Under the pieces are notes generated by a model, which saw only the letters and a list, made by a program, of their open reading frames with translations, did not search any database and was not told the origin of the DNA. The position numbers and the translations under genes are program-made. Below, in pieces: positions 1 through 64,000 of a stretch of DNA of 64,000 nt. The stretch's first letter is position 1. Each line of letters starts with the position of its first letter. The stretch lies in the NCBI RefSeq assembly GCF_037201915.1, contig NZ_CP147505.1:2976001-3040000 (forward strand), in the 5' to 3' direction. Source of the stretch: Haloplanus sp. CK5-1 (GTDB lineage: Archaea > Halobacteriota > Halobacteria > Halobacteriales > Haloferacaceae).

Positions 1-107
1 TCGCGGATCCGGACGGCCTGGTCGCGGGCCCGACGGTCGAACTCCTCGCGGATCTCGGGGTCGGTCGATCGCTCGACTGCGGCGACGAGGTCCGGTTCGT
101 CGCCCAT
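1..107 (-). CDS. hypothetical protein, N-terminal part only
   Basis: Only the first 35 codons are inside the window; the gene runs off the left edge. Its ATG (107-105) overlaps the stop codon of the upstream PspA-like gene by one base (TGATG), so the two are almost certainly translationally coupled. The visible peptide starts MGDEPDLVAAVER and is rich in Arg, Asp and Glu, as expected for a haloarchaeal cytoplasmic protein. No family can be recognised from this fragment. The coupling suggests a role related to the PspA-like protein. Confidence 0.6.
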   Translation of the reverse strand, partial: MGDEPDLVAAVERSTDPEIREEFDRRARDQAVRIR

Positions 108-940
108 CAAGCCGACTCCTCGCGGTCGTTGTCGGTCTCGCCCTCACTCTCGCGTTCGCTCTCCCGCAGTTCGTCGAGTTCCGCCTCGACGTCGTCGTCG
201 ACGGGAGCCGTCGATTCGTCGGCGTCGGCCTCGGAACCACCCGACTCCCCCAACTCCGCCTTGAGCGTCTCCAGTTCGGCGTCCACCTCGGTCGACGTCC
301 GCCCGGACTCCAGCTGGCGGTCGATCTCGTCTTTGTCCGAGAGGGCGTCCTCGAAGGCACCCGACTCCTGGAGTTCGTCCATCGCGGCCGACCGAGCCTC
401 CATCTCGTCGGTCCGCTCCTCGGCGCGTTCGAGCGCCCGACCCACGTCGCCCATCTCGTCGCCGACGCCGCTGATCGCCTCCGAGACGCGGTTCGACGCC
501 TCCGCGGCCTCGTAGCGCGCCTTCATCGTCTCCTTTTTCGTGCGGAACTCCTCGATCCGGCTCTGGAGGGTGTTCTTCTTCTCGACGAGGTCGTCCTGTG
601 TCGACTGGAGGTCGGCGATCTGACCCTCCAACTCCTCGATCTGGGTCATCTTCTCCTTCTTTTTCTCCAGTGCCCGCCGCGCGAGGTCCTCACGGTCCTG
701 GCGTACGGCTTCGCGGGCCTGTTCGTTGTGTTTCTCGACGTTGTCCTCGAGGCGACGCTTCTGGATCTCGAGGCGCTTCTTCTGTGTCGTCAGATCGGCG
801 ATACCCTGTTTGACCTGCTGGAGTTCGTCGCGCATCCGCTCGTAGGAGTAGTCGAGCGTCTCGGTTGGGTCCTCCGCCCGGTTCAGGAGGGCGTTGAGCT
901 TCGACCGAACGACGTAGGAGGCCCGCGAGAGTATTCCCAT
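107..940 (-). CDS. PspA/IM30 family protein
   Basis: This is a 277-residue PspA/IM30 (ESCRT-III-like membrane repair) protein. The start at 940 is preferred over 1012 because MGILSRASYVVRSKLNALL is the typical amphipathic PspA N terminus. Residues about 15-190 form a long, charged coiled coil (ERMRDELQQVKQGI onward), as in the family. The last about 90 residues are a very acidic Glu/Asp tail, so the protein is longer than the usual 220-230 residues. PspA proteins bind stressed membranes and form rods or rings that limit ion leakage. The gene is coupled by a one-base overlap to the next gene at the window edge. Confidence 0.85.
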   Translation of the reverse strand: MGILSRASYVVRSKLNALLNRAEDPTETLDYSYERMRDELQQVKQGIADLTTQKKRLEIQKRRLEDNVEKHNEQAREAVRQDREDLARRALEKKKEKMTQIEELEGQIADLQSTQDDLVEKKNTLQSRIEEFRTKKETMKARYEAAEASNRVSEAISGVGDEMGDVGRALERAEERTDEMEARSAAMDELQESGAFEDALSDKDEIDRQLESGRTSTEVDAELETLKAELGESGGSEADADESTAPVDDDVEAELDELRESERESEGETDNDREESA

Positions 941-1016
941 ACCCCTCCTTGGGGACGCGGGCCTTAAAATCTCACCCGGCGACAGGATCGTAAGGGAGGG
1001 AATCGTAGCCAACGGT

Positions 1017-1607
1017 GTGACGACCGAACGCGTCCGGATTCCGGGGACACGTCCAGTTCGGGGGAGTCTCGACAGCGACGACGGCGACGCCCGGGCCGTC
1101 GTCGTCGCGGCCCCCCCACACCCCCAGTGTGGCGGCGACCGACACGACGGCCGCCTGCGTGCGGTGAGCGCGGCCCTCCCCGAGGGGATCGACTGTCTGC
1201 GTTTCGATTACGGTCCCTGGGACGAGGGGCGGGGCGAACGCGCCGACGCCCGCGCCGCCCGGGAGTGGGCGGCCGACCGCTACGACCGCGTGGCCCTCTT
1301 CGGCTACAGTTTCGGCGGTGGCGTCGCGCTCCTGACAGCCGCCGCCGTGAGCGGCCCAGTCGCCGCGCTCTCGCCCGTCGCCCGCCTCGACGACGGGAGC
1401 GACGTGGTCGCCGCCGTCGACCGGGTCGACGACCCGCTGTGGGTCGGCTACGGGATCCGCGACGACACCGTCGACGCCGAACGGGTCGGCGAGGCGGTCG
1501 GCGGCCGGGGTGGGACGGTCGAGACGTTCCCGGCCGACCACGTCTTCGTCGGCCGGGAGGCGCGGGTGGGGAGCGCGGTGGCGGCCTTCTTCGAGGACGT
1601 GCTGTGA
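1017..1607 (+). CDS. alpha/beta hydrolase, dienelactone-hydrolase-like
   Basis: This 196-residue protein has the alpha/beta hydrolase nucleophile elbow GYSFGG (Ser at about residue 98). A candidate acid (RDD) lies near residue 150 and a candidate catalytic His (ADHVF) near residue 176, so the Ser-Asp-His triad looks complete. The start is a GTG at 1017 preceded by a GGGAGGG Shine-Dalgarno-like stretch at 994-1000. It is short for the fold, matching the small haloarchaeal dienelactone hydrolase-like group. The substrate cannot be told. It is divergent from the pspA-like gene, with 76 bp between the starts. Confidence 0.8.
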   Translation: MTTERVRIPGTRPVRGSLDSDDGDARAVVVAAPPHPQCGGDRHDGRLRAVSAALPEGIDCLRFDYGPWDEGRGERADARAAREWAADRYDRVALFGYSFGGGVALLTAAAVSGPVAALSPVARLDDGSDVVAAVDRVDDPLWVGYGIRDDTVDAERVGEAVGGRGGTVETFPADHVFVGREARVGSAVAAFFEDVL

Positions 1608-1666
1608 TCCGGAGGGCAGCCACCGCACGCGAGCGATTTTTGCTACTCGCCGCCGTACGGGACGGC

Positions 1667-2179
1667 GTGTCATCGACCAGCTACACCCGACGCGGGGTGG
1701 TCGGCCTCGGGGCCGCGATCGCGACGAGTCTCACCGGGTGCGCGGGTGGCGATGGGGGATCGGGGACCGATCCGGCCACCGATACCGACGACGCGCGATC
1801 CAACGACCTCGACCGCCGCGAGGCGAACGTCGTCGGCGTGACCGTCGAGAGTGAGGGCGGTGGCGACTACCGGTTCGACGTGACGCTCCTGCACGACGAC
1901 GACGGCGAGGACGGCTACGCCGACTGGTGGCAGGTCGAGACGCTCGCGGGGGAACGACTGGGTCGACGTGACCTGGCCCACCCCCACGGAACCCGCGAGT
2001 TCACGCGGTCGAGGACGGTTTCGGTGCCGGTCGGGACGACCTGCGTCGTCGTTCGTGGGCACGATCGGACCCACGGCTGCGGTGGACGGGCGATGCTCGT
2101 GAACGTCGAAACCGGCGACGGTACCGCCGTCTACCAAGGGTCGGAGCGGGAGTCGGTCGCCGACCGCGAGTGTCGATAG
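1667..2179 (+). CDS. putative Tat-exported lipoprotein
   Basis: The 170-residue product begins with a twin-arginine signal (YTRRGVVGLG) followed by a hydrophobic stretch and a lipobox LTGC with Cys at residue 25. It is therefore likely exported by Tat, cleaved, and lipid-anchored on the outer face of the membrane. The linker is rich in Gly, Asp and Thr. The mature domain is beta-rich and contains two Cys (TTCVVV, HGCGG) that could form a disulfide. The frame stays open upstream, but a GTG at 1667 directly before the signal peptide is the natural start. No enzymatic family is recognised. Confidence 0.7.
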   Translation: MSSTSYTRRGVVGLGAAIATSLTGCAGGDGGSGTDPATDTDDARSNDLDRREANVVGVTVESEGGGDYRFDVTLLHDDDGEDGYADWWQVETLAGERLGRRDLAHPHGTREFTRSRTVSVPVGTTCVVVRGHDRTHGCGGRAMLVNVETGDGTAVYQGSERESVADRECR

Positions 2180-2207
2180 CCGTGGTCCCAACGAACGCGT
2201 GCTCCCG

Positions 2208-2438
2208 CTACTCGTCTCGCTGTGCCCGCCGAGAGAGCTTGAGATACGTGGCGAGGCCGAGGATGGTCGCCGGCCAGAGACCGACGAACTGCCCTTTCTG
2301 CTTGTCGCCGCGCACGTAGTAGTAGTACAGCGCCAGCGCGACGGAGCCGACGGCGGCCAGTCCCGCCGGGCCGAGGCCGGTCGATTCGAGGTCGTCTGCC
2401 AGTTCGTCCGTCGGTTCGTCGTTTGTTGTGTCGCTCAC
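2208..2438 (-). CDS. small membrane protein
   Basis: This 76-residue protein has an acidic cytoplasmic N terminus (about 25 residues) and two hydrophobic segments (LAAVGSVALALYYYYV and FVGLWPATILGLATYL), ending in a basic-acidic tail. It looks like a two-helix inner membrane protein of unknown function. It is the last intact host gene before the first insertion and is convergent with the lipoprotein gene. Confidence 0.7.
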   Translation of the reverse strand: MSDTTNDEPTDELADDLESTGLGPAGLAAVGSVALALYYYYVRGDKQKGQFVGLWPATILGLATYLKLSRRAQRDE

Positions 2439-2507
2439 CTCTATCGGTTGGTCCCCAGACGGGTATCTCTTTCGTCCGTGTGACAGGAAAAGCCGTTCGT
2501 CGACGGG

Positions 2508-2551
2508 TCAGTTGTACTCCCGCCAGCGGTAGCCACACTCCTTGCATTTGA
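2508..2551 (-). pseudogene. tfs: 3' end of the chromosomal tfs gene, cut off by element integration
   Basis: Read on the minus strand this stretch encodes FKCKECGYRWREYN and a stop codon, which is the characteristic C-terminal zinc-ribbon end of archaeal transcription factor S (TFS/RPA12-like). Codons are GC-rich, like the host. The remainder of the same gene lies about 5 kb away at 7533-7820. The break is at the shared octamer GCATTTGA (2544-2551 and 7533-7540). The fragment has no start of its own and is presumably silent. Confidence 0.85.
2544..2551 (+). repeat. left att core octamer
   Basis: The octamer GCATTTGA is repeated directly at 7533-7540. It corresponds to codons F-K-C of tfs on the minus strand and marks the crossover of the integrated element. 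Confidence 0.8.
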
Positions 2552-2557
2552 TGCGTG

Positions 2558-2568
2558 GTAACAGCGTA
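2558..2568 (+). promoter_or_regulatory. putative integrase-binding site, left
   Basis: GTAACAGCGTA starts 6 nt inside the left core. Its near-identical inverted partner (GTAATAGCGTA on the minus strand) ends 7 nt inside the right core at 7515-7525. The symmetric placement is what is expected for integrase core-proximal or arm sites of a tyrosine-recombinase element. Confidence 0.5.
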
Positions 2569-2664
2569 TACAAAAATCAAATTTATAGCCCATATGTACT
2601 CAAACTAACAAGAAAATCCTCAAACTCAGGTCTTTTATCTCGTTAGCGTAAGCAAATCGTAGCA

Positions 2665-2673
2665 TTTATTATT
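2665..2673 (+). promoter_or_regulatory. TATA-like box for the element's RHH-integrase operon
   Basis: TTTATTATT is centred about 29 nt upstream of the ATG at 2698, consistent with a near-leaderless archaeal promoter. Confidence 0.5.
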
Positions 2674-2697
2674 GTATAGTTATACGTTTTATTTGCT

Positions 2698-3039
2698 ATG
2701 TCAGAAAAAAATGACGAGGAAAAACCAGATAAGAAACTCGTTGGCGTCAGAGTTGAACCAAAGAGACACGAGCGATGGACTGAGTTTGTCGAAGAGTCTG
2801 ATGAATTTGGCTCGCTTGCTCAGGTCCTGAGGGTAGGGGTTGAATCCGTAATCAACGATGAAGAGGACGATTTGGACGAACAGTTGGATATGCTGAGGGA
2901 TGAACTGGAAATGCTGAGACAAGAGAACCGCCGTACGCGTGAAGCTGTTGAGGAAGTCCCTGAGAAAGTGGATGGTGCTACACAGGTGGCAGAGGAGGTG
3001 ATTTATCGGCTTGAGGAATTCGAGGGTGATCTGGAATGA
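2698..3039 (+). CDS. ribbon-helix-helix-like coiled-coil protein of the tfs element
   Basis: This 113-residue protein has an N-terminal part that looks like a ribbon-helix-helix/CopG DNA-binding fold (KLVGVRVEPKRHERWTEFVE, then SLAQVLRVGVESVI). A Glu/Leu-rich coiled coil follows at about residues 55-113. Its last four bases overlap the integrase start (ATGA), so it is translationally coupled to the integrase. Such small DNA-binding partners next to haloarchaeal element integrases are likely recombination directionality factors or autoregulators; that role here is inference. Codon use is AT-rich, unlike the flanking chromosome. Confidence 0.7.
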   Translation: MSEKNDEEKPDKKLVGVRVEPKRHERWTEFVEESDEFGSLAQVLRVGVESVINDEEDDLDEQLDMLRDELEMLRQENRRTREAVEEVPEKVDGATQVAEEVIYRLEEFEGDLE

Positions 3040-3359
3040 GAACAGAGTTCGAAAGTTTTGTTGACTATCTCAAAGCCCGTAAGTCGAAGAGTACGTGGCT
3101 TAATCGACAGAGTGGTTTGAAGAAATTGAATGAGTGGATGGACGAGAAAGACTACGAGTTGGAAGATTTGGATGCTGTGACACTGGAGAGCTTCTTGACT
3201 TGGATGGCTAACGGAGACGTGTCTAATCGCACTGCTTACGAGTATATGACGGCGGTTCGTCTGTTCTTTGATTGGTACGAGAAACGGTCCGATTTCACCG
3301 TGAATCCTGCGAGGAATGTTGACACGGATTGGATTGATAAAGACGAGCCGAAGCACTCG

Positions 3360-4049
3360 GGTCGCGTTAAGTTAGAGGATGAGGCGGACGAGTTCTGAGT
3401 GCTTATGCCAGAATTCGACCGCCTCAACGGATGTATCGAGTGGATCGACTTGTCGTTTGTGGAGCGAAAGCGGACTCCCGAGTGGGCGATTCAAGTGGGC
3501 ATCCGGTGTCATCTCGCAGGTATGTCAACAAGGGATGCCAGTCAGTTTCTCGATGAGTTGGGAGTCAAACGTAGTCACGTCGCGGTTCACAACTGGGTGC
3601 ACAAGGCCGATCTACAGCCGATGTCGACGGTGAGTGCGGATCAACTTGCGGTCGACGAGAAAGTGATCCGCATCAACGGCGACGACTACTGGCTGTACGG
3701 TGCCGTCGATCCCCAAACGACGAAATCCTGCAGTTCAGGCTGTTTCCAGCGACGACGAAACAGACGACGCGATGGTTTCTGACCGAGCTGCATCGGCAAT
3801 ATCGGCTAGATGGCGTCGAATTTCTCGTCGATGACGCCGATTATCTAGTGAACGTCCTCGACGAAGACGGGTACCGATTCCAGATGATTTCACACGGGAA
3901 TCGGAATGCCATCGAACGTGTCTTTTGGGAGATAGAACAACGAACCTCATCGTTCGCAACTAGTTTCAGCCATGTCGAACCGCAGACAGCAGAATCGTGG
4001 CTCCAAGCCCTCGCCGTCCGGCACAACTCACGCCAAAGTTAACGCGACC
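3360..4049 (+). mobile_element. IS6-family insertion sequence (ISH15-like), copy 1, defective
   Basis: This 690-bp element has terminal inverted repeats GGTCGCGTTAA at both ends and is flanked by an exact 8-bp target duplication, AGCACTCG (3352-3359 and 4050-4057). Length, repeats and duplication all fit IS6. It lies inside the integrase of the tfs element. A nearly identical, intact 691-bp copy is at 34922-35612, so this one differs by a single lost base that frameshifts its transposase. Confidence 0.9.
3405..4042 (+). pseudogene. IS6-family transposase, frameshifted
   Basis: The reading frame starts MPEFDRLNGC and matches the intact copy at 34929-35567. At about 3720 the sequence reads AAACGACGAAA where the intact copy has AAACGAACGAAA; this one-base loss shifts the frame and separates the first Asp (AVDEK) from the second Asp (LVDDADY) and the Glu (AIERVFWEIE) of the DDE triad. 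The IS could only move if transposase is supplied from the other copy. Confidence 0.88.
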
Positions 4050-4672
4050 AGCACTCGAAGCCAAATCTAACAGTTGAGGAGATGAGAGCATTGATCGAGT
4101 CAGCTCCGTCGATGAGGGCGAAAGCGATGATTAGCTTGATGGCAAGTACTGGGATTCGTGCTAAAGAGTGCTGTCAGGCTGAGATGGACAACTTGGACTT
4201 GGACGAGCGGAGCTTAATGATTGACACGGTTAAAACAGATTACGGCGAGAGACCCGTGTACTTCGATCTTCGAACGAAGCGTATTCTGAAAAAATATATT
4301 GAGAATGGATACCGTGAGAAGTACGCTTCAACAAATGACGAGTACATCTTCCTGAGCTATAACAAGAACCAGCACAAGGAGCATCCGCACGTCAGTACAG
4401 ACCGTCTCCGTGATGACTTTCTCACAGCTGTCGAGAACTGTGAGAAGATTCAGGATAAGGTTGAGAAAGAGGAAATGGAAGACGGCAGGGAGCGTAGCAC
4501 GATTGGAACGCATATTCTGCGTCGTTCCTTCTCTCAGCATTGGATCGATAACGGTGGAGACTTGATGTCGCTTAAGAACCACCAAGGGTGGGAAAATCTG
4601 GAGACGGCTAAACAGTACTTGAGCGATGATGTAGACCGTGAGACTCGTGACAGATACGGTCTCAGCCTCTAA

Positions 4673-4905
4673 CTGTTCGAGGCGTTCTCATAACTGCGTC
4701 CTCTCTACTATTGAATCTGCGTTGACGGAAGAATCGAGCAATCTCCTCAACAATTACTTGTGGGAATATAGAGTATCCTCGTTTATCTCAGAGATCATCT
4801 CACAGCTTGACGACAATCTGGCTATTGAGACTGATGTAGAAACGGGCTGGTGATACACTAACAGGAGGGTGTGATTATTTAGGGTTATAATTCGATCTAA
4901 CACGT
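4673..4905. other. gene-poor stretch after the integrase
   Basis: No convincing gene is seen. One forward frame is open up to 4853 and encodes an acidic, Leu/Ile-rich peptide (STIESALTEESSNLLNN and on), but it lacks a clear start and promoter and may be a remnant. Confidence 0.3.
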
Positions 4906-5034
4906 ATGTATGACAACCGTTGGAACAGAAACAGAGACATCGTATCGCCACAAGACCCAACTTTGAGTCCGAACCGAGAATTTGTTATCCAACCACAGAA
5001 GCAGAGTCACCGAATACAAGGTGATTTCGCATCT
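4906..5034 (+). pseudogene. 5' end of a gene cut by the ISH8-type element
   Basis: An ATG at 4906 is preceded by the TATA-like ATTATTTA (4874-4881) at leaderless spacing. The frame encodes a polar peptide beginning MYDNRWNRNRDIVSPQDP and runs straight into the left end of the IS4-type element, where it meets a TAG in the IS terminal repeat. It therefore looks like the start of a gene whose remainder was lost when the IS arrived. The original product is unknown. Confidence 0.4.
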
Positions 5035-6475
5035 GTTCTAGTTTAGTGGCGGTCAAAGCCGAACTCACCTCGTTCAACCTGCTCACGTAACCGATCTCTG
5101 TGTGGATTTGGATTTCGTGCCACCCATAACAACAGCTCGTCCAGATCTGGCAGTTCGTAGCCCAACTCGACCATGAGGTACAGCTGGATCAGATGAGCGT
5201 GGCGTTCGACGGCTAGCGAACAGCGACGGCGGGGGAGCCGCGACGCCGACGAGTCGGCGTCTTCGGCGGCTTCGGCCTCTCGTTGTCTTGCCTCAAGCGA
5301 CCGTAACTCATCCACGATTACACGACTCATCAGCAGCGAAATTGCCGCCATGATGATCAGCGCCTCGATGATGTAGGCGTCGGTCGTGTTGATCTCATCC
5401 AAGCCGAACCGCGACTTCAGCTCCTTGAACAGCAGTTCGACCTCCCAGCGCGCCCGATAGAGCTGCGCAATATCGGGCGCGCTATAGTCGTCTTTGCCGA
5501 GATTCGTCAGGTAGAGGTGGTACTCTTCGGTCTCCTCGTTGCGCAGGCCGACCAGTCGAAACGTCCGGGTCGCGCTGGCGCCCGACCCTCCCTTGCGCTC
5601 GAATGAGAGCGTGATGCGGACGTCGATCTCCTGTCGCTGCAGGTCGTCGAGGACGGCCTGCAGCGACTCCCCTTCGAGTGGGATACTGTTGCCCCGCCAC
5701 GTCCGCAGTTCTTCGACGATCTCGAAGTTCGCGTTTTCCTTGACGCGGGAGACGAACCAGCCGCCGTTCTGGTCGATGCGGTCGAACAGCCAGAAGTCGT
5801 AGAAGCCCAAATCGAGCAGTATGAGGGCGTCAGCTACCCACTCTCCGGTGGGTAGCTGACTCCGGTCGTGAGTAGTTCCGTCGGTTGTACGGAACCGGGT
5901 TGGAAGGCCGGTGGAGAGTGACTCTGTGAGGTGGAGCTTCAGTTCAGCCTGGTCTTCGCCAGTTGCTGCGTAGATATCAGCGGCGTCCTGGTACAGCGAA
6001 ACGATAGTTGCGTCGGCAATGAGGACGTCTCGAAAGCGTTCGAGACGTCCGTTCAACTCGGCTCGTCCGGTATCGAGATTTTCGATGGCGTCATCGAGAA
6101 TCTCTCGAAGGAGTGCAACGAAACCCGGTTCGAACCAGTCGTGGAACGCCGCGTAAGAGAGTTCCTCGCAGTCAGCCATCTCGACGTAGCGTTCGAGAAA
6201 TGCCTGGAGAGAGCGGTCTGATCCAGCGGCGAAACCGAACGAGAGCGTGTAGAATAGCGCAACGATGTCGAACTTCCGCTCTCGTTCGACAAGTGATGTT
6301 GCGCGAGCGCGCTCGCGCAACTCGTCGGAGGGAAACGCTCTTTGAATCCGGTCAACAATCACCGAATCCGGTGGGGTATAGGTCACACTTCCCACCGGAT
6401 TCCTCAACCGGGTAGTTGCAACGATATCCAATCAACAGACGGCGGTTGGATTCTTCGCTAAACTAGAACGCATGC
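5029..6475 (-). mobile_element. IS4-family insertion sequence (ISH8 group)
   Basis: Imperfect terminal inverted repeats GCATNNGTTCTAGTTTAG lie at 5029-5046 and, inverted, at 6458-6475, enclosing a full-length IS4-family transposase gene. No target duplication is visible in the flanks, although this family normally leaves a long one. That suggests the IS is one end of a deletion or recombination event, in line with the truncated genes on both sides. Confidence 0.75.
5043..6431 (-). CDS. IS4-family transposase (ISH8-type)
   Basis: This 462-residue DDE transposase has the first catalytic Asp in LIADATIVSLY (about residue 138), the second in LILLDLGFYDFW (about 209), and the Glu in the YRARWEVELLFKELKSRFG region (about 335), the YREK-type signature of IS4. 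An Ala/Glu-rich insert (EAEAAEDADSSA) near residue 390 is probably a surface loop. GC content is higher than in the surrounding element, showing recent arrival from a GC-rich host. The frame is intact, so the transposase may be active. Confidence 0.9.
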   Translation of the reverse strand: MDIVATTRLRNPVGSVTYTPPDSVIVDRIQRAFPSDELRERARATSLVERERKFDIVALFYTLSFGFAAGSDRSLQAFLERYVEMADCEELSYAAFHDWFEPGFVALLREILDDAIENLDTGRAELNGRLERFRDVLIADATIVSLYQDAADIYAATGEDQAELKLHLTESLSTGLPTRFRTTDGTTHDRSQLPTGEWVADALILLDLGFYDFWLFDRIDQNGGWFVSRVKENANFEIVEELRTWRGNSIPLEGESLQAVLDDLQRQEIDVRITLSFERKGGSGASATRTFRLVGLRNEETEEYHLYLTNLGKDDYSAPDIAQLYRARWEVELLFKELKSRFGLDEINTTDAYIIEALIIMAAISLLMSRVIVDELRSLEARQREAEAAEDADSSASRLPRRRCSLAVERHAHLIQLYLMVELGYELPDLDELLLWVARNPNPHRDRLREQVERGEFGFDRH

Positions 6476-6900
6476 CTTCTCCGTGAAAGACTGTCTTCGT
6501 CTGTGGGATCTCGGAAATGGGCAACTGGATTCCTCAGGTTGTGAAGCTCATCCAGTGCGACCCCATTTACTCCATCTGGTTCCACGATGTCCTTCTCAGC
6601 GAGGAAGTCCACAGCATCGTGGTACCCAAGCATATCATTTTCTGTAAACTCACCTGCGTCATATGCCATAGCACAGACAGACTGTTCTATGAATGATTGA
6701 CCGAGCAATATGGATCCAGAGAATATCCCGTAAATATAGGAGAGTTGTGAATCTTCATAGAGTGTTAGTGCTTTCTCACCACCGAACATCGACATTCCGT
6801 GTGAGTATTGCGGTCGGTGTTTAGAAATCCACTCAGCTCTTTCATTCATCCCGTCTCGTTCTGCCTCAATAAGCTCATTTACGTAGCTTTCTGCGTCCAT
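6463..6900 (-). pseudogene. HEPN-like protein, C terminus truncated by the IS4 element
   Basis: The 145-residue frame begins MDAESYVNELIEAERDGMNER. It contains a helical stretch and the motif LRNPVAHF, an R-x4-H pattern typical of HEPN domains, which are often RNases or toxins in mobile elements. The frame enters the IS terminal repeat right after FRDPTDEDSLS, and the stop codon (6463-6465) belongs to the IS. The R-x4-H motif is thus still encoded but the end of the domain is missing. Assignment to HEPN rests on this motif and the alpha-helical character only. Confidence 0.5.
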
Positions 6901-7107
6901 ATTGATTAATTTCTTACCTACATCATTACCAATGCTGGGTGCGTATGTTAGGTATTAACGACTCTTGTGAAATGTTTGCTCTCGACAGTCGCCAAGAGCT
7001 CAAATTAACCGCTACAGCTCGTCGATTTCCTGCCGACGCTTGCTGGACCTACCAGAACGTTACCGAACTTAACACCTTTATCCGACAGGCGTATATCCTC
7101 ACCTAAG
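6901..7107. other. intergenic region with the promoter of the element-borne tfs
   Basis: No gene is seen. TTTATCC at 7077-7083 lies about 29 nt before the tfs ATG and is preceded by CACC. The broken host tfs has a similar CACCTTT upstream of its ATG, hinting that the element copy derives from a host-type tfs locus together with its promoter. Confidence 0.45.
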
Positions 7108-7428
7108 ATGGAATTCTGTGACGAGTGCGGTTCGATGATGAAAAAACAGGATGGAGTGATGGTCTGCGATAGTTGTGGACATAGGGAAGAGCAGCAAAGA
7201 GACGCAGAAGACTTCATTACCACGACCAAGCAAACGGGTGATGAATTAATTGAGACGGAGGAAGGGGCGAATTTCGAAGGCAAGCCCACTGATGAGAGTG
7301 TTCATTGCGATGAGTGTGGAAACGGGAAGGCGTGGTACACAATCAAACAAACAGGGTCTGCTGATGAGCCCCCAACTCGATTTTTTAAATGTACTGAGTG
7401 CGGTAATCGCTGGCGAGACTATAACTGA
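7108..7428 (+). CDS. tfs: transcription factor S (TFS), element-encoded complete copy
   Basis: This 106-residue archaeal TFS (homologue of RPA12/TFIIS) stimulates RNA cleavage by stalled RNA polymerase. The N-terminal zinc ribbon (MEFCDECGSMM, then CDSCG) is joined by a linker to the C-terminal ribbon (CDECG at about residue 69, then FFKCTECGNRWRDYN). The acidic catalytic hairpin TGSADEPPTRF is intact. It is the same length as, and clearly homologous to, the host gene broken by this same element, but with AT-rich codons. It probably restores TFS function to the host; alternatively it could be an element-encoded variant that modulates RNA polymerase. Confidence 0.92.
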   Translation: MEFCDECGSMMKKQDGVMVCDSCGHREEQQRDAEDFITTTKQTGDELIETEEGANFEGKPTDESVHCDECGNGKAWYTIKQTGSADEPPTRFFKCTECGNRWRDYN

Positions 7429-7514
7429 AGTCTCTCCTCAAACTCGACCGTCTCAAATTCCGATTCAATTTCTCAAATAGCGATGGAAGTGCCGACTTTT
7501 GATTACGAATATGC

Positions 7515-7525
7515 TACGCTATTAC
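7515..7525 (-). promoter_or_regulatory. putative integrase-binding site, right
   Basis: On the minus strand this reads GTAATAGCGTA and mirrors the left site at 2558-2568, with 7 nt to the core octamer. One base differs between the two. Confidence 0.5.
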
Positions 7526-7532
7526 GTTTCTC

Positions 7533-7540
7533 GCATTTGA
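7533..7540 (+). repeat. right att core octamer
   Basis: GCATTTGA is the direct repeat of 2544-2551. Host tfs sequence resumes at this point. Confidence 0.8.
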
Positions 7541-7868
7541 AGAATCGCGTCGGCGGTTCGTCGGCCGCACCGGTCTGTTTGATCGTGTACCACGCCTCGC
7601 CACCCCCACAGTCGTCGCAGGTCACGTCGGTCGCCGTGGGTTTCCCCTCGAAGTTCGCACCCTCCTCGGTTTCGACGAGTTCGTCGTCGCTCTGGCTCTC
7701 GGTGGAGACGAACTCGGCGGCGCGTTCCTCGTCGCGGGCGTCGGTCGCGCCACAGGACGTACACGCCATCTCGCCGTCGCGGGCGACCATCATCGACCCA
7801 CAGTCGTCACAGAACTGCATACGGCGGCCGTAGCGCGCCGAGACACAAAGGTGCCTCGACACGTCGAG

Positions 7869-8411
7869 TCAGTCGATGCGTGACTCGCGACGCTCGGCGA
7901 CGATAGGGCAGTTGCGCACGCGGAAGTCGTCGGCGTCGACCACCTCGACGATGGTCGTCCCCTCGTGGGTGCAGGTCACCGCCGGCGGGTCGGAGAAGTG
8001 TGGGCACTGCTGGCAGAACTCCCGCTTCGAGACGACGTGGTCGTCGGCCGCGGACGCCTCGTGGACCTCGGCCCCGAGTCCCACGCCAGCCTCCGGTCCG
8101 TCCTCACCCTCGACGAAGGACTCCCAGACGGCCTCGTCGTCGACCTCGGCGACGTCGACCGGTTCGAAGGGATCGTCGCGACCGGCATCAGTGTCGGCTC
8201 CGGCCTCTGCCTCCGCGGACGCGCTCCGTTCCCGCACCTCGCGAGCGAGGTCGGCGAGGGGGATGTCGTCGTCCGCGTCGAGGTCGTCGTCCACGTCGAG
8301 GTCGTCGTCCATGTCGAGGTCGTCGTCCACGTCGAGGTCGTCGTCCATGTCGAGGTCGTCGATCGCGGCGAACGGATCGTCGGCGTCGTCCTCGTCGCCG
8401 CCCTCAACCAT
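7869..8411 (-). CDS. acidic repeat protein with C-terminal Cys cluster
   Basis: The product has about 180 residues. Residues about 15-50 are six-residue Asp/Leu repeats (DLDMDD, DLDVDD), followed by an acidic low-complexity linker and a conserved-looking C-terminal domain (SKREFCQQCPHFSDPPAVTCTHEGTTI, then VRNCPIV) in which four Cys and a His could bind metal. The start at 8411 is preferred because its ATG overlaps the stop of the upstream gene (ATGGTTGA). Function is not recognised. It forms a coupled pair with the coiled-coil zinc-ribbon gene. Confidence 0.75.
   Translation of the reverse strand: MVEGGDEDDADDPFAAIDDLDMDDDLDVDDDLDMDDDLDVDDDLDADDDIPLADLAREVRERSASAEAEAGADTDAGRDDPFEPVDVAEVDDEAVWESFVEGEDGPEAGVGLGAEVHEASAADDHVVSKREFCQQCPHFSDPPAVTCTHEGTTIVEVVDADDFRVRNCPIVAERRESRID
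8265..8360 (-). repeat. 18-bp tandem repeats within a coding region
   Basis: About five copies of an 18-bp unit (GTCGTCGTCCACGTCGAG with an A/G variant) encode the acidic D-L-D-x-D-D repeats. This is a coding microsatellite-like array prone to copy-number change, not an RNA or CRISPR repeat. Confidence 0.8.
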
Positions 8412-9204
8412 CGGTCGTCCCTCCAAACTCGGTCTCGTCGCCGCCGTCCTCGCCGTCGGTCAGCGCCGGGTGTTCCCCGGTTGCGAGCGTCGCACTTCCG
8501 AAGAACCCGGACGAGGGCTCGAAGTCGACGTAGGTGGCTTCGCAGTGTGGACACCGGGGTCGAGAGAGCAGTCCGACGTCGACCGTCGAGCCACAGTCGC
8601 CACACGCCGCGGTGCGGTCGCCGTGGCGGTTCGCCGTCGTCCGCAGCTCGTCGACCGCCCGTCGATCCGTCTCGGCAGCGCTGAGATGCCTGAGTTCCGT
8701 GCGGAGGTCGGCAACGGTGTCCTCGAGGTCGCCGGTCGTGTCGGTCAGGTACTCCAGGATCTCCTCGTAGTTCTCGAACCCGCGGTCCAGACGGTCGGAG
8801 AGCGCGTCGACCTGCGCCGCGGCGTCCTCGGCGGCGTGGGCGGCGGCGTCGACGCGGTCGGCCAGTTCGGGGTGGTCGTGGTCGCGGGGTGCCTTGGCGT
8901 CGGCCTCGCGTTTGACCTGGATCACCCGGTCGCGGACGTCGTCGATCTTCGTGTCGAGGTCGTCCTCGACGTCGCCGACGCGGTCGGACAGCACCTCGAT
9001 GCGCTCTTCCATCCCGTCGAGACGCTCCAGGTCGACGTCGATCGGAGCACCGTCGGCGTCGGGGTCCGCCTCGGCGTCGAGATAGCGGTACACCGAGACA
9101 GCTCGCGCGAGGAGTGTTCCTGGATCCGCGTCGTGCTCGGCGGCCCGCCGTTCGACCCACTCCCGTAACTCATCCGGGAAGGCGTCGGACTGTTCGCCTG
9201 CCAT
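8404..9204 (-). CDS. coiled-coil protein with C-terminal zinc ribbon
   Basis: This 266-residue protein begins with a short helical region resembling a ribbon-helix-helix or CopG-like segment (FPDELREWVERRAAEHDADP). Heptad-type coiled coil extends from about residue 65 to 190. A CxxC-x12-CxxC zinc ribbon (CGDCGS, CPHCEA) lies at about 205-225, and the tail is Gly/Asp-rich. It overlaps the next gene by 8 bases. The architecture suggests a structural or DNA-associated protein, but no function is known to me. Confidence 0.75.
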   Translation of the reverse strand: MAGEQSDAFPDELREWVERRAAEHDADPGTLLARAVSVYRYLDAEADPDADGAPIDVDLERLDGMEERIEVLSDRVGDVEDDLDTKIDDVRDRVIQVKREADAKAPRDHDHPELADRVDAAAHAAEDAAAQVDALSDRLDRGFENYEEILEYLTDTTGDLEDTVADLRTELRHLSAAETDRRAVDELRTTANRHGDRTAACGDCGSTVDVGLLSRPRCPHCEATYVDFEPSSGFFGSATLATGEHPALTDGEDGGDETEFGGTTDG

Positions 9205-9249
9205 CCCGTATCCCTTTTTCGCCGCAGCATAAGTATCGGTCGGCCTGCC

Positions 9250-10086
9250 CTACCGGATCTTCCGGACACCGCTGACGTCGAACCCGCCCTCGTGAATCTC
9301 CGTCTCGAACCGGATGATGTTCTCCGCTTCGAGCCGCGAGAGGACCCCCCGGAACTCCTTGACGAACATGGTGCGAGCGCGCTTGGAACCGCCGCTCTCC
9401 CACTCGAACTGGAGGGTCCCCGAGGTGGCGTCCATCAGGTGGCCAAGCGACGTCGCCTCCAGTGTCTCCTCCTGGGCCAACAGGAGGATGAGTCCACCCC
9501 ACTGGTAGGCGACCTTCTGGATGCCCTTCATGACGAGGGCGATGTCACTCCACGTCATGTCGTCGCTGACGGCGGCGACGAGGTCGGTCACCGAGTCGAC
9601 GATGACGAGGTTCCCCGGCGCGTTCTCGCCGAGGTAGTCGCCGAGGGCGCTCAGTGCGCTCTCCCGGCGCTCGCGCGTCGCTAGATCCTCGACCGTCCGG
9701 GTCGCCCCAGCGTACCACTCCCGCGGGATCGGGCTCAGTTGGAAGTACTCGGCCGAGAGATCGCGAAACTGGACGTGGTCGACGGCCGTGTTCGCCAGAT
9801 CCTCGTCCATCGTGTACGACATCTCGCGTTCGAGGTGGTCACGGCCGGTCGTGAAAGAGACGTAGTGTATCTCCTCGGGCGGCGTCGCAGACGACTCCAC
9901 ATCGCCGTAGTGGAGGTCGAACGCGTCGCGGTCGCCGTAGTACAGGCCGTTCATCGCGGCGCTCGTGTAGGCGAACTCGCGGGCGCCCGCACCGGCCTCG
10001 CCGACCAGCAGGACGACGCTCCCCGGTGGCGCACCGCCGCCGACGATGGAATCGAGGCGGGCGATACCGAAGGGGATGCGTGCCAT
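9250..10086 (-). CDS. KaiC/RecA-like ATPase family protein (HTR-like)
   Basis: This 278-residue RecA-superfamily protein is of the haloarchaeal KaiC-like/HTR type. The N terminus IARLDSIVGGGAPPGSVVLL is the typical lead-in to Walker A, but the P-loop reads GEAGAGAREF, with Arg in place of the invariant Lys-Ser/Thr. A Walker B-like LVIVDSV lies near residue 170. Nucleotide binding may be weakened, so a regulatory rather than energy-converting role is possible. The gene lies 24 bp downstream of the GHMP-family gene in the same direction. Confidence 0.8.
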   Translation of the reverse strand: MARIPFGIARLDSIVGGGAPPGSVVLLVGEAGAGAREFAYTSAAMNGLYYGDRDAFDLHYGDVESSATPPEEIHYVSFTTGRDHLEREMSYTMDEDLANTAVDHVQFRDLSAEYFQLSPIPREWYAGATRTVEDLATRERRESALSALGDYLGENAPGNLVIVDSVTDLVAAVSDDMTWSDIALVMKGIQKVAYQWGGLILLLAQEETLEATSLGHLMDATSGTLQFEWESGGSKRARTMFVKEFRGVLSRLEAENIIRFETEIHEGGFDVSGVRKIR

Positions 10087-10110
10087 GGGCGGCGTAGGAC
10101 CGTCGGCGAG

Positions 10111-11106
10111 TTAGTCGTTGCGGCGCGGGTCGCCGTCGACCGTCGCACCGCGGTTGTGACCCTCGGCGACTAGGACCCGGCCGTCGACGCCCGCGGCGTC
10201 CAAGGCGTCGCGTCCCGCCTCCCGTGCCGCCGCCGACCGCGAGGCATCGGTGACGCCGTACACCGACGGCCCCCAGGAGGACTGCCCCGCGCCGTAGACG
10301 GCCGGGTCCTCGTCGAGGGCGGCGACGAGTTCGCCGGCCGGCGGGCGGTAGACCCCACCCTGTTCGTCGGCGTACCACGTCCCGTTGAGGCGGCCGACCT
10401 CCGCGACGGCCGCCCCGAAGCGTTCGGCCGATCCCTCGGTGATCGCCGGGAGGACACGCCGGGCGATGACGCCGGCGAGACGGTCACTGGGTGACGGGGA
10501 CGCGGTTTCGACAACCGAGCGCATGCTTCGGTCCTCGGCGTCGCCGCTCGGTCCCGTGGGGGAGTCGGGCACGACGACGAGAAAGCGCCAGTCCTCGGGG
10601 ATGGGGTGACGCGCGGCGACCGGCGGCACCGACCACCGACCGAGCGCGGGCCGATCGGTCGTGAACCGCGCGGTCGGGTGGCCGGCATCGAGGACGAATC
10701 CGCCGTCCTCGAAGGTGGCGACGCCGACACCGGAGCGGCCGCCCCGACCCAACTCCGGTGCGAGGCGTCGGACGTCGACCGAGCGGTCGTGGGCGCGCGC
10801 GACGGCGACGAGCGTCGCGAGTGCCAACTGCGTCCCGCTCCCGAGGCCGACGTGCCGGGGGAAGGAGCCGTCGACGGTCACGTCCGCGCCGTCGACGTCG
10901 AGGTGGTCGACTGCCCGTTGCGCGTAGTCGCGGACGGTCGGATTGTCACAGGTCACGCCCCCGTCGGGGGTCGCGGCGACGCTGACCCGCGGGCGGTCGA
11001 GACCAACGCCCAGACTCCCGTAGAGGCGTTCGCGGGCCAGGCTCAGGTTACAGAAGCCGAAGTGGAGGCGGGCGTACGTGGTGACGACGGCGCGGTCGCG
11101 GGACAT
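10111..11106 (-). CDS. beta-ribofuranosylaminobenzene 5'-phosphate synthase-like GHMP family protein
   Basis: This 331-residue member of the GHMP kinase superfamily resembles beta-RFAP synthase (start TTYARLHFGFCNLSLARERLYGSLGVGL). That enzyme condenses PRPP with p-hydroxybenzoate or pABA in tetrahydromethanopterin-type pterin biosynthesis. The GHMP glycine loop is GLGSGTQLALA (about residue 92), and GRGGRSGVGVATFE and QSSWGPSVYG are further conserved-looking Gly-rich segments. Its true substrate in haloarchaea, which lack methanogenesis, is uncertain. It is followed closely by the KaiC-like gene. Confidence 0.82.
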   Translation of the reverse strand: MSRDRAVVTTYARLHFGFCNLSLARERLYGSLGVGLDRPRVSVAATPDGGVTCDNPTVRDYAQRAVDHLDVDGADVTVDGSFPRHVGLGSGTQLALATLVAVARAHDRSVDVRRLAPELGRGGRSGVGVATFEDGGFVLDAGHPTARFTTDRPALGRWSVPPVAARHPIPEDWRFLVVVPDSPTGPSGDAEDRSMRSVVETASPSPSDRLAGVIARRVLPAITEGSAERFGAAVAEVGRLNGTWYADEQGGVYRPPAGELVAALDEDPAVYGAGQSSWGPSVYGVTDASRSAAAREAGRDALDAAGVDGRVLVAEGHNRGATVDGDPRRND

Positions 11107-11125
11107 GGATCGGTGGCGACGCCGC

Positions 11126-11449
11126 TCAGCCCGACCCCGGGAGCGGACAGAGACTGGCGGTGAAGACGGCGACGTCGTCGGTGTCGTTGCGCGCCCCGTG
11201 GACCACGCCGCGGTCGTGGTAGACGACGCCGGGGGCGTCGACCGCCTCCTCGTCGTCGCCCTGGATCACGGTCACCGTCCCGCGGAGGACGTGAAAGACG
11301 TTCGTGCTGTCGGCGTGTTCGTGTGGTTCCAATCGAGCACCCGGCCCCAAGGCGAAGGCCTTCACCAGTACGTCGTCGCCGACGGCGAGTTCGGCCGTCA
11401 CCACTTCCTCGGGGGCCGGATCGAGCGTCTCCAGTCGGTCGAGCGTCAT
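11126..11449 (-). CDS. cupin domain protein
   Basis: The 107-residue product is a single small cupin. Motif 1 (PGARLEPHEHADSTNVFHVLRGTV) supplies two His and a Glu/His pattern typical of the metal site, and motif 2 (DRGVVHGARND) supplies another His. Such cupins bind a divalent metal and act as small isomerases, dioxygenases or sensors; the substrate cannot be inferred. It is 19 bp upstream of the beta-RFAP synthase-like gene in the same direction. Confidence 0.82.
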   Translation of the reverse strand: MTLDRLETLDPAPEEVVTAELAVGDDVLVKAFALGPGARLEPHEHADSTNVFHVLRGTVTVIQGDDEEAVDAPGVVYHDRGVVHGARNDTDDVAVFTASLCPLPGSG

Positions 11450-11552
11450 GGCGGCTAGTCGACCGCCTGCGTCTTAATCGGTGCGCTTCCGGGAGAAAAC
11501 GGAGGAACGAGCGGTCGTCGATCGGAGGGCCGTCGCGTGGGGGAGTCAGGGG

Positions 11553-12224
11553 TTATCGACCGGCCGGCCCGCCGTCACCGAAGATGGAGCCGAGGAGGGT
11601 CGAGACGCGGTCGGGAACGACGGCGGGGAGCGAGGACGGGGGACCCTGTCGGTCCGCCGTCTCTGCCGCGTCGGCCGCACCCGCGTCGGCGGACGCGCTG
11701 CCGTCGGCGGCGTTCTCGTCACGTTCGTCGTCCTCGATTTCTTCGGCCTCCTCGTCACGTTCGTCCTCGGCCTCCTCGTCACGTTCGTCCTCGGCCTCCT
11801 CGTCACGTTCGTCCTCGGCCTCCTCGTCACGTTCGTCCTCGGCCTCCTCGTCACGTTCGTCTTCGTCCTCCATCTCGAACTCGCTCCCTTCGAGGACGAG
11901 CGAGCCGTCGTCGACCGCGTACTCGCTTTCGAGTTCGACGCTCGCCGTCTCGGTGCTCACCTCGAACTCGTCGTCGGGGCGCTCGAAGGCGACGGTCCCG
12001 TCCGCGTCGGTCTCGCCGACCGCCTCACCGTCGACCTCGACGGTCGCGTTCTCGACGCCGTCGTCGTCCTCGGTCACGGTGACCGTGACGACACCGTCGT
12101 TCAACTGTGCGTCCATGGCGTACGCGCCGTCGCCTGCGTCGTGCGTGCTCCCGACCGCCGCGCCGACGCCGGTGGCGGCCACCAGCACGGCCAGCAGGAT
12201 CGCGAGCGGTTTCGTGACGGACAT
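11553..12224 (-). CDS. secreted or membrane-anchored protein with acidic DERDEEAE repeats
   Basis: The start at 12224 gives a 223-residue protein with a Sec-type signal peptide (MSVTKPLAILLAVLVAATGVGAAVG). A beta-rich domain (about residues 30-120) resembles a carboxypeptidase-regulatory/Ig-like surface fold (VTVTEDDDGVENATVEVDG). Five exact eight-residue repeats DERDEEAE and an acidic Ala/Asp tail follow. It is probably exposed on the cell surface. The upstream Met at 12257 would put eleven polar residues before the signal and is less likely. Confidence 0.72.
   Translation of the reverse strand: MSVTKPLAILLAVLVAATGVGAAVGSTHDAGDGAYAMDAQLNDGVVTVTVTEDDDGVENATVEVDGEAVGETDADGTVAFERPDDEFEVSTETASVELESEYAVDDGSLVLEGSEFEMEDEDERDEEAEDERDEEAEDERDEEAEDERDEEAEDERDEEAEEIEDDERDENAADGSASADAGAADAAETADRQGPPSSLPAVVPDRVSTLLGSIFGDGGPAGR
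11745..11864 (-). repeat. 24-bp coding tandem repeat (5 units)
   Basis: Five consecutive 24-bp units (GGCCTCCTCGTCACGTTCGT plus CCTC) encode DERDEEAE on the minus strand. There are no spacers, so this is a protein-repeat array and not a CRISPR. Confidence 0.9.
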
Positions 12225-12332
12225 TGCACTCGACGGCTGGAACGGGAGCCACTTCAACCGGGGAGACGGTGAAGTCGAATTTCGGAGTTTCGAAGCCTAT
12301 AAACCCGAATTAACCGGGATTAACCGATCGAA

Positions 12333-12656
12333 TCAGGCGAGTTCCTCGGCGACCATGTCGACGCCGAACAGGTCGGGATCCATCGCGAGGTCGGTCTGCC
12401 CGCGCGCGAACTCGGGGAGGGAGTCGTGGCTGTAGACGACGATCTGGACGTCGGAGTTGCGCTCTTTGACCACCGAGATGGCAGTCGCCTCGTCCAGATC
12501 CGTGAGGACGAACAGGTCGGCCTCGGCGACGTCCGCGTCGTCGAGGACCGAAGCGGTGAGAATCCCGTCGACGCGTTCGACGTCGATGCCCTCGGCCTCC
12601 AGCGCCGCCCCCAGTCCCTCGTGGTCCGGGCCGGCGAGGATCGCTCGGGTCGTCAT
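12333..12656 (-). CDS. small conserved haloarchaeal protein downstream of guaA
   Basis: This 107-residue protein starts [19 protein letters not shown] and has alternating beta/alpha segments ([25 protein letters not shown]) that suggest a small Rossmann-like or receiver-like fold without obvious catalytic residues. Its ATG overlaps the guaA stop (ATGA), so it is the last gene of the pyrG-guaA operon and is probably linked to nucleotide metabolism. No specific function can be given. Confidence 0.75.
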
Positions 12657-13569
12657 TCGTACTCGATGGTCGCGGGCGGTTTGTGGGTGACGTCGTAGAC
12701 GACCCGCGCGACGTTCTCGTTCTCGCCGGTGATGCGGCTCTGGATGCGCTGGAGCGTCTCCCACGGGAGTTCCTGTGCACGCGCGGTCATCCCGTCCCGG
12801 CTCTCGACCGACCGGACGGAGACGACCCAGCCGTGGACACGGTTGTCGCCTTTGACACCCGTCGCCTTGCCGATGACGGCCGCGAACGCCTGCCACGGAT
12901 CGTGCTCCTCGACCTCCTCCTCGACGACGTGACACGCCTCGCGGGCCACCGCCAACTTCTCTTCGGTCACCTCGCCGATGATGCGGACGGCGAGACCGGG
13001 ACCGGGGAACGGCATCCGCTCGGAGACCACCTCCTCCAGATCCAGCGCCCGAGCCACCTCCCGAACCTCGTCCTTGTAGAGATCGCGGACGGGTTCGACG
13101 ATGCCCTCGAAGTCGATCACCTCGGGGAGGCCACCGACGTTGTGGTGGGATTTGATGTTGCCCTCGCTCTCGATGCGGTCGGGGTAGATCGTTCCTTGCA
13201 CGAGGTAGTCGGCGTCGGCCTCGCGGGCCTCGCGTTCGAACTCCCGGATGAACCCCTCGCCGATGACGTGGCGCTTCTCCTCGGGGTCGGTGACGCCCTC
13301 GAGGGCGTCGAGGAATCGGTCCTGCGCGTCGACGACTCGTAGGCTGTCCATGAACGCGAACGTCTCGCGGATGCCCTCCGTCTCGCCTTTCCGCATCAGC
13401 CCGGTGTCGACGTAGACGGGGGTGAGGCGGTCGCCGATCGCGCGGTACGCGAGTGCGGCCGCGACCGACGAGTCGACGCCGCCGGAGAGCGCGATGATGG
13501 CGTTCTCGTCGCCGACAGCGTCGGCGATCTCCTCGGTCGCCTCCGCGATGAATTCGTCGGCGTCGACCA

Positions 13570-13570
<1 letters not shown>
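12653..13570 (-). CDS. guaA: GMP synthase, ATP-PPase (synthetase) subunit
   Basis: The 305-residue product is the stand-alone ATP pyrophosphatase subunit of archaeal two-subunit GMP synthase, which aminates XMP to GMP using ammonia from a separate glutaminase. The PP-loop [12 protein letters not shown] is at about residue 30, GLMRKGE and HHNVGGLPE are conserved substrate segments, and the dimerisation domain ends [23 protein letters not shown]. The start at 13570 follows from the one-base overlap with the pyrG stop. It is the middle gene of a pyrG-guaA-small protein operon. Confidence 0.93.
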
Positions 13571-15279
<1,709 letters not shown>

Positions 15280-15331
15280 TCACACGGGGCCACATCGCAG
15301 GATTCGAGTCGGCAGCGACCGTCGGCCCCGT

Positions 15332-16129
15332 ATGGATCTGCCCGAACTCGGTCTCGGGACGTACCGACTGACCGACCCCGACGACTGCGCGACCGCCGTC
15401 GAGACGGCCCTCGGGACGGGCTACCGTCACGTCGACACCGCCGAGTACTACGGGAACGAGGCGGCGGTGGGCGAGGGCATCGCGTCGAGTCCCGTCGACC
15501 GCGACGACGTGTTCCTCGCGACGAAGGTGTGGCGGGACCGTCTCGGTCGCGACGCGTTCCCGGAGAGCGCACGCGAGCGGGTCGACGCTCTCGGCGTCGA
15601 CGCCGTCGACCTGCTGTACGTCCACTGGCCGCTGGGGACCTACGACCCCGACGAGACGCTCCCGGCCCTGCTGGAGGCGCGCGAGCGAGGGCTGACCCGA
15701 CACGTGGGTCTCAGCAACTTCACGCCGCCCCTCTTGGACGAGGCCATCGACCGACTCGGCGAACCGCCGGCCGCCCACCAAGTCGAGATGCACCCCCTTT
15801 GCCAGCAGGACGACCTCCGGGCACACGCCCGCCGCCACGACTACCCGCTGGTGGCGTACGCCCCCATCGCGCGCAACGCCGTCGCAGACGTGCCCGAGAT
15901 CCGCGAGGTCGCCGAGAAACACGACGCCACGCCCGCACAGGTGTCGTTGGCGTGGGCGCTCAACAAGGAATCCGTGGCGGTCATCCCCAAGTCCGGGACG
16001 CCCGAACACATCCGCGAGAACTACCGGGCCATGGAGCTGGATCTGGACGACGAGGACGTGGCACGCATCGACGGGATCACACGGGAGGAACGGGTCGTCG
16101 ATCCGGGGGACGCACCGTGGAACCGCTGA
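15332..16129 (+). CDS. aldo/keto reductase
   Basis: This 265-residue NAD(P)H-dependent aldo/keto reductase is a complete TIM barrel. It has the catalytic Asp-Tyr (GYRHVDTAEYYGNE), the Lys in FLATKVWRDR, and the His in LLYVHWPLG. The C-terminal cofactor-binding segment is VIPKSGTPEHIRENYRA. The start at 15332 is chosen because the protein then begins directly with the first strand MDLPELGLGTYR. The physiological substrate is unknown. Confidence 0.9.
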   Translation: MDLPELGLGTYRLTDPDDCATAVETALGTGYRHVDTAEYYGNEAAVGEGIASSPVDRDDVFLATKVWRDRLGRDAFPESARERVDALGVDAVDLLYVHWPLGTYDPDETLPALLEARERGLTRHVGLSNFTPPLLDEAIDRLGEPPAAHQVEMHPLCQQDDLRAHARRHDYPLVAYAPIARNAVADVPEIREVAEKHDATPAQVSLAWALNKESVAVIPKSGTPEHIRENYRAMELDLDDEDVARIDGITREERVVDPGDAPWNR

Positions 16130-16214
16130 CCGGTCCGACCCCGTTCGGGCCGACGACGCCGCGAGCGGCCGGTCACTTCGTCATACTTTTCACTGCCCGC
16201 GCCAAGGTTCTGGC

Positions 16215-17051
16215 ATGAGCGCGGACGACAAATACCCCGAAGAGAGCGGGCGACGGCGGTTCGTCAAGGGCGTCGTGGGCGGGTCGGCGCTCGCCGGCGT
16301 CGGCGCACTCGGGACGGTCACCGTCAACAGCGCGACTGCCTCGCCGGGTGCCGGTGGGGGGGCGACGCAGGCGTGGGCCATCGAGAACACGGCCGGCCCT
16401 GCGCCACGCGGGATGCCACAGATCCCGCTCGAAGTCGACGACGAGGGCTACATCAGGGGAATCTGGCCGGACGTCGAGACCACGCTCCAAGGCGGGGTCG
16501 AGATCCGGATCGCCGAGATGGACCTCGGCGGGACGACCTACTCCTCGGAGTGGTTCCAGTACTGTGGCGTCGAAGGGTACCAAGGCATCCAGCCGGGGTA
16601 CGAGAGTGACAACTACTTCAGATCGGACTCGGCACCTCCCTACGACTGGCAGTCGTCGAGCAAGGAACAGGGCGATCGCTTCCACGTCGACGACTTCAGC
16701 GACTACACCGAGTGGGGCAACGGCATCGGCGACGCCGGCGCCGGGAAACCAGCCACGGGCACGTGGCGGTCACAGGACGCCGACGACGTGATCCCGATCC
16801 AGGTGATCCGGAGCAAGCGCGTCGAACAGGCCGCCCAGAACGACGAGTGGTTGCAGGCGAGCACCGACCAGGGGTTCATCGCGTGGCTCAACAAGTGTAC
16901 GCACTTCTGCTGTGTCCCCGGCTACAAACAGACGGAGGACGTGGCTCGCTTCGGCGACCCCAACGGGGTCTACTGCCAGTGCCACCAGTCGGTGTACGAT
17001 CCCTTCTCGGTCGTCCAGACGCTGTTCACCGCCCGCCCACGGCCGGACTGA
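16215..17051 (+). CDS. Rieske iron-sulfur protein of a cytochrome bc-type complex
   Basis: The 278-residue protein has an N-terminal twin-arginine anchor (GRRRFVKGVVGGSALAGVGAL) and a C-terminal Rieske domain. Two ligand pairs, CTH in NKCTHFCCVPGYK and CQCH in YCQCHQSVYDPF, bind the 2Fe-2S cluster. It would sit on the outer face of the membrane and transfer electrons from quinol. No cytochrome b gene is adjacent in this window, so it may serve a complex encoded elsewhere. Haloarchaeal Rieske proteins of this type are similarly long because of an insertion before the cluster. Confidence 0.88.
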   Translation: MSADDKYPEESGRRRFVKGVVGGSALAGVGALGTVTVNSATASPGAGGGATQAWAIENTAGPAPRGMPQIPLEVDDEGYIRGIWPDVETTLQGGVEIRIAEMDLGGTTYSSEWFQYCGVEGYQGIQPGYESDNYFRSDSAPPYDWQSSSKEQGDRFHVDDFSDYTEWGNGIGDAGAGKPATGTWRSQDADDVIPIQVIRSKRVEQAAQNDEWLQASTDQGFIAWLNKCTHFCCVPGYKQTEDVARFGDPNGVYCQCHQSVYDPFSVVQTLFTARPRPD

Positions 17052-17079
17052 TCGAGCCGGCACCCACTACCCGCTTCCC

Positions 17080-17370
17080 TCACTCGGTCGCGCCACGCCC
17101 GCCGCTCACCGGCGGGAACAGCGCGAGTTCGTCGCTCGCCGCAACCGTCGTCTCCAGTCCGTCGGCCGCGTGGACGTTCTCGCCGTTCCGGAGGACGTTG
17201 ATGTGGTCCGCGACCGCTCCCGAGTCGTCGAGGACGCGTTCCCGGAGCGACGGCTGTGCCTCGAACAGCGCGTCGAGTGCGTCGCCGACCGTCGCTCCGT
17301 CGTCGACGTCGACCGATATCTCCCGGTCGCCGGCCACCTCCGCGAGGTCAGCGAACAACTTCCACTCCAT
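17080..17370 (-). CDS. samp1: ubiquitin-like SAMP1/MoaD family protein with a C-terminal extension
   Basis: This 96-residue beta-grasp protein begins MEWKLFADLAEVAG and closely resembles the haloarchaeal ubiquitin-like modifier SAMP1, which is adenylated at its C-terminal diglycine by UbaA for protein conjugation and for molybdopterin sulfur transfer. The conserved end LALFPPVSGG is present (Gly90-Gly91), but five more residues, RGATE, follow before the stop codon. Mature SAMP1 must end in GG, so this version would need proteolytic trimming or is not conjugated. The start at 17370 fits the SAMP1 N terminus. Confidence 0.85.
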   Translation of the reverse strand: MEWKLFADLAEVAGDREISVDVDDGATVGDALDALFEAQPSLRERVLDDSGAVADHINVLRNGENVHAADGLETTVAASDELALFPPVSGGRGATE

Positions 17371-17393
17371 AGGGTACTCTCCCGGCCCGTCGG

Positions 17394-18290
17394 TCAAATG
17401 GGTTGCGTCTCGGACGGCCGACTCCGGGCGCCGAGTCGACGGTACGCCTCGGCGCGACAGACGACGTACACCTCGTCGCCGGCGACGAGCGTCCGGTCGT
17501 GGGGGAGCGTGTCGACAGATCCGTCCTCGCCCTCGACGGCGACGACGGTGGCGTCGGCGTCCCGCGCCCGGTCGCTGCGGAGGCTCACGACGTGCCCGCG
17601 ATAGCTCCCCGCCCCGGTCGAGAGGGTCACCTCGTCGCCGCGGGCGGTTCCGGTGGGGAGGAGGGCACGGACCGAGACGCCGCGCTTGCCGGCTGGGATG
17701 CGCTTCGAGAGACCGCCGGGCGGCGGCGCGGCACTCACCGTCGCCCGCGCGCGTTCGTCGAGCGAGACGGACACGTCCGTCAAGTCGAACTCGGTGCGGA
17801 GGCGGTCGGCAACCCGTGACTCCAGTTCGACTACCGGCACGTCCGCGGGGACGGGCGGGTGCCCCTCCATGTCGCCGACGTCGCCGGCGACGGTGACACG
17901 GGCCTGTCCGCGGCCGCCGACCAGTTCCACCACGTCCGTCGAGAGGGTGCGGTCGGTGAGTTTGCGGAGCGAGAGTTTGCGCGGGAAGTCGGCGACCATC
18001 TTGTCTCCGACGCTGTGGGCGTACAGCGAGAGCATCAACACGACGATGAGGGCGACGCTCAGCCGGATCTGATTCGACGACCGGGTGAACGTCGGATCGT
18101 TCAGCGCCATCAGGCCACCGTTGACGCCGGCGATGGCCACCGCGAGGACGACGACACCGAACGCGGGGACGGTGACGCCGGTGACGTACTTGAACAGGAA
18201 GCCCAAGCCGTAGGAGACGAGCGCCGGAATGATACCCGTCAACACGCCGAGGTAGACGCCGAGTAGGAGTTCGACGGGGACCGAGGCCAT
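17394..18290 (-). CDS. membrane protein with TrkA_C-like regulatory domain
   Basis: This 298-residue protein has three N-terminal hydrophobic segments (about residues 1-95: LLLGVYLGVLTGIIPALV, VPAFGVVVLAVAIAGV, LSVALIVVLMLSLYA). The soluble C-terminal part ends in a TrkA_C/RCK-type beta-rich domain (SVDTLPHDRTLVAGDEVYVV). It looks like a regulatory component of ion transport, probably potassium related. It is 55 bp downstream of the HPP/USP gene in the same direction, which suggests co-transcription. Confidence 0.75.
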   Translation of the reverse strand: MASVPVELLLGVYLGVLTGIIPALVSYGLGFLFKYVTGVTVPAFGVVVLAVAIAGVNGGLMALNDPTFTRSSNQIRLSVALIVVLMLSLYAHSVGDKMVADFPRKLSLRKLTDRTLSTDVVELVGGRGQARVTVAGDVGDMEGHPPVPADVPVVELESRVADRLRTEFDLTDVSVSLDERARATVSAAPPPGGLSKRIPAGKRGVSVRALLPTGTARGDEVTLSTGAGSYRGHVVSLRSDRARDADATVVAVEGEDGSVDTLPHDRTLVAGDEVYVVCRAEAYRRLGARSRPSETQPI

Positions 18291-18345
18291 GATCACGTCT
18301 CGGCGCGGAGGACGATACGGATTGTCGTCGGACGCGGTGGCGACC

Positions 18346-19749
18346 CTACACGTTCCCGCGGTCGACGACCGCGACGTCGCAGTCGATGTCGCGCAGGCGC
18401 TCGAACGTCGGGGGCGAGAGGAGCCGGGAGGCACGGGACCGGTCGCCGGACGATCCGACGACGAGGAGGTCGTAGGTGCTCGCGTTCGCCCCGATGAACT
18501 CGGTGACCTCGCTCCGGGCGACGCGGGTCTCGACTTCGGCGTCGACCGTCTCCGCGAGGTCGGCGAGGCGCTTCTCTGCGCCGCGGCGCTCCATCTCCGC
18601 TTCGATACAGGTACAGACGCTTAGACTCCCGTTCGGTCCGGTCAGTCGGGTGCCGAAATCGAGCATCGCGTGGGCGCTGTCGCCCGGCCGTGCGACCATC
18701 ACGAGGACGCGCCGCCAGCGGCGACGGCCGGCCGTCGTCCGGACGGCGACGGTGTCGTAGCGGCTGTCGAACACGCCGTGCACGTACGGCGAGAGCAGGC
18801 CGCGGTCCTCCTCGTACGGCGTGACCACGAGGTCACAGTTCGTGTTCGACGCCGTCTCGACGGTCGTCGACACGGGCGAGCCGCGAGCGACGACCACCTC
18901 ACAGGGGACACCCGCCCGCGTCCGGACCGTCTTCGCGACCGACTCCAGTCGCTCGGCCGTCCGGGTCGCACGGGTGTCGGCGTCGGCATCGATGGCCGGC
19001 GTCGCAGCGTCGTCGCCGCCCCCGTCTCCACCGTCGAGGACGGCCAGCAACACGACCTTCCCCGCGTCGTGGGCGGCCGCGAGCGTCGCACCGAAGACGG
19101 CCGTCGTCTCGGCGATAGCGGGGTCACCCCGCATCGGCACGAGGACGTGATCGGCGCTCCCGGCCGTGTCGTAGAGATACCGGGCGCGGCGCTCGTAGAA
19201 CCGCGACCGCCAGAGGCCGAAGACGACGGCGACGAGCGTCCCGAAGACGGCGACGCTCGCGACGTACGCTTCCGGCGAGGCGTCGTCGGTCACGAGGACG
19301 AGCAGCGCCGTCGAGAAGGCGGCTGGCTCCTCGACGTCCAGAAACCACGTCACGACGCCGGTCAGGAAGATGGAGAGCGCGGCGCTAAGCGGTGAGACGA
19401 CCGGCTCCGCGGGGGCGACCGGGAGCGCGAGCGCTACCCAGCCACAGCACGCGCCGGCGACGAGGCCGACGACGAACTTCCGTGGGGAGGCGTACCGGCC
19501 CTCGGGATCCGAAAAGAGGGTGTACGCGCCGGCGGCGAGGGGCGGAAAGAGCAGGAAGGAGAGCTCGGTCAGTACGTTCGAGACGACGGTGACGAGGGCG
19601 ATGAGCAGGGGGACCGCCACCAGCACCGTCAGGTGGAGCAGATTTCCGGTGTGTTGGATCCAGCGACCCAGCGCCGCGAGTTCGCGCCGCTCGATCCGCC
19701 GGAGGCGTCGGACGATGGCGGCGACGCGGGCGAGGATCCGATCGAGCAT
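18346..19749 (-). CDS. HPP membrane domain fused to universal stress protein domains
   Basis: The 467-residue protein starts with an amphipathic Arg-rich segment, then four to five transmembrane helices of an HPP-type domain (residues about 35-190, containing FPPLAAGAYTLFSDPEGRYASPR). Two cytosolic UspA-like domains follow (about 200-340 and 340-467). The second ends LLVVGSSGDRSRASRLLS, close to the ATP-binding GxxG(x)9GS pattern. A stress-responsive transport or nitrite/ion-related role is inferred from the HPP family. Confidence 0.82.
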   Translation of the reverse strand: MLDRILARVAAIVRRLRRIERRELAALGRWIQHTGNLLHLTVLVAVPLLIALVTVVSNVLTELSFLLFPPLAAGAYTLFSDPEGRYASPRKFVVGLVAGACCGWVALALPVAPAEPVVSPLSAALSIFLTGVVTWFLDVEEPAAFSTALLVLVTDDASPEAYVASVAVFGTLVAVVFGLWRSRFYERRARYLYDTAGSADHVLVPMRGDPAIAETTAVFGATLAAAHDAGKVVLLAVLDGGDGGGDDAATPAIDADADTRATRTAERLESVAKTVRTRAGVPCEVVVARGSPVSTTVETASNTNCDLVVTPYEEDRGLLSPYVHGVFDSRYDTVAVRTTAGRRRWRRVLVMVARPGDSAHAMLDFGTRLTGPNGSLSVCTCIEAEMERRGAEKRLADLAETVDAEVETRVARSEVTEFIGANASTYDLLVVGSSGDRSRASRLLSPPTFERLRDIDCDVAVVDRGNV

Positions 19750-19753
19750 CCCC

Positions 19754-20488
19754 CTACCCGAGCGTCGCGGCGGCGTCGAGGGCCAGTCCGATCATCCGCT
19801 CGACGTTGTTCCGGGCCTTCGGCGGGAGTTCGTCCGCGGCCGTGTCGCCACTCCCCTTCTGGGTCCCCTCGACGAGGTTGCCGTCGACGGTACAGACGGC
19901 GCCCGAACGCAACCCCTTCCGGCGGGCGAGGGTGAACAGTGCGGCGGCCTCCATCTCGACGGCGAGGAGGCCGGCGGCCTCCCAGTCGTCGACGTAGTCG
20001 TCGGTCTCGGCGTAGAACGCGTCGTCGGTGACGACGGGGCCGACGTGGACCGACTCGCCTTCGGCTTCGGCGGCGTCGATCAGCGCACGCGTCACCTCGA
20101 AGTCGGGGACCGCCGGATACTCGACCCGCTCGTAGCGCTTGGTCGTTCCCTCCTCCTTGGCGGCGGCCGTCGCGACGACCATGTCGCCGATCTCGATACC
20201 CGACTGGAGCGCGCCGATGGTCCCCGGACGGATCACCGTCTCGACGCCGACCGCTGCGAGTTCCTCGAGCGCGATGGCCGCCGAGGGCGACCCGACGCCG
20301 GTCGAACAGATCGTCAGGGGGACGCCGTCGTACTCGGCGTCAACGAGGCGATACTCCCGGTTGCGTGCGAGGTCGGTCGCGGCGTCACAGGCCGCGGCGA
20401 TGCGCTCGACGCGGTCCGGATCGCCCGGCAGCAGTGCTACGTCTCGGACGTCGCCCTCGTCGACTCGCAGGTGTGGTTGGACGGCCAT
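19754..20488 (-). CDS. nucleoside phosphorylase (PNP/UDP family)
   Basis: This 244-residue phosphorylase reversibly cleaves nucleosides with phosphate. The phosphate-binding motif LLPGDPDRVERIA is at the N terminus, the central segment CSTGVGSPSAAIALEEL contributes to the phosphate site, and VEMEAAALFTLA is the ribose-binding Glu-Met-Glu motif. The family includes uridine and purine nucleoside phosphorylases; the EMEAA motif leans to the uridine phosphorylase side. The gene is divergent from icd. Confidence 0.88.
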   Translation of the reverse strand: MAVQPHLRVDEGDVRDVALLPGDPDRVERIAAACDAATDLARNREYRLVDAEYDGVPLTICSTGVGSPSAAIALEELAAVGVETVIRPGTIGALQSGIEIGDMVVATAAAKEEGTTKRYERVEYPAVPDFEVTRALIDAAEAEGESVHVGPVVTDDAFYAETDDYVDDWEAAGLLAVEMEAAALFTLARRKGLRSGAVCTVDGNLVEGTQKGSGDTAADELPPKARNNVERMIGLALDAAATLG

Positions 20489-20644
20489 GGCCCACCGTCG
20501 GCGTGCCGCGATCAAAAAGACGGGGTTCGGCGACGGAACACGGACGGGTCGCGCGCCGTCGCTCGCCCCAGGAGCCACGGGAGCCGATCGAACGACGGCG
20601 ATAACGGCAGGTCTTTCACGCTGGTCGATGAAGGCGCCGACGAT

Positions 20645-21904
20645 ATGAGCTACGACAAGATCGAAGTTCCCGACGAGGGTGACGCGATCACCTTCGACGA
20701 GGAAACCGACGAACTCGACGTTCCCTCGACCCCGATCATCCCCGTCATCTACGGGGACGGGATCGGCAAAGACGTCGGCCCGGCCGCCCAGCAGGTACTC
20801 GACGCCGCCGCCGAGGCGACCGGCCGGTCGATCAGTTGGATGCGCCTCTACGCCGGCGAGTCCGCCCGGGAGCGCTACGGCGAGAACCTGCCCGAGGACA
20901 CCGTCGAGGCGATCCGCGAGTTCCGCGTCGCGATCAAGGGGCCGCTCACGACGCCCGTCGGCTCCGGCTTCCGCTCGCTCAACGTCGCGCTGCGGAAGAA
21001 ACTCGACCTCTACGCGAACGTCCGCCCGACCTACCACCTCGACGGGGTCCCCTCGCCGGTCAAGAGCCCCGAAAAGATGGACATGGTCAACTTCCGGGAG
21101 AACACCGAGGACGTGTACGCCGGCATCGAGTGGGAGGCCGGCACCGACGAGGTGGAGACGGTCCGCGAGTTCGTCGAGGAGGAGATGGGCTTCGACTCGA
21201 CCATCCACGACGGGCCGGTCGGCATCGGTCTCAAACCCATCTCGGAGTTCGGGAGCAAGCGCCTGATCCGGGAGGCCATCGACTACGCCCTCGAGAACGG
21301 CCGCGACTCGGTGACGCTCGTCCACAAGGGCAACATCATGAAGTTCACCGAGGCGGCGTTCCGCGACTGGGGCTACGAACTCGCCGAGGAGGAGTACGGC
21401 GAGGACGTCATCACCGAGGACACCCTCTGGGACGAGTACGAGGGCGAGGCGCCCGAGGGAACCGTCGTCGTCAAGGACCGCATCGCCGACAACATGCTCC
21501 AGCAACTGCTGACCCGCACCGAGCAGTACGACGTGTTGGCGATGCCGAACCTCAACGGCGACTACCTCTCGGACGCCGCGGGCGCACAGATCGGCGGCCT
21601 GGGCATCGCCCCCGGCGCGAACCTGGGCGGCGGGCGCTGTCTGGCCGAACCCGTCCACGGCTCCGCGCCGAAGTACGCCGGCGAGGACAAGGTCAACCCC
21701 ACCGCGATGATCCTCTCGGGCCGGATCATGCTCGAACAGCTCGGCTGGGACGACGCGGCTGACCTCGTCCGCGACGCCGTCGAGGAGACCATCTCCTCGG
21801 GGAAGGTCACCTACGACCTCCACCGACAGATCGAGGGCGGGACGAAACTCGCCACCAGCGAGTACGCCGACGTGGTCGTCGAGAATATCGAGAAGCTCTC
21901 CTGA
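20645..21904 (+). CDS. icd: isocitrate dehydrogenase (NADP+)
   Basis: This 419-residue dimeric isocitrate dehydrogenase performs the oxidative decarboxylation of isocitrate to 2-oxoglutarate in the TCA cycle. Substrate-binding residues lie in GSGFRSLNVALRKKLDLYANVRP and VNFRENTEDVYAGIEW, and the metal-binding Asp in DRIADNMLQQL and NLNGDYLSDAA. The cofactor segment is VHGSAPKYAGEDKVNPTA, in which the Lys-Tyr pair is typical of NADP specificity. Its length and acidic composition match haloarchaeal ICDs. Confidence 0.95.
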   Translation: MSYDKIEVPDEGDAITFDEETDELDVPSTPIIPVIYGDGIGKDVGPAAQQVLDAAAEATGRSISWMRLYAGESARERYGENLPEDTVEAIREFRVAIKGPLTTPVGSGFRSLNVALRKKLDLYANVRPTYHLDGVPSPVKSPEKMDMVNFRENTEDVYAGIEWEAGTDEVETVREFVEEEMGFDSTIHDGPVGIGLKPISEFGSKRLIREAIDYALENGRDSVTLVHKGNIMKFTEAAFRDWGYELAEEEYGEDVITEDTLWDEYEGEAPEGTVVVKDRIADNMLQQLLTRTEQYDVLAMPNLNGDYLSDAAGAQIGGLGIAPGANLGGGRCLAEPVHGSAPKYAGEDKVNPTAMILSGRIMLEQLGWDDAADLVRDAVEETISSGKVTYDLHRQIEGGTKLATSEYADVVVENIEKLS

Positions 21905-21997
21905 GCGGCGACCCCCGCCCGATAGCCGGCGTTCCGGCCATCGAGGGGACCGACGACGGTTCGGATGCCGTCAATATCGCCCCCGTTTCTTCACGCA

Positions 21998-22004
21998 TTT
22001 ATAT
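21998..22004 (+). promoter_or_regulatory. TATA-like box for adk
   Basis: TTTATAT is centred about 24 nt before the adk ATG, the spacing expected for a leaderless haloarchaeal transcript. Confidence 0.55.
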
Positions 22005-22024
22005 CCGGAGGGGGAGATGTAGGT

Positions 22025-22675
22025 ATGAGCGAGCCACGCGTGCTGTTGCTCGGCGCACCGGGAGCGGGCAAAGGAACGCAGAGCAAGCGCCTCGCGGAGG
22101 AGTTCGGTATCGAACACGTCACGACGGGCGACGCGCTCCGGTCGAACAAGGACATGGACATCGGGCACATGGACACCGAGTACGACACGCCACGGGCCTA
22201 CATGGAGGCCGGCGACCTCGTCCCCGACGCGGTCGTCAACGAGATCGTCAAGACGGCCCTGCAGTCCGCCGACGGCTACGTCCTCGACGGCTACCCCCGA
22301 AACCTCGATCAGGCCGAGTACCTCTCGGAGATCACCGACCTCGACGCCGTCGTCTTCCTCGACGTGAGTCAGGGGGAACTCGTGGATCGGCTCACCGGAC
22401 GGCGGGTGTGTGACGACTGCGGGGCCAACTACCACGTCGAGTTCAACCCCCCCGAGACCGAGGGCGTCTGTGACGACTGCGGCGGCGAGTTGATCCAACG
22501 CGACGACGACACCGAGGACACCGTCCGCGACCGTCTCGAGGTGTACGAGGAGAACACCGAACCGGTCGTCGACCACTACCGCGAGGCGGGCGTCCTCGTC
22601 GAAGTCGACGGCGAAGGGACCCCGGACGAGGTGTTCGAGGCGATCAGCGACGTCGTCGACGACGCGGCGAACTAG
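22025..22675 (+). CDS. adk: adenylate kinase
   Basis: The 216-residue enzyme interconverts ATP, ADP and AMP. The P-loop [18 protein letters not shown] is at the N terminus, the AMP-binding region holds TTGDALR and DGYPRN, and the lid carries a zinc-binding CxxC pair ([20 protein letters not shown]). The length matches long-type adenylate kinases. Confidence 0.95.
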
Positions 22676-22699
22676 CGACGGGGGCGAAGCTATATTTCG

Positions 22700-23119
22700 A
22701 TGGGCCGACGAGCGACGAGCGTGCGATCGACCACCCACCGGCGGCTGTGTGGCGTTCTCGGTGGCCTCCTCGTAGCGCTGGTCGTCGGCGTCGTCGCGGC
22801 CGTCGGGATCGCCCCACTTCGAGCGCCGGTCGTGGCCACACAGGTCTCGCTACTCGGGCTCTCGGGAGCGTTCGACCTCCTCGCTGCCGTCGAGACGCCG
22901 ATCACCGAACGGGTCGCGTGGTACCGGCTGAGCGGGGTAGCGAACGTCGCACTCGGCCTCGCGCTCCCGGTCGGCCTCCTCGGCTGGACGGGCACGGGAA
23001 CCGGCGGGACCGTGCTCCTCGTGGTCACGGCCGTCGGCGGCCTCGCGCTCGTCGGCGTCGGGGTCGACCTCGCTCTGTTCGCCGGCGAACACGTCTACCA
23101 GCGGCCGCTCGAAGAGTAA
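22700..23119 (+). CDS. small polytopic membrane protein
   Basis: This 139-residue protein has three to four hydrophobic helices (LLVALVVGVVAAVGI, VALGLALPVGLLGW, VLLVVTAVGGLALVGVGVDLAL) and a short charged tail. No family is recognised. It lies between adk and the DUF106 gene, with 24 and 35 bp gaps, so it is probably in the same transcription unit. Confidence 0.65.
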   Translation: MGRRATSVRSTTHRRLCGVLGGLLVALVVGVVAAVGIAPLRAPVVATQVSLLGLSGAFDLLAAVETPITERVAWYRLSGVANVALGLALPVGLLGWTGTGTGGTVLLVVTAVGGLALVGVGVDLALFAGEHVYQRPLEE

Positions 23120-23154
23120 AAGGTTCATAACCGGCGGGTGGTTACCCCTCCTCA

Positions 23155-24063
23155 ATGGCACGGATCGAGCAGAAGGTGCGAGACCTCGTCGCGGCCGACG
23201 CCGAGATGGAAGGGGTCATCCAGACGGTGCTGGACCGGGCAGAAGACGGCGAGGTCAAGTGGGTCGACGTCCGCGACGACTTATCGAGCGGGCAGTGGGG
23301 CCGCCTCATCGAGAAGGGTGTCCTGATCGACGGCGACGCCGGGTTCCGTCTGGCCGACGCCGAGGCGACCCGCGACGCGCTCGACACCGAGAGTGGAGCG
23401 GTGGCCGACATCGACACCGGCACCGACTCCGACGACGAGAGTTCGTGGTCGATGTGGGACAAGGGCGCGGCGGTGTTCAGCATCGCCCTCTTCGCCGGCT
23501 ACTCGTGGGCGCCGATGCGCAACGTCATCGGATCGGCGATGAACGTCGTCCTCGGCCCCCTCGAATCGACGCTTCCCTTCTACGCCGTCGTCATGATCCT
23601 CGCCGTCGTGACGGGGCTGTACTCGACGATCCTGCAGGCGAACCTGATGGATTCGGAGAAGATGGGGGAGTACCAAGAGCAGATGAAGAAGATCCAGGAG
23701 AAACGCAAGGAGGCGAAGGAGCGCGGCGACGACGAGGCCCTGGAACGAATCCAGGACGAACAGATGGACGCCATGGGCGACCAGTTGGGCATGTTCAAAG
23801 AGCAGTTCCGGCCCATGGTGTGGATCATGTTCCTCACCATCCCCGTCTTCCTGTGGATGTACTGGGGCGTCGGCATCAGAGGGGCGGACGCGGTGTTCGA
23901 CCTCCAACCCCTGATCTTGCCGCTCGTCGGCGAGCGAGCGTGGACCGACGGCGTCGTCGGCCCCATCCAGGTGTGGATCGTCTGGTACTTCCTCTGCTCG
24001 ATGGGGTTCACACAGATCATCCGCAAGGGGTTGAACATCGACATCAGCCCGACCGGAACGTAG
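23155..24063 (+). CDS. DUF106 / YidC-Oxa1-like (EMC3/TMCO1-type) membrane protein
   Basis: This 302-residue protein has a haloarchaeal soluble N-terminal extension (about 95 residues, wHTH-like) and then the DUF106 core: a first membrane helix, a cytosolic helical hairpin rich in Lys and Met (YQEQMKKIQEKRKEAKERG), and two further helices (MVWIMFLTIPVFLWMYW and near IWYFLCSMGFTQIIRKGL). DUF106 proteins are the archaeal relatives of Oxa1/YidC, Get1, EMC3 and TMCO1, and are thought to aid membrane insertion of small proteins at the ribosome. It lies just upstream of cmk and truB, a typical archaeal linkage. Confidence 0.88.
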   Translation: MARIEQKVRDLVAADAEMEGVIQTVLDRAEDGEVKWVDVRDDLSSGQWGRLIEKGVLIDGDAGFRLADAEATRDALDTESGAVADIDTGTDSDDESSWSMWDKGAAVFSIALFAGYSWAPMRNVIGSAMNVVLGPLESTLPFYAVVMILAVVTGLYSTILQANLMDSEKMGEYQEQMKKIQEKRKEAKERGDDEALERIQDEQMDAMGDQLGMFKEQFRPMVWIMFLTIPVFLWMYWGVGIRGADAVFDLQPLILPLVGERAWTDGVVGPIQVWIVWYFLCSMGFTQIIRKGLNIDISPTGT

Positions 24064-24081
24064 CGCGAAGTGAACACGCTC

Positions 24082-24088
24082 TTTTAGG
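24082..24088 (+). promoter_or_regulatory. TATA-like box for cmk
   Basis: TTTTAGG is centred about 24 nt upstream of the cmk ATG. Confidence 0.45.
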
Positions 24089-24108
24089 CGGCCACCCTGA
24101 GTGTCGGT

Positions 24109-24690
24109 ATGCTACTCACCGTATCCGGACCGGCGGGCAGTGGGAAGAGCACCACTGCCGCCGGCCTCGCGGAGACGCTCGATCTGGAGCACATAAGCGG
24201 CGGGGACATCTTCCGCAACCTCGCCGACGAACGGGGGTACACGCCGGTCGAGTTCAACGAACTCGCCGAGGAAGACGACCGAATCGACCGCGACCTCGAC
24301 CGCCGCCTGTACGAAATCGCACGGGATCGGGACGGGATTGTCCTCGAATCCCGGCTCGCCGGCTGGCTGGCCGGCGACACCGCCGACTTCCGCCTCTGGC
24401 TCGACGCCCCGCGGGACGTGCGCGCGGCCCGGATCGCCGACCGCGAAGGGAAACGAGTCGAGCGCGCCCGCGAGGAGACCGGTCGACGCGAGCGGAGCGA
24501 GCGGAAACGCTACGCCGACTACTACGGGATCGACATCGACGACCTCTCGTTCTACGACCTCGTCGTGAACACCGCGCGGTGGACCGCCGCCGACGTTCTC
24601 GCCCTGCTCACGAACGCCGTCGAACGGTACGACGCCGCCGCCGACGAGGGACGCTATCCCGTCGATACCGTCGCCGAATTCGACGTCTGA
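24109..24690 (+). CDS. cmk: cytidylate kinase
   Basis: This 193-residue archaeal (d)CMP kinase phosphorylates CMP to CDP. The P-loop is [17 protein letters not shown], followed by [16 protein letters not shown] (NMP binding) and the Arg-rich lid region ([22 protein letters not shown]). It ends one base before the truB-like ATG, so the two are co-translated. Confidence 0.93.
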
Positions 24691-24691
24691 G

Positions 24692-25561
24692 ATGCGTCTG
24701 CGTGCTCCACCGGGCGACCGCGACCTGACTGCTCGCCTCGAGTTCGGCGTCGTCAACCTCGACAAGCCGCCCGGCCCCTCGGCCCACCAGGTCGCCGGCT
24801 GGGTCCGCGACCTCGCCGGCGTCGACCGGGCCGCCCACGCCGGCACGCTCGACCCGAAGGTGACGGGTTGTCTCCCGATCATGCTCGGGGACGCGACCCG
24901 CCTCGCACCCGTCTTCCTCGAAGGCCGCAAGGAGTACGTGGCCGTCCTCGAACTCCACGACCGGCGGCCGGCCGACCTCGACGACGTGCTCGCCGAGTTC
25001 GAGGGCGAGATCTACCAGAAACCGCCCCGGAAGAGCGCCGTCTCCCGCCGGCTCCGAACCCGGACAATACACGCCATCGACATCCTCGAAACACGGGACC
25101 GACAGGTCCTCCTCCGGATCGAGTGTGCGAGTGGCACCTACGTCCGAAAGCTCTGTCACGACCTGGGCCTCGCGCTCGGGACCGGTGCACACATGGGCCA
25201 CCTCCGGCGGACGGCCACCGATCCCTTCGACGACCGCGACCTCGTGACGCTGCACGACCTCGCCGACGCCCTCGCCGTCGCCGAGGAGGGCAACGAGGGA
25301 CCGATCCGCGAGGTCGTCGCCCCCGCCGAGCGCGTGCTTGGCGACCTGCCGGCGGTCACGGTCGCCCCGAGCGCCGCCGAACAGGTGGCGACCGGCGCAC
25401 CCGTCTACGCGCCCGGCGTCCTCAACGCCGACGAGAGCGACCCCGACGCGCTGGTCGCCTGCTACACGCCCGACGGATCGGCGGTGTGTCTCGGCCGGCG
25501 CGTCGGCGACCCCGACGCCGACGAGGGACTCGTCGTCGACCTCGAACGCGTGCTGGTGTAA
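24692..25561 (+). CDS. cbf5: tRNA/rRNA pseudouridine synthase, TruB/Cbf5 family
   Basis: The 289-residue product is the archaeal Cbf5-type catalytic subunit of H/ACA RNPs, converting uridine to pseudouridine in rRNA. The catalytic Asp sits in AHAGTLDPKVTGCLPI, motif III resembles RIECASGTYVRKLCHDLG, and a C-terminal PUA-like domain starts around residue 205 (LPAVTVAPSAAEQVATGAPVY). It follows cmk after one base and precedes tRNA-Pro. Confidence 0.92.
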   Translation: MRLRAPPGDRDLTARLEFGVVNLDKPPGPSAHQVAGWVRDLAGVDRAAHAGTLDPKVTGCLPIMLGDATRLAPVFLEGRKEYVAVLELHDRRPADLDDVLAEFEGEIYQKPPRKSAVSRRLRTRTIHAIDILETRDRQVLLRIECASGTYVRKLCHDLGLALGTGAHMGHLRRTATDPFDDRDLVTLHDLADALAVAEEGNEGPIREVVAPAERVLGDLPAVTVAPSAAEQVATGAPVYAPGVLNADESDPDALVACYTPDGSAVCLGRRVGDPDADEGLVVDLERVLV

Positions 25562-25602
25562 AGCGACACGCTTAACCCGGATACGGACTTCGCTGAAAGC
25601 GC

Positions 25603-25673
25603 GGGACCGTGGGGTAGTGGTATCCTCTGCGCATGGGGTGCGTTGGACCCGTGTTCGAATCACGGCGGTCCCA
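25603..25673 (+). tRNA. tRNA-Pro(GGG)
   Basis: This 71-nt sequence folds as a cloverleaf. The 7-bp acceptor stem GGGACCG/CGGTCCC has discriminator A. The D arm contains AGTGGTA, the anticodon loop ATGGGGT gives anticodon GGG, and the T arm is CCGTG-TTCGAAT-CACGG. No intron or encoded CCA is seen. The AT-rich CTTAACC at 25571-25577 is at promoter distance. Its 3' end (25661-25674) is repeated at 55377-55390 and serves as the left attachment site of the large integrated element. Confidence 0.93.
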
Positions 25674-25674
25674 T
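25661..25674 (+). repeat. attL: tRNA-Pro 3' end
   Basis: CACGGCGGTCCCAT is the left copy of the 14-bp attachment repeat; it includes the T-stem 3' strand and acceptor 3' strand of the tRNA, so integration leaves the tRNA intact. Confidence 0.85.
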
Positions 25675-25953
25675 TCCCCGTTCTGCCGGATCTACACACT
25701 CGACAGTTCAGCCGCCAGCTACACAAATTTCTTGTTCAGACACTCGAATAAATCCAAGGGTTTATACGCCTATTCGATGGCGGCGCCAAAGCCGACTGGG
25801 CATAAAAGAGCAAGACGAGTATCGGTATCCAATTTGCGGGGCATGGTGTATCGAAGCGTTCGACAGTAGCGACGAGTACAGCTATCTCCCCGACTGTTCG
25901 CAACAGCCCGGTCATCTCGATCGCGATGCAAGGAGCATCAAGGGAATATCGGC
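25675..25953 (+). other. leader of the replication gene with a possible coupled zinc-finger ORF
   Basis: TTTATAC at 25760 is a possible TATA box. A forward frame without an ATG or GTG start runs to 25957 and encodes EYRYPICGAWCIEAFDSS and CSQQPGHLD, with Cys/His spacing like a small zinc finger. Its stop overlaps the ATG of the replication gene as ATGA, a common coupling signal. An ATG at 25777 is in another frame, so a past frameshift is possible. No firm gene call is made. Confidence 0.35.
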
Positions 25954-28900
25954 ATGACGTCCACTCTCTCTCTCAAGGAGTGGGCGCGGATTCTCGACGG
26001 TGATGAACCTCCAGCCCTGGAAGTAGCGCAACGGCTCGCCGATGCCCGTGACCGAAGTGTCGGCACCGCACAGGATGCTGTATATACCGCCTTGGAGCGC
26101 GGTAAACTCGTTGAGGAAGGCGAGGGTTTCGGCGGCGTTCGACTCGTGGAGGATTCCGAGTCGGAGGAACCATCGAATTCGACGAGTAGGAACTCGGATA
26201 ATCCGGAGCCACGAGAGCAAAATCCCATCTCCGAGACAGAGGAAAACTCGCAGCGCGCCAGTGTGTCGCGTTATCGGAGTGTGTACCTCGACGCAGTCGA
26301 GGAAACCGGGCGAGAGTCGTGGGAATTCGTCGAGGAGGGTGCCATTCAGACAGCGCTCGATCGTATCGGATTCGCGGAGCTAGTTGATAACGGCGACCTC
26401 TTTCAGATCCGCGGATGGCGGTTCGTCGACGTGTCCGACGACGGTGAGGATCCGCGGCGGCGATGGTATTACCCGAGCGGTGACGAGCCGCGCCCCGAGG
26501 AGTTCCGGCGGTTCCATCAGGCACTTACCGCCGAAGCCCCAGACGGGTATGAACCGCATTATTTCAAGGTCCAGCCGGCGGGGAAAGCGCCCGCGCGGTG
26601 CGGCAGCTGGAAAACCGATGAGGCGCGTCTCACGATTGATGAGGCGATCGAATGGCTCCGCAATGGTGGGAACGTGGGCGTCGCCGGGCGACCGGACGAC
26701 CCGCTGATTAACGTCGACATCGACGACGACGAAGCAACCACTCCGGCGGATGTCCCGACGTCGCTCCGCGCGCGGTCGCGATCGCGGACCGGGTGGCATA
26801 CTTGGTATTTCGACCACGGCGACGAGGTCCCGAATATCCCGACTGACGAGTACGGCGAGGTTCGGACCGACTGGCAATACGTCGTCGCGCCGGGGTCGTT
26901 CGTCGCGTCGATGGGCGAGGAGATACCCGACGCCGCCGACGACCCCGGATACTACACGGTCGAAGACGACACCGACGTCACCGAAATAGAGTACGGCGAC
27001 CTTCCTGAGGTGTTCCGTGAGGCCGCCGAGAGCGTCGTGGAGGAGGATGAGGATGCCGAGAGCGTCGACGCGTGGGACGGCGACAGCGCCGCCGCGGAGA
27101 GTAGCGATGGGCGGAGCGCTGTGTTCGATATTGAGGCGGCCGACCTCGTCCAGGCGACCGACGCCGGCGAGCGATTCACCTCAATCTTCCACGACAGCGA
27201 TACGGGCGCGAATATGTCCGTTTCAGGCGATAAGCTCCATTGTTGGCGCCACGGTGTCGCTCACGGGGGACTCCAAGCGCTCGCGACGCTGTCAAGCGAG
27301 GCGTCGTACGGCTGCCGGGAACTCGGGGCGGCTCACAAAAACAGCGGCGCGGGATCGAATAAGCTCAAAGGCGATTGGCGTCTTGTATGGGCAGCGTGGT
27401 ACGAGGCGAAACGACGCGGCGCCGTCCCATCGGATGACCCCGTACCGTACCGGGCGCTCCGCGGCATCGCCGTCCGCGATGGAGTCGTCGACGAGAGCGA
27501 CCTCGTTGACCGCGACGGCGAGACGGGGGATATCGTCTCTGACTCCGACGATGATGACAGCGAGACGTACCGAGCGCTTCCCAGCGGAACGTACGATGAG
27601 GTTCTCGACCATATCGAGGATACGTACGGTGTCGATCCCGGCCGCGACTCACTCAACTCCGGGCGACCAGACTCCGAAAGCGACCCCGAGATCCAGAAAG
27701 GGATTGATGTGACGTTCGCCACCGAAGTCGCGTGGCGGGCCGCTGGTGCGGTCACTCCCGATGAACTTAGCGGCGACCTGCAGGTGCCGACCACCGACGA
27801 CGGCACCAGTTGGGAGTGCCCGCGGTGTGGCGGCGAAATCGGTGTCGTGCGGGCAGCTGCCCTCGATATGAGCATCGCCAGCGGATGTTGCCCCGATCTC
27901 ACCGACGAGACGTACCACAACGCCTACCAGCACACCCGTCGGTCGCTCGATGCCCCGCTCCCGGAGTACGTGGACCACCGGATGGCGACCGAACGCTGGG
28001 ACGTGGTTCGCGGTGCCCTGCAGCAACTCGACTTCTGGCATCTTGACGCGGACAGCTTCAACAGCGAGGTGACCGGGCGCGGCGACGACATCGACGGCGA
28101 CGCTGAACTGACGCTTGACCCCGCGTGGCGCGACTCTGAGGGTGGTGAATCCGTCCTCGTCTTCCCCTCGGGTACTGTCTACGAAGCCCACCCCGATCAT
28201 GAGGGCGTCCTCAGCGTCCTGCGGTTCGTTGCCCTTGATTCGGGTGCCATCTCGTGGGACGAGTTTACCGACGACGAGTACCTGCTCTCGGGCGACACCT
28301 TCCGGCACGTTTACGAGATTGCCCGGATGTACGGAGCACCGCTCCCTCGCTGGCAGGGAACCGACGCTTATCACACCGCTGTCCTGCCACCAGCGGACGA
28401 ACTCGTCAACGAGGATATCGGGCACGACGAACGCCTGCAGGCCGCACGTGACGGGGTTGCCGACCTCTATGCAGAGGCTGCCGAGACCGACGAGGCCTCG
28501 CTACTCCGCGTCTTGCCGGCACTGGGCAAGACTCGACAAGTGTTCGCGCAGGCCGACGAGTATCCTGCACTCTACACTGCCGATCGCAAGGAACTGATGG
28601 CTGAGGCCGTGGAACGGGCGAACAAATTCGGTGTCTCCTCGTACATCCTTCCAGTGTTCGCGGAGAACGGCCCGCCGTCGGAGGTAACCGAAGCGGCGGC
28701 CGCCGCCGTTCGGGAGAATGGCCAGCACCTGCTCGGTCAGATGTGGCAACTCAGAGATCTCGTCGAAAAGCGTCTTGACAAGATCGATGCGGAACTTCCC
28801 GACCCCAGCGAGTGCGACACCACCGACGAGGACGAGGTACAACTTAACCGGGAGAGCTGCCCGGTCGCGAACGGTAAGCACGGACTCGGGTGGTGGCTCA

Positions 28901-31161
28901 CTGTTCACGCCGCTCGTGAACGAGGCTTCCGCCCACAGCAGATCCACGAGAACGCGCCGGCGCTGTTCGGTCGCTATCTCCCGTGTACCTGCAGCGACGA
29001 CGAGGACGTTGAGGACGGGGGGGTCACCTGTCCGTACACCGAAGGATGGGAGACTGCGACTGATCCCGAGGCTCCTATCGATGTCCTCGTCGGTCACTAC
29101 ACTTACGCAAACGTCGAGGGGGCTCGCACCTACTCGGTGAAGGAGAACGACCAGGTGCGAAAGGAGCCTCGTGTCGTTGCGCTTGATGAATTCGCCGGTG
29201 ACGCCTTCCAGCGTGACTTCGGAGACGAGTACCCCGACCACGCCGCGTGGCTCGGCGGCGCTCTTCGCGAGGACGTCGACGACTGCGAGGACGTCTTCCG
29301 GAAAGCCGATGACATCTGGCACGACGAGGTTGTCCGCAAGTGGCTCGACGGCGACAGCATCAGCGACGAACACGCGGAGATCTCTGGCGTCCTCGGCGCG
29401 GCAGACGACGCTCTGGACGCTACCGAAACCGCCGAGTGGCTTCTCAAAAATCGACGAGGCGCCTGCAGCGATCTTGGCGTTGAGGACGCTCTCGGTCGCC
29501 TCACGAGCCTGCACCCTGAATGGGACACCGACGTCGTGACGACCGTCACAGCGGATCTCACAGTCGCTGTTACCGACGAGGACAACCGAGGCGGGCACAC
29601 CAGCGTCCTGAACCACATCGACGAGCTGGTCGACCGACTCCGTGGAACCCAACTGAGCGACGGGAGCATCAAAGCCGCACTCAACACCGCCCTTGATAAC
29701 GCCCCGCACGTCGACGGGGCGCTCGGCAGCCTCGTTAAGGATGCCGTCACGGGCTACCGCCAGCGCGATGACAGCGCTCGCGGACGGCTTAATGCCGCGC
29801 GGGCGGCCCTACAGGGCGGCCGTGAAGGGTGCGAGACGCTCGCTATGCACGCCGAGGACGGCTACGCCCATCCACTGGCCTACGCGCTACTGTACGGCCT
29901 GCTGGCCCCCAGCGACGACGAGAACGTTGCGACCGTCCGCGCGGAGAGCTTCACCTTCGGCCGAGATGAGGGGACGACCCTCAACTCGGTGGACTACCGG
30001 AAGAGCAGCATCCTCGTCGACCGCAACCAGAACGGTGCCGTCGTGAATCACCCGCCGGGGTTCACCGCTGGCGGCAGTGAAAATCCGGTTGTTGCTCTTG
30101 ACGCGACCGGACGCTCAAGCCTTTGGGAGCTGATTCTCGGTCGCGAGGTGACCACCCGTGACATCCACGACTCGATGCGCGAGCGACGAGAGTTCCTCAG
30201 AGAGGTCTACGGCCTACAGATCGTCCAGACGAGCCAGAACGCATACTCCTACGAGGGCAACCCGAGCGGAAAGAACCTCGATGACGATATCGAACTCGTG
30301 GACAAGGTCGGCCGCCAGTACGCCGGTGTCATCGGCCAGAAGCCTGCCGTAATCACCACGAACGACGTCGAAAATCATCTTGAGGACCGCCTGAGCGATG
30401 TTGCTTCAGCCACCGAACACTACGGGAACCTAAAAGGATCGAACGCGCTGGCCGATTCCCGGCTGGCCGTTTTGCTTGGGTGCCAGCACTTCGGCGACAA
30501 GTTCGTTGAGCGGTGGGCCGCACTTGCCGGCGGGGAAGTCCACCGGACGGGCCGGGGGTCGACGCTCAATTACAACTCCCCGATCGGAAACGAACTGCTC
30601 CGGCATATGCAGGAGGATCAGGTGATGCAGGCCGCGCTCCGGTTCGGCCGCGACTCTGGCGGCGCTCTCGTCTTCGCACATACTGCGGCCCTTCGCCCCG
30701 ATCTCCCGGTCGTCGCGGAGGGCATGGTCATCGAGACGTTCTCGAAAGGCGCACAGGCGACCAGCGACGCACTCTCCCAGCTTACTAATCGTCGGAAGCT
30801 TACCGTGGCCGACGTCGCTGACGCGCTTGACGACCCGCCAGAGCGGCGCACAGTGCGACGACACCTCAACCGCTTCACTGATGCCGGGTTCCTCAAGAAG
30901 GACGCGACGCCGAACGGCTACGCGAACGAGTTCTCGGTGGTCAAGGAACCGCGGCCTGCACGGATTGAACTACCCGACTGCGACACCCGTGCCGCCGAGG
31001 ACGACCCCGGACGAGACGCACAGGGTGTTTACTATACGTGGTCTGTCCGGGTTCATCCGAACGACCCACAGGGTGGTGAGCGTCGCGAGGTGAACGAGGC
31101 GCAACTACCAGCACCTGGTGGGGCTGCTGGGACCGAGGTGGCCCCGGTGCCGCCGGACTGA
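25954..31161 (+). CDS. giant primase-polymerase/helicase-like replication protein
   Basis: This 1735-residue protein is the element's likely replication initiator. Residues about 195-300 look like a bifunctional primase-polymerase (AEP) domain: Asp-x-Asp in INVDIDDDE (about 251) and the downstream His in RTGWHTWYF (about 281). A Cys/His segment (LHCWRHGVAHGG, about 428) resembles the primase-helicase linker, and a Cys cluster CPRCGGE is near 619. A helicase-like part has a P-loop-like LPALGKTR (about 853) and an acidic box VVALDEFAG (about 1073). A winged helix (LTVADVADALDDPPERRTVRR) lies at about 1620-1680. It would prime and unwind element DNA. The P-loop is degenerate, so helicase assignment is inference. 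Confidence 0.75.
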   Translation: MTSTLSLKEWARILDGDEPPALEVAQRLADARDRSVGTAQDAVYTALERGKLVEEGEGFGGVRLVEDSESEEPSNSTSRNSDNPEPREQNPISETEENSQRASVSRYRSVYLDAVEETGRESWEFVEEGAIQTALDRIGFAELVDNGDLFQIRGWRFVDVSDDGEDPRRRWYYPSGDEPRPEEFRRFHQALTAEAPDGYEPHYFKVQPAGKAPARCGSWKTDEARLTIDEAIEWLRNGGNVGVAGRPDDPLINVDIDDDEATTPADVPTSLRARSRSRTGWHTWYFDHGDEVPNIPTDEYGEVRTDWQYVVAPGSFVASMGEEIPDAADDPGYYTVEDDTDVTEIEYGDLPEVFREAAESVVEEDEDAESVDAWDGDSAAAESSDGRSAVFDIEAADLVQATDAGERFTSIFHDSDTGANMSVSGDKLHCWRHGVAHGGLQALATLSSEASYGCRELGAAHKNSGAGSNKLKGDWRLVWAAWYEAKRRGAVPSDDPVPYRALRGIAVRDGVVDESDLVDRDGETGDIVSDSDDDDSETYRALPSGTYDEVLDHIEDTYGVDPGRDSLNSGRPDSESDPEIQKGIDVTFATEVAWRAAGAVTPDELSGDLQVPTTDDGTSWECPRCGGEIGVVRAAALDMSIASGCCPDLTDETYHNAYQHTRRSLDAPLPEYVDHRMATERWDVVRGALQQLDFWHLDADSFNSEVTGRGDDIDGDAELTLDPAWRDSEGGESVLVFPSGTVYEAHPDHEGVLSVLRFVALDSGAISWDEFTDDEYLLSGDTFRHVYEIARMYGAPLPRWQGTDAYHTAVLPPADELVNEDIGHDERLQAARDGVADLYAEAAETDEASLLRVLPALGKTRQVFAQADEYPALYTADRKELMAEAVERANKFGVSSYILPVFAENGPPSEVTEAAAAAVRENGQHLLGQMWQLRDLVEKRLDKIDAELPDPSECDTTDEDEVQLNRESCPVANGKHGLGWWLTVHAARERGFRPQQIHENAPALFGRYLPCTCSDDEDVEDGGVTCPYTEGWETATDPEAPIDVLVGHYTYANVEGARTYSVKENDQVRKEPRVVALDEFAGDAFQRDFGDEYPDHAAWLGGALREDVDDCEDVFRKADDIWHDEVVRKWLDGDSISDEHAEISGVLGAADDALDATETAEWLLKNRRGACSDLGVEDALGRLTSLHPEWDTDVVTTVTADLTVAVTDEDNRGGHTSVLNHIDELVDRLRGTQLSDGSIKAALNTALDNAPHVDGALGSLVKDAVTGYRQRDDSARGRLNAARAALQGGREGCETLAMHAEDGYAHPLAYALLYGLLAPSDDENVATVRAESFTFGRDEGTTLNSVDYRKSSILVDRNQNGAVVNHPPGFTAGGSENPVVALDATGRSSLWELILGREVTTRDIHDSMRERREFLREVYGLQIVQTSQNAYSYEGNPSGKNLDDDIELVDKVGRQYAGVIGQKPAVITTNDVENHLEDRLSDVASATEHYGNLKGSNALADSRLAVLLGCQHFGDKFVERWAALAGGEVHRTGRGSTLNYNSPIGNELLRHMQEDQVMQAALRFGRDSGGALVFAHTAALRPDLPVVAEGMVIETFSKGAQATSDALSQLTNRRKLTVADVADALDDPPERRTVRRHLNRFTDAGFLKKDATPNGYANEFSVVKEPRPARIELPDCDTRAAEDDPGRDAQGVYYTWSVRVHPNDPQGGERREVNEAQLPAPGGAAGTEVAPVPPD

Positions 31162-31289
31162 CGGTCGCGACCTCCATCCTGCTTGCCCCGGTCACCAGCT
31201 ACGCGTTTCGCCGAGATTCATCCATTACAGGATTCGATCCTCTGTTTAGCTATCGATATTACGTGAAACTGTCAGAAACGGTGTGCAAG
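31162..31289. other. intergenic stretch holding one arm of a long-distance inverted repeat
   Basis: No gene is seen. Positions 31244-31297 match 52901-52954 in inverted orientation (50 of 54 bases) and start with GTTTAGCTATCGAT. The sequence may be the end of a lost insertion sequence into which the IS1182-type element later inserted. Confidence 0.5.
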
Positions 31290-31297
31290 ATACAGAG
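31244..31297 (+). repeat. inverted repeat arm, partner at 52901-52954
   Basis: The 54-bp arm differs from the reverse complement of its partner at four positions. The partners lie about 21.6 kb apart and flank the IS nest on each side. Confidence 0.8.
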
Positions 31298-32193
31298 TCT
31301 GACGGCACCGTAGAAAGGGTAGTCGATAAGTGACTAGAATCCATTGGATAACTCTGCTCTAACTTTGATCTATAATTTTCATAGGTTATTTACATCAGCG
31401 TCCCGTTAAATCAATAAACTGGTTGATAACGTGTTTAAAGAAAATAACGAGTATCAACAGGAAAAGCTATTTTCGCCTGTAAAGAACCTTTCTACCAGTA
31501 TTGAAGAGAAATTACAAAATCACTGGTCAACTCATTTTCATCAACATATATTTACTCAGATAGATGAAACAAAGTTCGAGCGGCTATACCACGACGGGTA
31601 TAGCCGTCCGAACAAGCCCGTCAATGAGCTTGTCTCACTGGAGATTATCAAACACCTGCTTGGTCTCTCTGACGAAGAACTTGAATACGCCTATATCTTC
31701 GATTTTCGCGTCAGAAACGCACTTGGGAAAGAAACACTCGGCGACAACATCTGCCAAAAGACGTTCACCAATTTCCGCCGGCGGTTGATGGAACACGAAG
31801 AAGAGACTGGTCAGGATCTGTTACACGAGGTTTTCGAAGATCATCGCAACTATTTCCAAGAAGAGTTTGAGATCGATGCCAGTACGCAGCGGATGGATTC
31901 AACGTTTATCGAGGCGAACATCAAGCAACTCTCCCGTGTTGATCTCTTCGCCAAAGTTCTCCACAACTTCCTGTGCGATCTCCCTGAGGAGATCGTACAG
32001 GAGTTGCCCGCTGGTATCGACGAGTTCGCAGACACCGATAACTTGGAACTGTCCTACCAGCTTGAACCAGGCGAGATTCCAGCAACCATCGCTAGTTGTC
32101 CACTCTGGCTCAAGAGACCAGTTGCTGACACGTAGTGATCAGAATGACGCGACTGAATCAGTCGCCTGATTCAGCCGCCGTCCGGATGGATGC

Positions 32194-33387
32194 GTGATGA
32201 GGCTACCAAAACTCAAACGCATCCTCACAGATCCGGACGAGTACATTTCGAACAGCCAGTTGAAGTCTCTTAGCATGGAGTTGCTTGAGCTGATACCGAT
32301 GGAAGGAATCGAGGGCTCTGGCCTCGATTCCGAGGAGATCATGGAAGTCGTCTTACGAGCTGCTGTTGACACAACCTCAGTCAACGGCGTCACAACGAAT
32401 ACTGAGGACACGCCAAACCGCGAGCCAGTGATGGACTGGTTGCACACCCTGGAGAAAGAGCCGATGCTCGATGCTGTCAACGATATCCTCGCACTGGTGG
32501 CAATGACGGTTCTCGACCGCGGCGGGTCGAGAACCATCTGTCTGGACTTCATGGACAATCCGTTCCACGGTCATCCAGACGACGAGGACGAGTTCAGGAG
32601 AATGGAAGCACGGGACGGAACCACGAAGTGTCACCGGTACTGTACTGCGTTCGTCATCGCGCAGGGAAAGCCACTAACACTGGCAGTTGAACCAGTTGAT
32701 GGCGAGGACAGCAAGGCCGACGCGGTCGAGCGCGTGCTCGCCCGCGTCGAGACATATCCATTCGAGACCGACCAGATCCTCATGGACAGAGACGCCTTCG
32801 TCGGGGAGTTAATCGGTGTTCTTCGGGAGACAGCACCGCCAGTCTTTCCGGTCATAACCCGGAAAGACTCGCTCCGGGAGAAACTTGCTGTCACTGCTTC
32901 GCATATGACAGAAGAGACGGTCTGTGAAGACAAAGAGTACGAACAGACGTATCCGCTGGCAGTGAACGTCACCTACCAGAACGGTGATCGTGGAAAATCA
33001 GGGCTCAAACAAACGGGCTACGCGGCGTACGGTCTGGAAGACCGCACGCCGCAGCAAGTGGCGCAGGTCTACAACCATCGGTCACGGATCGAGAAGAGCT
33101 ATGAGAAGTTCCGCGAAGCGCGTGCTTTGACAACGACGCCATCGACGATAATTCGGCTCTTCTACGTGGGTGTCGGGTTCCTGTTGGAGCAGTTGTGGCT
33201 CGTGTTGCAATGGGCAGTGCTCGCCCGGCCACGGCGTGGCGGGCGAGCACTCCCGACAGATTTCACGTTCAGTGATGGGTTTCTCCACGGGATCGAGCAG
33301 GTGTTAGACGATGAGCTCGGCTGGAAGCAAAAGCATCGGACAAACAGTGAAGGGTTACCACCAGGATACGAGCACGGACTCGGCTGA
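32194..33387 (+). CDS. ISH3-family transposase, copy 1
   Basis: This 397-residue DDE transposase resembles the ISH3 group. CLDFMDNPFHGHPDDEDEF carries candidate catalytic Asp residues near residue 115, ILMDRDAFVGELIGVL the second near 200, and VYNHRSRIEKSYEKFREA the Glu near 300. The C terminus LQWAVLARPRRGGRAL is the typical ISH3-type tail. The frame is intact. A palindrome GCGACTGAATCAGTCGC precedes the gene within the IS. Confidence 0.88.
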   Translation: MMRLPKLKRILTDPDEYISNSQLKSLSMELLELIPMEGIEGSGLDSEEIMEVVLRAAVDTTSVNGVTTNTEDTPNREPVMDWLHTLEKEPMLDAVNDILALVAMTVLDRGGSRTICLDFMDNPFHGHPDDEDEFRRMEARDGTTKCHRYCTAFVIAQGKPLTLAVEPVDGEDSKADAVERVLARVETYPFETDQILMDRDAFVGELIGVLRETAPPVFPVITRKDSLREKLAVTASHMTEETVCEDKEYEQTYPLAVNVTYQNGDRGKSGLKQTGYAAYGLEDRTPQQVAQVYNHRSRIEKSYEKFREARALTTTPSTIIRLFYVGVGFLLEQLWLVLQWAVLARPRRGGRALPTDFTFSDGFLHGIEQVLDDELGWKQKHRTNSEGLPPGYEHGLG

Positions 33388-33390
33388 GCC

Positions 33391-33414
33391 GCCTCGCTTC
33401 GGCTGAAGCGAGGC
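33391..33414 (+). terminator. hairpin after the ISH3 transposase (copy 1)
   Basis: A perfect 10-bp stem (GCCTCGCTTC / GAAGCGAGGC) with loop GGCT follows the stop codon by about 3 nt. The same hairpin, with a three-base loop, occurs in copy 2 at 50825-50847. It may act as terminator or block read-through into the IS. Confidence 0.5.
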
Positions 33415-34921
33415 TGGCGAACAGCGACAGCTATCTTTTGACGGTCGTCGAAATAACTGCCACAGCGGACAACAGCCAAGTATTTGATATTTTTCTAACT
33501 CGGTGCAGCGTCAGGAGTGGAATTCGTCTCGTTTCGGCCTTCTTATCGTGTTAAACCGGACTCTTGCCACCGGCGCTATCGATAGAGTGGACAACTAGCG
33601 ACCATGGAAACACTCGCTGAGCATACCGCGTGGCTTGTTGATCGGTTCGAAGATGACGATGAATACGCCGAGTTGGAGAGCTTTGCTCATCTTCAGCAGG
33701 TTCTCGACGAACAGTGTTATCGCATTGCTGAACTCGAAGATGACGATGATGAGGACGATTCTGCTGACCAACGCCAGCCCGGTGACGACTCGTCACCGGA
33801 CTGGCAACCACTCCGAACGTACACCTCTCCCGAAGAGAGTACCAACACTGAACAAAATGAAGAAAACACAGGCTCATCCGGAGAAAACGCCGATGACCAG
33901 TCCGATCACGTCGGGCTGAAAGAGCCCGACGAGATCGACAGTGGCACGATGCAAAACCCTCACGATGAGGACGCAACCTACCGCTCGAAGAACGGTGAGG
34001 ACTATCACGGATACAAGGCGAATGTAGCGGAGACGTGCAATGGTGAGAATCCATTCCGACTCATCACTGCGGTTCGGGTCGATACCAACAACACGGACGA
34101 CGGCGACCTCCTTGACGAGGACGTAACGACCCTCTCAACTGAGACTGGGTTACGTGACCTGCTCGTGGATGGCGGGTACACGCACAAGGAAGTAGAGAAG
34201 CGCTGCCGTGATCAGGAGATCACGCAGCACTTCTCTGGAATCGTCGGTCAACGGCCTGGAGCGGAAAAGATGTCGCTGGCTGCGCCGGAGTGGGACGGGA
34301 CGAGAATGGTTGCGTGTCCTGCCGGACACGAACCATTCGACCAGAACCACTACGAAACCGGTCGTATTTCTGGAAAGATGGAGAAGGAGTTCTGTGACGA
34401 GTGTCCGCACAGAGAGAGCTGTTTCGTCAAGGAACAACAGAAACACTATAGCTACGGTTTCAGAGAACGGCGGGTAGAAATTGCGCAGCGACGCAAGCGG
34501 TTAGATGACCCGGCTGAACAGGAGTTTCTGAAGTTACGTGCCGGCGCTGAGTCGTTGATCAACGAGATGTATCACAAAGACGGGGAGAAAACGAAGTTCG
34601 CAGGAAAAATCAAGGTGAAAAACGGGTCAATAGCGAAAGCTATCGGGAGAAACCTGAAGCGAGCCTCCGGATTCTTGGAATCGGAGGCGAAGCAAGAGAA
34701 ATCGGCGGGATAGTCGGGCAGACAATTCTGTTTGTCGCTGTCAGCTAGATCTTCTGTGGTGACGGCTCGCTTCCGGTGAGATATTCACTGGTGATTGGGG
34801 CGGGGTGTTCCCGGCGGAACACCCCTTTCTACGGTGCCCTCAGAGTCTGTATGCAGCAGGAGAATATTGTTCGTTTCATGGCTTGAACGGTAAAACAGCC
34901 GGTAGGTAGGCCTGCTTACAC

Positions 34922-35612
34922 GGTCGCGTTAACTTTGGCGTGAGTTGTGCCGGACGGCGAGGGCTTTGAGCCACGATTCTGCTGTCTGCGGTTCGACATG
35001 GCTGAAACTAGTTGCAAATGAGGAGGTTCGTCGTTCTATCTCCCAAAAGACACGTTCGATGGCATTCCGATTCCCGTGTGAAATCATCTGGAATCGGTAC
35101 CCGTCTTCGTCGAGGACGTTCACCAAGTAATCGGCGTCATCGACGAGAAATTCGACGCCATCTAGCCGATATTGCCGATGAAGCTCGGTCAGAAACCATC
35201 GCATCGTCTGTTTCGTCGTCGCTGGAAACAGCCTGAAATGGAGGATTTCGTTCGTTTGGGGATCGACGGCACCGTACAGCCAGTAGTCGTCACCGTTGAT
35301 GCGGATCACTTTCTCGTCGACCGCAAGCTGATCCGCACTCACCGTCGAAACCGGCTGTAGATCGGCCTTGTGCACCCAGTTGTGAACCGCGACGTGACTA
35401 CGTTTGACTCCCAACTCGTCGAGAAACTGACTTGCATCTCTCGTTGACATACCGGCGAGATGACACCGGATGCCCACTTGAATCGCCCACTCGGGAGTCC
35501 GCTTTCGCTCCACAAACGACAAGTCGATCCACTCGATACATCCGTTGAGGCGGTCGAATTCTGGCATAGACACTCGGAACTCGTCCGCCTCATCCTCTAA
35601 CTTAACGCGACC
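34922..35612 (-). mobile_element. IS6-family insertion sequence (ISH15-like), copy 2, intact
   Basis: This 691-bp element has terminal repeats GGTCGCGTTAA and is flanked by the 8-bp target duplication GCTTACAC (34914-34921, 35613-35620). It is the intact counterpart of the frameshifted copy at 3360-4049. Confidence 0.92.
34929..35567 (-). CDS. IS6-family transposase, intact
   Basis: The product has about 212 residues and starts MPEFDRLNGCIEWIDLSF. It has an N-terminal HTH (GMSTRDASQFLDELGVKRSH) and the DDE core: Asp in LAVDEKVIRI, Asp in FLVDDADYLV and Glu in NAIERVFWEIERR. The frame is open up to 35627 across the terminal repeat, but the Met at 35567 matches the start in the other copy. It could act in trans on copy 1. 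Confidence 0.9.
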   Translation of the reverse strand: MPEFDRLNGCIEWIDLSFVERKRTPEWAIQVGIRCHLAGMSTRDASQFLDELGVKRSHVAVHNWVHKADLQPVSTVSADQLAVDEKVIRINGDDYWLYGAVDPQTNEILHFRLFPATTKQTMRWFLTELHRQYRLDGVEFLVDDADYLVNVLDEDGYRFQMISHGNRNAIERVFWEIERRTSSFATSFSHVEPQTAESWLKALAVRHNSRQS

Positions 35613-35660
35613 GCTTACACACCACACACTCTCAAGTGCGTGGTTACGGGAAATAGTGCC

Positions 35661-36305
35661 ATGTCAAACGAATCTGCGTGTCGCTACACACTAGTCACAA
35701 ATCTACACAAGCCGAGTATTGATGCCGGAGAGACTATTACGTGTGATCTATTTATTATTGGGTCAGGTGCGGTTCAGCGTTCACAGATATTCGTTGGACA
35801 CTCAAACCCAAATTTGGTTGATGAAAACATCGGATATGTCAAAACGTCGCTTATTATCGATGAAAATGACGAAATCGTGTACGGCGACGCAGCGCTCGAT
35901 CATGCCCGTGATCATACAGATAACTTGAGTGAGGCAGGTGGGCACTATTCATTCGACAACAGGTACTTCGAGACGATCGACTATGACCTCGATGAGATTG
36001 AAGACCTTGATTTTGGGGTTTCTTTTCTCGAAACCCGACATGACACCCACGTCCCTCTGCAATTTCAACTTCCGACGTCTGAGAACGCCAAACCGGGTGA
36101 CTATACCATCCCATTTGTACTCACATACGAATCCGAAGAAAGCGTGCTGCGACAGACAAAAGAGCCAATTAGCATACACATTAACGATGCACGTGAGCAA
36201 TGGGAACCGTGGCCAACTTACGCGAGAATTGCGATCGCCGTCATTGGGACGGTTTCGCTTATGTTGACTGCTGTCTCTGTAGCACTCACTGCTGGATTGC
36301 TATAG
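35661..36305 (+). CDS. hypothetical protein with C-terminal membrane anchor
   Basis: This 214-residue protein has an N-terminal beta-rich region (ITCDLFIIGSGAVQRSQIFVGH) and an acidic middle (DYDLDEIEDLDFGVSF). The Ig-like or arrestin-like second half (GDYTIPFVLTYESEESVLRQ) is followed by one transmembrane helix at the C terminus (IAIAVIGTVSLMLTAVSVAL). The topology suggests a cytosolic domain tethered to the membrane by its tail. No family is recognised. It lies just downstream of the intact IS6-type element. Confidence 0.65.
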   Translation: MSNESACRYTLVTNLHKPSIDAGETITCDLFIIGSGAVQRSQIFVGHSNPNLVDENIGYVKTSLIIDENDEIVYGDAALDHARDHTDNLSEAGGHYSFDNRYFETIDYDLDEIEDLDFGVSFLETRHDTHVPLQFQLPTSENAKPGDYTIPFVLTYESEESVLRQTKEPISIHINDAREQWEPWPTYARIAIAVIGTVSLMLTAVSVALTAGLL

Positions 36306-36325
36306 AGATGACGCACCAGTAACGC

Positions 36326-37090
36326 TCAATCGATTTGTTCTTTCGATTCGTACCACTGCCTGAGAAGATGGTCTTCAAGGTTGAACAGCAATTGAACAAT
36401 AGGGCTTTCCAGATTCAACCGATAGTGCTGACTGCCCGCACTCTTATGACCATGTTTGATAATACCGTACTCAATAAAGCTCTCGCGATGATTGTACACC
36501 GCTCCGCGACTAACACCCGCGATACGGGCCCAGTCTGAAACATTAAGCTGTTGTTCCGGTTCGCTTAGGAACGCAGCCAGTAATTTCGGTTCCGGATGGT
36601 CCCCAAAGACCCAGGTCAGAGGCGTTCCTTCGGCATATGGGTCTTCGATATCTGCCGTAATATCGGAGTCTACGGGTGGGTCGCGGGTCGCCGTTACGGG
36701 TTCATCCTCATGTTCGTATTTGTATTTCAGAAGCGTCGCTTCCAATTCGATTAGGAGTTCTGTCGTCTTCGTGTCTGACAATTGGTATAGCTTGATATCA
36801 GTTTGGCCGACTTGTCCCATCTCCTCAAGGATCCCGTGATCCAATAGGTTACTCAAGTGATCGTAGACGTTGTTTCTGATCACGCCCGCTTGGCGTGCAA
36901 GGTCAGATTTGTTGAGTGGCCGGTCGTGTTCGCTCAGAATCGCCGCGACGAGTTTGACTTCGGGGTGGTTCCCCAAGACCCACGTCAGTGGCGTATCGTC
37001 AGCATAGGAGTCATCTTCATCTCGCGGTTCTTTCGTGTCGGTCTGGTCTCCGACACCCGATTCGTGGTGGTTCTGGTCTGGGTGAGACAT
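36326..37090 (-). CDS. tandem winged-helix regulator (two copies of the same domain)
   Basis: The 254-residue protein consists of two homologous halves, each starting D-x-Y-A-x-x-TPLTWV and continuing with a winged helix (KLVAAILSEHDRPLNKSDLAR, then GVIRNNVYDHLSNLLDHGIL; and KLLAAFLSEPEQQLNVSDWAR, then GVSRGAVYNHRESFIEYGII). It probably binds DNA as an internal pseudodimer. The start MSHPDQNHHES at 37090 is preferred to earlier Mets. A third single-domain relative is at 38089-38616. Confidence 0.75.
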   Translation of the reverse strand: MSHPDQNHHESGVGDQTDTKEPRDEDDSYADDTPLTWVLGNHPEVKLVAAILSEHDRPLNKSDLARQAGVIRNNVYDHLSNLLDHGILEEMGQVGQTDIKLYQLSDTKTTELLIELEATLLKYKYEHEDEPVTATRDPPVDSDITADIEDPYAEGTPLTWVFGDHPEPKLLAAFLSEPEQQLNVSDWARIAGVSRGAVYNHRESFIEYGIIKHGHKSAGSQHYRLNLESPIVQLLFNLEDHLLRQWYESKEQID

Positions 37091-37273
37091 GGTGGCTTCG
37101 AAAGCGTCCGTCCGGTTCCACATGGATGGCGCCCGTATGAGGGCACCAAAACTAGCCACCAATATAATGGTTTCCCTCCATACAGAGGTGGGCTTTGGAG
37201 ATACACACCCCTGCAACAATCACCGATTTAACTACTATATTAGGGCCATTATGATATAACTGAGAATACAAGT

Positions 37274-37558
37274 ATGTCTCACGTTCCCACGGATCTCATT
37301 GATGATTCTGACGACCATCGGTTTGCGGAGAAGCTCATTCGCAAACTCGGCAATAATTGTTGCGACCCAGATAATCCTGTCTCAGTCCGTACGCTGATGA
37401 CCTGGTTACGGGATAATGTGAGTCGGCGAGCGGTGAAGCGTATATTGGGGCAATTAATCGCTGATGAACGGACGCCTGTTGAAGGGGACGTGGAGGAGGA
37501 AGTCTACCTATCGATAGACTATTTCCACAATCCTGGATCGTCGTCGTACGGCAATTAG
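37274..37558 (+). CDS. small winged-helix-like protein
   Basis: This 94-residue protein (MSHVPTDLIDDSDDHRFAEK) shows the pattern AEKLIRKL, then RTLMTWLRDNVSRRAVKRIL, then short strands (EEEVYLSIDYF), which fits a compact winged helix. It is divergent from the tandem regulator and overlaps by four bases at its 3' end with the convergent, similar 105-residue gene. Confidence 0.6.
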   Translation: MSHVPTDLIDDSDDHRFAEKLIRKLGNNCCDPDNPVSVRTLMTWLRDNVSRRAVKRILGQLIADERTPVEGDVEEEVYLSIDYFHNPGSSSYGN

Positions 37559-37872
37559 TACGGACTGTCGATCCACGTAGTGTCAGCTCCTCTCTCCTCT
37601 GCAAATTCAAGGGCTTCCTCAAACGACGTCAGCCGGATATTCTTTCGGTGGCTGCCGCCGTACGCTTCAAGGGGGACAGTTGGATGGGTGACCATCTGAT
37701 CGATGACGTCTTTCACCTGACCTTCCTGATGGCTCGGGAACCAATTTGCGACGGTGCTTCGCTGCTTTTTGTGGGAGCCGACCACTTTCTTTCGTAGCAG
37801 CTTCTTCATCACTTTCGCTGCCATCCGGGCAGTCTCCTCGTCATCAAAGGGGTCGAGAGTGATGGCAGTCAT
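37555..37872 (-). CDS. small winged-helix-like protein, paralogue of the 94-residue neighbour
   Basis: The 105-residue product has the same order of elements as the 94-residue neighbour: AAKVMKKL, STVANWFPSHQEGQVKDVIDQMV, then a basic wing (HRKNIRLTSFEEAL). The two genes face each other with overlapping stop codons. Both are likely regulators of the element; function is inferred only. Confidence 0.55.
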   Translation of the reverse strand: MTAITLDPFDDEETARMAAKVMKKLLRKKVVGSHKKQRSTVANWFPSHQEGQVKDVIDQMVTHPTVPLEAYGGSHRKNIRLTSFEEALEFAEERGADTTWIDSPY

Positions 37873-38045
37873 CCGTTGCACCTTGTGTGTATCGCTAACA
37901 AACGACAGTATAATAAAGCTTGTGCTGAGAGAATACACTGATGGATTTTGAAGATACGTTAGCGTATTCCACTGCAACAGACTTTTGTAATATCGGGGCG
38001 TATTGGGGGTACGGGCAGTAAAAATCCGCTATGGGAGTCGTGCGA

Positions 38046-38067
38046 GCGAATGCGTAGTAGCATTCGC
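38046..38067 (+). promoter_or_regulatory. perfect palindrome upstream of a winged-helix gene
   Basis: GCGAATGC-GTAGTA-GCATTCGC is a perfect 8-bp inverted repeat ending 21 nt before the ATG at 38089. It is a good operator candidate for the encoded winged-helix protein or could form an RNA hairpin in the leader. Confidence 0.5.
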
Positions 38068-38088
38068 AAGACCACCCAACTGCAAACC

Positions 38089-38616
38089 ATGATACACACG
38101 CTATCCCTCCGGAAAACGATTGCGAACCTCTGCCAGGTCAGTGTCAGTGATGAGTTTACCAGGTTCATCCGATCGAAGGCACCGACTGGGTTGGTCACGG
38201 ACTATTTCGTCGAGACATGTTCGGACGTGATCACTCTGCGGGACAAGTTCACAGACAACCTAGCCTCGATCCCAGTTACAGATGGCGGAAAGGACGTCCA
38301 TGTCAGTGACCCCTATGCTGACGGGACGCCCCTCACATGGGTGTTCGGCAACACTCCGGAGACGAAGGTTGTCGCTGCGTTCCTTAGTGAGCCCGATACA
38401 GCACTGGATACCACCGACATTGCGCGCCTGGCAGGTGTCAATAGAACCGTTGCCGAGAAGCAGGCAAAGCAGCTTGACAAATATGGTCTCGTCTCTTGCC
38501 ACGGGGGTAATGAGACGGAATTGGTCTATCAGTTGGACATCCAAGATGAAAACGTAGTCCGTCTCCACAAGATGGAGGACAGCTTCCTGAAACGCGAATA
38601 CAACCAGGGAGGGTAA
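38089..38616 (+). CDS. winged-helix regulator, single-domain relative
   Basis: The 175-residue protein has an N-terminal helical region (SLRKTIANLCQVSVSDEF), a linker, and the same domain as the tandem regulator: DPYADGTPLTWVFG, KVVAAFLSEPDTALDTTDIAR and GVNRTVAEKQAKQLDKYGLV. The start at 38089, after the palindrome, is preferred over 38050, which lies within it. It probably regulates the element or its defence cargo. Confidence 0.65.
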   Translation: MIHTLSLRKTIANLCQVSVSDEFTRFIRSKAPTGLVTDYFVETCSDVITLRDKFTDNLASIPVTDGGKDVHVSDPYADGTPLTWVFGNTPETKVVAAFLSEPDTALDTTDIARLAGVNRTVAEKQAKQLDKYGLVSCHGGNETELVYQLDIQDENVVRLHKMEDSFLKREYNQGG

Positions 38617-39083
38617 AATGTACTGCTTTCACCACTGAGGCGGTCGAAGTATTGTTACTTTGTGAGCGGTACCCGCCACCGAGTAACAGCCCGACTGGAG
38701 CCTCCGTGATAGCTCATTGCAACGAAAGTAAACGGATCCCGTAAGGAGGATTGTAGAATATTATTCGCAACTATGAACAGCTGTCGGTGCCGGTCTGGGA
38801 AGTATTGTAGATCTCGGAACCGACCTTGATAGTGCTCTGTCGCGGGCGGTGGTCGGTTGGTGGATATTTCTCCAATGCCCGACGTCGACAGTAGTGGAAG
38901 GTCAAGTAGCTGTACTTACCGACTCAATTAGCTCACGTTGGATGCCGAACCGATGACCGACTCGCGCTGTGTATTCAGCATGGTCGTCAGCAACTCTCAA
39001 CACTCCGCAATATCGGTAGATGGGGCAGCGTGGCCTCGATCCCCGAAAGATGGACACTGGCAGAGATGACGAGCGGCCTCTGC
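38617..39083. other. gene-poor stretch between winged-helix gene and HNH gene
   Basis: No convincing gene is seen. A minus-strand frame at 38902-39093 (containing DDHAEYTARVGHRFGIQREL) is open but overlaps the HNH gene end and has no promoter; it may be a remnant. Confidence 0.35.
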
Positions 39084-39947
39084 TCAGGACCACTCTGGAT
39101 CTTCGGCGAGCACATCAGGCACATGCCCCAACTCCCGGTGAGCACGCTCGCGTAAAGTCTCGGCCAGTTCTTGGTTGAACTGTCGACCGCGTCGACCGTG
39201 GTGCACTTCTCGATGGCAGTTTGGACAGAGAGCGATCACCGCGTCAGGATGGTCGGGGCCGCCATCGCCGAGCCGAAAGACGTGGTGAACCTCCAGGTAC
39301 TCACCGCCAGAGGCGGTGACAAACGGCGCCTCGTCGCCACATCCTTGACAGACACCATCGGCCCACTCAAGTGCATAGTTTCGAACCGCCTGTGAGGTGG
39401 CGTAACTCGGGCCGCCGCTGGTCGTCTGAGCCGGGCTTTCGTCTGCGGCATTCTCTGCGGCCACCCTTATTGATCTGCCGGAAACTGTCTCTTTTTCACC
39501 GTCAGAACCGTCGCTGAGCTTTCGGAGGCGGAAGCGGATTTCATCCCGAAGCTTCCCATCAGCGCCAGCTCGCTCCTCGAAGTGGTGGTCGACGTACTCG
39601 TACTCCCCGAGGTATACGACAAACGTGTCGTCGACGGATGACTCCTCAAAGAGATGGACCTCGTTTCCATCCTCTGCGTGGTCCCGGAGGCCCGCGTTTG
39701 CCCGACCGTTCGTCGTCGACCTATCAAAGGTCTGGTTACCGGTTCGACCCTGTCCAGAGTATACGAACTCCGTCTCAGAGACGAACTCGTCTTTGTAGCC
39801 GTGCTCCTCGCCGCTGTCTCCAGTGAAGACGAAAACGCAGGGTACCTGAGCGGAGACGGATATCCCACACTGTGGATTACCACCAAACTGGTCGTGGATA
39901 CGCTTCCGTTTGATCCGCTGCCCGACGTGGAAGGGGACATTCGACAT
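39084..39947 (-). CDS. HNH endonuclease with ScoMcrA-like modified-DNA reader domain
   Basis: This 287-residue protein has an N-terminal domain of the SRA/ScoMcrA type (IHDQFGGNPQCGISVSAQ, CVFVFTGDSGEEHGYKDEF, FVYSGQGRTGNQTF). Such domains bind modified bases in type IV restriction enzymes. The C-terminal HNH nuclease has CQGCGDEAPF, EVHHVFRLGDGGPDHPDAV and CPNCHREVHH, giving a complete zinc-stabilised beta-beta-alpha-metal site. It would cleave invading DNA bearing modified cytosine or another modification. It sits alone, 3.7 kb from the McrBC operon on the same element. Confidence 0.82.
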   Translation of the reverse strand: MSNVPFHVGQRIKRKRIHDQFGGNPQCGISVSAQVPCVFVFTGDSGEEHGYKDEFVSETEFVYSGQGRTGNQTFDRSTTNGRANAGLRDHAEDGNEVHLFEESSVDDTFVVYLGEYEYVDHHFEERAGADGKLRDEIRFRLRKLSDGSDGEKETVSGRSIRVAAENAADESPAQTTSGGPSYATSQAVRNYALEWADGVCQGCGDEAPFVTASGGEYLEVHHVFRLGDGGPDHPDAVIALCPNCHREVHHGRRGRQFNQELAETLRERAHRELGHVPDVLAEDPEWS

Positions 39948-40152
39948 GCAACCTATAATACTCAATCACCCACTTCTTTCTTGTCGGCAAAGACGGCCAA
40001 TTATGGCAGCAGACTGGAATTTCTCTGACGCGCCAGCGATCCTCATCGATACGTCTACGCCTGTCCAGAGGCAGGACACCTACAGAGTAAGTGAACCGCC
40101 CTCTTCGGCAAACAGGTTAGCACGATTCCAGTGCTGAATACAGAGGGTGTAT

Positions 40153-40668
40153 TCAGGAGGACTGTAATCGCTTGTGTACAGCCCTCCATTTGTGTCCACT
40201 AATTCGACCGAACTCAACATCAACTTGCTTAGTGATTTCATGGACTAATTCATCACGTTCTACCGGCTCGATTCTATGCTCATCCGGTAACCGAGATTCA
40301 AATACAACAAAGTCGGTTTCATAGTAGATTACTTCGAGTCCGTGATGGATTTTTAACTCTATCTGTTCATTATCCTCCAATAAATTTAAGAAATCATCTG
40401 CTTCCGCTTCAGTTAGTAGCTTTTGATCAGATGTAGTTGTACTATCGTTCCAATACTCTATATGGCCATTCAAGCTGGCGAGACACACCGAACACAGTAT
40501 CTCTATAGCTAATCGCCTATCGCCCTCAACAACGACATCACATCCAGGTGGCTGTACAGATCCTCCAACAAGGTAGCATGCGTGTGCTCCTCCTATTTTG
40601 TCCCCGCAAATATCACACTCATAACGTTCCTGCCGCTGTAGCCGATCTGGAATGATCTCACGATTCAT
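40153..40668 (-). CDS. zinc-finger protein of unknown function
   Basis: The 171-residue protein starts MNREIIPDRLQRQERYECDICGDKIGG. Two Cys pairs (CDIC near residue 19 and CSVC near 60) can form a treble-clef or ribbon zinc site around a beta-rich core. The acidic C-terminal half is helical. Codon use is AT-rich. No family is recognised. Confidence 0.6.
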   Translation of the reverse strand: MNREIIPDRLQRQERYECDICGDKIGGAHACYLVGGSVQPPGCDVVVEGDRRLAIEILCSVCLASLNGHIEYWNDSTTTSDQKLLTEAEADDFLNLLEDNEQIELKIHHGLEVIYYETDFVVFESRLPDEHRIEPVERDELVHEITKQVDVEFGRISGHKWRAVHKRLQSS

Positions 40669-40891
40669 ATTCTATGCTCACATAGACCGTTCTTAAACGT
40701 CTATGCCCCAACCCCGTTTTTGCGAGATACGCGCTATGTATTCAACACGAGACGGAGAATATCAACGCATTTCGATAGGAGGCTGAGCGACATGCAGGCC
40801 GCTGTAGTAACTGGACATATCTCCCTCAAGTATCGAAGCGGACCTGTCCAATAACAGGCATTTCTAAACAGACTGTCGAAAAACGCCGTTG

Positions 40892-40899
40892 TTTATATA
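40892..40899 (+). promoter_or_regulatory. TATA-like box for the 42-residue zinc protein
   Basis: TTTATATA lies about 31 nt upstream of the ATG at 40927, a strong match to an archaeal promoter. Confidence 0.55.
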
Positions 40900-40926
40900 C
40901 CCATACTCCCTGTCGAAATCCACAAC

Positions 40927-41055
40927 ATGATGGACTGTCCAGAGTGCGGCCATCGGATGCCGATACACGTCCGAAACAACGGTGAGGATGGCGAGGATAT
41001 GCACCGTTGTGGGATGTGCCGCGACGAATACCCTGAATCCGAGTGGCGGGCGTGA
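40927..41055 (+). CDS. 42-residue zinc-ribbon microprotein
   Basis: The frame encodes MMDCPECGHRMPIHVRNNG and then MHRCGMCRDEYPESEWRA. Two CxxC pairs are separated by about 22 residues, a complete zinc ribbon. A clear TATA box precedes it at near-leaderless spacing. Tiny zinc-ribbon proteins are common in haloarchaea; the role of this one is not known. Confidence 0.65.
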   Translation: MMDCPECGHRMPIHVRNNGEDGEDMHRCGMCRDEYPESEWRA

Positions 41056-41858
41056 CGGTCGCTTACTACGTTTGTGTTTCGACGGCCGAGTAAAGCCTGG
41101 ACTGGCTGCTGCGATCTATCGCTGATTACGCCACCGATAGCCTCGGTACCGTCATCATGACCACCGGCACCCACCGGGAGGACTACCGAACTGGGAAGGC
41201 ATATTTTGCCGCCAACCCGAAAGCGCGGTCCTGTGAATCTATTTCTATCCGATGGGAAAGCCTGCCGGCGTAGTCACAGAGAACAGGCTCGAAAAAATAT
41301 CGGTGGTTATCCGTCAGAAGGAGTCCAGTCAGGCTTGGTATTCCTGTGTATCCCGGCATGCGTCGGATCTGGAGGTGATCGGGTCTGTCAAGATCGCTTG
41401 TCCAAGTTAGATCGGACGTGGCAGAGGGTTTGATCCGATAGTCCAAAAGCGGGAGACTGCGGCGCTCTATTAGCAGGCGACACCGTATAATAAGCTCTGG
41501 ACCGAGTCGTCTAATGGCCTTTCTCCTTCCGAACTGTTCAGTACAATCTATTCTGGTCCTCGGTCCCGCCAACATCAAAGCTACGTCCGTCAGTTAACCT
41601 TCTACCGTTGATGACGAAGTTTTTGACGGATAGGTCGGTATGTTCCTAATATCGACGGAGAGGAGTGCTAATTTTCAACTCGAAATCAGGAGACGATTTT
41701 GATTTCGGGGTCTGACTGGATCACGATGCAATTCCCCGACAGCGTCACGCCAATAGCGCTTCTTCGTCCGTTGATTGGGTGAGCTAACACGGGAAGGCTT
41801 GGCTCGGATTATCTAACGCCGACGTCCCGAAATCACAGCAAAATCCAGAAATTAACGA
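41056..41858. other. gene-poor stretch of about 800 bp
   Basis: Several frames are open but none has a promoter, a convincing start and amino-acid composition typical of haloarchaea. The stretch may be decayed element DNA. Confidence 0.4.
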
Positions 41859-42476
41859 TCAAACTTTGATCAGGTGGTCGTAGATACGCTCGGTGGTCTG
41901 GATCGAGCGATGTCGAAGGCGGTTTCGGACATCGTACAGCGTGTTTTCGTCCTCGGTGTTCATCATTCGATAGGCGACACTGTGCCGCAGGGCGTGTGGC
42001 GTCACGTCCCCAGCATCTCCCCTAGAGCCATCGACGCGGTAGGGACGGACGCCCGCCATCTCCGCGACCTTGTGTAGCATATTCCGAACTCCCTGGGTAC
42101 TGATCCGGTCGGACGATCGGCCCGGGAACAACGCAGGCGATTCTTTCCACCTGCTGTTCAGGTACGACGAGACGAGTCGAGTAACGTCCGCGGACAGTTC
42201 CATCGTCACTGGACCGGGGCTGTTGTCGTTCGGATAGTCCTTCTGGATGTGGCCGGGGAGATAGAGCTCACTGTTCCCCTCTCGTAACATCTCGACATCG
42301 ACGTCGACGAGTTCACCCACGCGGAGGCCAGTGTCGTAAGTGAGTGCGATGATCGTCTCGTTTCGCTGCTGGAGATAGGGAGCCCCACCCTCGTAACATG
42401 CCGTACGTAGCGCGTCGACTTGGTCGGGAGTTAGCCACACCTTTGCTCGAACTTTGGAGTTTGCATTTTCGGGCAT
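41859..42476 (-). CDS. tyrosine recombinase (catalytic-domain-only integrase)
   Basis: This 205-residue protein carries all tyrosine recombinase residues: Arg in YDTGLRVGELVDVD, Lys in the GHIQKDYP hairpin region, His-x-x-Arg in THALRHSVAYRM, His in LRHRSIQTT and the nucleophile Tyr in RIYDHLIKV. It lacks the usual N-terminal SAM-like core-binding domain. It may act with a partner, or resolve multimers or invert DNA within the element. Its position in mid-element suggests it is not the integrase for the tRNA-Pro site. Confidence 0.85.
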   Translation of the reverse strand: MPENANSKVRAKVWLTPDQVDALRTACYEGGAPYLQQRNETIIALTYDTGLRVGELVDVDVEMLREGNSELYLPGHIQKDYPNDNSPGPVTMELSADVTRLVSSYLNSRWKESPALFPGRSSDRISTQGVRNMLHKVAEMAGVRPYRVDGSRGDAGDVTPHALRHSVAYRMMNTEDENTLYDVRNRLRHRSIQTTERIYDHLIKV

Positions 42477-42790
42477 TCGAGGACAGTCCTATTATAAACG
42501 ATACAGGGTCTAATCACTTCGAACTTTGGACTCCACAAGTAGACTCCCAAGTTCGGCACAACCGCAACTCGGCTGGTTTCAATCCCGATCTTGACAGAAT
42601 GTTGAATGCTCGATACCAGCGATTCAGAGTACGTCAATCATATGAGTGGGTTGGGATGAACCTATTCAGTTGCATATCCACGGTTGCTCTGAGGGTGCTG
42701 TTTATAAGTATCTGAACATTTTGATTCCGGATACGGATTTCGAAGGTTGTTGAATCTCTAAAATTCAGCAAAAATATCGCCTGAATAGAC

Positions 42791-42797
42791 TTTTAAT
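42791..42797 (+). promoter_or_regulatory. TATA-like box for the McrBC operon
   Basis: TTTTAAT is centred about 27 nt upstream of the ATG at 42821, fitting a leaderless transcript for the three-gene operon. Confidence 0.55.
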
Positions 42798-42820
42798 GAC
42801 CGGCCTGTTTGAACACGGTA

Positions 42821-44053
42821 ATGAGCGACTCTTCGGATGACGATTACTCCCTTGAGCAGGCGAAGGAAGATATCGGGATCCTCCGGCGTGTCGAGAGTGA
42901 GACTGTCGAGGCAATCAGGAATACCGAAGAGGAAGCAGTTATCGAATATCTCATCAAGGAACAACAGCTGGACATCGCCCACGAAGGGAAACGCGGACTG
43001 GGGAATGTTAGACGTGCTGTCCTCGAATCAAATGCTGCATCCGACGAACTCAAGCGACTAGTGAGTCTTCGGGGCGATGAAACCCCAAAGGACATCTTGG
43101 TGCCACGGGAGGTCAAGCGCAACGCACAGGTCGCTCTCGAAGCTGGGAAGCCAGTCGTCCTATACGGCCCGACAGGTACTGGGAAGACAACCTTCGCGAA
43201 GCAACTTGCGCGTGAAACCTGCATCGGCTATACACTCAACACCGCTACTCCGTCCTGGACCCCTTCAGACATTATTGGGGGGATCAGTCCAGACTACTCT
43301 GGCGATTCATTGAGTTATCGTACGAAACTCGGCTGTGTATCGGAGGCTGTACAGCGTGCTCGCCGATTCGACGGCGAGTACGGGGTCATCCTCGACGAGA
43401 TTACCCGCGCAGACATTTCGAAAATATTCGGGCCGCTCTACACAGCTATTGAAAACCCCCATCAAACGATCTTCGAGACTGACGATGGTGAAACCATCGA
43501 GCTCGACGAACGGGTGAATATCATCTGCACGATGAACATGTCCGATAGGACGGTAAACGAGCTCGACAACGCTATTACTCGCCGCTTTGCGATGATCGAG
43601 CTCGACGAATACGAGGAAGACAAACGCCGCCAGCTGTTCAAAGACTGGATCAACACCCACATTAGTGGCAATTCGGATCTCGACGAAAGCGAGATTCTCA
43701 GGCTCTTCGAACGCGACTATCAGGGGATCAATCACGGCAATGAGTCGACATCCCAAGGGTCAATTATGCGCTTCGGTCCGATGCATTACCGGGATATCGC
43801 CATCTTCCTCGGTGTTGGCTGTCGCGAGGGTGGCGCATACGAGCACGACCAGACCGAAGCGGTCGGCCAAGCATTCCAGACTTATATCGTCCCACGTCTG
43901 CTGAACTCGGCAGCATTCCCGCAGGTCGAACGTATAGCCGAGCACTATCGAGCACTGAACGGTGAGTTCGATGAATTCGACCTTTCGCCCGCTGCTGAAC
44001 TTGCAGAACGAGAACTTGAGCAAGAGCGCCGCCAGATGGGATCCTACGAGTAA
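42821..44053 (+). CDS. mcrB: McrB-like AAA+ GTPase
   Basis: The 410-residue protein has a helical N-terminal part (about 100 residues) without a recognisable methyl-DNA reader and an McrB-type AAA+ domain. Walker A is LYGPTGTGKTTFAKQL (about residue 114), Walker B is GVILDEITRADISK (about 188), and the family signature CTMNMSDRTVNELDNAITRRF follows (about 228-248). McrB motors translocate DNA and activate the McrC nuclease upon recognition of modified DNA. It overlaps mcrC by one base (TAATG). The missing standard reader suggests recognition resides in the N-terminal helices or in another subunit. Confidence 0.88.
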   Translation: MSDSSDDDYSLEQAKEDIGILRRVESETVEAIRNTEEEAVIEYLIKEQQLDIAHEGKRGLGNVRRAVLESNAASDELKRLVSLRGDETPKDILVPREVKRNAQVALEAGKPVVLYGPTGTGKTTFAKQLARETCIGYTLNTATPSWTPSDIIGGISPDYSGDSLSYRTKLGCVSEAVQRARRFDGEYGVILDEITRADISKIFGPLYTAIENPHQTIFETDDGETIELDERVNIICTMNMSDRTVNELDNAITRRFAMIELDEYEEDKRRQLFKDWINTHISGNSDLDESEILRLFERDYQGINHGNESTSQGSIMRFGPMHYRDIAIFLGVGCREGGAYEHDQTEAVGQAFQTYIVPRLLNSAAFPQVERIAEHYRALNGEFDEFDLSPAAELAERELEQERRQMGSYE

Positions 44054-45813
44054 TGAGTACCGTCGACGAAGTGTATGAATTCGGGCAAGACACCTTCAAC
44101 GTCCCCGAGCGGGGAGAAATCCGGATAGAGGGGTGTCCGTCCAGCATCGCGGACCAGCTTCGTCGCGCATCATTCACACAGGAAAGCCCCGACGTCTTCA
44201 CGAAGAGTCAGGAATCCCTTGGTTCCGACCAGGAGTATGACGTCGTCACGGTAACTGTCGACGGCGAGAACGACGAGACTCTACACGTTGAGGCGACCGA
44301 CATCATCGGCGTCGTGAGCTTGACCCCATCTTCGAAAATCCAGGTCGACCCCAAAATCGAGTGGGAGTATATTTTCGATATGCTCCTTGCGATCTACGAC
44401 CAGAACCGCTCGATCGAGTATCACGGAATCCCGCTTCAGGATTTCCTCTCGGACGATATCGACCTTGACGACGTTTTCGTCGTACTGGCAATCAACTATC
44501 TCGACGGCTTGGAGGAAATCGAACGACATGGATTCATCCGTGACCTCGTCATTCGTCGTGTCAATAGCCTGAATGGCCGGGGTGAAATCGATGTCGAGCA
44601 GACGCTCCTGAACCACGCACGCGGAAACCTCAAACCCCACTGGATCCGCAACGAAATCGAACATAACAACGCTGCGAACTCGTTGCTCCACTATGCAGGA
44701 AAGACCCTCCTCCGACTGTTTCAGCAGAAATCGTCCGAGCGCGATCACCCGGCCTATGACCGTATCTTCTCGGAAGTACACCGAGAAGTCGAACGCTTGG
44801 AGGATATGGGAGTCAACAGCAGTCTGGACCGGATGGACGAGTATCGTCGAATTTCGCTGGGGGATCTCCCGAAGCAGCGCCGGTACTACCAGAAAGCGTT
44901 CGACGTCTCGAAGGCCATTATGTCGTCGTCGCTTGGACAGCAGCTTCGGGAAGGACCCCGTGAGTTGGTGGTTGACTACGTCCTCAACATGGAATCGTTG
45001 TTCGAGCAGTACTCGCAGGTCGTCATCGAGCGCAAGCTCGATTACGTGAAGTCCTATGACCATCTCGGTGAGTTGGACGACGTAACGCCCGTTCGGTCGC
45101 CGTCAGTCAATCCCTTCGAAGACGAAAACGAGATCTATCATCAGCCGGATCACGCCCTCCAAGAGGCTGAGGAGACTATCGCAATCCTCGACTCGAAATA
45201 CTACGCTGAGGGCCACGATCCAGTCAAGGAGTCGCCGTCTCGATCCCGGCTGTTCAGTTATGCCTACTTACTCCACGCTGACCATCTGGGCTTTCTCTGT
45301 CCCCTGCTGCCGCCGCGACGACGACGTGTTGTCCAAACCGGGGCAGAGCTTCAAATCATCTCGCCAGATGGGGAGTTCACGCTCGATGGGTACGACGATG
45401 CCGTCCACGAATACCTGCACGATGTCCTCGTGGGCGACTACCCAGAACTTGAAGCGTTCCGCGCCGTGACGCAGAACCGACTCTGTCTGGACGGCGCTGA
45501 CGAGGATGATCTCTGCGAAGCGAAGTCGATGAGTGGTCCGTTCGCGTTCAAGGATGCACGAGATTTCTCGCTCCGTGTTGTCAAGGCCGCAGCTGACGAG
45601 CACTCGTGGGATGTCCGAAATCGGTACGATCTTGAACAGGACGGTGACTGGACGCGCGAACAGATTGAAACCCGGTGTGGCCGCCGGTACGAGCATGCAA
45701 CAACCTGTATTCCCGTGTTCTGTCGAGATGATGGCCAAGAGTGGATCGACCTGTACTTCTTCCAGAACGGTACTGGCCAGGTCGAAAAAGAGGGTCCTCT
45801 GAAACTGCTTTAG
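44053..45813 (+). CDS. mcrC: McrC-like restriction component with PD-(D/E)xK nuclease
   Basis: This 586-residue protein has an N-terminal beta domain that would contact McrB (residues about 1-110, ending VVSLTPSSKIQVDPKIEW) and helices (RLFQQKSSERDHPAYDRI). The PD-(D/E)xK core is at about 361-382 (HQPDHALQEAEETIAILDSKYYAEG, with Asp and the DSK motif). It then continues for over 200 residues beyond the usual McrC end, including FAFKDARDFSLRV and a Cys-containing tail. It is longer than typical McrC (about 350-450). It is translated together with mcrB and the third gene. Confidence 0.85.
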   Translation: MSTVDEVYEFGQDTFNVPERGEIRIEGCPSSIADQLRRASFTQESPDVFTKSQESLGSDQEYDVVTVTVDGENDETLHVEATDIIGVVSLTPSSKIQVDPKIEWEYIFDMLLAIYDQNRSIEYHGIPLQDFLSDDIDLDDVFVVLAINYLDGLEEIERHGFIRDLVIRRVNSLNGRGEIDVEQTLLNHARGNLKPHWIRNEIEHNNAANSLLHYAGKTLLRLFQQKSSERDHPAYDRIFSEVHREVERLEDMGVNSSLDRMDEYRRISLGDLPKQRRYYQKAFDVSKAIMSSSLGQQLREGPRELVVDYVLNMESLFEQYSQVVIERKLDYVKSYDHLGELDDVTPVRSPSVNPFEDENEIYHQPDHALQEAEETIAILDSKYYAEGHDPVKESPSRSRLFSYAYLLHADHLGFLCPLLPPRRRRVVQTGAELQIISPDGEFTLDGYDDAVHEYLHDVLVGDYPELEAFRAVTQNRLCLDGADEDDLCEAKSMSGPFAFKDARDFSLRVVKAAADEHSWDVRNRYDLEQDGDWTREQIETRCGRRYEHATTCIPVFCRDDGQEWIDLYFFQNGTGQVEKEGPLKLL

Positions 45814-45819
45814 ATAATA

Positions 45820-46458
45820 ATGTACCGAACACCGTATCAGTGGACGACGGATCGAGGACTCACTCACATCCTCTACGACAATCATCAACCCCCAAGCGGG
45901 GGGTTCGGGTGGACGAGCCTCTGCGAGGAGTGGCAACTCCCCATCGAAGGCGAACACCTCGAACTCGATGAAGATGTCACCGCGTCGTCTACCACGTGTG
46001 AACAGTGCCGAGAACAACTCGATCGCTCGCATGTCGACCATTCGGACGACGACTGCGCTTGCTTACATGGTTGTGTGGTCAAGTTCCGCCGTAGCGGAGA
46101 CGGGGACATAATCCGAGCACGTCGGCTCTGTCGAGGGGGTTCAGTGCATCACGATATTGCGTTCGAACCGACGTCGTTCACAGGCAATCTCTACGACCAC
46201 GTCGATGCCGTGTGTGAGGACTGCTGGCAGGCCTACGTCAGTCACCAGTGGAGTGGCGACGCTGAGGGTGGGGAACTTCGGGTCGACGTTTGGACGGACG
46301 AGGGAACGAAAACGTACTACGCGGCCTCCGTTGAAGCCGTAAACGCCGGCCTCGAAGCCAGACTTCGTCTGACGAGTGAGAACGACCTCAAATTAGAGGT
46401 TCCCCGCGAGAAAATCGATTCGGTTGCCCTGACACCCGCTCGGCGCGTCGATTACTGA
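45820..46458 (+). CDS. unrecognised Cys-rich third gene of the McrBC operon
   Basis: The 212-residue protein starts 6 nt after mcrC. Its motifs include CEQCREQLDRSH and CACLHGCVV (about residues 65-90), CRGG and CEDCWQAY (about 105-130), compatible with one or two zinc sites, then a beta-rich C-terminal half with a basic tail. No family is recognised. The tight spacing implies it works with McrBC, perhaps as a target reader or specificity factor; that is inference. Confidence 0.65.
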   Translation: MYRTPYQWTTDRGLTHILYDNHQPPSGGFGWTSLCEEWQLPIEGEHLELDEDVTASSTTCEQCREQLDRSHVDHSDDDCACLHGCVVKFRRSGDGDIIRARRLCRGGSVHHDIAFEPTSFTGNLYDHVDAVCEDCWQAYVSHQWSGDAEGGELRVDVWTDEGTKTYYAASVEAVNAGLEARLRLTSENDLKLEVPREKIDSVALTPARRVDY

Positions 46459-46478
46459 ACGCCGTACGTGGACTCTGC

Positions 46479-46862
46479 TCAGAACGGTGCGACGAGCCAC
46501 TCTCCCCCTTCCTTTCGGTCAAGTTGCGGCCCGAAGACCTCCTGAAGCGGATAGAGTTCGTCGTCGTACCGGAGATCGTAGGTCTTCCCACGTCGGTGGA
46601 ATGACCCTTGGACGACAAACTGCACGGTCGGTGTCTGGTATTCAAGGTCGTTCGCTCGGCGGTCCATCGCCCGTGCGAGGTCGGCTGCCTGCCCGCCGTC
46701 TTCGAAGGCTACACCGAGGCCAACGACACTGACCGTCTCGGGCACGTCGTCGTCTTCCAGACAGTCGATGAACTCGTCAACCGGTATCTGGTGGTCGAAC
46801 GTGTCGTACGCTCCGTCAATGACGATATTGTATCGGCCGGGAATCTTCCCAGGACCTGCCAT
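46479..46862 (-). CDS. hypothetical protein
   Basis: This 127-residue protein (MAGPGKIPGRYNIVIDGAYD) has alternating strands and helices (VSVVGLGVAFEDGGQAADLARAM) and the conserved-looking end EGGEWLVAPF. It is convergent with the McrBC operon, 20 bp from the end of the third gene. No family is recognised. Its neighbourhood suggests membership of the defence cargo. Confidence 0.6.
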   Translation of the reverse strand: MAGPGKIPGRYNIVIDGAYDTFDHQIPVDEFIDCLEDDDVPETVSVVGLGVAFEDGGQAADLARAMDRRANDLEYQTPTVQFVVQGSFHRRGKTYDLRYDDELYPLQEVFGPQLDRKEGGEWLVAPF

Positions 46863-47017
46863 CTCGATTAAATCATAATTGGAGGCGTTATAGTAGTTTC
46901 AATACAAGCGAAGATCTGATACCCCTCTTCGACTTTCTATTGAATTCAGCAGCTATCACGTAAGTGGAAATAATTTAGTCACTTCGAGTTACCACCTGAT
47001 ATAACAGATTCAACAAA

Positions 47018-48040
47018 ATGAGGTTTCTCACTCTCTGTAGTATCAGCCTCTTTGCTGCTGTGGTGCTGCTTGGTTTAGTGCTGTTTCTCCCCATAACTAT
47101 TGCAACTCTCTCGACTGTACTCGTGGTTTTGTGGATTTTACGTCGAGACGGTGTCCACGGACAGACCGCTCTGGCAATTGGTCTCTTCTATCTCTTCATC
47201 TGGATTATCACTGCGGAAATCGGATTCAACACCGCAGTTACAGACCTCAATCAGCTCGCGTTTCTCCTTTTCGGGGCAGTCGGTGTGGGGTACCTGACGA
47301 TCGAGCGACTCGTCGCAGCTGCTATCGCTTCCGTTCGGTCTTCTGCTCGTGGCTCGACTCTCGGAAGATTCGGTAGTGCTCTCTTGGGGGCTCTAACGAC
47401 CTTTATTTTCGCGTACAAAGTAAGCCGAATGGTTAGCGTTCGCACATACACCGCTATCGGGCTCGTTCCCGGAATAGCACTCAACCTGGCCCTCTCGACC
47501 GGCGATTTCGGCGCACTTGGACAGTTAATCGCAGAAATATCTGGCTTCGCAGTGATCGGATTTATCCTCGGTGGTGCGTTTCTGCTGGATTCTCTGGAGA
47601 GTGCAGTTTCGGGTCTCAGGAAGTATCGAGGCGAAAGTGACGACAGTGTTGATGGGCCGAACACCAGTCCATCGGCCAACATTCAGGAACTATCCGACGA
47701 ACAATTCCTCAATCTTGTGGAGGGGATGATCATATCCGTTCACGAGCGGGGGCGGTTGATTCCTACTGATGTGGATGGCTACGCCCTTATTTACGCCGAA
47801 TCAAATGAGGGTGATGAACTCATTATCGCTATTCGTGACCGGGCGATACCACACCAAGCGAGTGAGTTCGTCGCACAACTTGAGCAGATTGGAGACTCTG
47901 CAGTTCGGGAACTTGGCGGTCGACCAGACAATCTCAGCCTCGTGACCGACGTGGACCTGAACGAGCAGTTGGGACTCTATCTGGCTTCGGAGGGGCTTGA
48001 TGTCTTGGACGCGCCGTGGTTCGACGAAAGATTTGGATGA
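47018..48040 (+). CDS. polytopic membrane protein with cytosolic C-terminal domain
   Basis: This 340-residue protein has about six transmembrane segments in residues 1-195 (starting LFAAVVLLGLVLFLPITIA). A charged linker leads to a soluble domain (about 235-340) with the pattern DGYALIYAESNEGDELIIAI and DNLSLVTDVDLNEQLGLYL. That domain is alpha/beta with acidic residues reminiscent of restriction-endonuclease-like or Mrr-like folds, but a clear D-ExK motif is not visible. Membrane-anchored effectors are common in defence loci. The function is unknown. Confidence 0.6.
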   Translation: MRFLTLCSISLFAAVVLLGLVLFLPITIATLSTVLVVLWILRRDGVHGQTALAIGLFYLFIWIITAEIGFNTAVTDLNQLAFLLFGAVGVGYLTIERLVAAAIASVRSSARGSTLGRFGSALLGALTTFIFAYKVSRMVSVRTYTAIGLVPGIALNLALSTGDFGALGQLIAEISGFAVIGFILGGAFLLDSLESAVSGLRKYRGESDDSVDGPNTSPSANIQELSDEQFLNLVEGMIISVHERGRLIPTDVDGYALIYAESNEGDELIIAIRDRAIPHQASEFVAQLEQIGDSAVRELGGRPDNLSLVTDVDLNEQLGLYLASEGLDVLDAPWFDERFG

Positions 48041-48126
48041 CTCCCACTATTTCGGAAAATTCGTGTATCTTAGTCGTGCTCACCGGTGGCCGTTTTCCGA
48101 GAATCGTTGATCAGCCATCCCAAGTT

Positions 48127-48262
48127 CTATATGCTGGCGTATAGTACATAGAGTTGAGCGCAGAGGTGCTGCGTGGAGCCTGTGTGACCATGGCCCGCAA
48201 GCCTAGCGGCGTAAGCCAATAGGCGTCGAAGACGGACGTGGGCGCAGGAAATGCACCTGATT
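48127..48262 (+). ncRNA. candidate structured RNA with GNRA-capped hairpin
   Basis: The segment is GC-rich within AT-rich DNA and is not coding. GCCTA-GC-GGC-GTAA-GCC-AA-TAGGC (48199-48222) forms a hairpin with an internal loop and a GTAA (GNRA) tetraloop, followed at once by a small hairpin CGTC-GAA-GACG (48222-48232). A TATA-like CTATATG lies just upstream (about 48128). It resembles the guide-type RNAs at the 3' end of IS200/IS605 tnpB genes, but no tnpB is adjacent. It ends against the convergent gene at 48264. Confidence 0.35.
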
Positions 48263-48263
48263 T

Positions 48264-48904
48264 CTACACTTCAGAGAGGCGAGTAGCGAGTTCTTCATAG
48301 CCCTTTCTTCGGGTATACTGCACGATCGGCCGGACAGAGGACTCGAACTGGACTGGCTCGCCGCCGCCCATCACACCCTCGAACCAACAGTTCATCCGCG
48401 TTGGAACGGTTTCGGCCCTTCGTTGCTCAATTGGCTCTGTGTACACAGGAGTGGAGGAGTTTATTATCTCATTGTATGCGGGACCCCAGAGGTGGTTGAA
48501 TTCCTCTTTGGTCACTGGGGCTGTCGGCGTCACCTCAGAACAGTGACGAGGATGGTCGATCTGGTATGCAAGATGACTCGCACAGAGGTCGGCGAGCAGG
48601 GATGTAGGATAATACAATTCCGACTGGATACAGGTAGCCATCGGTGGACAGCTACCTGAGATTCCCGTGATTGCCCGCCCAAACCGCTCTGCCTTGTCCT
48701 CGTTACCGTCGAGAATTACGAGCGAATCTTCGACTCCCACCTGTTCAGCGAGAACAGCAGATTGGACTGCCTCAACACGCTCTGGATCAGACCCGTCTCG
48801 TCCAAGATGAGTAGTCGCTTTCAGATACTGGCTGTTGTCCTGAACGACCGTCTCGAAGAACCCAACGCTGTCTTCGTACGTCGAATCAGGTCTCGGATTA
48901 TATC
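48264..48904 (-). pseudogene. 5'-truncated gene of unknown function
   Basis: The frame is open from about 48904 but has no ATG. It encodes PRPDSTYEDSVGFFETVVQ, GRDGSDPERVEAVQSAVLAE, a conserved-looking VEDSLVILDGNEDKAERFGR and a C-terminal domain. An internal GTG at 48740 would give only the last 158 residues. Because good coding character extends well upstream of it, the gene has probably lost its 5' end at a recombination joint near 48905. Confidence 0.5.
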
Positions 48905-48905
48905 A

Positions 48906-49270
48906 ACTTCAAACGCGACGGATGGCAGATCCGATTAGAACTTGCCGGCCCCTTGTTCAGTATCGTCAGGAAAGCCGGAAAAATAACGGATTTAACGGCT
49001 GAACTCTCCACAGCCCTATCTTCGATTGGTGTCGCGGGAATTGAAGAACGGTTCCGCGAAGCGATTGCTGAATACGCAAACGCCGTGTTCTCCGTCCCCG
49101 CATTCACGGTCTCGATAACCCTCAGTGTAGCCGCGTACCTCCTTAAGAAACTCTACGATGCGGAACGTCTGGTTCTCGGAGTCATTCATCAAGCCTCGAT
49201 TGAAGAGTTACCAAGTTGGATGGGATTGGTTGAGGAAGCGAAAAATAATCCGGATATCACCATTTCCTGA
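48906..49270 (+). pseudogene. 5'-truncated gene with a membrane segment
   Basis: The frame is open from the junction (NFKRDGWQIRLELAGPLFSIV) and lacks an ATG; a TTG at 48953 could give 105 residues. It contains a hydrophobic helix (FSVPAFTVSITLSVAAYLL) and an amphipathic N-terminal part. It abuts the 5' end of the oppositely oriented truncated gene at 48264-48904, so both look like fragments joined by a rearrangement. Confidence 0.45.
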
Positions 49271-49297
49271 CTCTATTACTATCCTTACACAATCTGC

Positions 49298-49321
49298 GTA
49301 CGATGGAGGATTCGAACCTCC
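49298..49321 (-). other. tRNA 3'-end fragment (possible old att site)
   Basis: On the minus strand GGAGG-TTCGAAT-CCTCC is a perfect T arm followed by seven bases (ATCGTAC) that could be the acceptor 3' strand. No matching 5' half is found upstream. Such 3' fragments arise when an element recombines at a tRNA gene, so this may be an att site from another integration event. Confidence 0.45.
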
Positions 49322-49364
49322 TTCTGCGAAATTGCTTTGCCCCGCGAATCCCACAGAGTCCATA

Positions 49365-50015
49365 ATGTCAGATCTCGGGCGATGGGTCATATGGGGTCTT
49401 CTTCCATCACTGATCGGTGGGCTTCTTCTCAATACTGTCGTCCCCTTCGGCTCAATCAACAGCGATGTCTTCAACGTAGTGCTGACGGACCCCATACTCC
49501 GAGTCGGTGCGTCAACTGTCGTACTACTCGCCCCCGTGTACTTCGGCGTGAGCTACATCATTAGGCTCGTCCAGTCTCTCATAGACCGGCGACGAGAAAT
49601 TAAGAAAAGCAACTCTCCGAGCGTCTACAGTAGCACGTCAAAGCCGAGTAAGCTAACGTGGTACGGCGTCGTGCGACAGTACGGTGCCGACTGGTACGTG
49701 GCCTTCGGCGAACCCCGCCGTGGCAGTACCAAGTACGCATACCTCGAGAAGGGGCCATGTTGCCCGAACTGCCAGACCGAAATGGTTCATCGGAACAAGA
49801 CACGACTCATCGTATTGAAGAAACGAGTATGGTTGTGTCCGGAGTGCGAGACGGTCGTTGAACGGCCCAAAGAGTTGCTATTCGAAGAAGAACGCGGAGT
49901 GGAGAACATAGTCGAGAAACACATAACGGCTGCCCTCTCTACTGACGATCCTGAAGAGTACATCGACTCAATTGATGCCCTCGATACGGGACAATGGGGG
50001 AGAGGCCTTCCTTGA
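49365..50015 (+). CDS. membrane protein with zinc ribbon
   Basis: The 216-residue protein begins MSDLGRWVIWGLLPSLIGGLL with two transmembrane helices (to about residue 70) and a basic linker. A beta domain (WYGVVRQYGADWYVAFGEPR) leads to a zinc ribbon (CCPNCQ, then WLCPECET) and a helical acidic tail. The ATG at 49365 follows the tRNA fragment by 43 nt. It may be a membrane-tethered nucleic-acid-binding protein; no family is recognised. Confidence 0.6.
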   Translation: MSDLGRWVIWGLLPSLIGGLLLNTVVPFGSINSDVFNVVLTDPILRVGASTVVLLAPVYFGVSYIIRLVQSLIDRRREIKKSNSPSVYSSTSKPSKLTWYGVVRQYGADWYVAFGEPRRGSTKYAYLEKGPCCPNCQTEMVHRNKTRLIVLKKRVWLCPECETVVERPKELLFEEERGVENIVEKHITAALSTDDPEEYIDSIDALDTGQWGRGLP

Positions 50016-50196
50016 GGTTTGAGAGTTCACATCCGTATCCTATCGCCGCACGCGGTACACGTTGAGGCTCGCTCTACCGGCTGGTTCACTACCGGCTACT
50101 CGAAATAAACAGCGTGAATTTGCTGACTACAAGCTCTATATGCAGCACGCCGTTAGTGCCAATTGTTGAGAGCTCTCACAGATCCATTCTCAGAGG

Positions 50197-50493
50197 TCAG
50201 TCTGAATCCTCGAATCGCTTCACTTTCTTCTGGTCTTTCTCGTAATATTCTATACAAAAACCATCGAGTATCTCGACGAGTTCTGAGTCCGCTGAATCCG
50301 ACTCAACAACCTGCTCCACAATTTGTGAAACCTGACTATCCTCTATCGCCACATCTCTCTGAGATACGTGGTCGTTAGCGATGGCTTGAGGGTCATCTTT
50401 GTCGTCAACTTCATCAAATGCTAGCCGAGTGATGCCACCAGCCACCCCCCCGGCTGCACCACTAACAATCGCTACAAATACAGGTTCAAGCAT
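50197..50493 (-). CDS. small protein with N-terminal Gly-rich hydrophobic segment
   Basis: This 98-residue protein starts MLEPVFVAIVSGAAGGVAGG, a short hydrophobic segment that could be a membrane anchor, followed by an acidic helical domain. Its ATG overlaps the end of the upstream gene by 8 bases (ATGCTTGA), so the two form an operon. It is likely a co-functional partner of the gene that the ISH3-type copy 2 interrupts. Confidence 0.6.
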   Translation of the reverse strand: MLEPVFVAIVSGAAGGVAGGITRLAFDEVDDKDDPQAIANDHVSQRDVAIEDSQVSQIVEQVVESDSADSELVEILDGFCIEYYEKDQKKVKRFEDSD

Positions 50494-50824
50494 TATAGGA
50501 GCTCGAAGACTGGATTTCCTCAGAGAGCATTTTCCCAACGACGTTCAGTACGCCATTCAATTCACTTGAAGAGGGCTCGTAATCTCTCTCGTGGAACTGG
50601 CGTTCAATTTGATAGGTCATCAGCTCCCTGAGCACTTTCGCTAGTTGTCCACTCTCTTGATGGCGGCGGCAACAAGAGTCCGGTCTAACACGGTAAGGAC
50701 GCTGATACGAGACGAAGTACACATCTGACGCCACGGAGAGTTGAGGAAGAGTCACAAATCTGGATTGTTTTGGCTGTAGTTGTCGTTCAGACTGATCTCC
50801 GAAGACAGCTGTCGCTGTTCGCCA

Positions 50825-50847
50825 GCCTCGCTTCGCCGAAGCGAGGC
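50825..50847 (-). terminator. hairpin after the ISH3 transposase (copy 2)
   Basis: GCCTCGCTTC-GCC-GAAGCGAGGC is a perfect 10-bp stem following the stop codon, as in copy 1. Confidence 0.5.
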
Positions 50848-50850
50848 GGC

Positions 50851-52044
50851 TCAACCGAGTCCGTGTTCGTATCCTGCTGGCAGTCCTTCTCCGTTAGTCC
50901 GGTACTTCTCTTTCCAGCCGAGTTCGTCGTCTAACACCCGTTCGATCCCGTGCAAAAACGCGTCACCAAACGCGAATGTTTTCGGAAGTGCTCGCCCGCC
51001 CCGCCGTGGTCGGGCGAGCACGGCCCACTGTAACACGAGCCACAACTGCTCTAACAGAAACCCCACGCCCACGTAGAACAGCCGGATTGTCGTCGATGGC
51101 GTTGTTGTCAGGGCACGCGCTTCTCGGAACTTCTCGTAGCTCTTCTCTATCCGTGAACGCTTGTTGTAGGTCGTAGCGACTTGCGCGGGCGTGCGGTCTT
51201 CCAGACCGTACGCCGCGTATCCTGTCGCTTTCACACCAGACTTTCCGCGGTCACCGTTCTGATAGGTAACGTTCACCGCCAGTGGATACGTCTGTTCGTG
51301 CTCTTTCCCTTCGCAAATCGTCTCTTCGGTCATGTGTGACGCGGCCTTGGAGAGTTTCTTCCGGAGCGAGTCTTTCCGGGTTATGACCGGAAAGACTGGC
51401 GGTGCTGTCTCCCGAAGAATACCGATTAACTCCCCGACAAAGGCGTCCCTGTCCATGAGGATCTGGTCGGTCTCGAATGGGTATGTTTCGACGCGGGCGA
51501 GCACGCGCTCGACCGCGTCGGCCTTGCTGTCCTCGCCGTCAACTGGTTCAACCGCCAGTGTGAGTGGCTTTCCCTGCGCGATGACGAACGCAGTACAGTA
51601 CCGGTGACACTTCGTGGTTCCATCTCGTGCTTCCATTCTCCTGAACTCGTCCTCGTCGTCTGGATGACCGTGGAACGGATTGTCCATGAAGTCCAGACAG
51701 ATGGTTCTCGACCCGCCGCGGTCGAGAACCGTCATCGCCACCAGTGCGAGGATATCGTTGACAGCATCAAGCATCGGCTCTTTCTCCAAGGTGTGCAACC
51801 AGTCCATCACTGGCTCGCGGTTTGGCGTGTCCTCAGTGTTCGTCGTGACACCGTTGACGGAGGTTGTGTCAACAGCAGCTCGTAAGACGACTTCCATGAT
51901 TTCCTCGGAATCGAGGCCGGAGCCCTCGATTCCTTCCATCGGTATCAGCTCAAGCAACTCCATGCTAAGAGACTTCAACTGGCTGCTCGAAATGTACTCG
52001 TCCGGATCTGTGAGGATGCGTTTGAGTCTTGGGAACTCCATCAC
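50851..52044 (-). CDS. ISH3-family transposase, copy 2
   Basis: This 397-residue transposase differs from copy 1 at a few dozen positions, mostly near the C terminus (SGVKATGYAAYGLEDRTPAQ, PKTFAFGDAFLHGIERVL). The catalytic region (CLDFMDNPFHGHPDDEDEF, ILMDRDAFVGEL) is unchanged. The divergence shows the two copies did not arise by a very recent duplication on this element. Confidence 0.88.
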   Translation of the reverse strand: MMEFPRLKRILTDPDEYISSSQLKSLSMELLELIPMEGIEGSGLDSEEIMEVVLRAAVDTTSVNGVTTNTEDTPNREPVMDWLHTLEKEPMLDAVNDILALVAMTVLDRGGSRTICLDFMDNPFHGHPDDEDEFRRMEARDGTTKCHRYCTAFVIAQGKPLTLAVEPVDGEDSKADAVERVLARVETYPFETDQILMDRDAFVGELIGILRETAPPVFPVITRKDSLRKKLSKAASHMTEETICEGKEHEQTYPLAVNVTYQNGDRGKSGVKATGYAAYGLEDRTPAQVATTYNKRSRIEKSYEKFREARALTTTPSTTIRLFYVGVGFLLEQLWLVLQWAVLARPRRGGRALPKTFAFGDAFLHGIERVLDDELGWKEKYRTNGEGLPAGYEHGLG

Positions 52045-52686
52045 ACACAGGAATCCGGGCAGCGGCTGAATCAGGCGACTGATTCAGTCGCGTCATTCTA
52101 ATCACTACGTGTCAGAAACTGGTCTCTTGAGCCAGAGTGGACAACTAGCGACTTTTTTTTCAAAGTGCGTTGGATTCACCAGTTCGATGTATTCGGACCA
52201 TCCTTTCCCGTTGATTATGTCTGCGTCGATATCTATGGTTAGATCAGTTGGGAGCTCCAGTGCGGGAATATCCTCTGGTTTTACAGGTACATTCGAAAAT
52301 TTGTCCTCGTAAGTAGGACGCGGCTGCTTTCGAATTCCGTTCGGCATCGGAATATCTATCCGTATTTCCCCTGGCCTCGGTGTAGATTCCACTTCAAAAT
52401 CATAAGCAGAGAACTGGACAGTGGGAGATAAACTGAATGTCATTAAATAGTCATCGTTCACTTCGTCTTTCAGCATCATATATTGTTCCCGAGATCGAAA
52501 TTCCAACGCGAGCCGTCCATCTTCATCCTCTTCCTCATCGACCCTACTTTTGTTATATACTCTGTCAAATTGGACACCCCCGACATGTACCGTTATCCGC
52601 AGTATATCATCAGCAGAAATATATTCAACAGTATATTTGTCAGGCTGAGTGCTCTCTAAATTCTCACCTGAGTTTTCCGGGGTCAT

Positions 52687-53419
52687 GAGTGGAATGTGTG
52701 ATATGAGCCGTTATCAAAGTAGTTCTTACAATCACAATACCCATCTAAATCTCCATAGAATACTTGAAATTCCTATGCAGCGTAACGATATTCTGAACTA
52801 TCGCTTATCCGCATTAATCGGGCGAAGCGAACCCGGCACCACGTCTTCGTATCGATTGAATTCTCAAAAATATCTTGAGCGACAGCTTGCTGACCACCTC
52901 CTCTGTATCTTGCACGGCGTTTCTGACAGTTTCACGCACTATCGATAGCTAAACCGATGGCTGCATCCTGCACTGTACACCGCTCACTCCTTGAAGTTTC
53001 AGCGAGTCAGTTGTCGGAGACCACTCGTAAACGCCCATTCTTCAACGTCATGAACTCTTCAAATGAATATATGTCCTCTAAGAATGTTCTTTACCATGCT
53101 GAGTATAATCAAAAGTGCACCACAGGATCTTAGATAGCCCGAATTTACTATTTAACAGCATCTCACCGTCTATCTGAAGTAAAGCTCAATAAGCAGCATC
53201 TAGCTGTCGTTCCAACAGCTGGACTTGTCTACAATCTCTTTGAGTGATTTCAGTTCTTATTGGAATTGTGCGATAGAGATCTCTTGGCTTCGATATTGGG
53301 AAGATAGTACGAAGAGTCTTTATTGACTTTCACTATCTCTTTGCTAAATTCGGTTAGTCAGCGATCGATATCTGGATCACGAACAAAATCTGAATTCACT
53401 TTACCTGTCGGTACAGGGG
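52687..53419. other. gene-poor stretch with an inverted-repeat arm
   Basis: The only notable structures are the 54-bp arm at 52901-52954 matching 31244-31297 in inverse orientation and a short forward frame ending LLCILHGVSDSFTHYR, which may be the 3' end of a lost transposase. The rest is AT-rich without a gene. Confidence 0.45.
52901..52954 (-). repeat. inverted repeat arm, partner at 31244-31297
   Basis: Reverse complement of the left arm with four mismatches in 54 bases. Confidence 0.8.
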
Positions 53420-53740
53420 TTATCCTTCCTGTTCCTCACTTACGTCGCTAACACGATTTACTGCTGCACCATTGTTCTCATCAAGCCGTACCCAGTTCTG
53501 CGTGTCAAGTTTGCCATCAAGATACGCCTCGCCCTCGTCAGTAAGAATGTAAACACCGTTACCCAAATGTTGAAGTAGATCTTCGTCAGCCAGTCTTCGG
53601 CATCTCTTAGCGATATACTGACGAGAATAATGTATTGGCCCTTCTCTCTTCATCTCTGTGGGAGACCCAGAATCATGTTCTCTAATATACTCCAACACCC
53701 TATCGTCAACGAGCGTCATCCAGTCTCCAGAGTGGCGCAT
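53420..53740 (-). CDS. PhiH1-like repressor (winged helix)
   Basis: This 106-residue protein begins MRHSGDWMTLVDDRVLEYIR and matches the haloarchaeal PhiH1 immunity repressor family. It has a winged helix with GSPTEMKREGPIHYSRQYIA (recognition region) and LADEDLLQHLGNGVYILTD (wing), then an acidic tail. It likely represses element functions, including the neighbouring zinc-finger and integrase genes that diverge from it. TTTAAA at 53781-53786 is a possible TATA box; upstream Mets at 53746 and 53779 are less typical. Confidence 0.8.
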   Translation of the reverse strand: MRHSGDWMTLVDDRVLEYIREHDSGSPTEMKREGPIHYSRQYIAKRCRRLADEDLLQHLGNGVYILTDEGEAYLDGKLDTQNWVRLDENNGAAVNRVSDVSEEQEG

Positions 53741-53949
53741 ATACATTCTACCTTCTCGTATCAGATAACACATTTCCATTTAAATAACCATGCATAGTTG
53801 TACTCATAGGAGTCTTCGTAAACTATAATATACGGCGGAATGATTAGTAACCTACGGAACCACGCGAGACCCTGTTGGCACTTCGAGATTGGTCGGTGAC
53901 GCGGACGGTGCTGGAATCACCGCCCGCGTTACGGTTCCGCGGTTAAGCT

Positions 53950-54279
53950 ATGCGAACCGCGAGTACCACGGGACGAATGTCCCGCATGATCCGAGAGGGA
54001 CCGAGCGGAGAAAGACCTGACGACGACTGTGTCGTCTGTGGAGACCCAGCCGACGGGATCGACGCCGGGCGCGACGGCAACCCGCCCGTCTGTCGACGGT
54101 GCGTGAGGATCCGCTTCGACGGCGGAGTCGTCGAGAGCGCGAAGTATCACGCAGTGCGTTCGGACTGCAACTTCGGGGAACTCGAAGACGATCAACACCG
54201 CGCGGCGCAAGCGGTCGACGAACACGAGAGCGACGAGCCGCCGCACGCCGTGCACTTCGAGGAGGTGGCTGAGCGATGA
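53950..54279 (+). CDS. zinc-finger protein coupled to the integrase
   Basis: The product has up to 109 residues (an ATG at 53977 would give 100). The zinc-binding motif DCVVCGDPADGIDAG with PPVCRRCVRIRF is a classic CxxC-CxxC ribbon. The rest is acidic and helical. Its stop overlaps the integrase start by four bases (ATGA), so it is probably an accessory of the integrase, such as a directionality factor; this role is inference. Confidence 0.7.
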   Translation: MRTASTTGRMSRMIREGPSGERPDDDCVVCGDPADGIDAGRDGNPPVCRRCVRIRFDGGVVESAKYHAVRSDCNFGELEDDQHRAAQAVDEHESDEPPHAVHFEEVAER

Positions 54280-55346
54280 GATTCCAAATGCGAACAGACG
54301 GCGGTCCGTCCGACCTCGACGTCGACGATGCAGTGACCCGGTGGCTCGGTCGACTCCGTCTCGACCACGCCGATGCGACGGTCGAATCGTACCGGCGACG
54401 TCTCTTGCACTTCCTCGATTGGTGCGACGAGCACGACATCGACACTGTCGGCGAGGTGACGGCGTGGGACATCGACGAGTTCGACATTCATCGGCGGGAG
54501 GAAGGCGTGAAGTCGATCAGCCTCAACAACGAGTTGACGGCCCTCCGGCTGTTCCTCCGGTACTGTGAGCGCGTCAGCCTCGTCGGCGGTGGCCTTTCCG
54601 AGACAGTCGAGCCGCCGACTGTCCCAGATGGTGAGGAGACGAACGACGAGTTCCTTGCACCGAACGACGCCCGTGACTTACTCGCCACCTACCGGAACGG
54701 CCGGGACCGATACACGCGCGAGCACGCCGTTCTCGAAGTGGCGTGGTGGATCGGGTGTCGCAAGGGTGGCCTTGCCGCGCTTGACCTCGACGACTACGAT
54801 GCCAACGAGGGGTACGTCCGCTTCCGCCACCGACCGGAAACGGGGACGCCGCTGAAGAACGGTCCCGATGGCGAGCGCGTCGTCGGCCTCGGCGCAGATA
54901 CTCGGGACGCACTCGACGGATACATCGAGCACAGCCGTCACGACACCACCGACGAACACGGCCGTCGTCCGCTGTTCGCGACGGCGCAGGGTCGGGCGCA
55001 CATCAACACCCTCACGAAGTCGGTATACTTCGGGACGGTCCCGTGCCGGTATCGGGAGTGTCCGCACGGCAACGAGCGGCCGACCTGTAAGTTCTACTCC
55101 CGGACGAACGGGTACAAGTGCCCGTCGAGTGTGTCGCCCCACCCCGTCCGGTCGGGGTCGATCATGTGGCAACTCAACTGCGGGATGCGCCCCGACCGCG
55201 TCGCCGAGCGAGTGAACGCGACTGTCGAAGTGATCGAGACGTACTACGACAAGGTGAGCGAACTGGAGGACTACCGCGAGCGGCGAGCAGACGACTTGGA
55301 CAAACTCGGTTTCGACGACTCTCAGGAGAGTGATGACGATGCATGA
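54276..55346 (+). CDS. tyrosine integrase of the tRNA-Pro element
   Basis: This 356-residue integrase has an N-terminal SAM-like domain (AVTRWLGRLRLDHADATVES) and a catalytic domain with Arg in WWIGCRKGGLAALDL and the HPVRSGS box. A Cys-rich insert (CRYRECPHGNERPTCKF) and the C-terminal Tyr in VIETYYDKVSE complete the picture. The Cys-rich insert is common in haloarchaeal integrases. Its end is 30 bp from the right attachment site, as expected for the integrase of this element. Codon use is closer to the host than in the element interior. Confidence 0.9.
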   Translation: MRFQMRTDGGPSDLDVDDAVTRWLGRLRLDHADATVESYRRRLLHFLDWCDEHDIDTVGEVTAWDIDEFDIHRREEGVKSISLNNELTALRLFLRYCERVSLVGGGLSETVEPPTVPDGEETNDEFLAPNDARDLLATYRNGRDRYTREHAVLEVAWWIGCRKGGLAALDLDDYDANEGYVRFRHRPETGTPLKNGPDGERVVGLGADTRDALDGYIEHSRHDTTDEHGRRPLFATAQGRAHINTLTKSVYFGTVPCRYRECPHGNERPTCKFYSRTNGYKCPSSVSPHPVRSGSIMWQLNCGMRPDRVAERVNATVEVIETYYDKVSELEDYRERRADDLDKLGFDDSQESDDDA

Positions 55347-55376
55347 AATCAACAGACTGCGTACGAATCATCGGAA

Positions 55377-55390
55377 CACGGCGGTCCCAT
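55377..55390 (+). repeat. attR of the tRNA-Pro element
   Basis: CACGGCGGTCCCAT is the exact 14-bp copy of the tRNA-Pro 3' end. Confidence 0.85.
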
Positions 55391-55427
55391 ACTCCTGTTG
55401 GGTCCTCGTGGACGAGCGAATCGAGTC

Positions 55428-55440
55428 CACGGCGGTCCCA
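55428..55440 (+). repeat. second att-like copy of the tRNA-Pro 3' end
   Basis: CACGGCGGTCCCA occurs again 51 bp to the right of attR. It indicates a second, older or tandem integration at the same tRNA gene. Confidence 0.7.
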
Positions 55441-55499
55441 CTCGGTTTTACAGGCGAATCACCACCCGGTAGCGACCCCCTTATCACGAGGTGGTCGGC

Positions 55500-55740
55500 A
55501 TGAGCGGTGGTGCTCGTCTCACCGATCTGTCGGACCTGCCGACGCCCTGCTGTGACTTCTGCTGTGGTCGGATCGAGTACGAGGGCTCAGGAGTACACTG
55601 TACTCGACGAGGGAGTGTGTCGGCCGTGAGACGCCACGGTCCGACCTCTGGCGCGTCTCGTCACGACCACGTCGGACGGGAGTCTCACCTAGCGTGTCTG
55701 TCCGGAGTGCAACGGAGGGGATCGCCGGAGAGTGTGGACG
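55500..55740 (+). pseudogene. degraded small zinc-finger gene
   Basis: An ATG at 55500, preceded by TTATCA at promoter distance, starts MSGGARLTDLSDLPTPCCDF and then RIEYEGSGVHCTRRG, a good zinc-finger beginning. Beyond that, plausible continuations (ECVGRETPRSDLW, RVCPECNG) fall in different frames, so the gene appears frameshifted more than once. It lies just outside the att repeats, possibly as a leftover of an earlier element. Confidence 0.4.
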
Positions 55741-55815
55741 TCCCGCTCGGCGGCTACCCCGAGATCGACCGTCCCGACGACACCGCGCGTACGCAATCTT
55801 CGACGCCGTCGCCGA

Positions 55816-55998
55816 TCACGCGACGTGTTCGACGGCGGCCTCCCCACAGTGGGGACAGTACTCGTAGCCGTCGGCCACCGACGCCTCACAGGAGCGACAG
55901 ACGTACTCGGGGTCGGAGTCGGAGTCTGCGTGGTCTCCGTCCACGAACGCCCGTTTCGTCTTCTCGAATTTCTCTCCAGCTTTCCTGAACAGGCTCAT
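55816..55998 (-). CDS. small zinc-ribbon protein
   Basis: The 60-residue protein starts MSLFRKAGEKFEKTKRAF and carries YVCRSCEASVADGYEYCPHCGE, a complete CxxC-x12-CxxC ribbon. An amphipathic basic N terminus precedes it. Such small zinc proteins are abundant in haloarchaea, where some affect motility and biofilm formation; the role here is unknown. Confidence 0.8.
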   Translation of the reverse strand: MSLFRKAGEKFEKTKRAFVDGDHADSDSDPEYVCRSCEASVADGYEYCPHCGEAAVEHVA

Positions 55999-56091
55999 CG
56001 CCCCAAAGAAGGGAGGGATTCGAATAAGCGTTGGGCAGCGCGCGGTCGCTGGCGCCCCAGTCGGTCCCCGGTCGACCGCGCGGTGGCCCGC

Positions 56092-57420
56092 TCAGTCCTC
56101 TGCCGGCGGCAGTCCCTCGTCGTCCACGACGTCGCCGTCGGCGTCGACGGTGACGACCCCGCGGTTGTTCACGGCGTAGGGATCGAGGCCGATCTCCTCC
56201 ATGAACCCTTTGTAGAGGCGCTCGACCGTCTCGCCGTCCTTCTGTCGGTCGGAGGCCCGATCACAGAGCGCGATCAGGTCCTCGGGCACGTCGTTCTCGT
56301 GGACGATCCAGTGGTTGATGAGGTCTGAGAGCCGGCGGATGGGAGAGGTGAAGTGGCCGTAGATGTCGAAGTTGAGCGCGTGGTGGCCGCCGAAGGGGTC
56401 GTTCATGTACTTCGCGCGCGGCATCACCTTCAACACGGCGCGCTGGATCTTCGAGAGCATCCGGTCGGGAGAGGTCTCCAGGGCCCCGTTGACGGCCTTT
56501 CGGGGGTCGTCCCACTTGTCGGAGGGGATGGAGACACCGTTCAACTCCTGAATCTCGCGGAGGGCGTCGTTCCACTGGTCCGGCGTGGGCTGGGGGTGGA
56601 CCCGGTACATCGCCTCGACGCCCCGGTTCCACATCAGTTCGTGCGTGACGGCCTTGTTCGCCTTCAGCATGCACTCCTCGATGATGGTGTGGGCGCGGTC
56701 CCGGCGTGGGTTGAGGACGAGCGAGCCGTCCTCCTTGCGCTGTTCGTGCATCCGGTCGGCCAACTCGAACGCGCGGGTGTTCTCGTCGTGCAGGGGCGCG
56801 TCGGGATCCTCCAGGCGCTGTTCACACTCCCCGTACGTCAGTCGCTCGTCGCTCCGGATGACGGACTTGTAGATGTCGATCTCCTCGAAGGAGAGCGTCT
56901 CGGGGTCGAGTTCCATCTCGACGGTGTGGGCGAGGCGGTCCTCGTCGGGGACGAGCGAACACACCGTCTCCGCGAGTGTCGGCGGCAGCATGTGGACGGT
57001 GTAAGCCGGGAGGTAGACGGTGTTGCCGCGCTGGACGGCCTCCTCCCACATCGCGGAGTCGGGGTGGACGTAGTGGGTCACGTCGGCGATGTGGACCCAC
57101 AAGCGGTAGGCGTCCTCCTCCTCGCGGACGCTGATCGCGTCGTCGAAGTCCTGGGCGTCGATGGGGTCGGTCGTCCACGCGGTCAAGTCACGCAGGTCCT
57201 GCCGTTCGTCGAGTTCGGCCTCGATTTCGGCCTGGACGCCGTCGGTTCGCTCCTCGGCCTCGCGGAGCACCTCGCGCGGGAAGCCGTCCCGAATCTCGAA
57301 CTCCTCGAACAGTTCCTCGCGTTTCTCCTGTAACTGCCGGGCCTCGTCGGGACTGATCTCGACCGGGCCCTGTCCCTCGGCCGTGCCGGCCTCGGCTTGT
57401 GCCTGCGAGTCGTTCGTCAT
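56092..57420 (-). CDS. RNB-domain ribonuclease (RNase II/R family)
   Basis: This 442-residue exoribonuclease has the RNB core: TTDPIDAQDFDDAISVRE carries the catalytic Asp cluster (about residues 87-100). LWVHIADVTHYVHPDSAMW, YRVHPQPTPDQWNDAL and YGHFTSPIRRLSDLINHW are further conserved RNB segments. It lacks clear cold-shock and S1 domains, so it is shorter than bacterial RNase R. It would degrade RNA 3' to 5'. The start at 57420 fits the acidic N terminus; longer upstream frames are shadows. Confidence 0.9.
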   Translation of the reverse strand: MTNDSQAQAEAGTAEGQGPVEISPDEARQLQEKREELFEEFEIRDGFPREVLREAEERTDGVQAEIEAELDERQDLRDLTAWTTDPIDAQDFDDAISVREEEDAYRLWVHIADVTHYVHPDSAMWEEAVQRGNTVYLPAYTVHMLPPTLAETVCSLVPDEDRLAHTVEMELDPETLSFEEIDIYKSVIRSDERLTYGECEQRLEDPDAPLHDENTRAFELADRMHEQRKEDGSLVLNPRRDRAHTIIEECMLKANKAVTHELMWNRGVEAMYRVHPQPTPDQWNDALREIQELNGVSIPSDKWDDPRKAVNGALETSPDRMLSKIQRAVLKVMPRAKYMNDPFGGHHALNFDIYGHFTSPIRRLSDLINHWIVHENDVPEDLIALCDRASDRQKDGETVERLYKGFMEEIGLDPYAVNNRGVVTVDADGDVVDDEGLPPAED

Positions 57421-57473
57421 ACCCCGGAGTAGAGGTGACGGGTAGTTAGACGTGTCGGGCCGGGTATCGCCGA

Positions 57474-57785
57474 CTACGACTCGGGTTCCTCGGGGTCCGC
57501 GGAGCCGTACCGCTCCTCGACGGCGCCGTAGTAGCGCTCCAGAAACGCCTCCCGGGAGAGGTGCTCGTCGTCGGCGATGTCGACGAGGAGGGATTCGAGG
57601 TCGTCGCGTGGCTGGTGACAGAGGCTCCGGTAGCACGACTTACAGAGGTGCTCGAACTCCTTGCCGCGACGGCTCCACCGGTCGCCCTCCTTGTCGTACT
57701 CGCGGGCGTCGGATCGGCGAAGCGACGTGCCACACGCGATGCAGACGACCGTCTTCCCGTCTCCGTCCGAGCCCGAACGCCACAT
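57474..57785 (-). CDS. zinc-finger protein upstream of the RNB nuclease
   Basis: The 103-residue protein begins MWRSGSDGDGKTVVCIACGT and has a second Cys pair in EHLCKSCYRSLCHQPRD, giving one zinc site. An acidic helical tail follows. It is 53 bp upstream of the RNB ribonuclease in the same direction, so it may act in RNA metabolism. No function is known. Confidence 0.75.
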   Translation of the reverse strand: MWRSGSDGDGKTVVCIACGTSLRRSDAREYDKEGDRWSRRGKEFEHLCKSCYRSLCHQPRDDLESLLVDIADDEHLSREAFLERYYGAVEERYGSADPEEPES

Positions 57786-57851
57786 GGTCGACGACAGGCA
57801 CCACGCCCACTTAGCGTTTGTTACGCGTCGGACGTGCGACGGACGGCGTGG

Positions 57852-58358
57852 TTACGCGTCGTCGCCGTCACCCATCACCGTCAGCACGGGCCGATCGGCG
57901 CTCAACAGCACTGACTGCGTGGTGCTTCCGAACAGCGTCTTTCCGACCGGACTCCGCTTTCTCCCGCCGATCACGAGATACGCCGCGTCCCGGCGTCCGG
58001 CCTCGGCGACGACTTCCGAACCGACCTCGCCGACGCGCCCGACCGGCGTGGCCTCGTCGGCGTCGTCGAGCGTTTCCTCGATCACAGCGCGGGCGACCCC
58101 TTCGGCGTGGGCCTCGCCGTCCTCGATGGTGTACTCGCCACCACCGCTGTCCCCACGTCGCTCGTACTGGACGCCGGGCGCGAGCGATGCGATGGCGTTG
58201 TCGGGTGCCGAGACCGCCTCCCAGCGCTCGTCGAACCGTTCCTGGAGCATGACGTGCAACACGATCAGCGGTTCGCCGTGGGCGGTCGCCATCTCGTGGC
58301 CGGCACGCACCACCGGGTCGGGCGTCGTCTCGCCGTCGGCTGCTGCGAGGATGACCAT
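57852..58358 (-). CDS. universal stress protein (UspA family)
   Basis: This 168-residue single-domain USP has the N-terminal strand MVILAAADGETTPDPVVRAG, a central variable loop, and the ATP-binding end LVIGGRKRSPVGKTLFGSTTQSVLL. That segment matches G-x2-G-x9-G-S/T, so it is probably ATP-binding. It is divergent from the secreted CARDB-type gene. Confidence 0.88.
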   Translation of the reverse strand: MVILAAADGETTPDPVVRAGHEMATAHGEPLIVLHVMLQERFDERWEAVSAPDNAIASLAPGVQYERRGDSGGGEYTIEDGEAHAEGVARAVIEETLDDADEATPVGRVGEVGSEVVAEAGRRDAAYLVIGGRKRSPVGKTLFGSTTQSVLLSADRPVLTVMGDGDDA

Positions 58359-58456
58359 ACTCTCCGTGTTCGGACGATTGATAAAAATATCAGGGTTAGC
58401 CTGGGAGTCTCACCCACGACGACTCGACCCACCGTCCGTGCCGACGGAACCGTAGG

Positions 58457-58480
58457 TTTATACGATAGTATTGTATAGTA
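58457..58480 (+). promoter_or_regulatory. promoter/operator region of the CARDB-RND operon
   Basis: TTTATA at 58457-58462 lies about 32 nt upstream of the ATG. It is followed by an AT-rich repeat with the core TAGTATTGTATAGTATA. A related motif (TATTGTAGTAG) occurs in the region between the convergent TrmB-like regulator and the PUA gene (63190), so a shared regulator is possible. Confidence 0.4.
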
Positions 58481-58491
58481 TACCCACAAGC

Positions 58492-60084
58492 ATGAACGAA
58501 CAGATCTCGAACGGGGTTCGACTCTTCCTGTCGGTCGTCGTTGCGCTATCGCTCGTCCTCTCGGCGGCGGCGACGCCCGTCGCCGCCGCGTCGTACGACG
58601 AATACCAGGAGCCCGAACTGGTCCCGACGATCCAGGGCTCGAACGTCGTCGCCCCGGGGGAGACGGCGACGCTGACGGTGCAGTTACAGAACCGCGGAAC
58701 GGCAGTCACTCACTCCGACGGGAACGTCGACCGACTCGCGTCCGTCGTCGACGCCCACGGCGTCACGCCGGGGACCGCGACGGCGACGACGGTGACCGTC
58801 GACGCCGGTGGCGCGCCGCTCGAGGTCGACTCGGGCCCACAGAGCGCGGGCAGTATCTCTCCCCGGAGCGAAGGCGACGTGTCGCTCGAACTCGACGTCG
58901 ACGAGGGCGCGTCGCCCGGAACGTACGAACTCCCGGTAGTCGTCGAGTACCAGTACATCCACCGGATCAGCGCCGACGCCGACGACTTCTTCATCGTCCG
59001 AAACGACGTGCGAGTGACCAAACACGTCACGGTCCGCATCGACGAATCGTTCCGACTGGACGTCGTCGGCGTGACGAGTGAGAACCTCCGTCACAAGGAG
59101 GATGGAACCGTCTCGGTGACGGTTCGAAACGCCGGAAGCGAGACGGGAACCGACACGGAACTCCAGCTGCTCGAGACTGGGCAGCTCCGACCCCGGACCA
59201 ACGGCGTCTCCCTCGGACGGCTGGAGTCCGGCGAGACGGCGACGGCCGAGTTCCGCGTCGGCGTCAGGGATATCGAAGCGGCCGGTAACTACTCCGTCGG
59301 CGTCCGCGCCAACTACGAGGACGAGGACGGGACGGTGAAACAGTCCGAGATCAGGCGCGGTACCGTCGGCGTCGAGGACGCCCCCTCCTTTACTCTCGAC
59401 GCTTCCACCGAGTCCCTCTACGTCGACTCGACCGGTGCGGTGGCGCTGACCGTGACGAACACCGGCGACCGTCCCGTCCGCAACGCGCGGGCGGTCCTCC
59501 ACCCGACCGAGCCGTTCTCCCCGCTGTCGACGAGTGCGAGCCTCGGCACGCTCGACCCCGGAGAGAGCGCGACGACTCGCTTCAAACTCGAAGTCGCCGA
59601 CCGGGCCGTCCCGCAGACCTACCCGCTCGTGTACACCGTCGAGTACGACGACGCCTACGACGAACGAGTCACCAGCGAGGAGCGAACCGTCTCGGCGGAC
59701 GTCGGTCCGGAGATGACCATCGAGACGTCCGGATCGCCCGCCGTCGCGGCCGGTTCGACGGAGACCATCGACGTGACCGTCCGAAACACCGGCGACGACG
59801 TCATGCGCGACGCGGTGGCCCGCATCAACGTGAACACGCCGTTCGAGACCGACGACGACACGGCCTACGTCGGCGACCTGGCACCCGGCGAATCCCGGAC
59901 GGTCACGTTCACCGTGAGTGTCGACGACGAAGCCACCCCGAAAGCCTACACCGTCGACACGACGGTCAAGTACGACAACGCCTTCGACCGTACCGTCGTC
60001 ACCGGAACCGAATCGACGTCCGTCACGGTGACCGAGGGGGGCGGTGGCCTCCTTGAGACGATCCTCGACATCTTCGGACTGTAA
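58492..60084 (+). CDS. secreted CARDB/NEW3-like repeat protein (COG1361-type)
   Basis: This 530-residue protein has a signal peptide (LFLSVVVALSLVLSAAATPVAAA) and four to five Ig-like CARDB/NEW3 domains, each with the pattern V-x-V-T-V-x-N-x-G (ATLTVQLQNRGTAV, VSVTVRNAGSETGTD, VALTVTNTGDRPVRN, IDVTVRNTGDDVMRD). It ends with a Gly-rich segment and hydrophobic LLETILDIFGL, which may anchor it. It ends immediately before the RND ATG (no gap), so it is probably the extracytoplasmic partner of the exporter. Confidence 0.85.
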   Translation: MNEQISNGVRLFLSVVVALSLVLSAAATPVAAASYDEYQEPELVPTIQGSNVVAPGETATLTVQLQNRGTAVTHSDGNVDRLASVVDAHGVTPGTATATTVTVDAGGAPLEVDSGPQSAGSISPRSEGDVSLELDVDEGASPGTYELPVVVEYQYIHRISADADDFFIVRNDVRVTKHVTVRIDESFRLDVVGVTSENLRHKEDGTVSVTVRNAGSETGTDTELQLLETGQLRPRTNGVSLGRLESGETATAEFRVGVRDIEAAGNYSVGVRANYEDEDGTVKQSEIRRGTVGVEDAPSFTLDASTESLYVDSTGAVALTVTNTGDRPVRNARAVLHPTEPFSPLSTSASLGTLDPGESATTRFKLEVADRAVPQTYPLVYTVEYDDAYDERVTSEERTVSADVGPEMTIETSGSPAVAAGSTETIDVTVRNTGDDVMRDAVARINVNTPFETDDDTAYVGDLAPGESRTVTFTVSVDDEATPKAYTVDTTVKYDNAFDRTVVTGTESTSVTVTEGGGGLLETILDIFGL

Positions 60085-62427
60085 ATGAGTCCGATGAACG
60101 CCGGACAGCGCGTCCGAGACGGGTTGGAGGCGCTCGGTCGAGTGTCGGCCACGAACCGACGGGCGGTGTTCGCCGTCGTCCTCGCGTTGGTCCTCGTCTC
60201 CGGCGGCGTCGCGGCGACGTCGCTCCAGATGAGCATGGGGATGACACTCTACATCGACGACGAGTCCCAGACCGCCGAGGACTGGTCGATGCTGAAAGAG
60301 GACTTCGACACAGGCAACAACGTCTTCGTGATGGTGCGGACGGACCAGTTGTACGACCCCGAGACGATCCGGGCCATCGACAGGCTGGATCGGCGGTACA
60401 CCGCGCTCGACGAGACCGAACGGGTCACCAGCCTCGCCGACCTCGTCAGGATGGGAAACGACGGCCGGATCCCCGAGACGCGGAGCGGCGTCGAGCGGTC
60501 GCTGGAACGGGTCCGCGCGACCGACCCCGCAGCGGCTGCGCTGATCGACCAACTCGTCCCGGAAGCGGGAACGACGATCGTCCTCGCGTCGTACGGTGAG
60601 ATCGGTACCGTCGATCGGGGGGCGTTCCTCCCACAGCGTGGCTCCGATATCGTCTACTCCGAGATGCAGTCGGAGACAGACCTCGCCGTGTTACCGCCGG
60701 GCATGGACGTGACCGTGACCGGCCAGCCCGTCTTCGAGAACGCCGCCTTCGGACTGATGCTCCCCGAGATGATCACGCTGTTCGCCGGCGCGTTCCTGCT
60801 CATCTTCGGCGTCGTCTACGTCGTCATGCGACGGAAACTCCAGCGTGGCTGGCACGTCCTGCTCCCACTTGGGACGGCGATGACCGCGCTGGTGTACATG
60901 GCTGGTGCTATGGGCGTCCTCGGCTACCGGTTCAACGCGATCATGTTGGGCGTGATGCCCATCGCACTGGGTCTGGGGATCGACTACGCGCTGCAGATCC
61001 ACACCCGGTACGTCGAAGCGCGCGAGAACGGCCGTCCGCCCGTCGACGCCGCGGGGCTCGCGTCCCGAACGACCGGGCGAGCGTTGCTGATCGCGATGGG
61101 GACGACCGTCGTCGGCCTCGGGTCGCTGGTCGTCTCCGAGGTTCCACCGGTCCAGCAGTTCGGGATCACGAGCGCGATCAGCGTCTTCGCCAGTATGCTG
61201 CTCTCGGTGACGGTGTTGCCCGCCCTGCTCGTTCGCTTCGATACGGGCGACGCCGACATCGCGGGGAACGATGCCGACGACGACCGCCTCGAAGCCGTCC
61301 TGGATCGCTTCACCCGCACGGTGACCGGCGGCAAACCGGTGCTCACGCTGTTTCTGGCCCTCTTGCTCGTCTCCGGCGGCGCGTACGCCTACCCGCAGGT
61401 CCAACCGGAACAGGAGATGATGGACTTCTGGCCACAGAACCTGGACGCGAAAGAGGACATGGACACCCTCTCCGAGACGGTCGACAACCCCAAAGCCATC
61501 TACGTCGTCGTCGAGACCGACCGGGCCTACACGCCGGAGACGTTCCGCGAACTCGCGACGTATCAGCGGCTCATGCTCGAGAACCCCGACGTCGGAGCGG
61601 TGACGAGTCCGGTCACCGTCGTCGCGGCGACCAACGGCGGTGAGATCCCGCGGACACAACGGGAACTCGACGCCACGTTGCGGGCACGGACCGGTGACGG
61701 TCCGACGAGCGTGCGCGATCCCGACGAGACGCCGAACAAGGTGTTGCTCACGTTCTACGTCGACGACGTCGAGGGCGAACCCGTCCGGACGCTCATCGAC
61801 GAGTTCGAGGGCAACGCCGCGTTCACGCTCTCGACCGCCGACGACGTTCGCGTGACCGGCAAGCCCGTCCTGAACCGCAACGTCATCGAGAACGTCACCG
61901 CGGGACTGACGCCCATGACGGTCCTCAGTTTCTCGCTTGGCTTCCTGTTTCTCGCTCTCGCGTTCTGGTCCGTTCGGGTTTCGAGCGTTCTCATCGTCTC
62001 GGTCGCGGCGAGTGCCTCCCTGCTCGTGACCGGTGCGATGTACCTCTTCGGCGTGCCGTGGAATCCGCTGACGATCACGATGTCGTCGCTGACGCTCGGT
62101 ATCGGTATCGACTACGGCGTCCACGTCTTCGAGCGGTTCGAACACGAACTGCTCGACCGCGGGCAGTCACCGCTGGACGCCGTCGCGACGGCTGTGGCGA
62201 AACTCTCCCGGCCCATCGTCGGATCGAGTCTCACCACCATCTTCGGGTTCGGGATCCTGACGTTCTCCCGGTTCCCAGTGCTCGCGAACTTCGGCGTGAC
62301 GACCGTCTTCGCCATCGGACTGTCGCTGTTCGCCGCGTTCGTCATCCTCCCGGCCACCCTCAGCGTCGTTCGTGTCGTCGATCCCGAACGCACAGGCGGC
62401 GAGGTGGACGACTCGACGGGGCGTTAA
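60085..62427 (+). CDS. RND/MMPL-family exporter
   Basis: The 780-residue protein has the RND/MMPL plan: one N-terminal helix, a large extracytoplasmic loop (about 45-225), five to six helices (FAGAFLLIFGVVYVVM onward), then a second set with loop (about 425-610) and five to six helices. The motif LGLGIDYALQIHTRY in TM4 and LGIGIDYGVHVFERFEHEL in TM10 carry Gly-Ile-Asp-Tyr, the usual proton-relay position. It probably exports lipids or hydrophobic compounds. It is co-transcribed with the CARDB-type gene and overlaps by four bases with the convergent regulator. Confidence 0.9.
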   Translation: MSPMNAGQRVRDGLEALGRVSATNRRAVFAVVLALVLVSGGVAATSLQMSMGMTLYIDDESQTAEDWSMLKEDFDTGNNVFVMVRTDQLYDPETIRAIDRLDRRYTALDETERVTSLADLVRMGNDGRIPETRSGVERSLERVRATDPAAAALIDQLVPEAGTTIVLASYGEIGTVDRGAFLPQRGSDIVYSEMQSETDLAVLPPGMDVTVTGQPVFENAAFGLMLPEMITLFAGAFLLIFGVVYVVMRRKLQRGWHVLLPLGTAMTALVYMAGAMGVLGYRFNAIMLGVMPIALGLGIDYALQIHTRYVEARENGRPPVDAAGLASRTTGRALLIAMGTTVVGLGSLVVSEVPPVQQFGITSAISVFASMLLSVTVLPALLVRFDTGDADIAGNDADDDRLEAVLDRFTRTVTGGKPVLTLFLALLLVSGGAYAYPQVQPEQEMMDFWPQNLDAKEDMDTLSETVDNPKAIYVVVETDRAYTPETFRELATYQRLMLENPDVGAVTSPVTVVAATNGGEIPRTQRELDATLRARTGDGPTSVRDPDETPNKVLLTFYVDDVEGEPVRTLIDEFEGNAAFTLSTADDVRVTGKPVLNRNVIENVTAGLTPMTVLSFSLGFLFLALAFWSVRVSSVLIVSVAASASLLVTGAMYLFGVPWNPLTITMSSLTLGIGIDYGVHVFERFEHELLDRGQSPLDAVATAVAKLSRPIVGSSLTTIFGFGILTFSRFPVLANFGVTTVFAIGLSLFAAFVILPATLSVVRVVDPERTGGEVDDSTGR

Positions 62428-62825
62428 TCGACCGACTGCGGCGTCGCGTCCCGTTGCTCGTATTTCTCTTCGAACTCCGTGATGAGTTGCCCCATCTTCG
62501 CGTACCAGTCGTTCAGGAGACGCTGCATGTCGTCCGCGATGTTCGAGGGATCGGTCGGATTGTAGACGTGGTAGTAGCCGCCCTGATCGTAGTTGATCTG
62601 TTCTTTCTGGATGAATCCGGCTTGGAGGAGTCGCTGGACGGCCCGGTACGCGGTCGATCGTTCGCGGTCGACGGCGTCGGCGATCTCGTCGACGGTGAGT
62701 GGCTCGTCGTCGGTTACGAGCGCCTGGAACACGTCCCTGTCGAGCTGTTTGAGCCCGTGAAAACACTCGAGGAGCCCCTCACACTCCATATCCTGGCGGA
62801 GTTGTTCGGACATCGAATCCGGCAT
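62424..62825 (-). CDS. TrmB-like winged-helix transcriptional regulator
   Basis: This 133-residue protein has a TrmB/HTH domain (FQALVTDDEPLTVDEIADAV, then ERSTAYRAVQRLLQAGFIQK), a wing (YYHVYNPTDPSNI) and a helical C-terminal dimerisation segment ending KYEQRDATPQSVD. It likely regulates the convergent CARDB-RND operon. The start at 62825 avoids the purely upstream extension; 62813 is also possible. An AT-rich promoter (AAAATATTTGTGTATGAAAA) lies upstream. Confidence 0.82.
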   Translation of the reverse strand: MPDSMSEQLRQDMECEGLLECFHGLKQLDRDVFQALVTDDEPLTVDEIADAVDRERSTAYRAVQRLLQAGFIQKEQINYDQGGYYHVYNPTDPSNIADDMQRLLNDWYAKMGQLITEFEEKYEQRDATPQSVD

Positions 62826-63269
62826 CTTACGACGACGTAGGGGCCCCCCGATGAAAATATTTGTGTATGAAAAACACACTCCTGCGCGATTCACACGCCG
62901 AGACCGGTCCCGACTCACGCAGTTCGTCGTCCCACATCCCGAACACCACCGGTAAACCGCTCCGGGCAGTATTTTTGTGTGTCTCCTATACTACGGACGT
63001 CTGACTGTCCGGAGACGTCGCCAGAACGGAAACCGCACTCTCGCCGGAGGGGACGAAACGGGGGCACTACTCCCGTGCAACGTGGGCGTCGACGGGACCG
63101 AAGACGGGACGACCGGCGTGAGTGCGGTCGATCCGGCGGCTCTTCTCGGCGTCGTCGGCGACGACGCCTTCGCTCACACGGAGTCAATATATTGTAGTAG
63201 AAAAACAATACTCCGAAGGGTCCGTCGTCGGAACGGGCGACTTATGACCCGAGCGGCCACAGGACGGAT
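62826..63269. other. intergenic region with AT-rich regulatory stretches
   Basis: This 440-bp region has two AT-rich patches (62853-62880 and 63185-63212). The second contains TATTGT-AGTAGAAAA-ACAATA, an inverted repeat. Between them is the DUF302-like remnant. No other gene is seen. Confidence 0.45.
63043..63186 (+). pseudogene. DUF302-domain remnant
   Basis: The forward frame encodes GDETGALLPCNVGVDGTEDG, then VSAVDPAALLGVVGDDAFA. That is the pattern LLPCNV...V-S-x-V-D-P-x-x-x-L at the C-terminal end of DUF302 proteins. The upstream half of the domain and a start codon are missing. GC-rich codon use supports a former host gene. Confidence 0.45.
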
Positions 63270-63749
63270 ATGGAGGTCAAATCGCGCCACCACCTGCGGA
63301 GCGACGAGATCCGGGAGTTGGAAGCGACCCTCGAAGCGGCGCTGGGCGTCGACCTCGACGGCGAGACGTACGAGCGCGTCGACCTCGTCGGCACCGAGTT
63401 CGATCTGGTGCTCGTCGACGGCGACCCACAGGTGTTCGTCGTCGACGACGAATCCTTCCTGACGGTCCGTGGGGCGAACGCCTACCCACCGGAGCGACGG
63501 GTCGTCACCGTCGACGCCGGTGCCGTCCAGTTCGTCAGCGACGGCGCGGACGTGATGCGCCCCGGCATCGTCGACGCCGACGAGGTGATCGATCCGGGCG
63601 ACCTGATCGTCGTCGTCGAGGAGACACACGGCAAGGCGCTCGCGGTCGGGCGCGCACTCGAACCGGGGGCGGACCTACCGGGCGAGTCCGGCAAGGTCGT
63701 CGAGTCGGTCCACCACGTCGGCGACGACCTCTACGAGTTCTCGGTCTGA
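63270..63749 (+). CDS. PUA-domain RNA-binding protein
   Basis: This 159-residue protein (MEVKSRHHLRSDEIRELEAT) has an N-terminal alpha/beta domain and a C-terminal PUA domain (VVTVDAGAVQFVSDGADVMR, PGIVDADEVIDPGDLIVVVE, HGKALAVGRAL). It matches archaeal stand-alone PUA proteins related to the MCT-1/DENR-type fold. It probably binds tRNA or the ribosome. It overlaps the convergent DUF1028 gene end by 19 bp. Confidence 0.88.
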   Translation: MEVKSRHHLRSDEIRELEATLEAALGVDLDGETYERVDLVGTEFDLVLVDGDPQVFVVDDESFLTVRGANAYPPERRVVTVDAGAVQFVSDGADVMRPGIVDADEVIDPGDLIVVVEETHGKALAVGRALEPGADLPGESGKVVESVHHVGDDLYEFSV

Positions 63750-64000
63750 TCGTCGGCGTACCGCTCCACCGCCCGTTCGTACCCTCGCTTCGCGCGCCGG
63801 TACGTCTCTCGGAGGTCGGCTATCGGCGCGTCGCTGGCGTCGACCCGGAGGTCGTCGTACAGCGTCGTCGCCCCGTCGGTCCGCCGGACGGCGACCGCCG
63901 CGCTCCCGGTCGGTAGCTCCCGACGGTCGCCACCCGCCCGTTCCCCGGCCGCGAGCGCGGTGAGCAGGCGAACCGCGAGCGGCGCGTCCCGCTCGTTCTC
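63731..64000 (-). CDS. DUF1028 family protein, C-terminal part
   Basis: The 89 codons inside the window read ENERDAPLAVRLLTALAAGE, then TTLYDDLRVDASDAPIADLRETYRRA before the stop at 63731. The LLTALAAGE...GGDRR and YDDLRVD...PI-x-x-LR pattern is the C-terminal signature of DUF1028, a family related to Ntn hydrolases. The start lies beyond the window. Confidence 0.8.
   Translation of the reverse strand, partial: ENERDAPLAVRLLTALAAGERAGGDRRELPTGSAAVAVRRTDGATTLYDDLRVDASDAPIADLRETYRRAKRGYERAVERYADDQTENS

What the first reader, a model, noticed from the sequence alone, without database searches (positions are those of the whole stretch)
42821..46458. McrBC operon with an extended McrC and an unknown Cys-rich third subunit
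McrB lacks a visible modified-DNA reader, McrC is longer than usual by about 200 residues after its nuclease core, and a 212-residue Cys-rich protein follows after six bases. The reader function may have moved to the third protein or to the McrC tail, giving a variant three-part system. This is the best candidate here for an undescribed defence system.
Basis: partly seen in the sequence, partly recalled or inferred. Interest (0 to 1): 0.65.

Follow-up and report, generated by a model that had tools for sequence, protein, structure and literature searches.

The report
McrBC arm of decayed archaeal BREX-like system
The two DNA-cutting genes flagged here belong to a larger salt-archaeal virus-defence system (methyltransferase, DUF499 ATPase, helicase, McrBC) that has lost most of its genes in this genome, and the Cys-rich "third subunit" is an optional passenger gene found in only about 1 in 11 copies of the locus.

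Summary
The genes are real and at the stated coordinates: reader-less McrB (410 aa), long McrC (586 aa), and a 212-aa Cys-rich protein after 6 bases. The three-part reading fails. This McrC occurs in 69/391 haloarchaeal genomes, the third gene in 10. Only 3 of 43 close McrBC loci (plus the window) carry it beside mcrC, and near-identical relatives hold another gene, or none, there. Long McrC and short McrB are constant across the family.

The new result is the context. McrBC is one end of a conserved block: McrB-McrC, a 127-aa convergent protein, DUF1156 DNA methyltransferase, DUF499 ATPase, SNF2 helicase, ~400-aa partner. This is a DUF499-centred BREX-related (Hma-like) system in which McrBC is the conserved nuclease and PglZ was not found. 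24 of 28 loci examined over 20 kb have all parts; distances co-vary with McrC. In the window only McrB, McrC, the third gene and the 127-aa gene are intact, with cargo and helicase fragments: a decayed copy. The mechanism (McrBC cutting unmethylated DNA chosen by the other subunits) is inferred. McrBC-methyltransferase association has been noted in outline (eLife 2024), so this is a new variant of a known kind.

The parts
42821..44053 (+). mcrB: AAA+ GTPase-type motor, 410 aa, no known modified-base reader domain
   Evidence: PF07728 8.8e-18; GPTGTGKT, DE192-193 and NxxD (N239-D242) invariant in 25 relatives; aligns to E. coli McrB from residue 171 on
44053..45813 (+). mcrC: PD-(D/E)xK nuclease subunit, 586 aa
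   Evidence: PF10117 3.3e-12; P365 D366, D380 and K382 invariant in 33 relatives; fold match to T. gammatolerans McrC
45433..45810 (+). C-terminal tail of McrC (residues 461-586), family-specific, well folded in the model, function unknown
   Evidence: lies beyond the part aligned to solved McrC; pLDDT ~77-95; in plasmids found only in these McrCs
45820..46458 (+). third gene: 212-aa protein with conserved Cys/His (putative zinc sites); cargo gene of the mcrC slot
   Evidence: 8-sequence alignment with H16, C35, C60, C63, C104, C132, C135 invariant; next to mcrC in 3 of 43 close loci plus the window
46479..46862 (-). 127-aa convergent gene, conserved core partner of the system
   Evidence: present in 41 of 43 close McrC loci; distance correlation with McrC 0.87; a distant relative adjoins the DUF1156 methyltransferase of a PglZ-type system in the same genome
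48267..48887 (-). truncated remnant of a 269-aa cargo gene of complete loci
   Evidence: 96% identical to the G335 copy over residues 63-269 only
49365..50012 (+). homologue of a 216-aa cargo gene of a complete locus (G251)
   Evidence: 78% identity
53123..53248 (-). fragment of the SNF2 helicase gene
   Evidence: 43-48% identity over 42 residues, E 2e-6

Best explanation
The window holds the surviving end of a haloarchaeal defence system of the DUF499-centred BREX-related (Hma-like) kind whose conserved nuclease is McrBC. SHOWN in relatives: a conserved block McrB, McrC, convergent 127-aa gene, DUF1156 methyltransferase (DPPY), DUF499 ATPase, then SNF2 helicase and a ~400-aa partner, with cargo genes at the junctions; no PglZ found. 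SHOWN in the window: McrB, McrC, one cargo gene (the 'third subunit') and the 127-aa gene are intact, another cargo gene and a helicase fragment are remnants, and the methyltransferase, ATPase and helicase genes are gone. INFERRED: in complete copies the methyltransferase marks self DNA, DUF499 with the 127-aa protein and the helicase recognises unmarked DNA, and McrBC is recruited to translocate along it and cut it, which would explain why McrB needs no reader. INFERRED: the window copy is inactive or only residually active. INFERRED: the third protein is an optional passenger, perhaps a zinc-binding adaptor.
For: Of 43 McrC loci at >=53% identity, 41 have the 127-aa gene and 40 the methyltransferase within ~7.5 kb; 24 of 28 loci with 20-kb flanks have methyltransferase, DUF499, SNF2 and partner. 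53 of 57 genomes with the methyltransferase clade (>=60% identity) have this McrC, versus 16 of 334 others, Fisher p 4e-46. Pairwise distances of McrC correlate with DUF499 (0.94), the ~400-aa partner (0.91), 127-aa (0.87), SNF2 (0.77) and methyltransferase (0.73), 0 of 500 permutations each. Families: HmaB 1.4e-35, HmaC 1.4e-18, SNF2; DPPY in all 43 methyltransferases and Walker A in all 32 DUF499 proteins. Named record: Haloprofundus halobius plasmid NZ_CP083668 is annotated AAA ATPase, McrC, 3 hypotheticals, DUF1156, ATP-binding, DUF262, DUF499, SNF2, hypothetical. Cargo: McrC of G385 and G039 (third gene) is nearest to that of G164 (nothing there) and then G232/G040 (795-aa gene). PglZ was found only in a separate G000 system. 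Decay.
Against: No functional data. More distant relatives (34-41% McrC; G150, G210, G375, G286) have the same reader-less McrB and long McrC but no methyltransferase cassette in the stretch fetched, and so does G009 (54%), so the pair can exist alone. McrBC is convergent with, not co-transcribed with, the methyltransferase and ATPase, and could be a very stable passenger. Within the 80% clade the methyltransferase tracks McrC poorly (r 0.24). McrB and McrC of the window keep all motifs and low dN/dS, so 'decayed' applies to the locus, not to those two genes. PglZ absence rests on one divergent query plus a motif scan.
Confidence: 0.66

Rival explanations
1. McrBC is an autonomous Type IV (modified-DNA) enzyme that travels with the BREX-related system as a complementary weapon, as GmrSD/BrxU does with BREX; the 126-residue McrC tail is the modified-base reader.
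For: Copies without the cassette exist; GmrSD genes, a Type IV family, are common cargo in the same loci; the tail is well folded in the model and matched nothing tested.
Against: The linkage is as tight as that of the core genes and distances co-vary with DUF499, whereas GmrSD is in only 12 of 43 loci. A modification-dependent nuclease beside a DNA methyltransferase must avoid cutting self. No reader family was detected.
Confidence: 0.2
2. One reading: a three-part McrBC variant whose modified-DNA reader is the 212-aa Cys-rich protein.
For: The gene follows mcrC by 6 bases in the same direction, here and in three relatives, so it is probably co-transcribed; conserved Cys/His could bind zinc and DNA.
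Against: Absent from 40 of 43 close loci; replaced by unrelated genes or nothing in near-identical relatives; solo copies without McrBC in G000, G040, G081 and G117; evolves faster than McrBC.
Confidence: 0.05
3. The window copy is not decayed but a functional minimal McrB-McrC-third-127-aa system that now works without a methyltransferase, perhaps with the PglZ-type DUF499 system elsewhere in the genome.
For: All four genes are intact with catalytic motifs and low dN/dS; a PglZ-type DUF499 system is at C1:2665-2674 kb of the same genome.
Against: Truncated cargo and helicase fragments flank it; terminal branches of its proteins are long; the other system is from a distant clade (44% methyltransferase, 30-33% DUF499); dS is saturated, so dN/dS says little about recent time.
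Confidence: 0.09

Closest known systems
DUF499-centred BREX-related (BR) systems, also called Hma (PMC12839542; PMC8565338; operon noted in archaea in PMC7641849)
   Same: DUF1156 methyltransferase, DUF499 AAA+ ATPase and SWI2/SNF2 helicase as core; extra nuclease genes embedded
   Different: helicase has no fused nuclease, no PglZ found, McrB-McrC is the conserved nuclease pair, helicase perhaps split in two genes; the main text of the BR paper does not mention Mcr
McrBC systems associated with DNA methyltransferases (census in PMC11090510)
   Same: McrB with NxxD signature, McrC, PglX-like methyltransferase and SWI2/SNF2 proteins in the vicinity are named there
   Different: that paper defers these branches to later work and names neither DUF499 nor haloarchaea in its text; whether our clade lies in its methyltransferase-associated branch was not tested
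LlaJI (PMC1459862)
   Same: McrBC-like restriction pair coupled to methyltransferases, restricting unmethylated DNA
   Different: two 5mC methyltransferases, a DNA-binding N-terminal half on the McrB-like subunit, no DUF499 or helicase
Canonical E. coli / T. gammatolerans McrBC
   Same: AAA+ motor plus PD-(D/E)xK nuclease with matching fold
   Different: no reader on McrB; 126-residue McrC tail; methyltransferase and ATPase partners

Membership tests
Canonical McrBC (Type IV) | McrB-type AAA+ with Walker A/B and NxxD signature | tested here: met
   invariant in 25 relatives; best solved matches are McrB
Canonical McrBC (Type IV) | McrC with PD-(D/E)xK nuclease | tested here: met
   P365 D366, D380, K382 invariant; fold match Z 14.6 to 6ut7_G
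Canonical McrBC (Type IV) | modified-base reader domain on McrB | tested here: not met
   ~87 residues before AAA+, no family match; all relatives 407-439 aa
Canonical McrBC (Type IV) | no cognate methyltransferase | tested here: not met
   40 of 43 close loci have a DUF1156 methyltransferase; the window itself has none
DUF499-centred BR / Hma | methyltransferase + DUF499 + SNF2 helicase core | tested here: met
   in relatives: 24 of 28 loci with 20-kb flanks; in the window itself these genes are missing
BR Type-3 | PglZ in the locus | tested here: inconclusive
   no hit by phmmer with the G000 PglZ and no motif in any McrBC locus, but one divergent query only
BR Type-1 | C-terminal nuclease fused to the helicase | tested here: not met
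   SNF2 proteins of 582-664 aa with only helicase domains in two examples scanned
BR Type-2 | HKD nuclease on the helicase and standalone DUF3780 | tested here: inconclusive
   no such Pfam match in the helicases or the 127-aa protein; cargo not all scanned
LlaJI | two 5mC methyltransferases and a DNA-binding McrB N-terminus | tested here: not met
   DUF1156 methyltransferases with DPPY; reader-less McrB
CoCoNuT | NxD signature and coiled-coil McrB | tested here: not met
   NxxD (NMSD) invariant apart from one residue; short N-terminus
Three-subunit McrBC with Cys-rich protein | third gene conserved with mcrBC | tested here: not met
   3 of 43 close loci plus the window
All of the above | restriction activity and its substrate (modified or unmodified DNA) | not testable with these tools
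   needs assays

The most novel reading that the evidence does not exclude
A further type of DUF499-centred BREX-related system, so far seen here only in haloarchaea, in which a reader-less McrBC with its own 126-residue C-terminal tail takes the place of PglZ or of the helicase-fused nuclease as effector and cuts unmethylated DNA on command of the DUF499 complex.
Probability: 0.48. Interest if true: 0.65.

Novelty: new variant of a known kind. Interest (0 to 1): 0.5.

Why it matters
It would join two families that are usually treated apart: McrBC, known for cutting modified DNA, and BREX-related systems, whose cutting step is poorly understood. A BREX-like core without detectable PglZ, steadily paired with a well-studied nuclease motor, gives a directly testable route to how such systems turn self/non-self discrimination into restriction. 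It also shows that a gene tight behind mcrC need not be a subunit: this junction is a cargo slot holding several unnamed candidate defence genes.

Tried and rejected
Third gene as subunit: rejected on distribution. Searches for the third gene in phage records, IMG/VR viral contigs and GTDB-220 contigs found no relatives (the last two need conserved seed peptides and miss distant copies). Fold of the third protein: AlphaFold mean pLDDT 57, so only a hint of an Sm/SH3-like C-terminal barrel (Hfq Z ~7 over ~62 residues, below the level the tool calls reliable). Sequence match of the third protein to the JMJD2A Tudor region, E 0.6: chance level. Weak hits of the McrC tail region in G270, G211 and G056: the one examined (G270) lies in a cysteine-desulfurase/aminotransferase gene, so chance. 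PADLOC gave only weak AAA matches to McrB and none to McrC.

Full report
OBSERVATION. Pfam identifies AAA_5 in McrB and PF10117 in McrC; the third protein has no family above threshold in Pfam, NCBIfam or PADLOC. McrB starts its AAA+ domain at about residue 90, and the family profile aligns to E. coli McrB only from residue 171, so the classical reader is missing. McrC's catalytic PD..DxK (365-382) is intact.

LENGTH OF McrC. The AlphaFold model (mean pLDDT 80.8) matches T. gammatolerans McrC 6ut7_G over residues 13-459 (Foldseek 2.1e-16; Z 14.6, rmsd 7.7 over 363 residues), while E. coli McrC aligns from about residue 99-110 on. The extra length is therefore ~100 N-terminal residues plus a 126-residue tail (461-586), not 200 residues behind the nuclease. 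All 54 full-length relatives, down to 33% identity, are 583-628 aa, and their McrBs are 407-439 aa: a family property, not a peculiarity of this locus.

THIRD GENE. In 391 genomes of the class, McrC relatives occur in 69 and the third protein in 10. It is next to mcrC only in the window, G039, G385 and G123; of 43 close McrC loci fetched, 3 have it. Other loci have at the same junction a 786-795-aa gene, a 381+355-aa pair, other genes, or nothing, in which case the convergent 127-aa gene ends about 10-16 bp from mcrC. On the McrC tree the G385 and G039 proteins are closest to G164 (nothing between mcrC and the 127-aa gene), then G232 and G040 (795-aa gene). Solo copies lie among other genes on plasmids and at C1:2014132-2014764 of this genome. 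It is cargo. Eight relatives share H16, C35, C60, C63, C104, C132 and C135, which suggests zinc sites; the model is too weak (pLDDT 57) for more than a hint of a C-terminal Sm/SH3-like barrel.

WHAT IS REALLY CONSERVED. Fetching 14-20 kb around the McrC genes shows a recurrent block: McrB and McrC; convergent to them the 127-aa gene, a ~890-aa DUF1156 methyltransferase and a ~1080-aa DUF499 ATPase; then an SNF2 helicase and a ~400-aa protein on the McrBC strand. In a 55-57% McrC subgroup the methyltransferase gene lies further on and in the opposite direction. Best family matches are HmaB, HmaC and DrmD/HmaA-type SNF2. Of 43 close loci, 41 have the 127-aa gene and 40 the methyltransferase; among the 28 with 20-kb flanks, 27 have methyltransferase and DUF499 and 24 everything. 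At genome level 53 of 57 genomes with the methyltransferase clade carry this McrC, against 16 of 334 others (p 4e-46). Pairwise distances of McrC and the other core proteins correlate (0.73-0.94). The methyltransferase has DPPY in all 43 and DUF499 a Walker A in all 32 examined. The ~400-aa partner has a coiled coil and a weak RapA_C match (E 0.028), so it may be the detached C-terminal part of the BR helicase; this is a guess. A Haloprofundus halobius plasmid is annotated with the same order, including the third gene. In a 375-genome sample of the phylum all 13 genomes with a hit belong to the window's own order.

PLACE AMONG KNOWN SYSTEMS. The core is that of the DUF499-centred BREX-related systems described in 2026 (PMC12839542), earlier named Hma (PMC8565338), with a related operon noted in archaea in 2020 (PMC7641849). 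Their three types use a helicase-fused nuclease, an HKD-helicase with DUF3780, or PglZ. Here the helicases examined carry no nuclease and no PglZ was found in the McrBC loci, whereas a PglZ-type system with a distant relative of the 127-aa gene exists elsewhere in this genome (C1:2665-2674 kb). The main text of that paper does not contain 'Mcr'; its supplements were not available. The 2024 McrB census (PMC11090510) reports branches of McrBC associated with methyltransferases and defers them, so the association in general is not new. LlaJI (PMC1459862) shows that an McrBC-like enzyme can restrict unmethylated DNA when paired with methyltransferases.

STATE OF THE WINDOW COPY. No methyltransferase, DUF499 or intact SNF2 gene of this clade is at the locus; the nearest homologues elsewhere in the genome belong to another system or are broken. 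The flank keeps a truncated 269-aa cargo gene at 96% identity, a homologue of another cargo gene, and a helicase fragment. McrC, McrB and the 127-aa protein have long terminal branches, though McrB and McrC show low dN/dS (0.03-0.05, dS saturated). I take it as a decayed copy with intact McrBC.

MECHANISM. Shown: gene content, intact motifs, linkage, co-variation. Inferred: self DNA is methylated; DUF499, the 127-aa protein and the helicase find unmethylated DNA; McrBC is then engaged to translocate and cut. This would explain a McrB with no reader, and why losing the methyltransferase here was not lethal: without the rest McrBC would not be targeted. Against it: some relatives have McrBC without the cassette, and the tail could be a reader of its own.

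Noticed in passing
window 39084-39965 (-): SRA-HNH protein (HNH 1e-8, SAD_SRA 1.4e-6; PADLOC mREase_IV 1.3e-19): a separate candidate Type IV restriction enzyme about 3 kb from mcrB.
   Followed up: no
window 41859-42476 (-) and 54276-55346 (+): Two tyrosine recombinase/integrase genes bracket the McrBC remnant and its decayed flank, which suggests a recombination-prone island.
   Followed up: partly
L127 (G000 C1:2656001-2676000), 9212-18115: A separate PglZ-type DUF499 system in the same genome: 132-aa relative of the 127-aa gene, DUF1156 methyltransferase, PglZ, DUF499 and a 659-aa protein.
   Followed up: partly
L044 6133-6765 (G000 C1:2014132-2014764): Second copy of the third gene in this genome, 53% identical, with no McrBC in the 14 kb examined.
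   Followed up: partly
L147 and L148 (G000 C1:1489935-1493105): An SNF2 helicase gene of a related system lies in two pieces separated by about 1.4 kb.
   Followed up: no
L124 (G005), 11282-14877: A canonical-looking McrBC (798-aa McrB with AAA at 480-655, 400-aa McrC) lies a few kb from a reader-less McrBC system of the kind described here.
   Followed up: no
L059 3671-6058, L047 7702-8847, L062 3794-4870: Cargo genes of 795, 381 and 358 aa at the mcrC junction match no family in Pfam, NCBIfam or PADLOC and are candidate new defence genes.
   Followed up: no
complete McrBC loci of the 80% identity clade (L045-L072): The methyltransferase tracks McrC much less (r 0.24) than DUF499 does (0.74), as if methyltransferases were swapped between otherwise stable systems.
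   Followed up: partly
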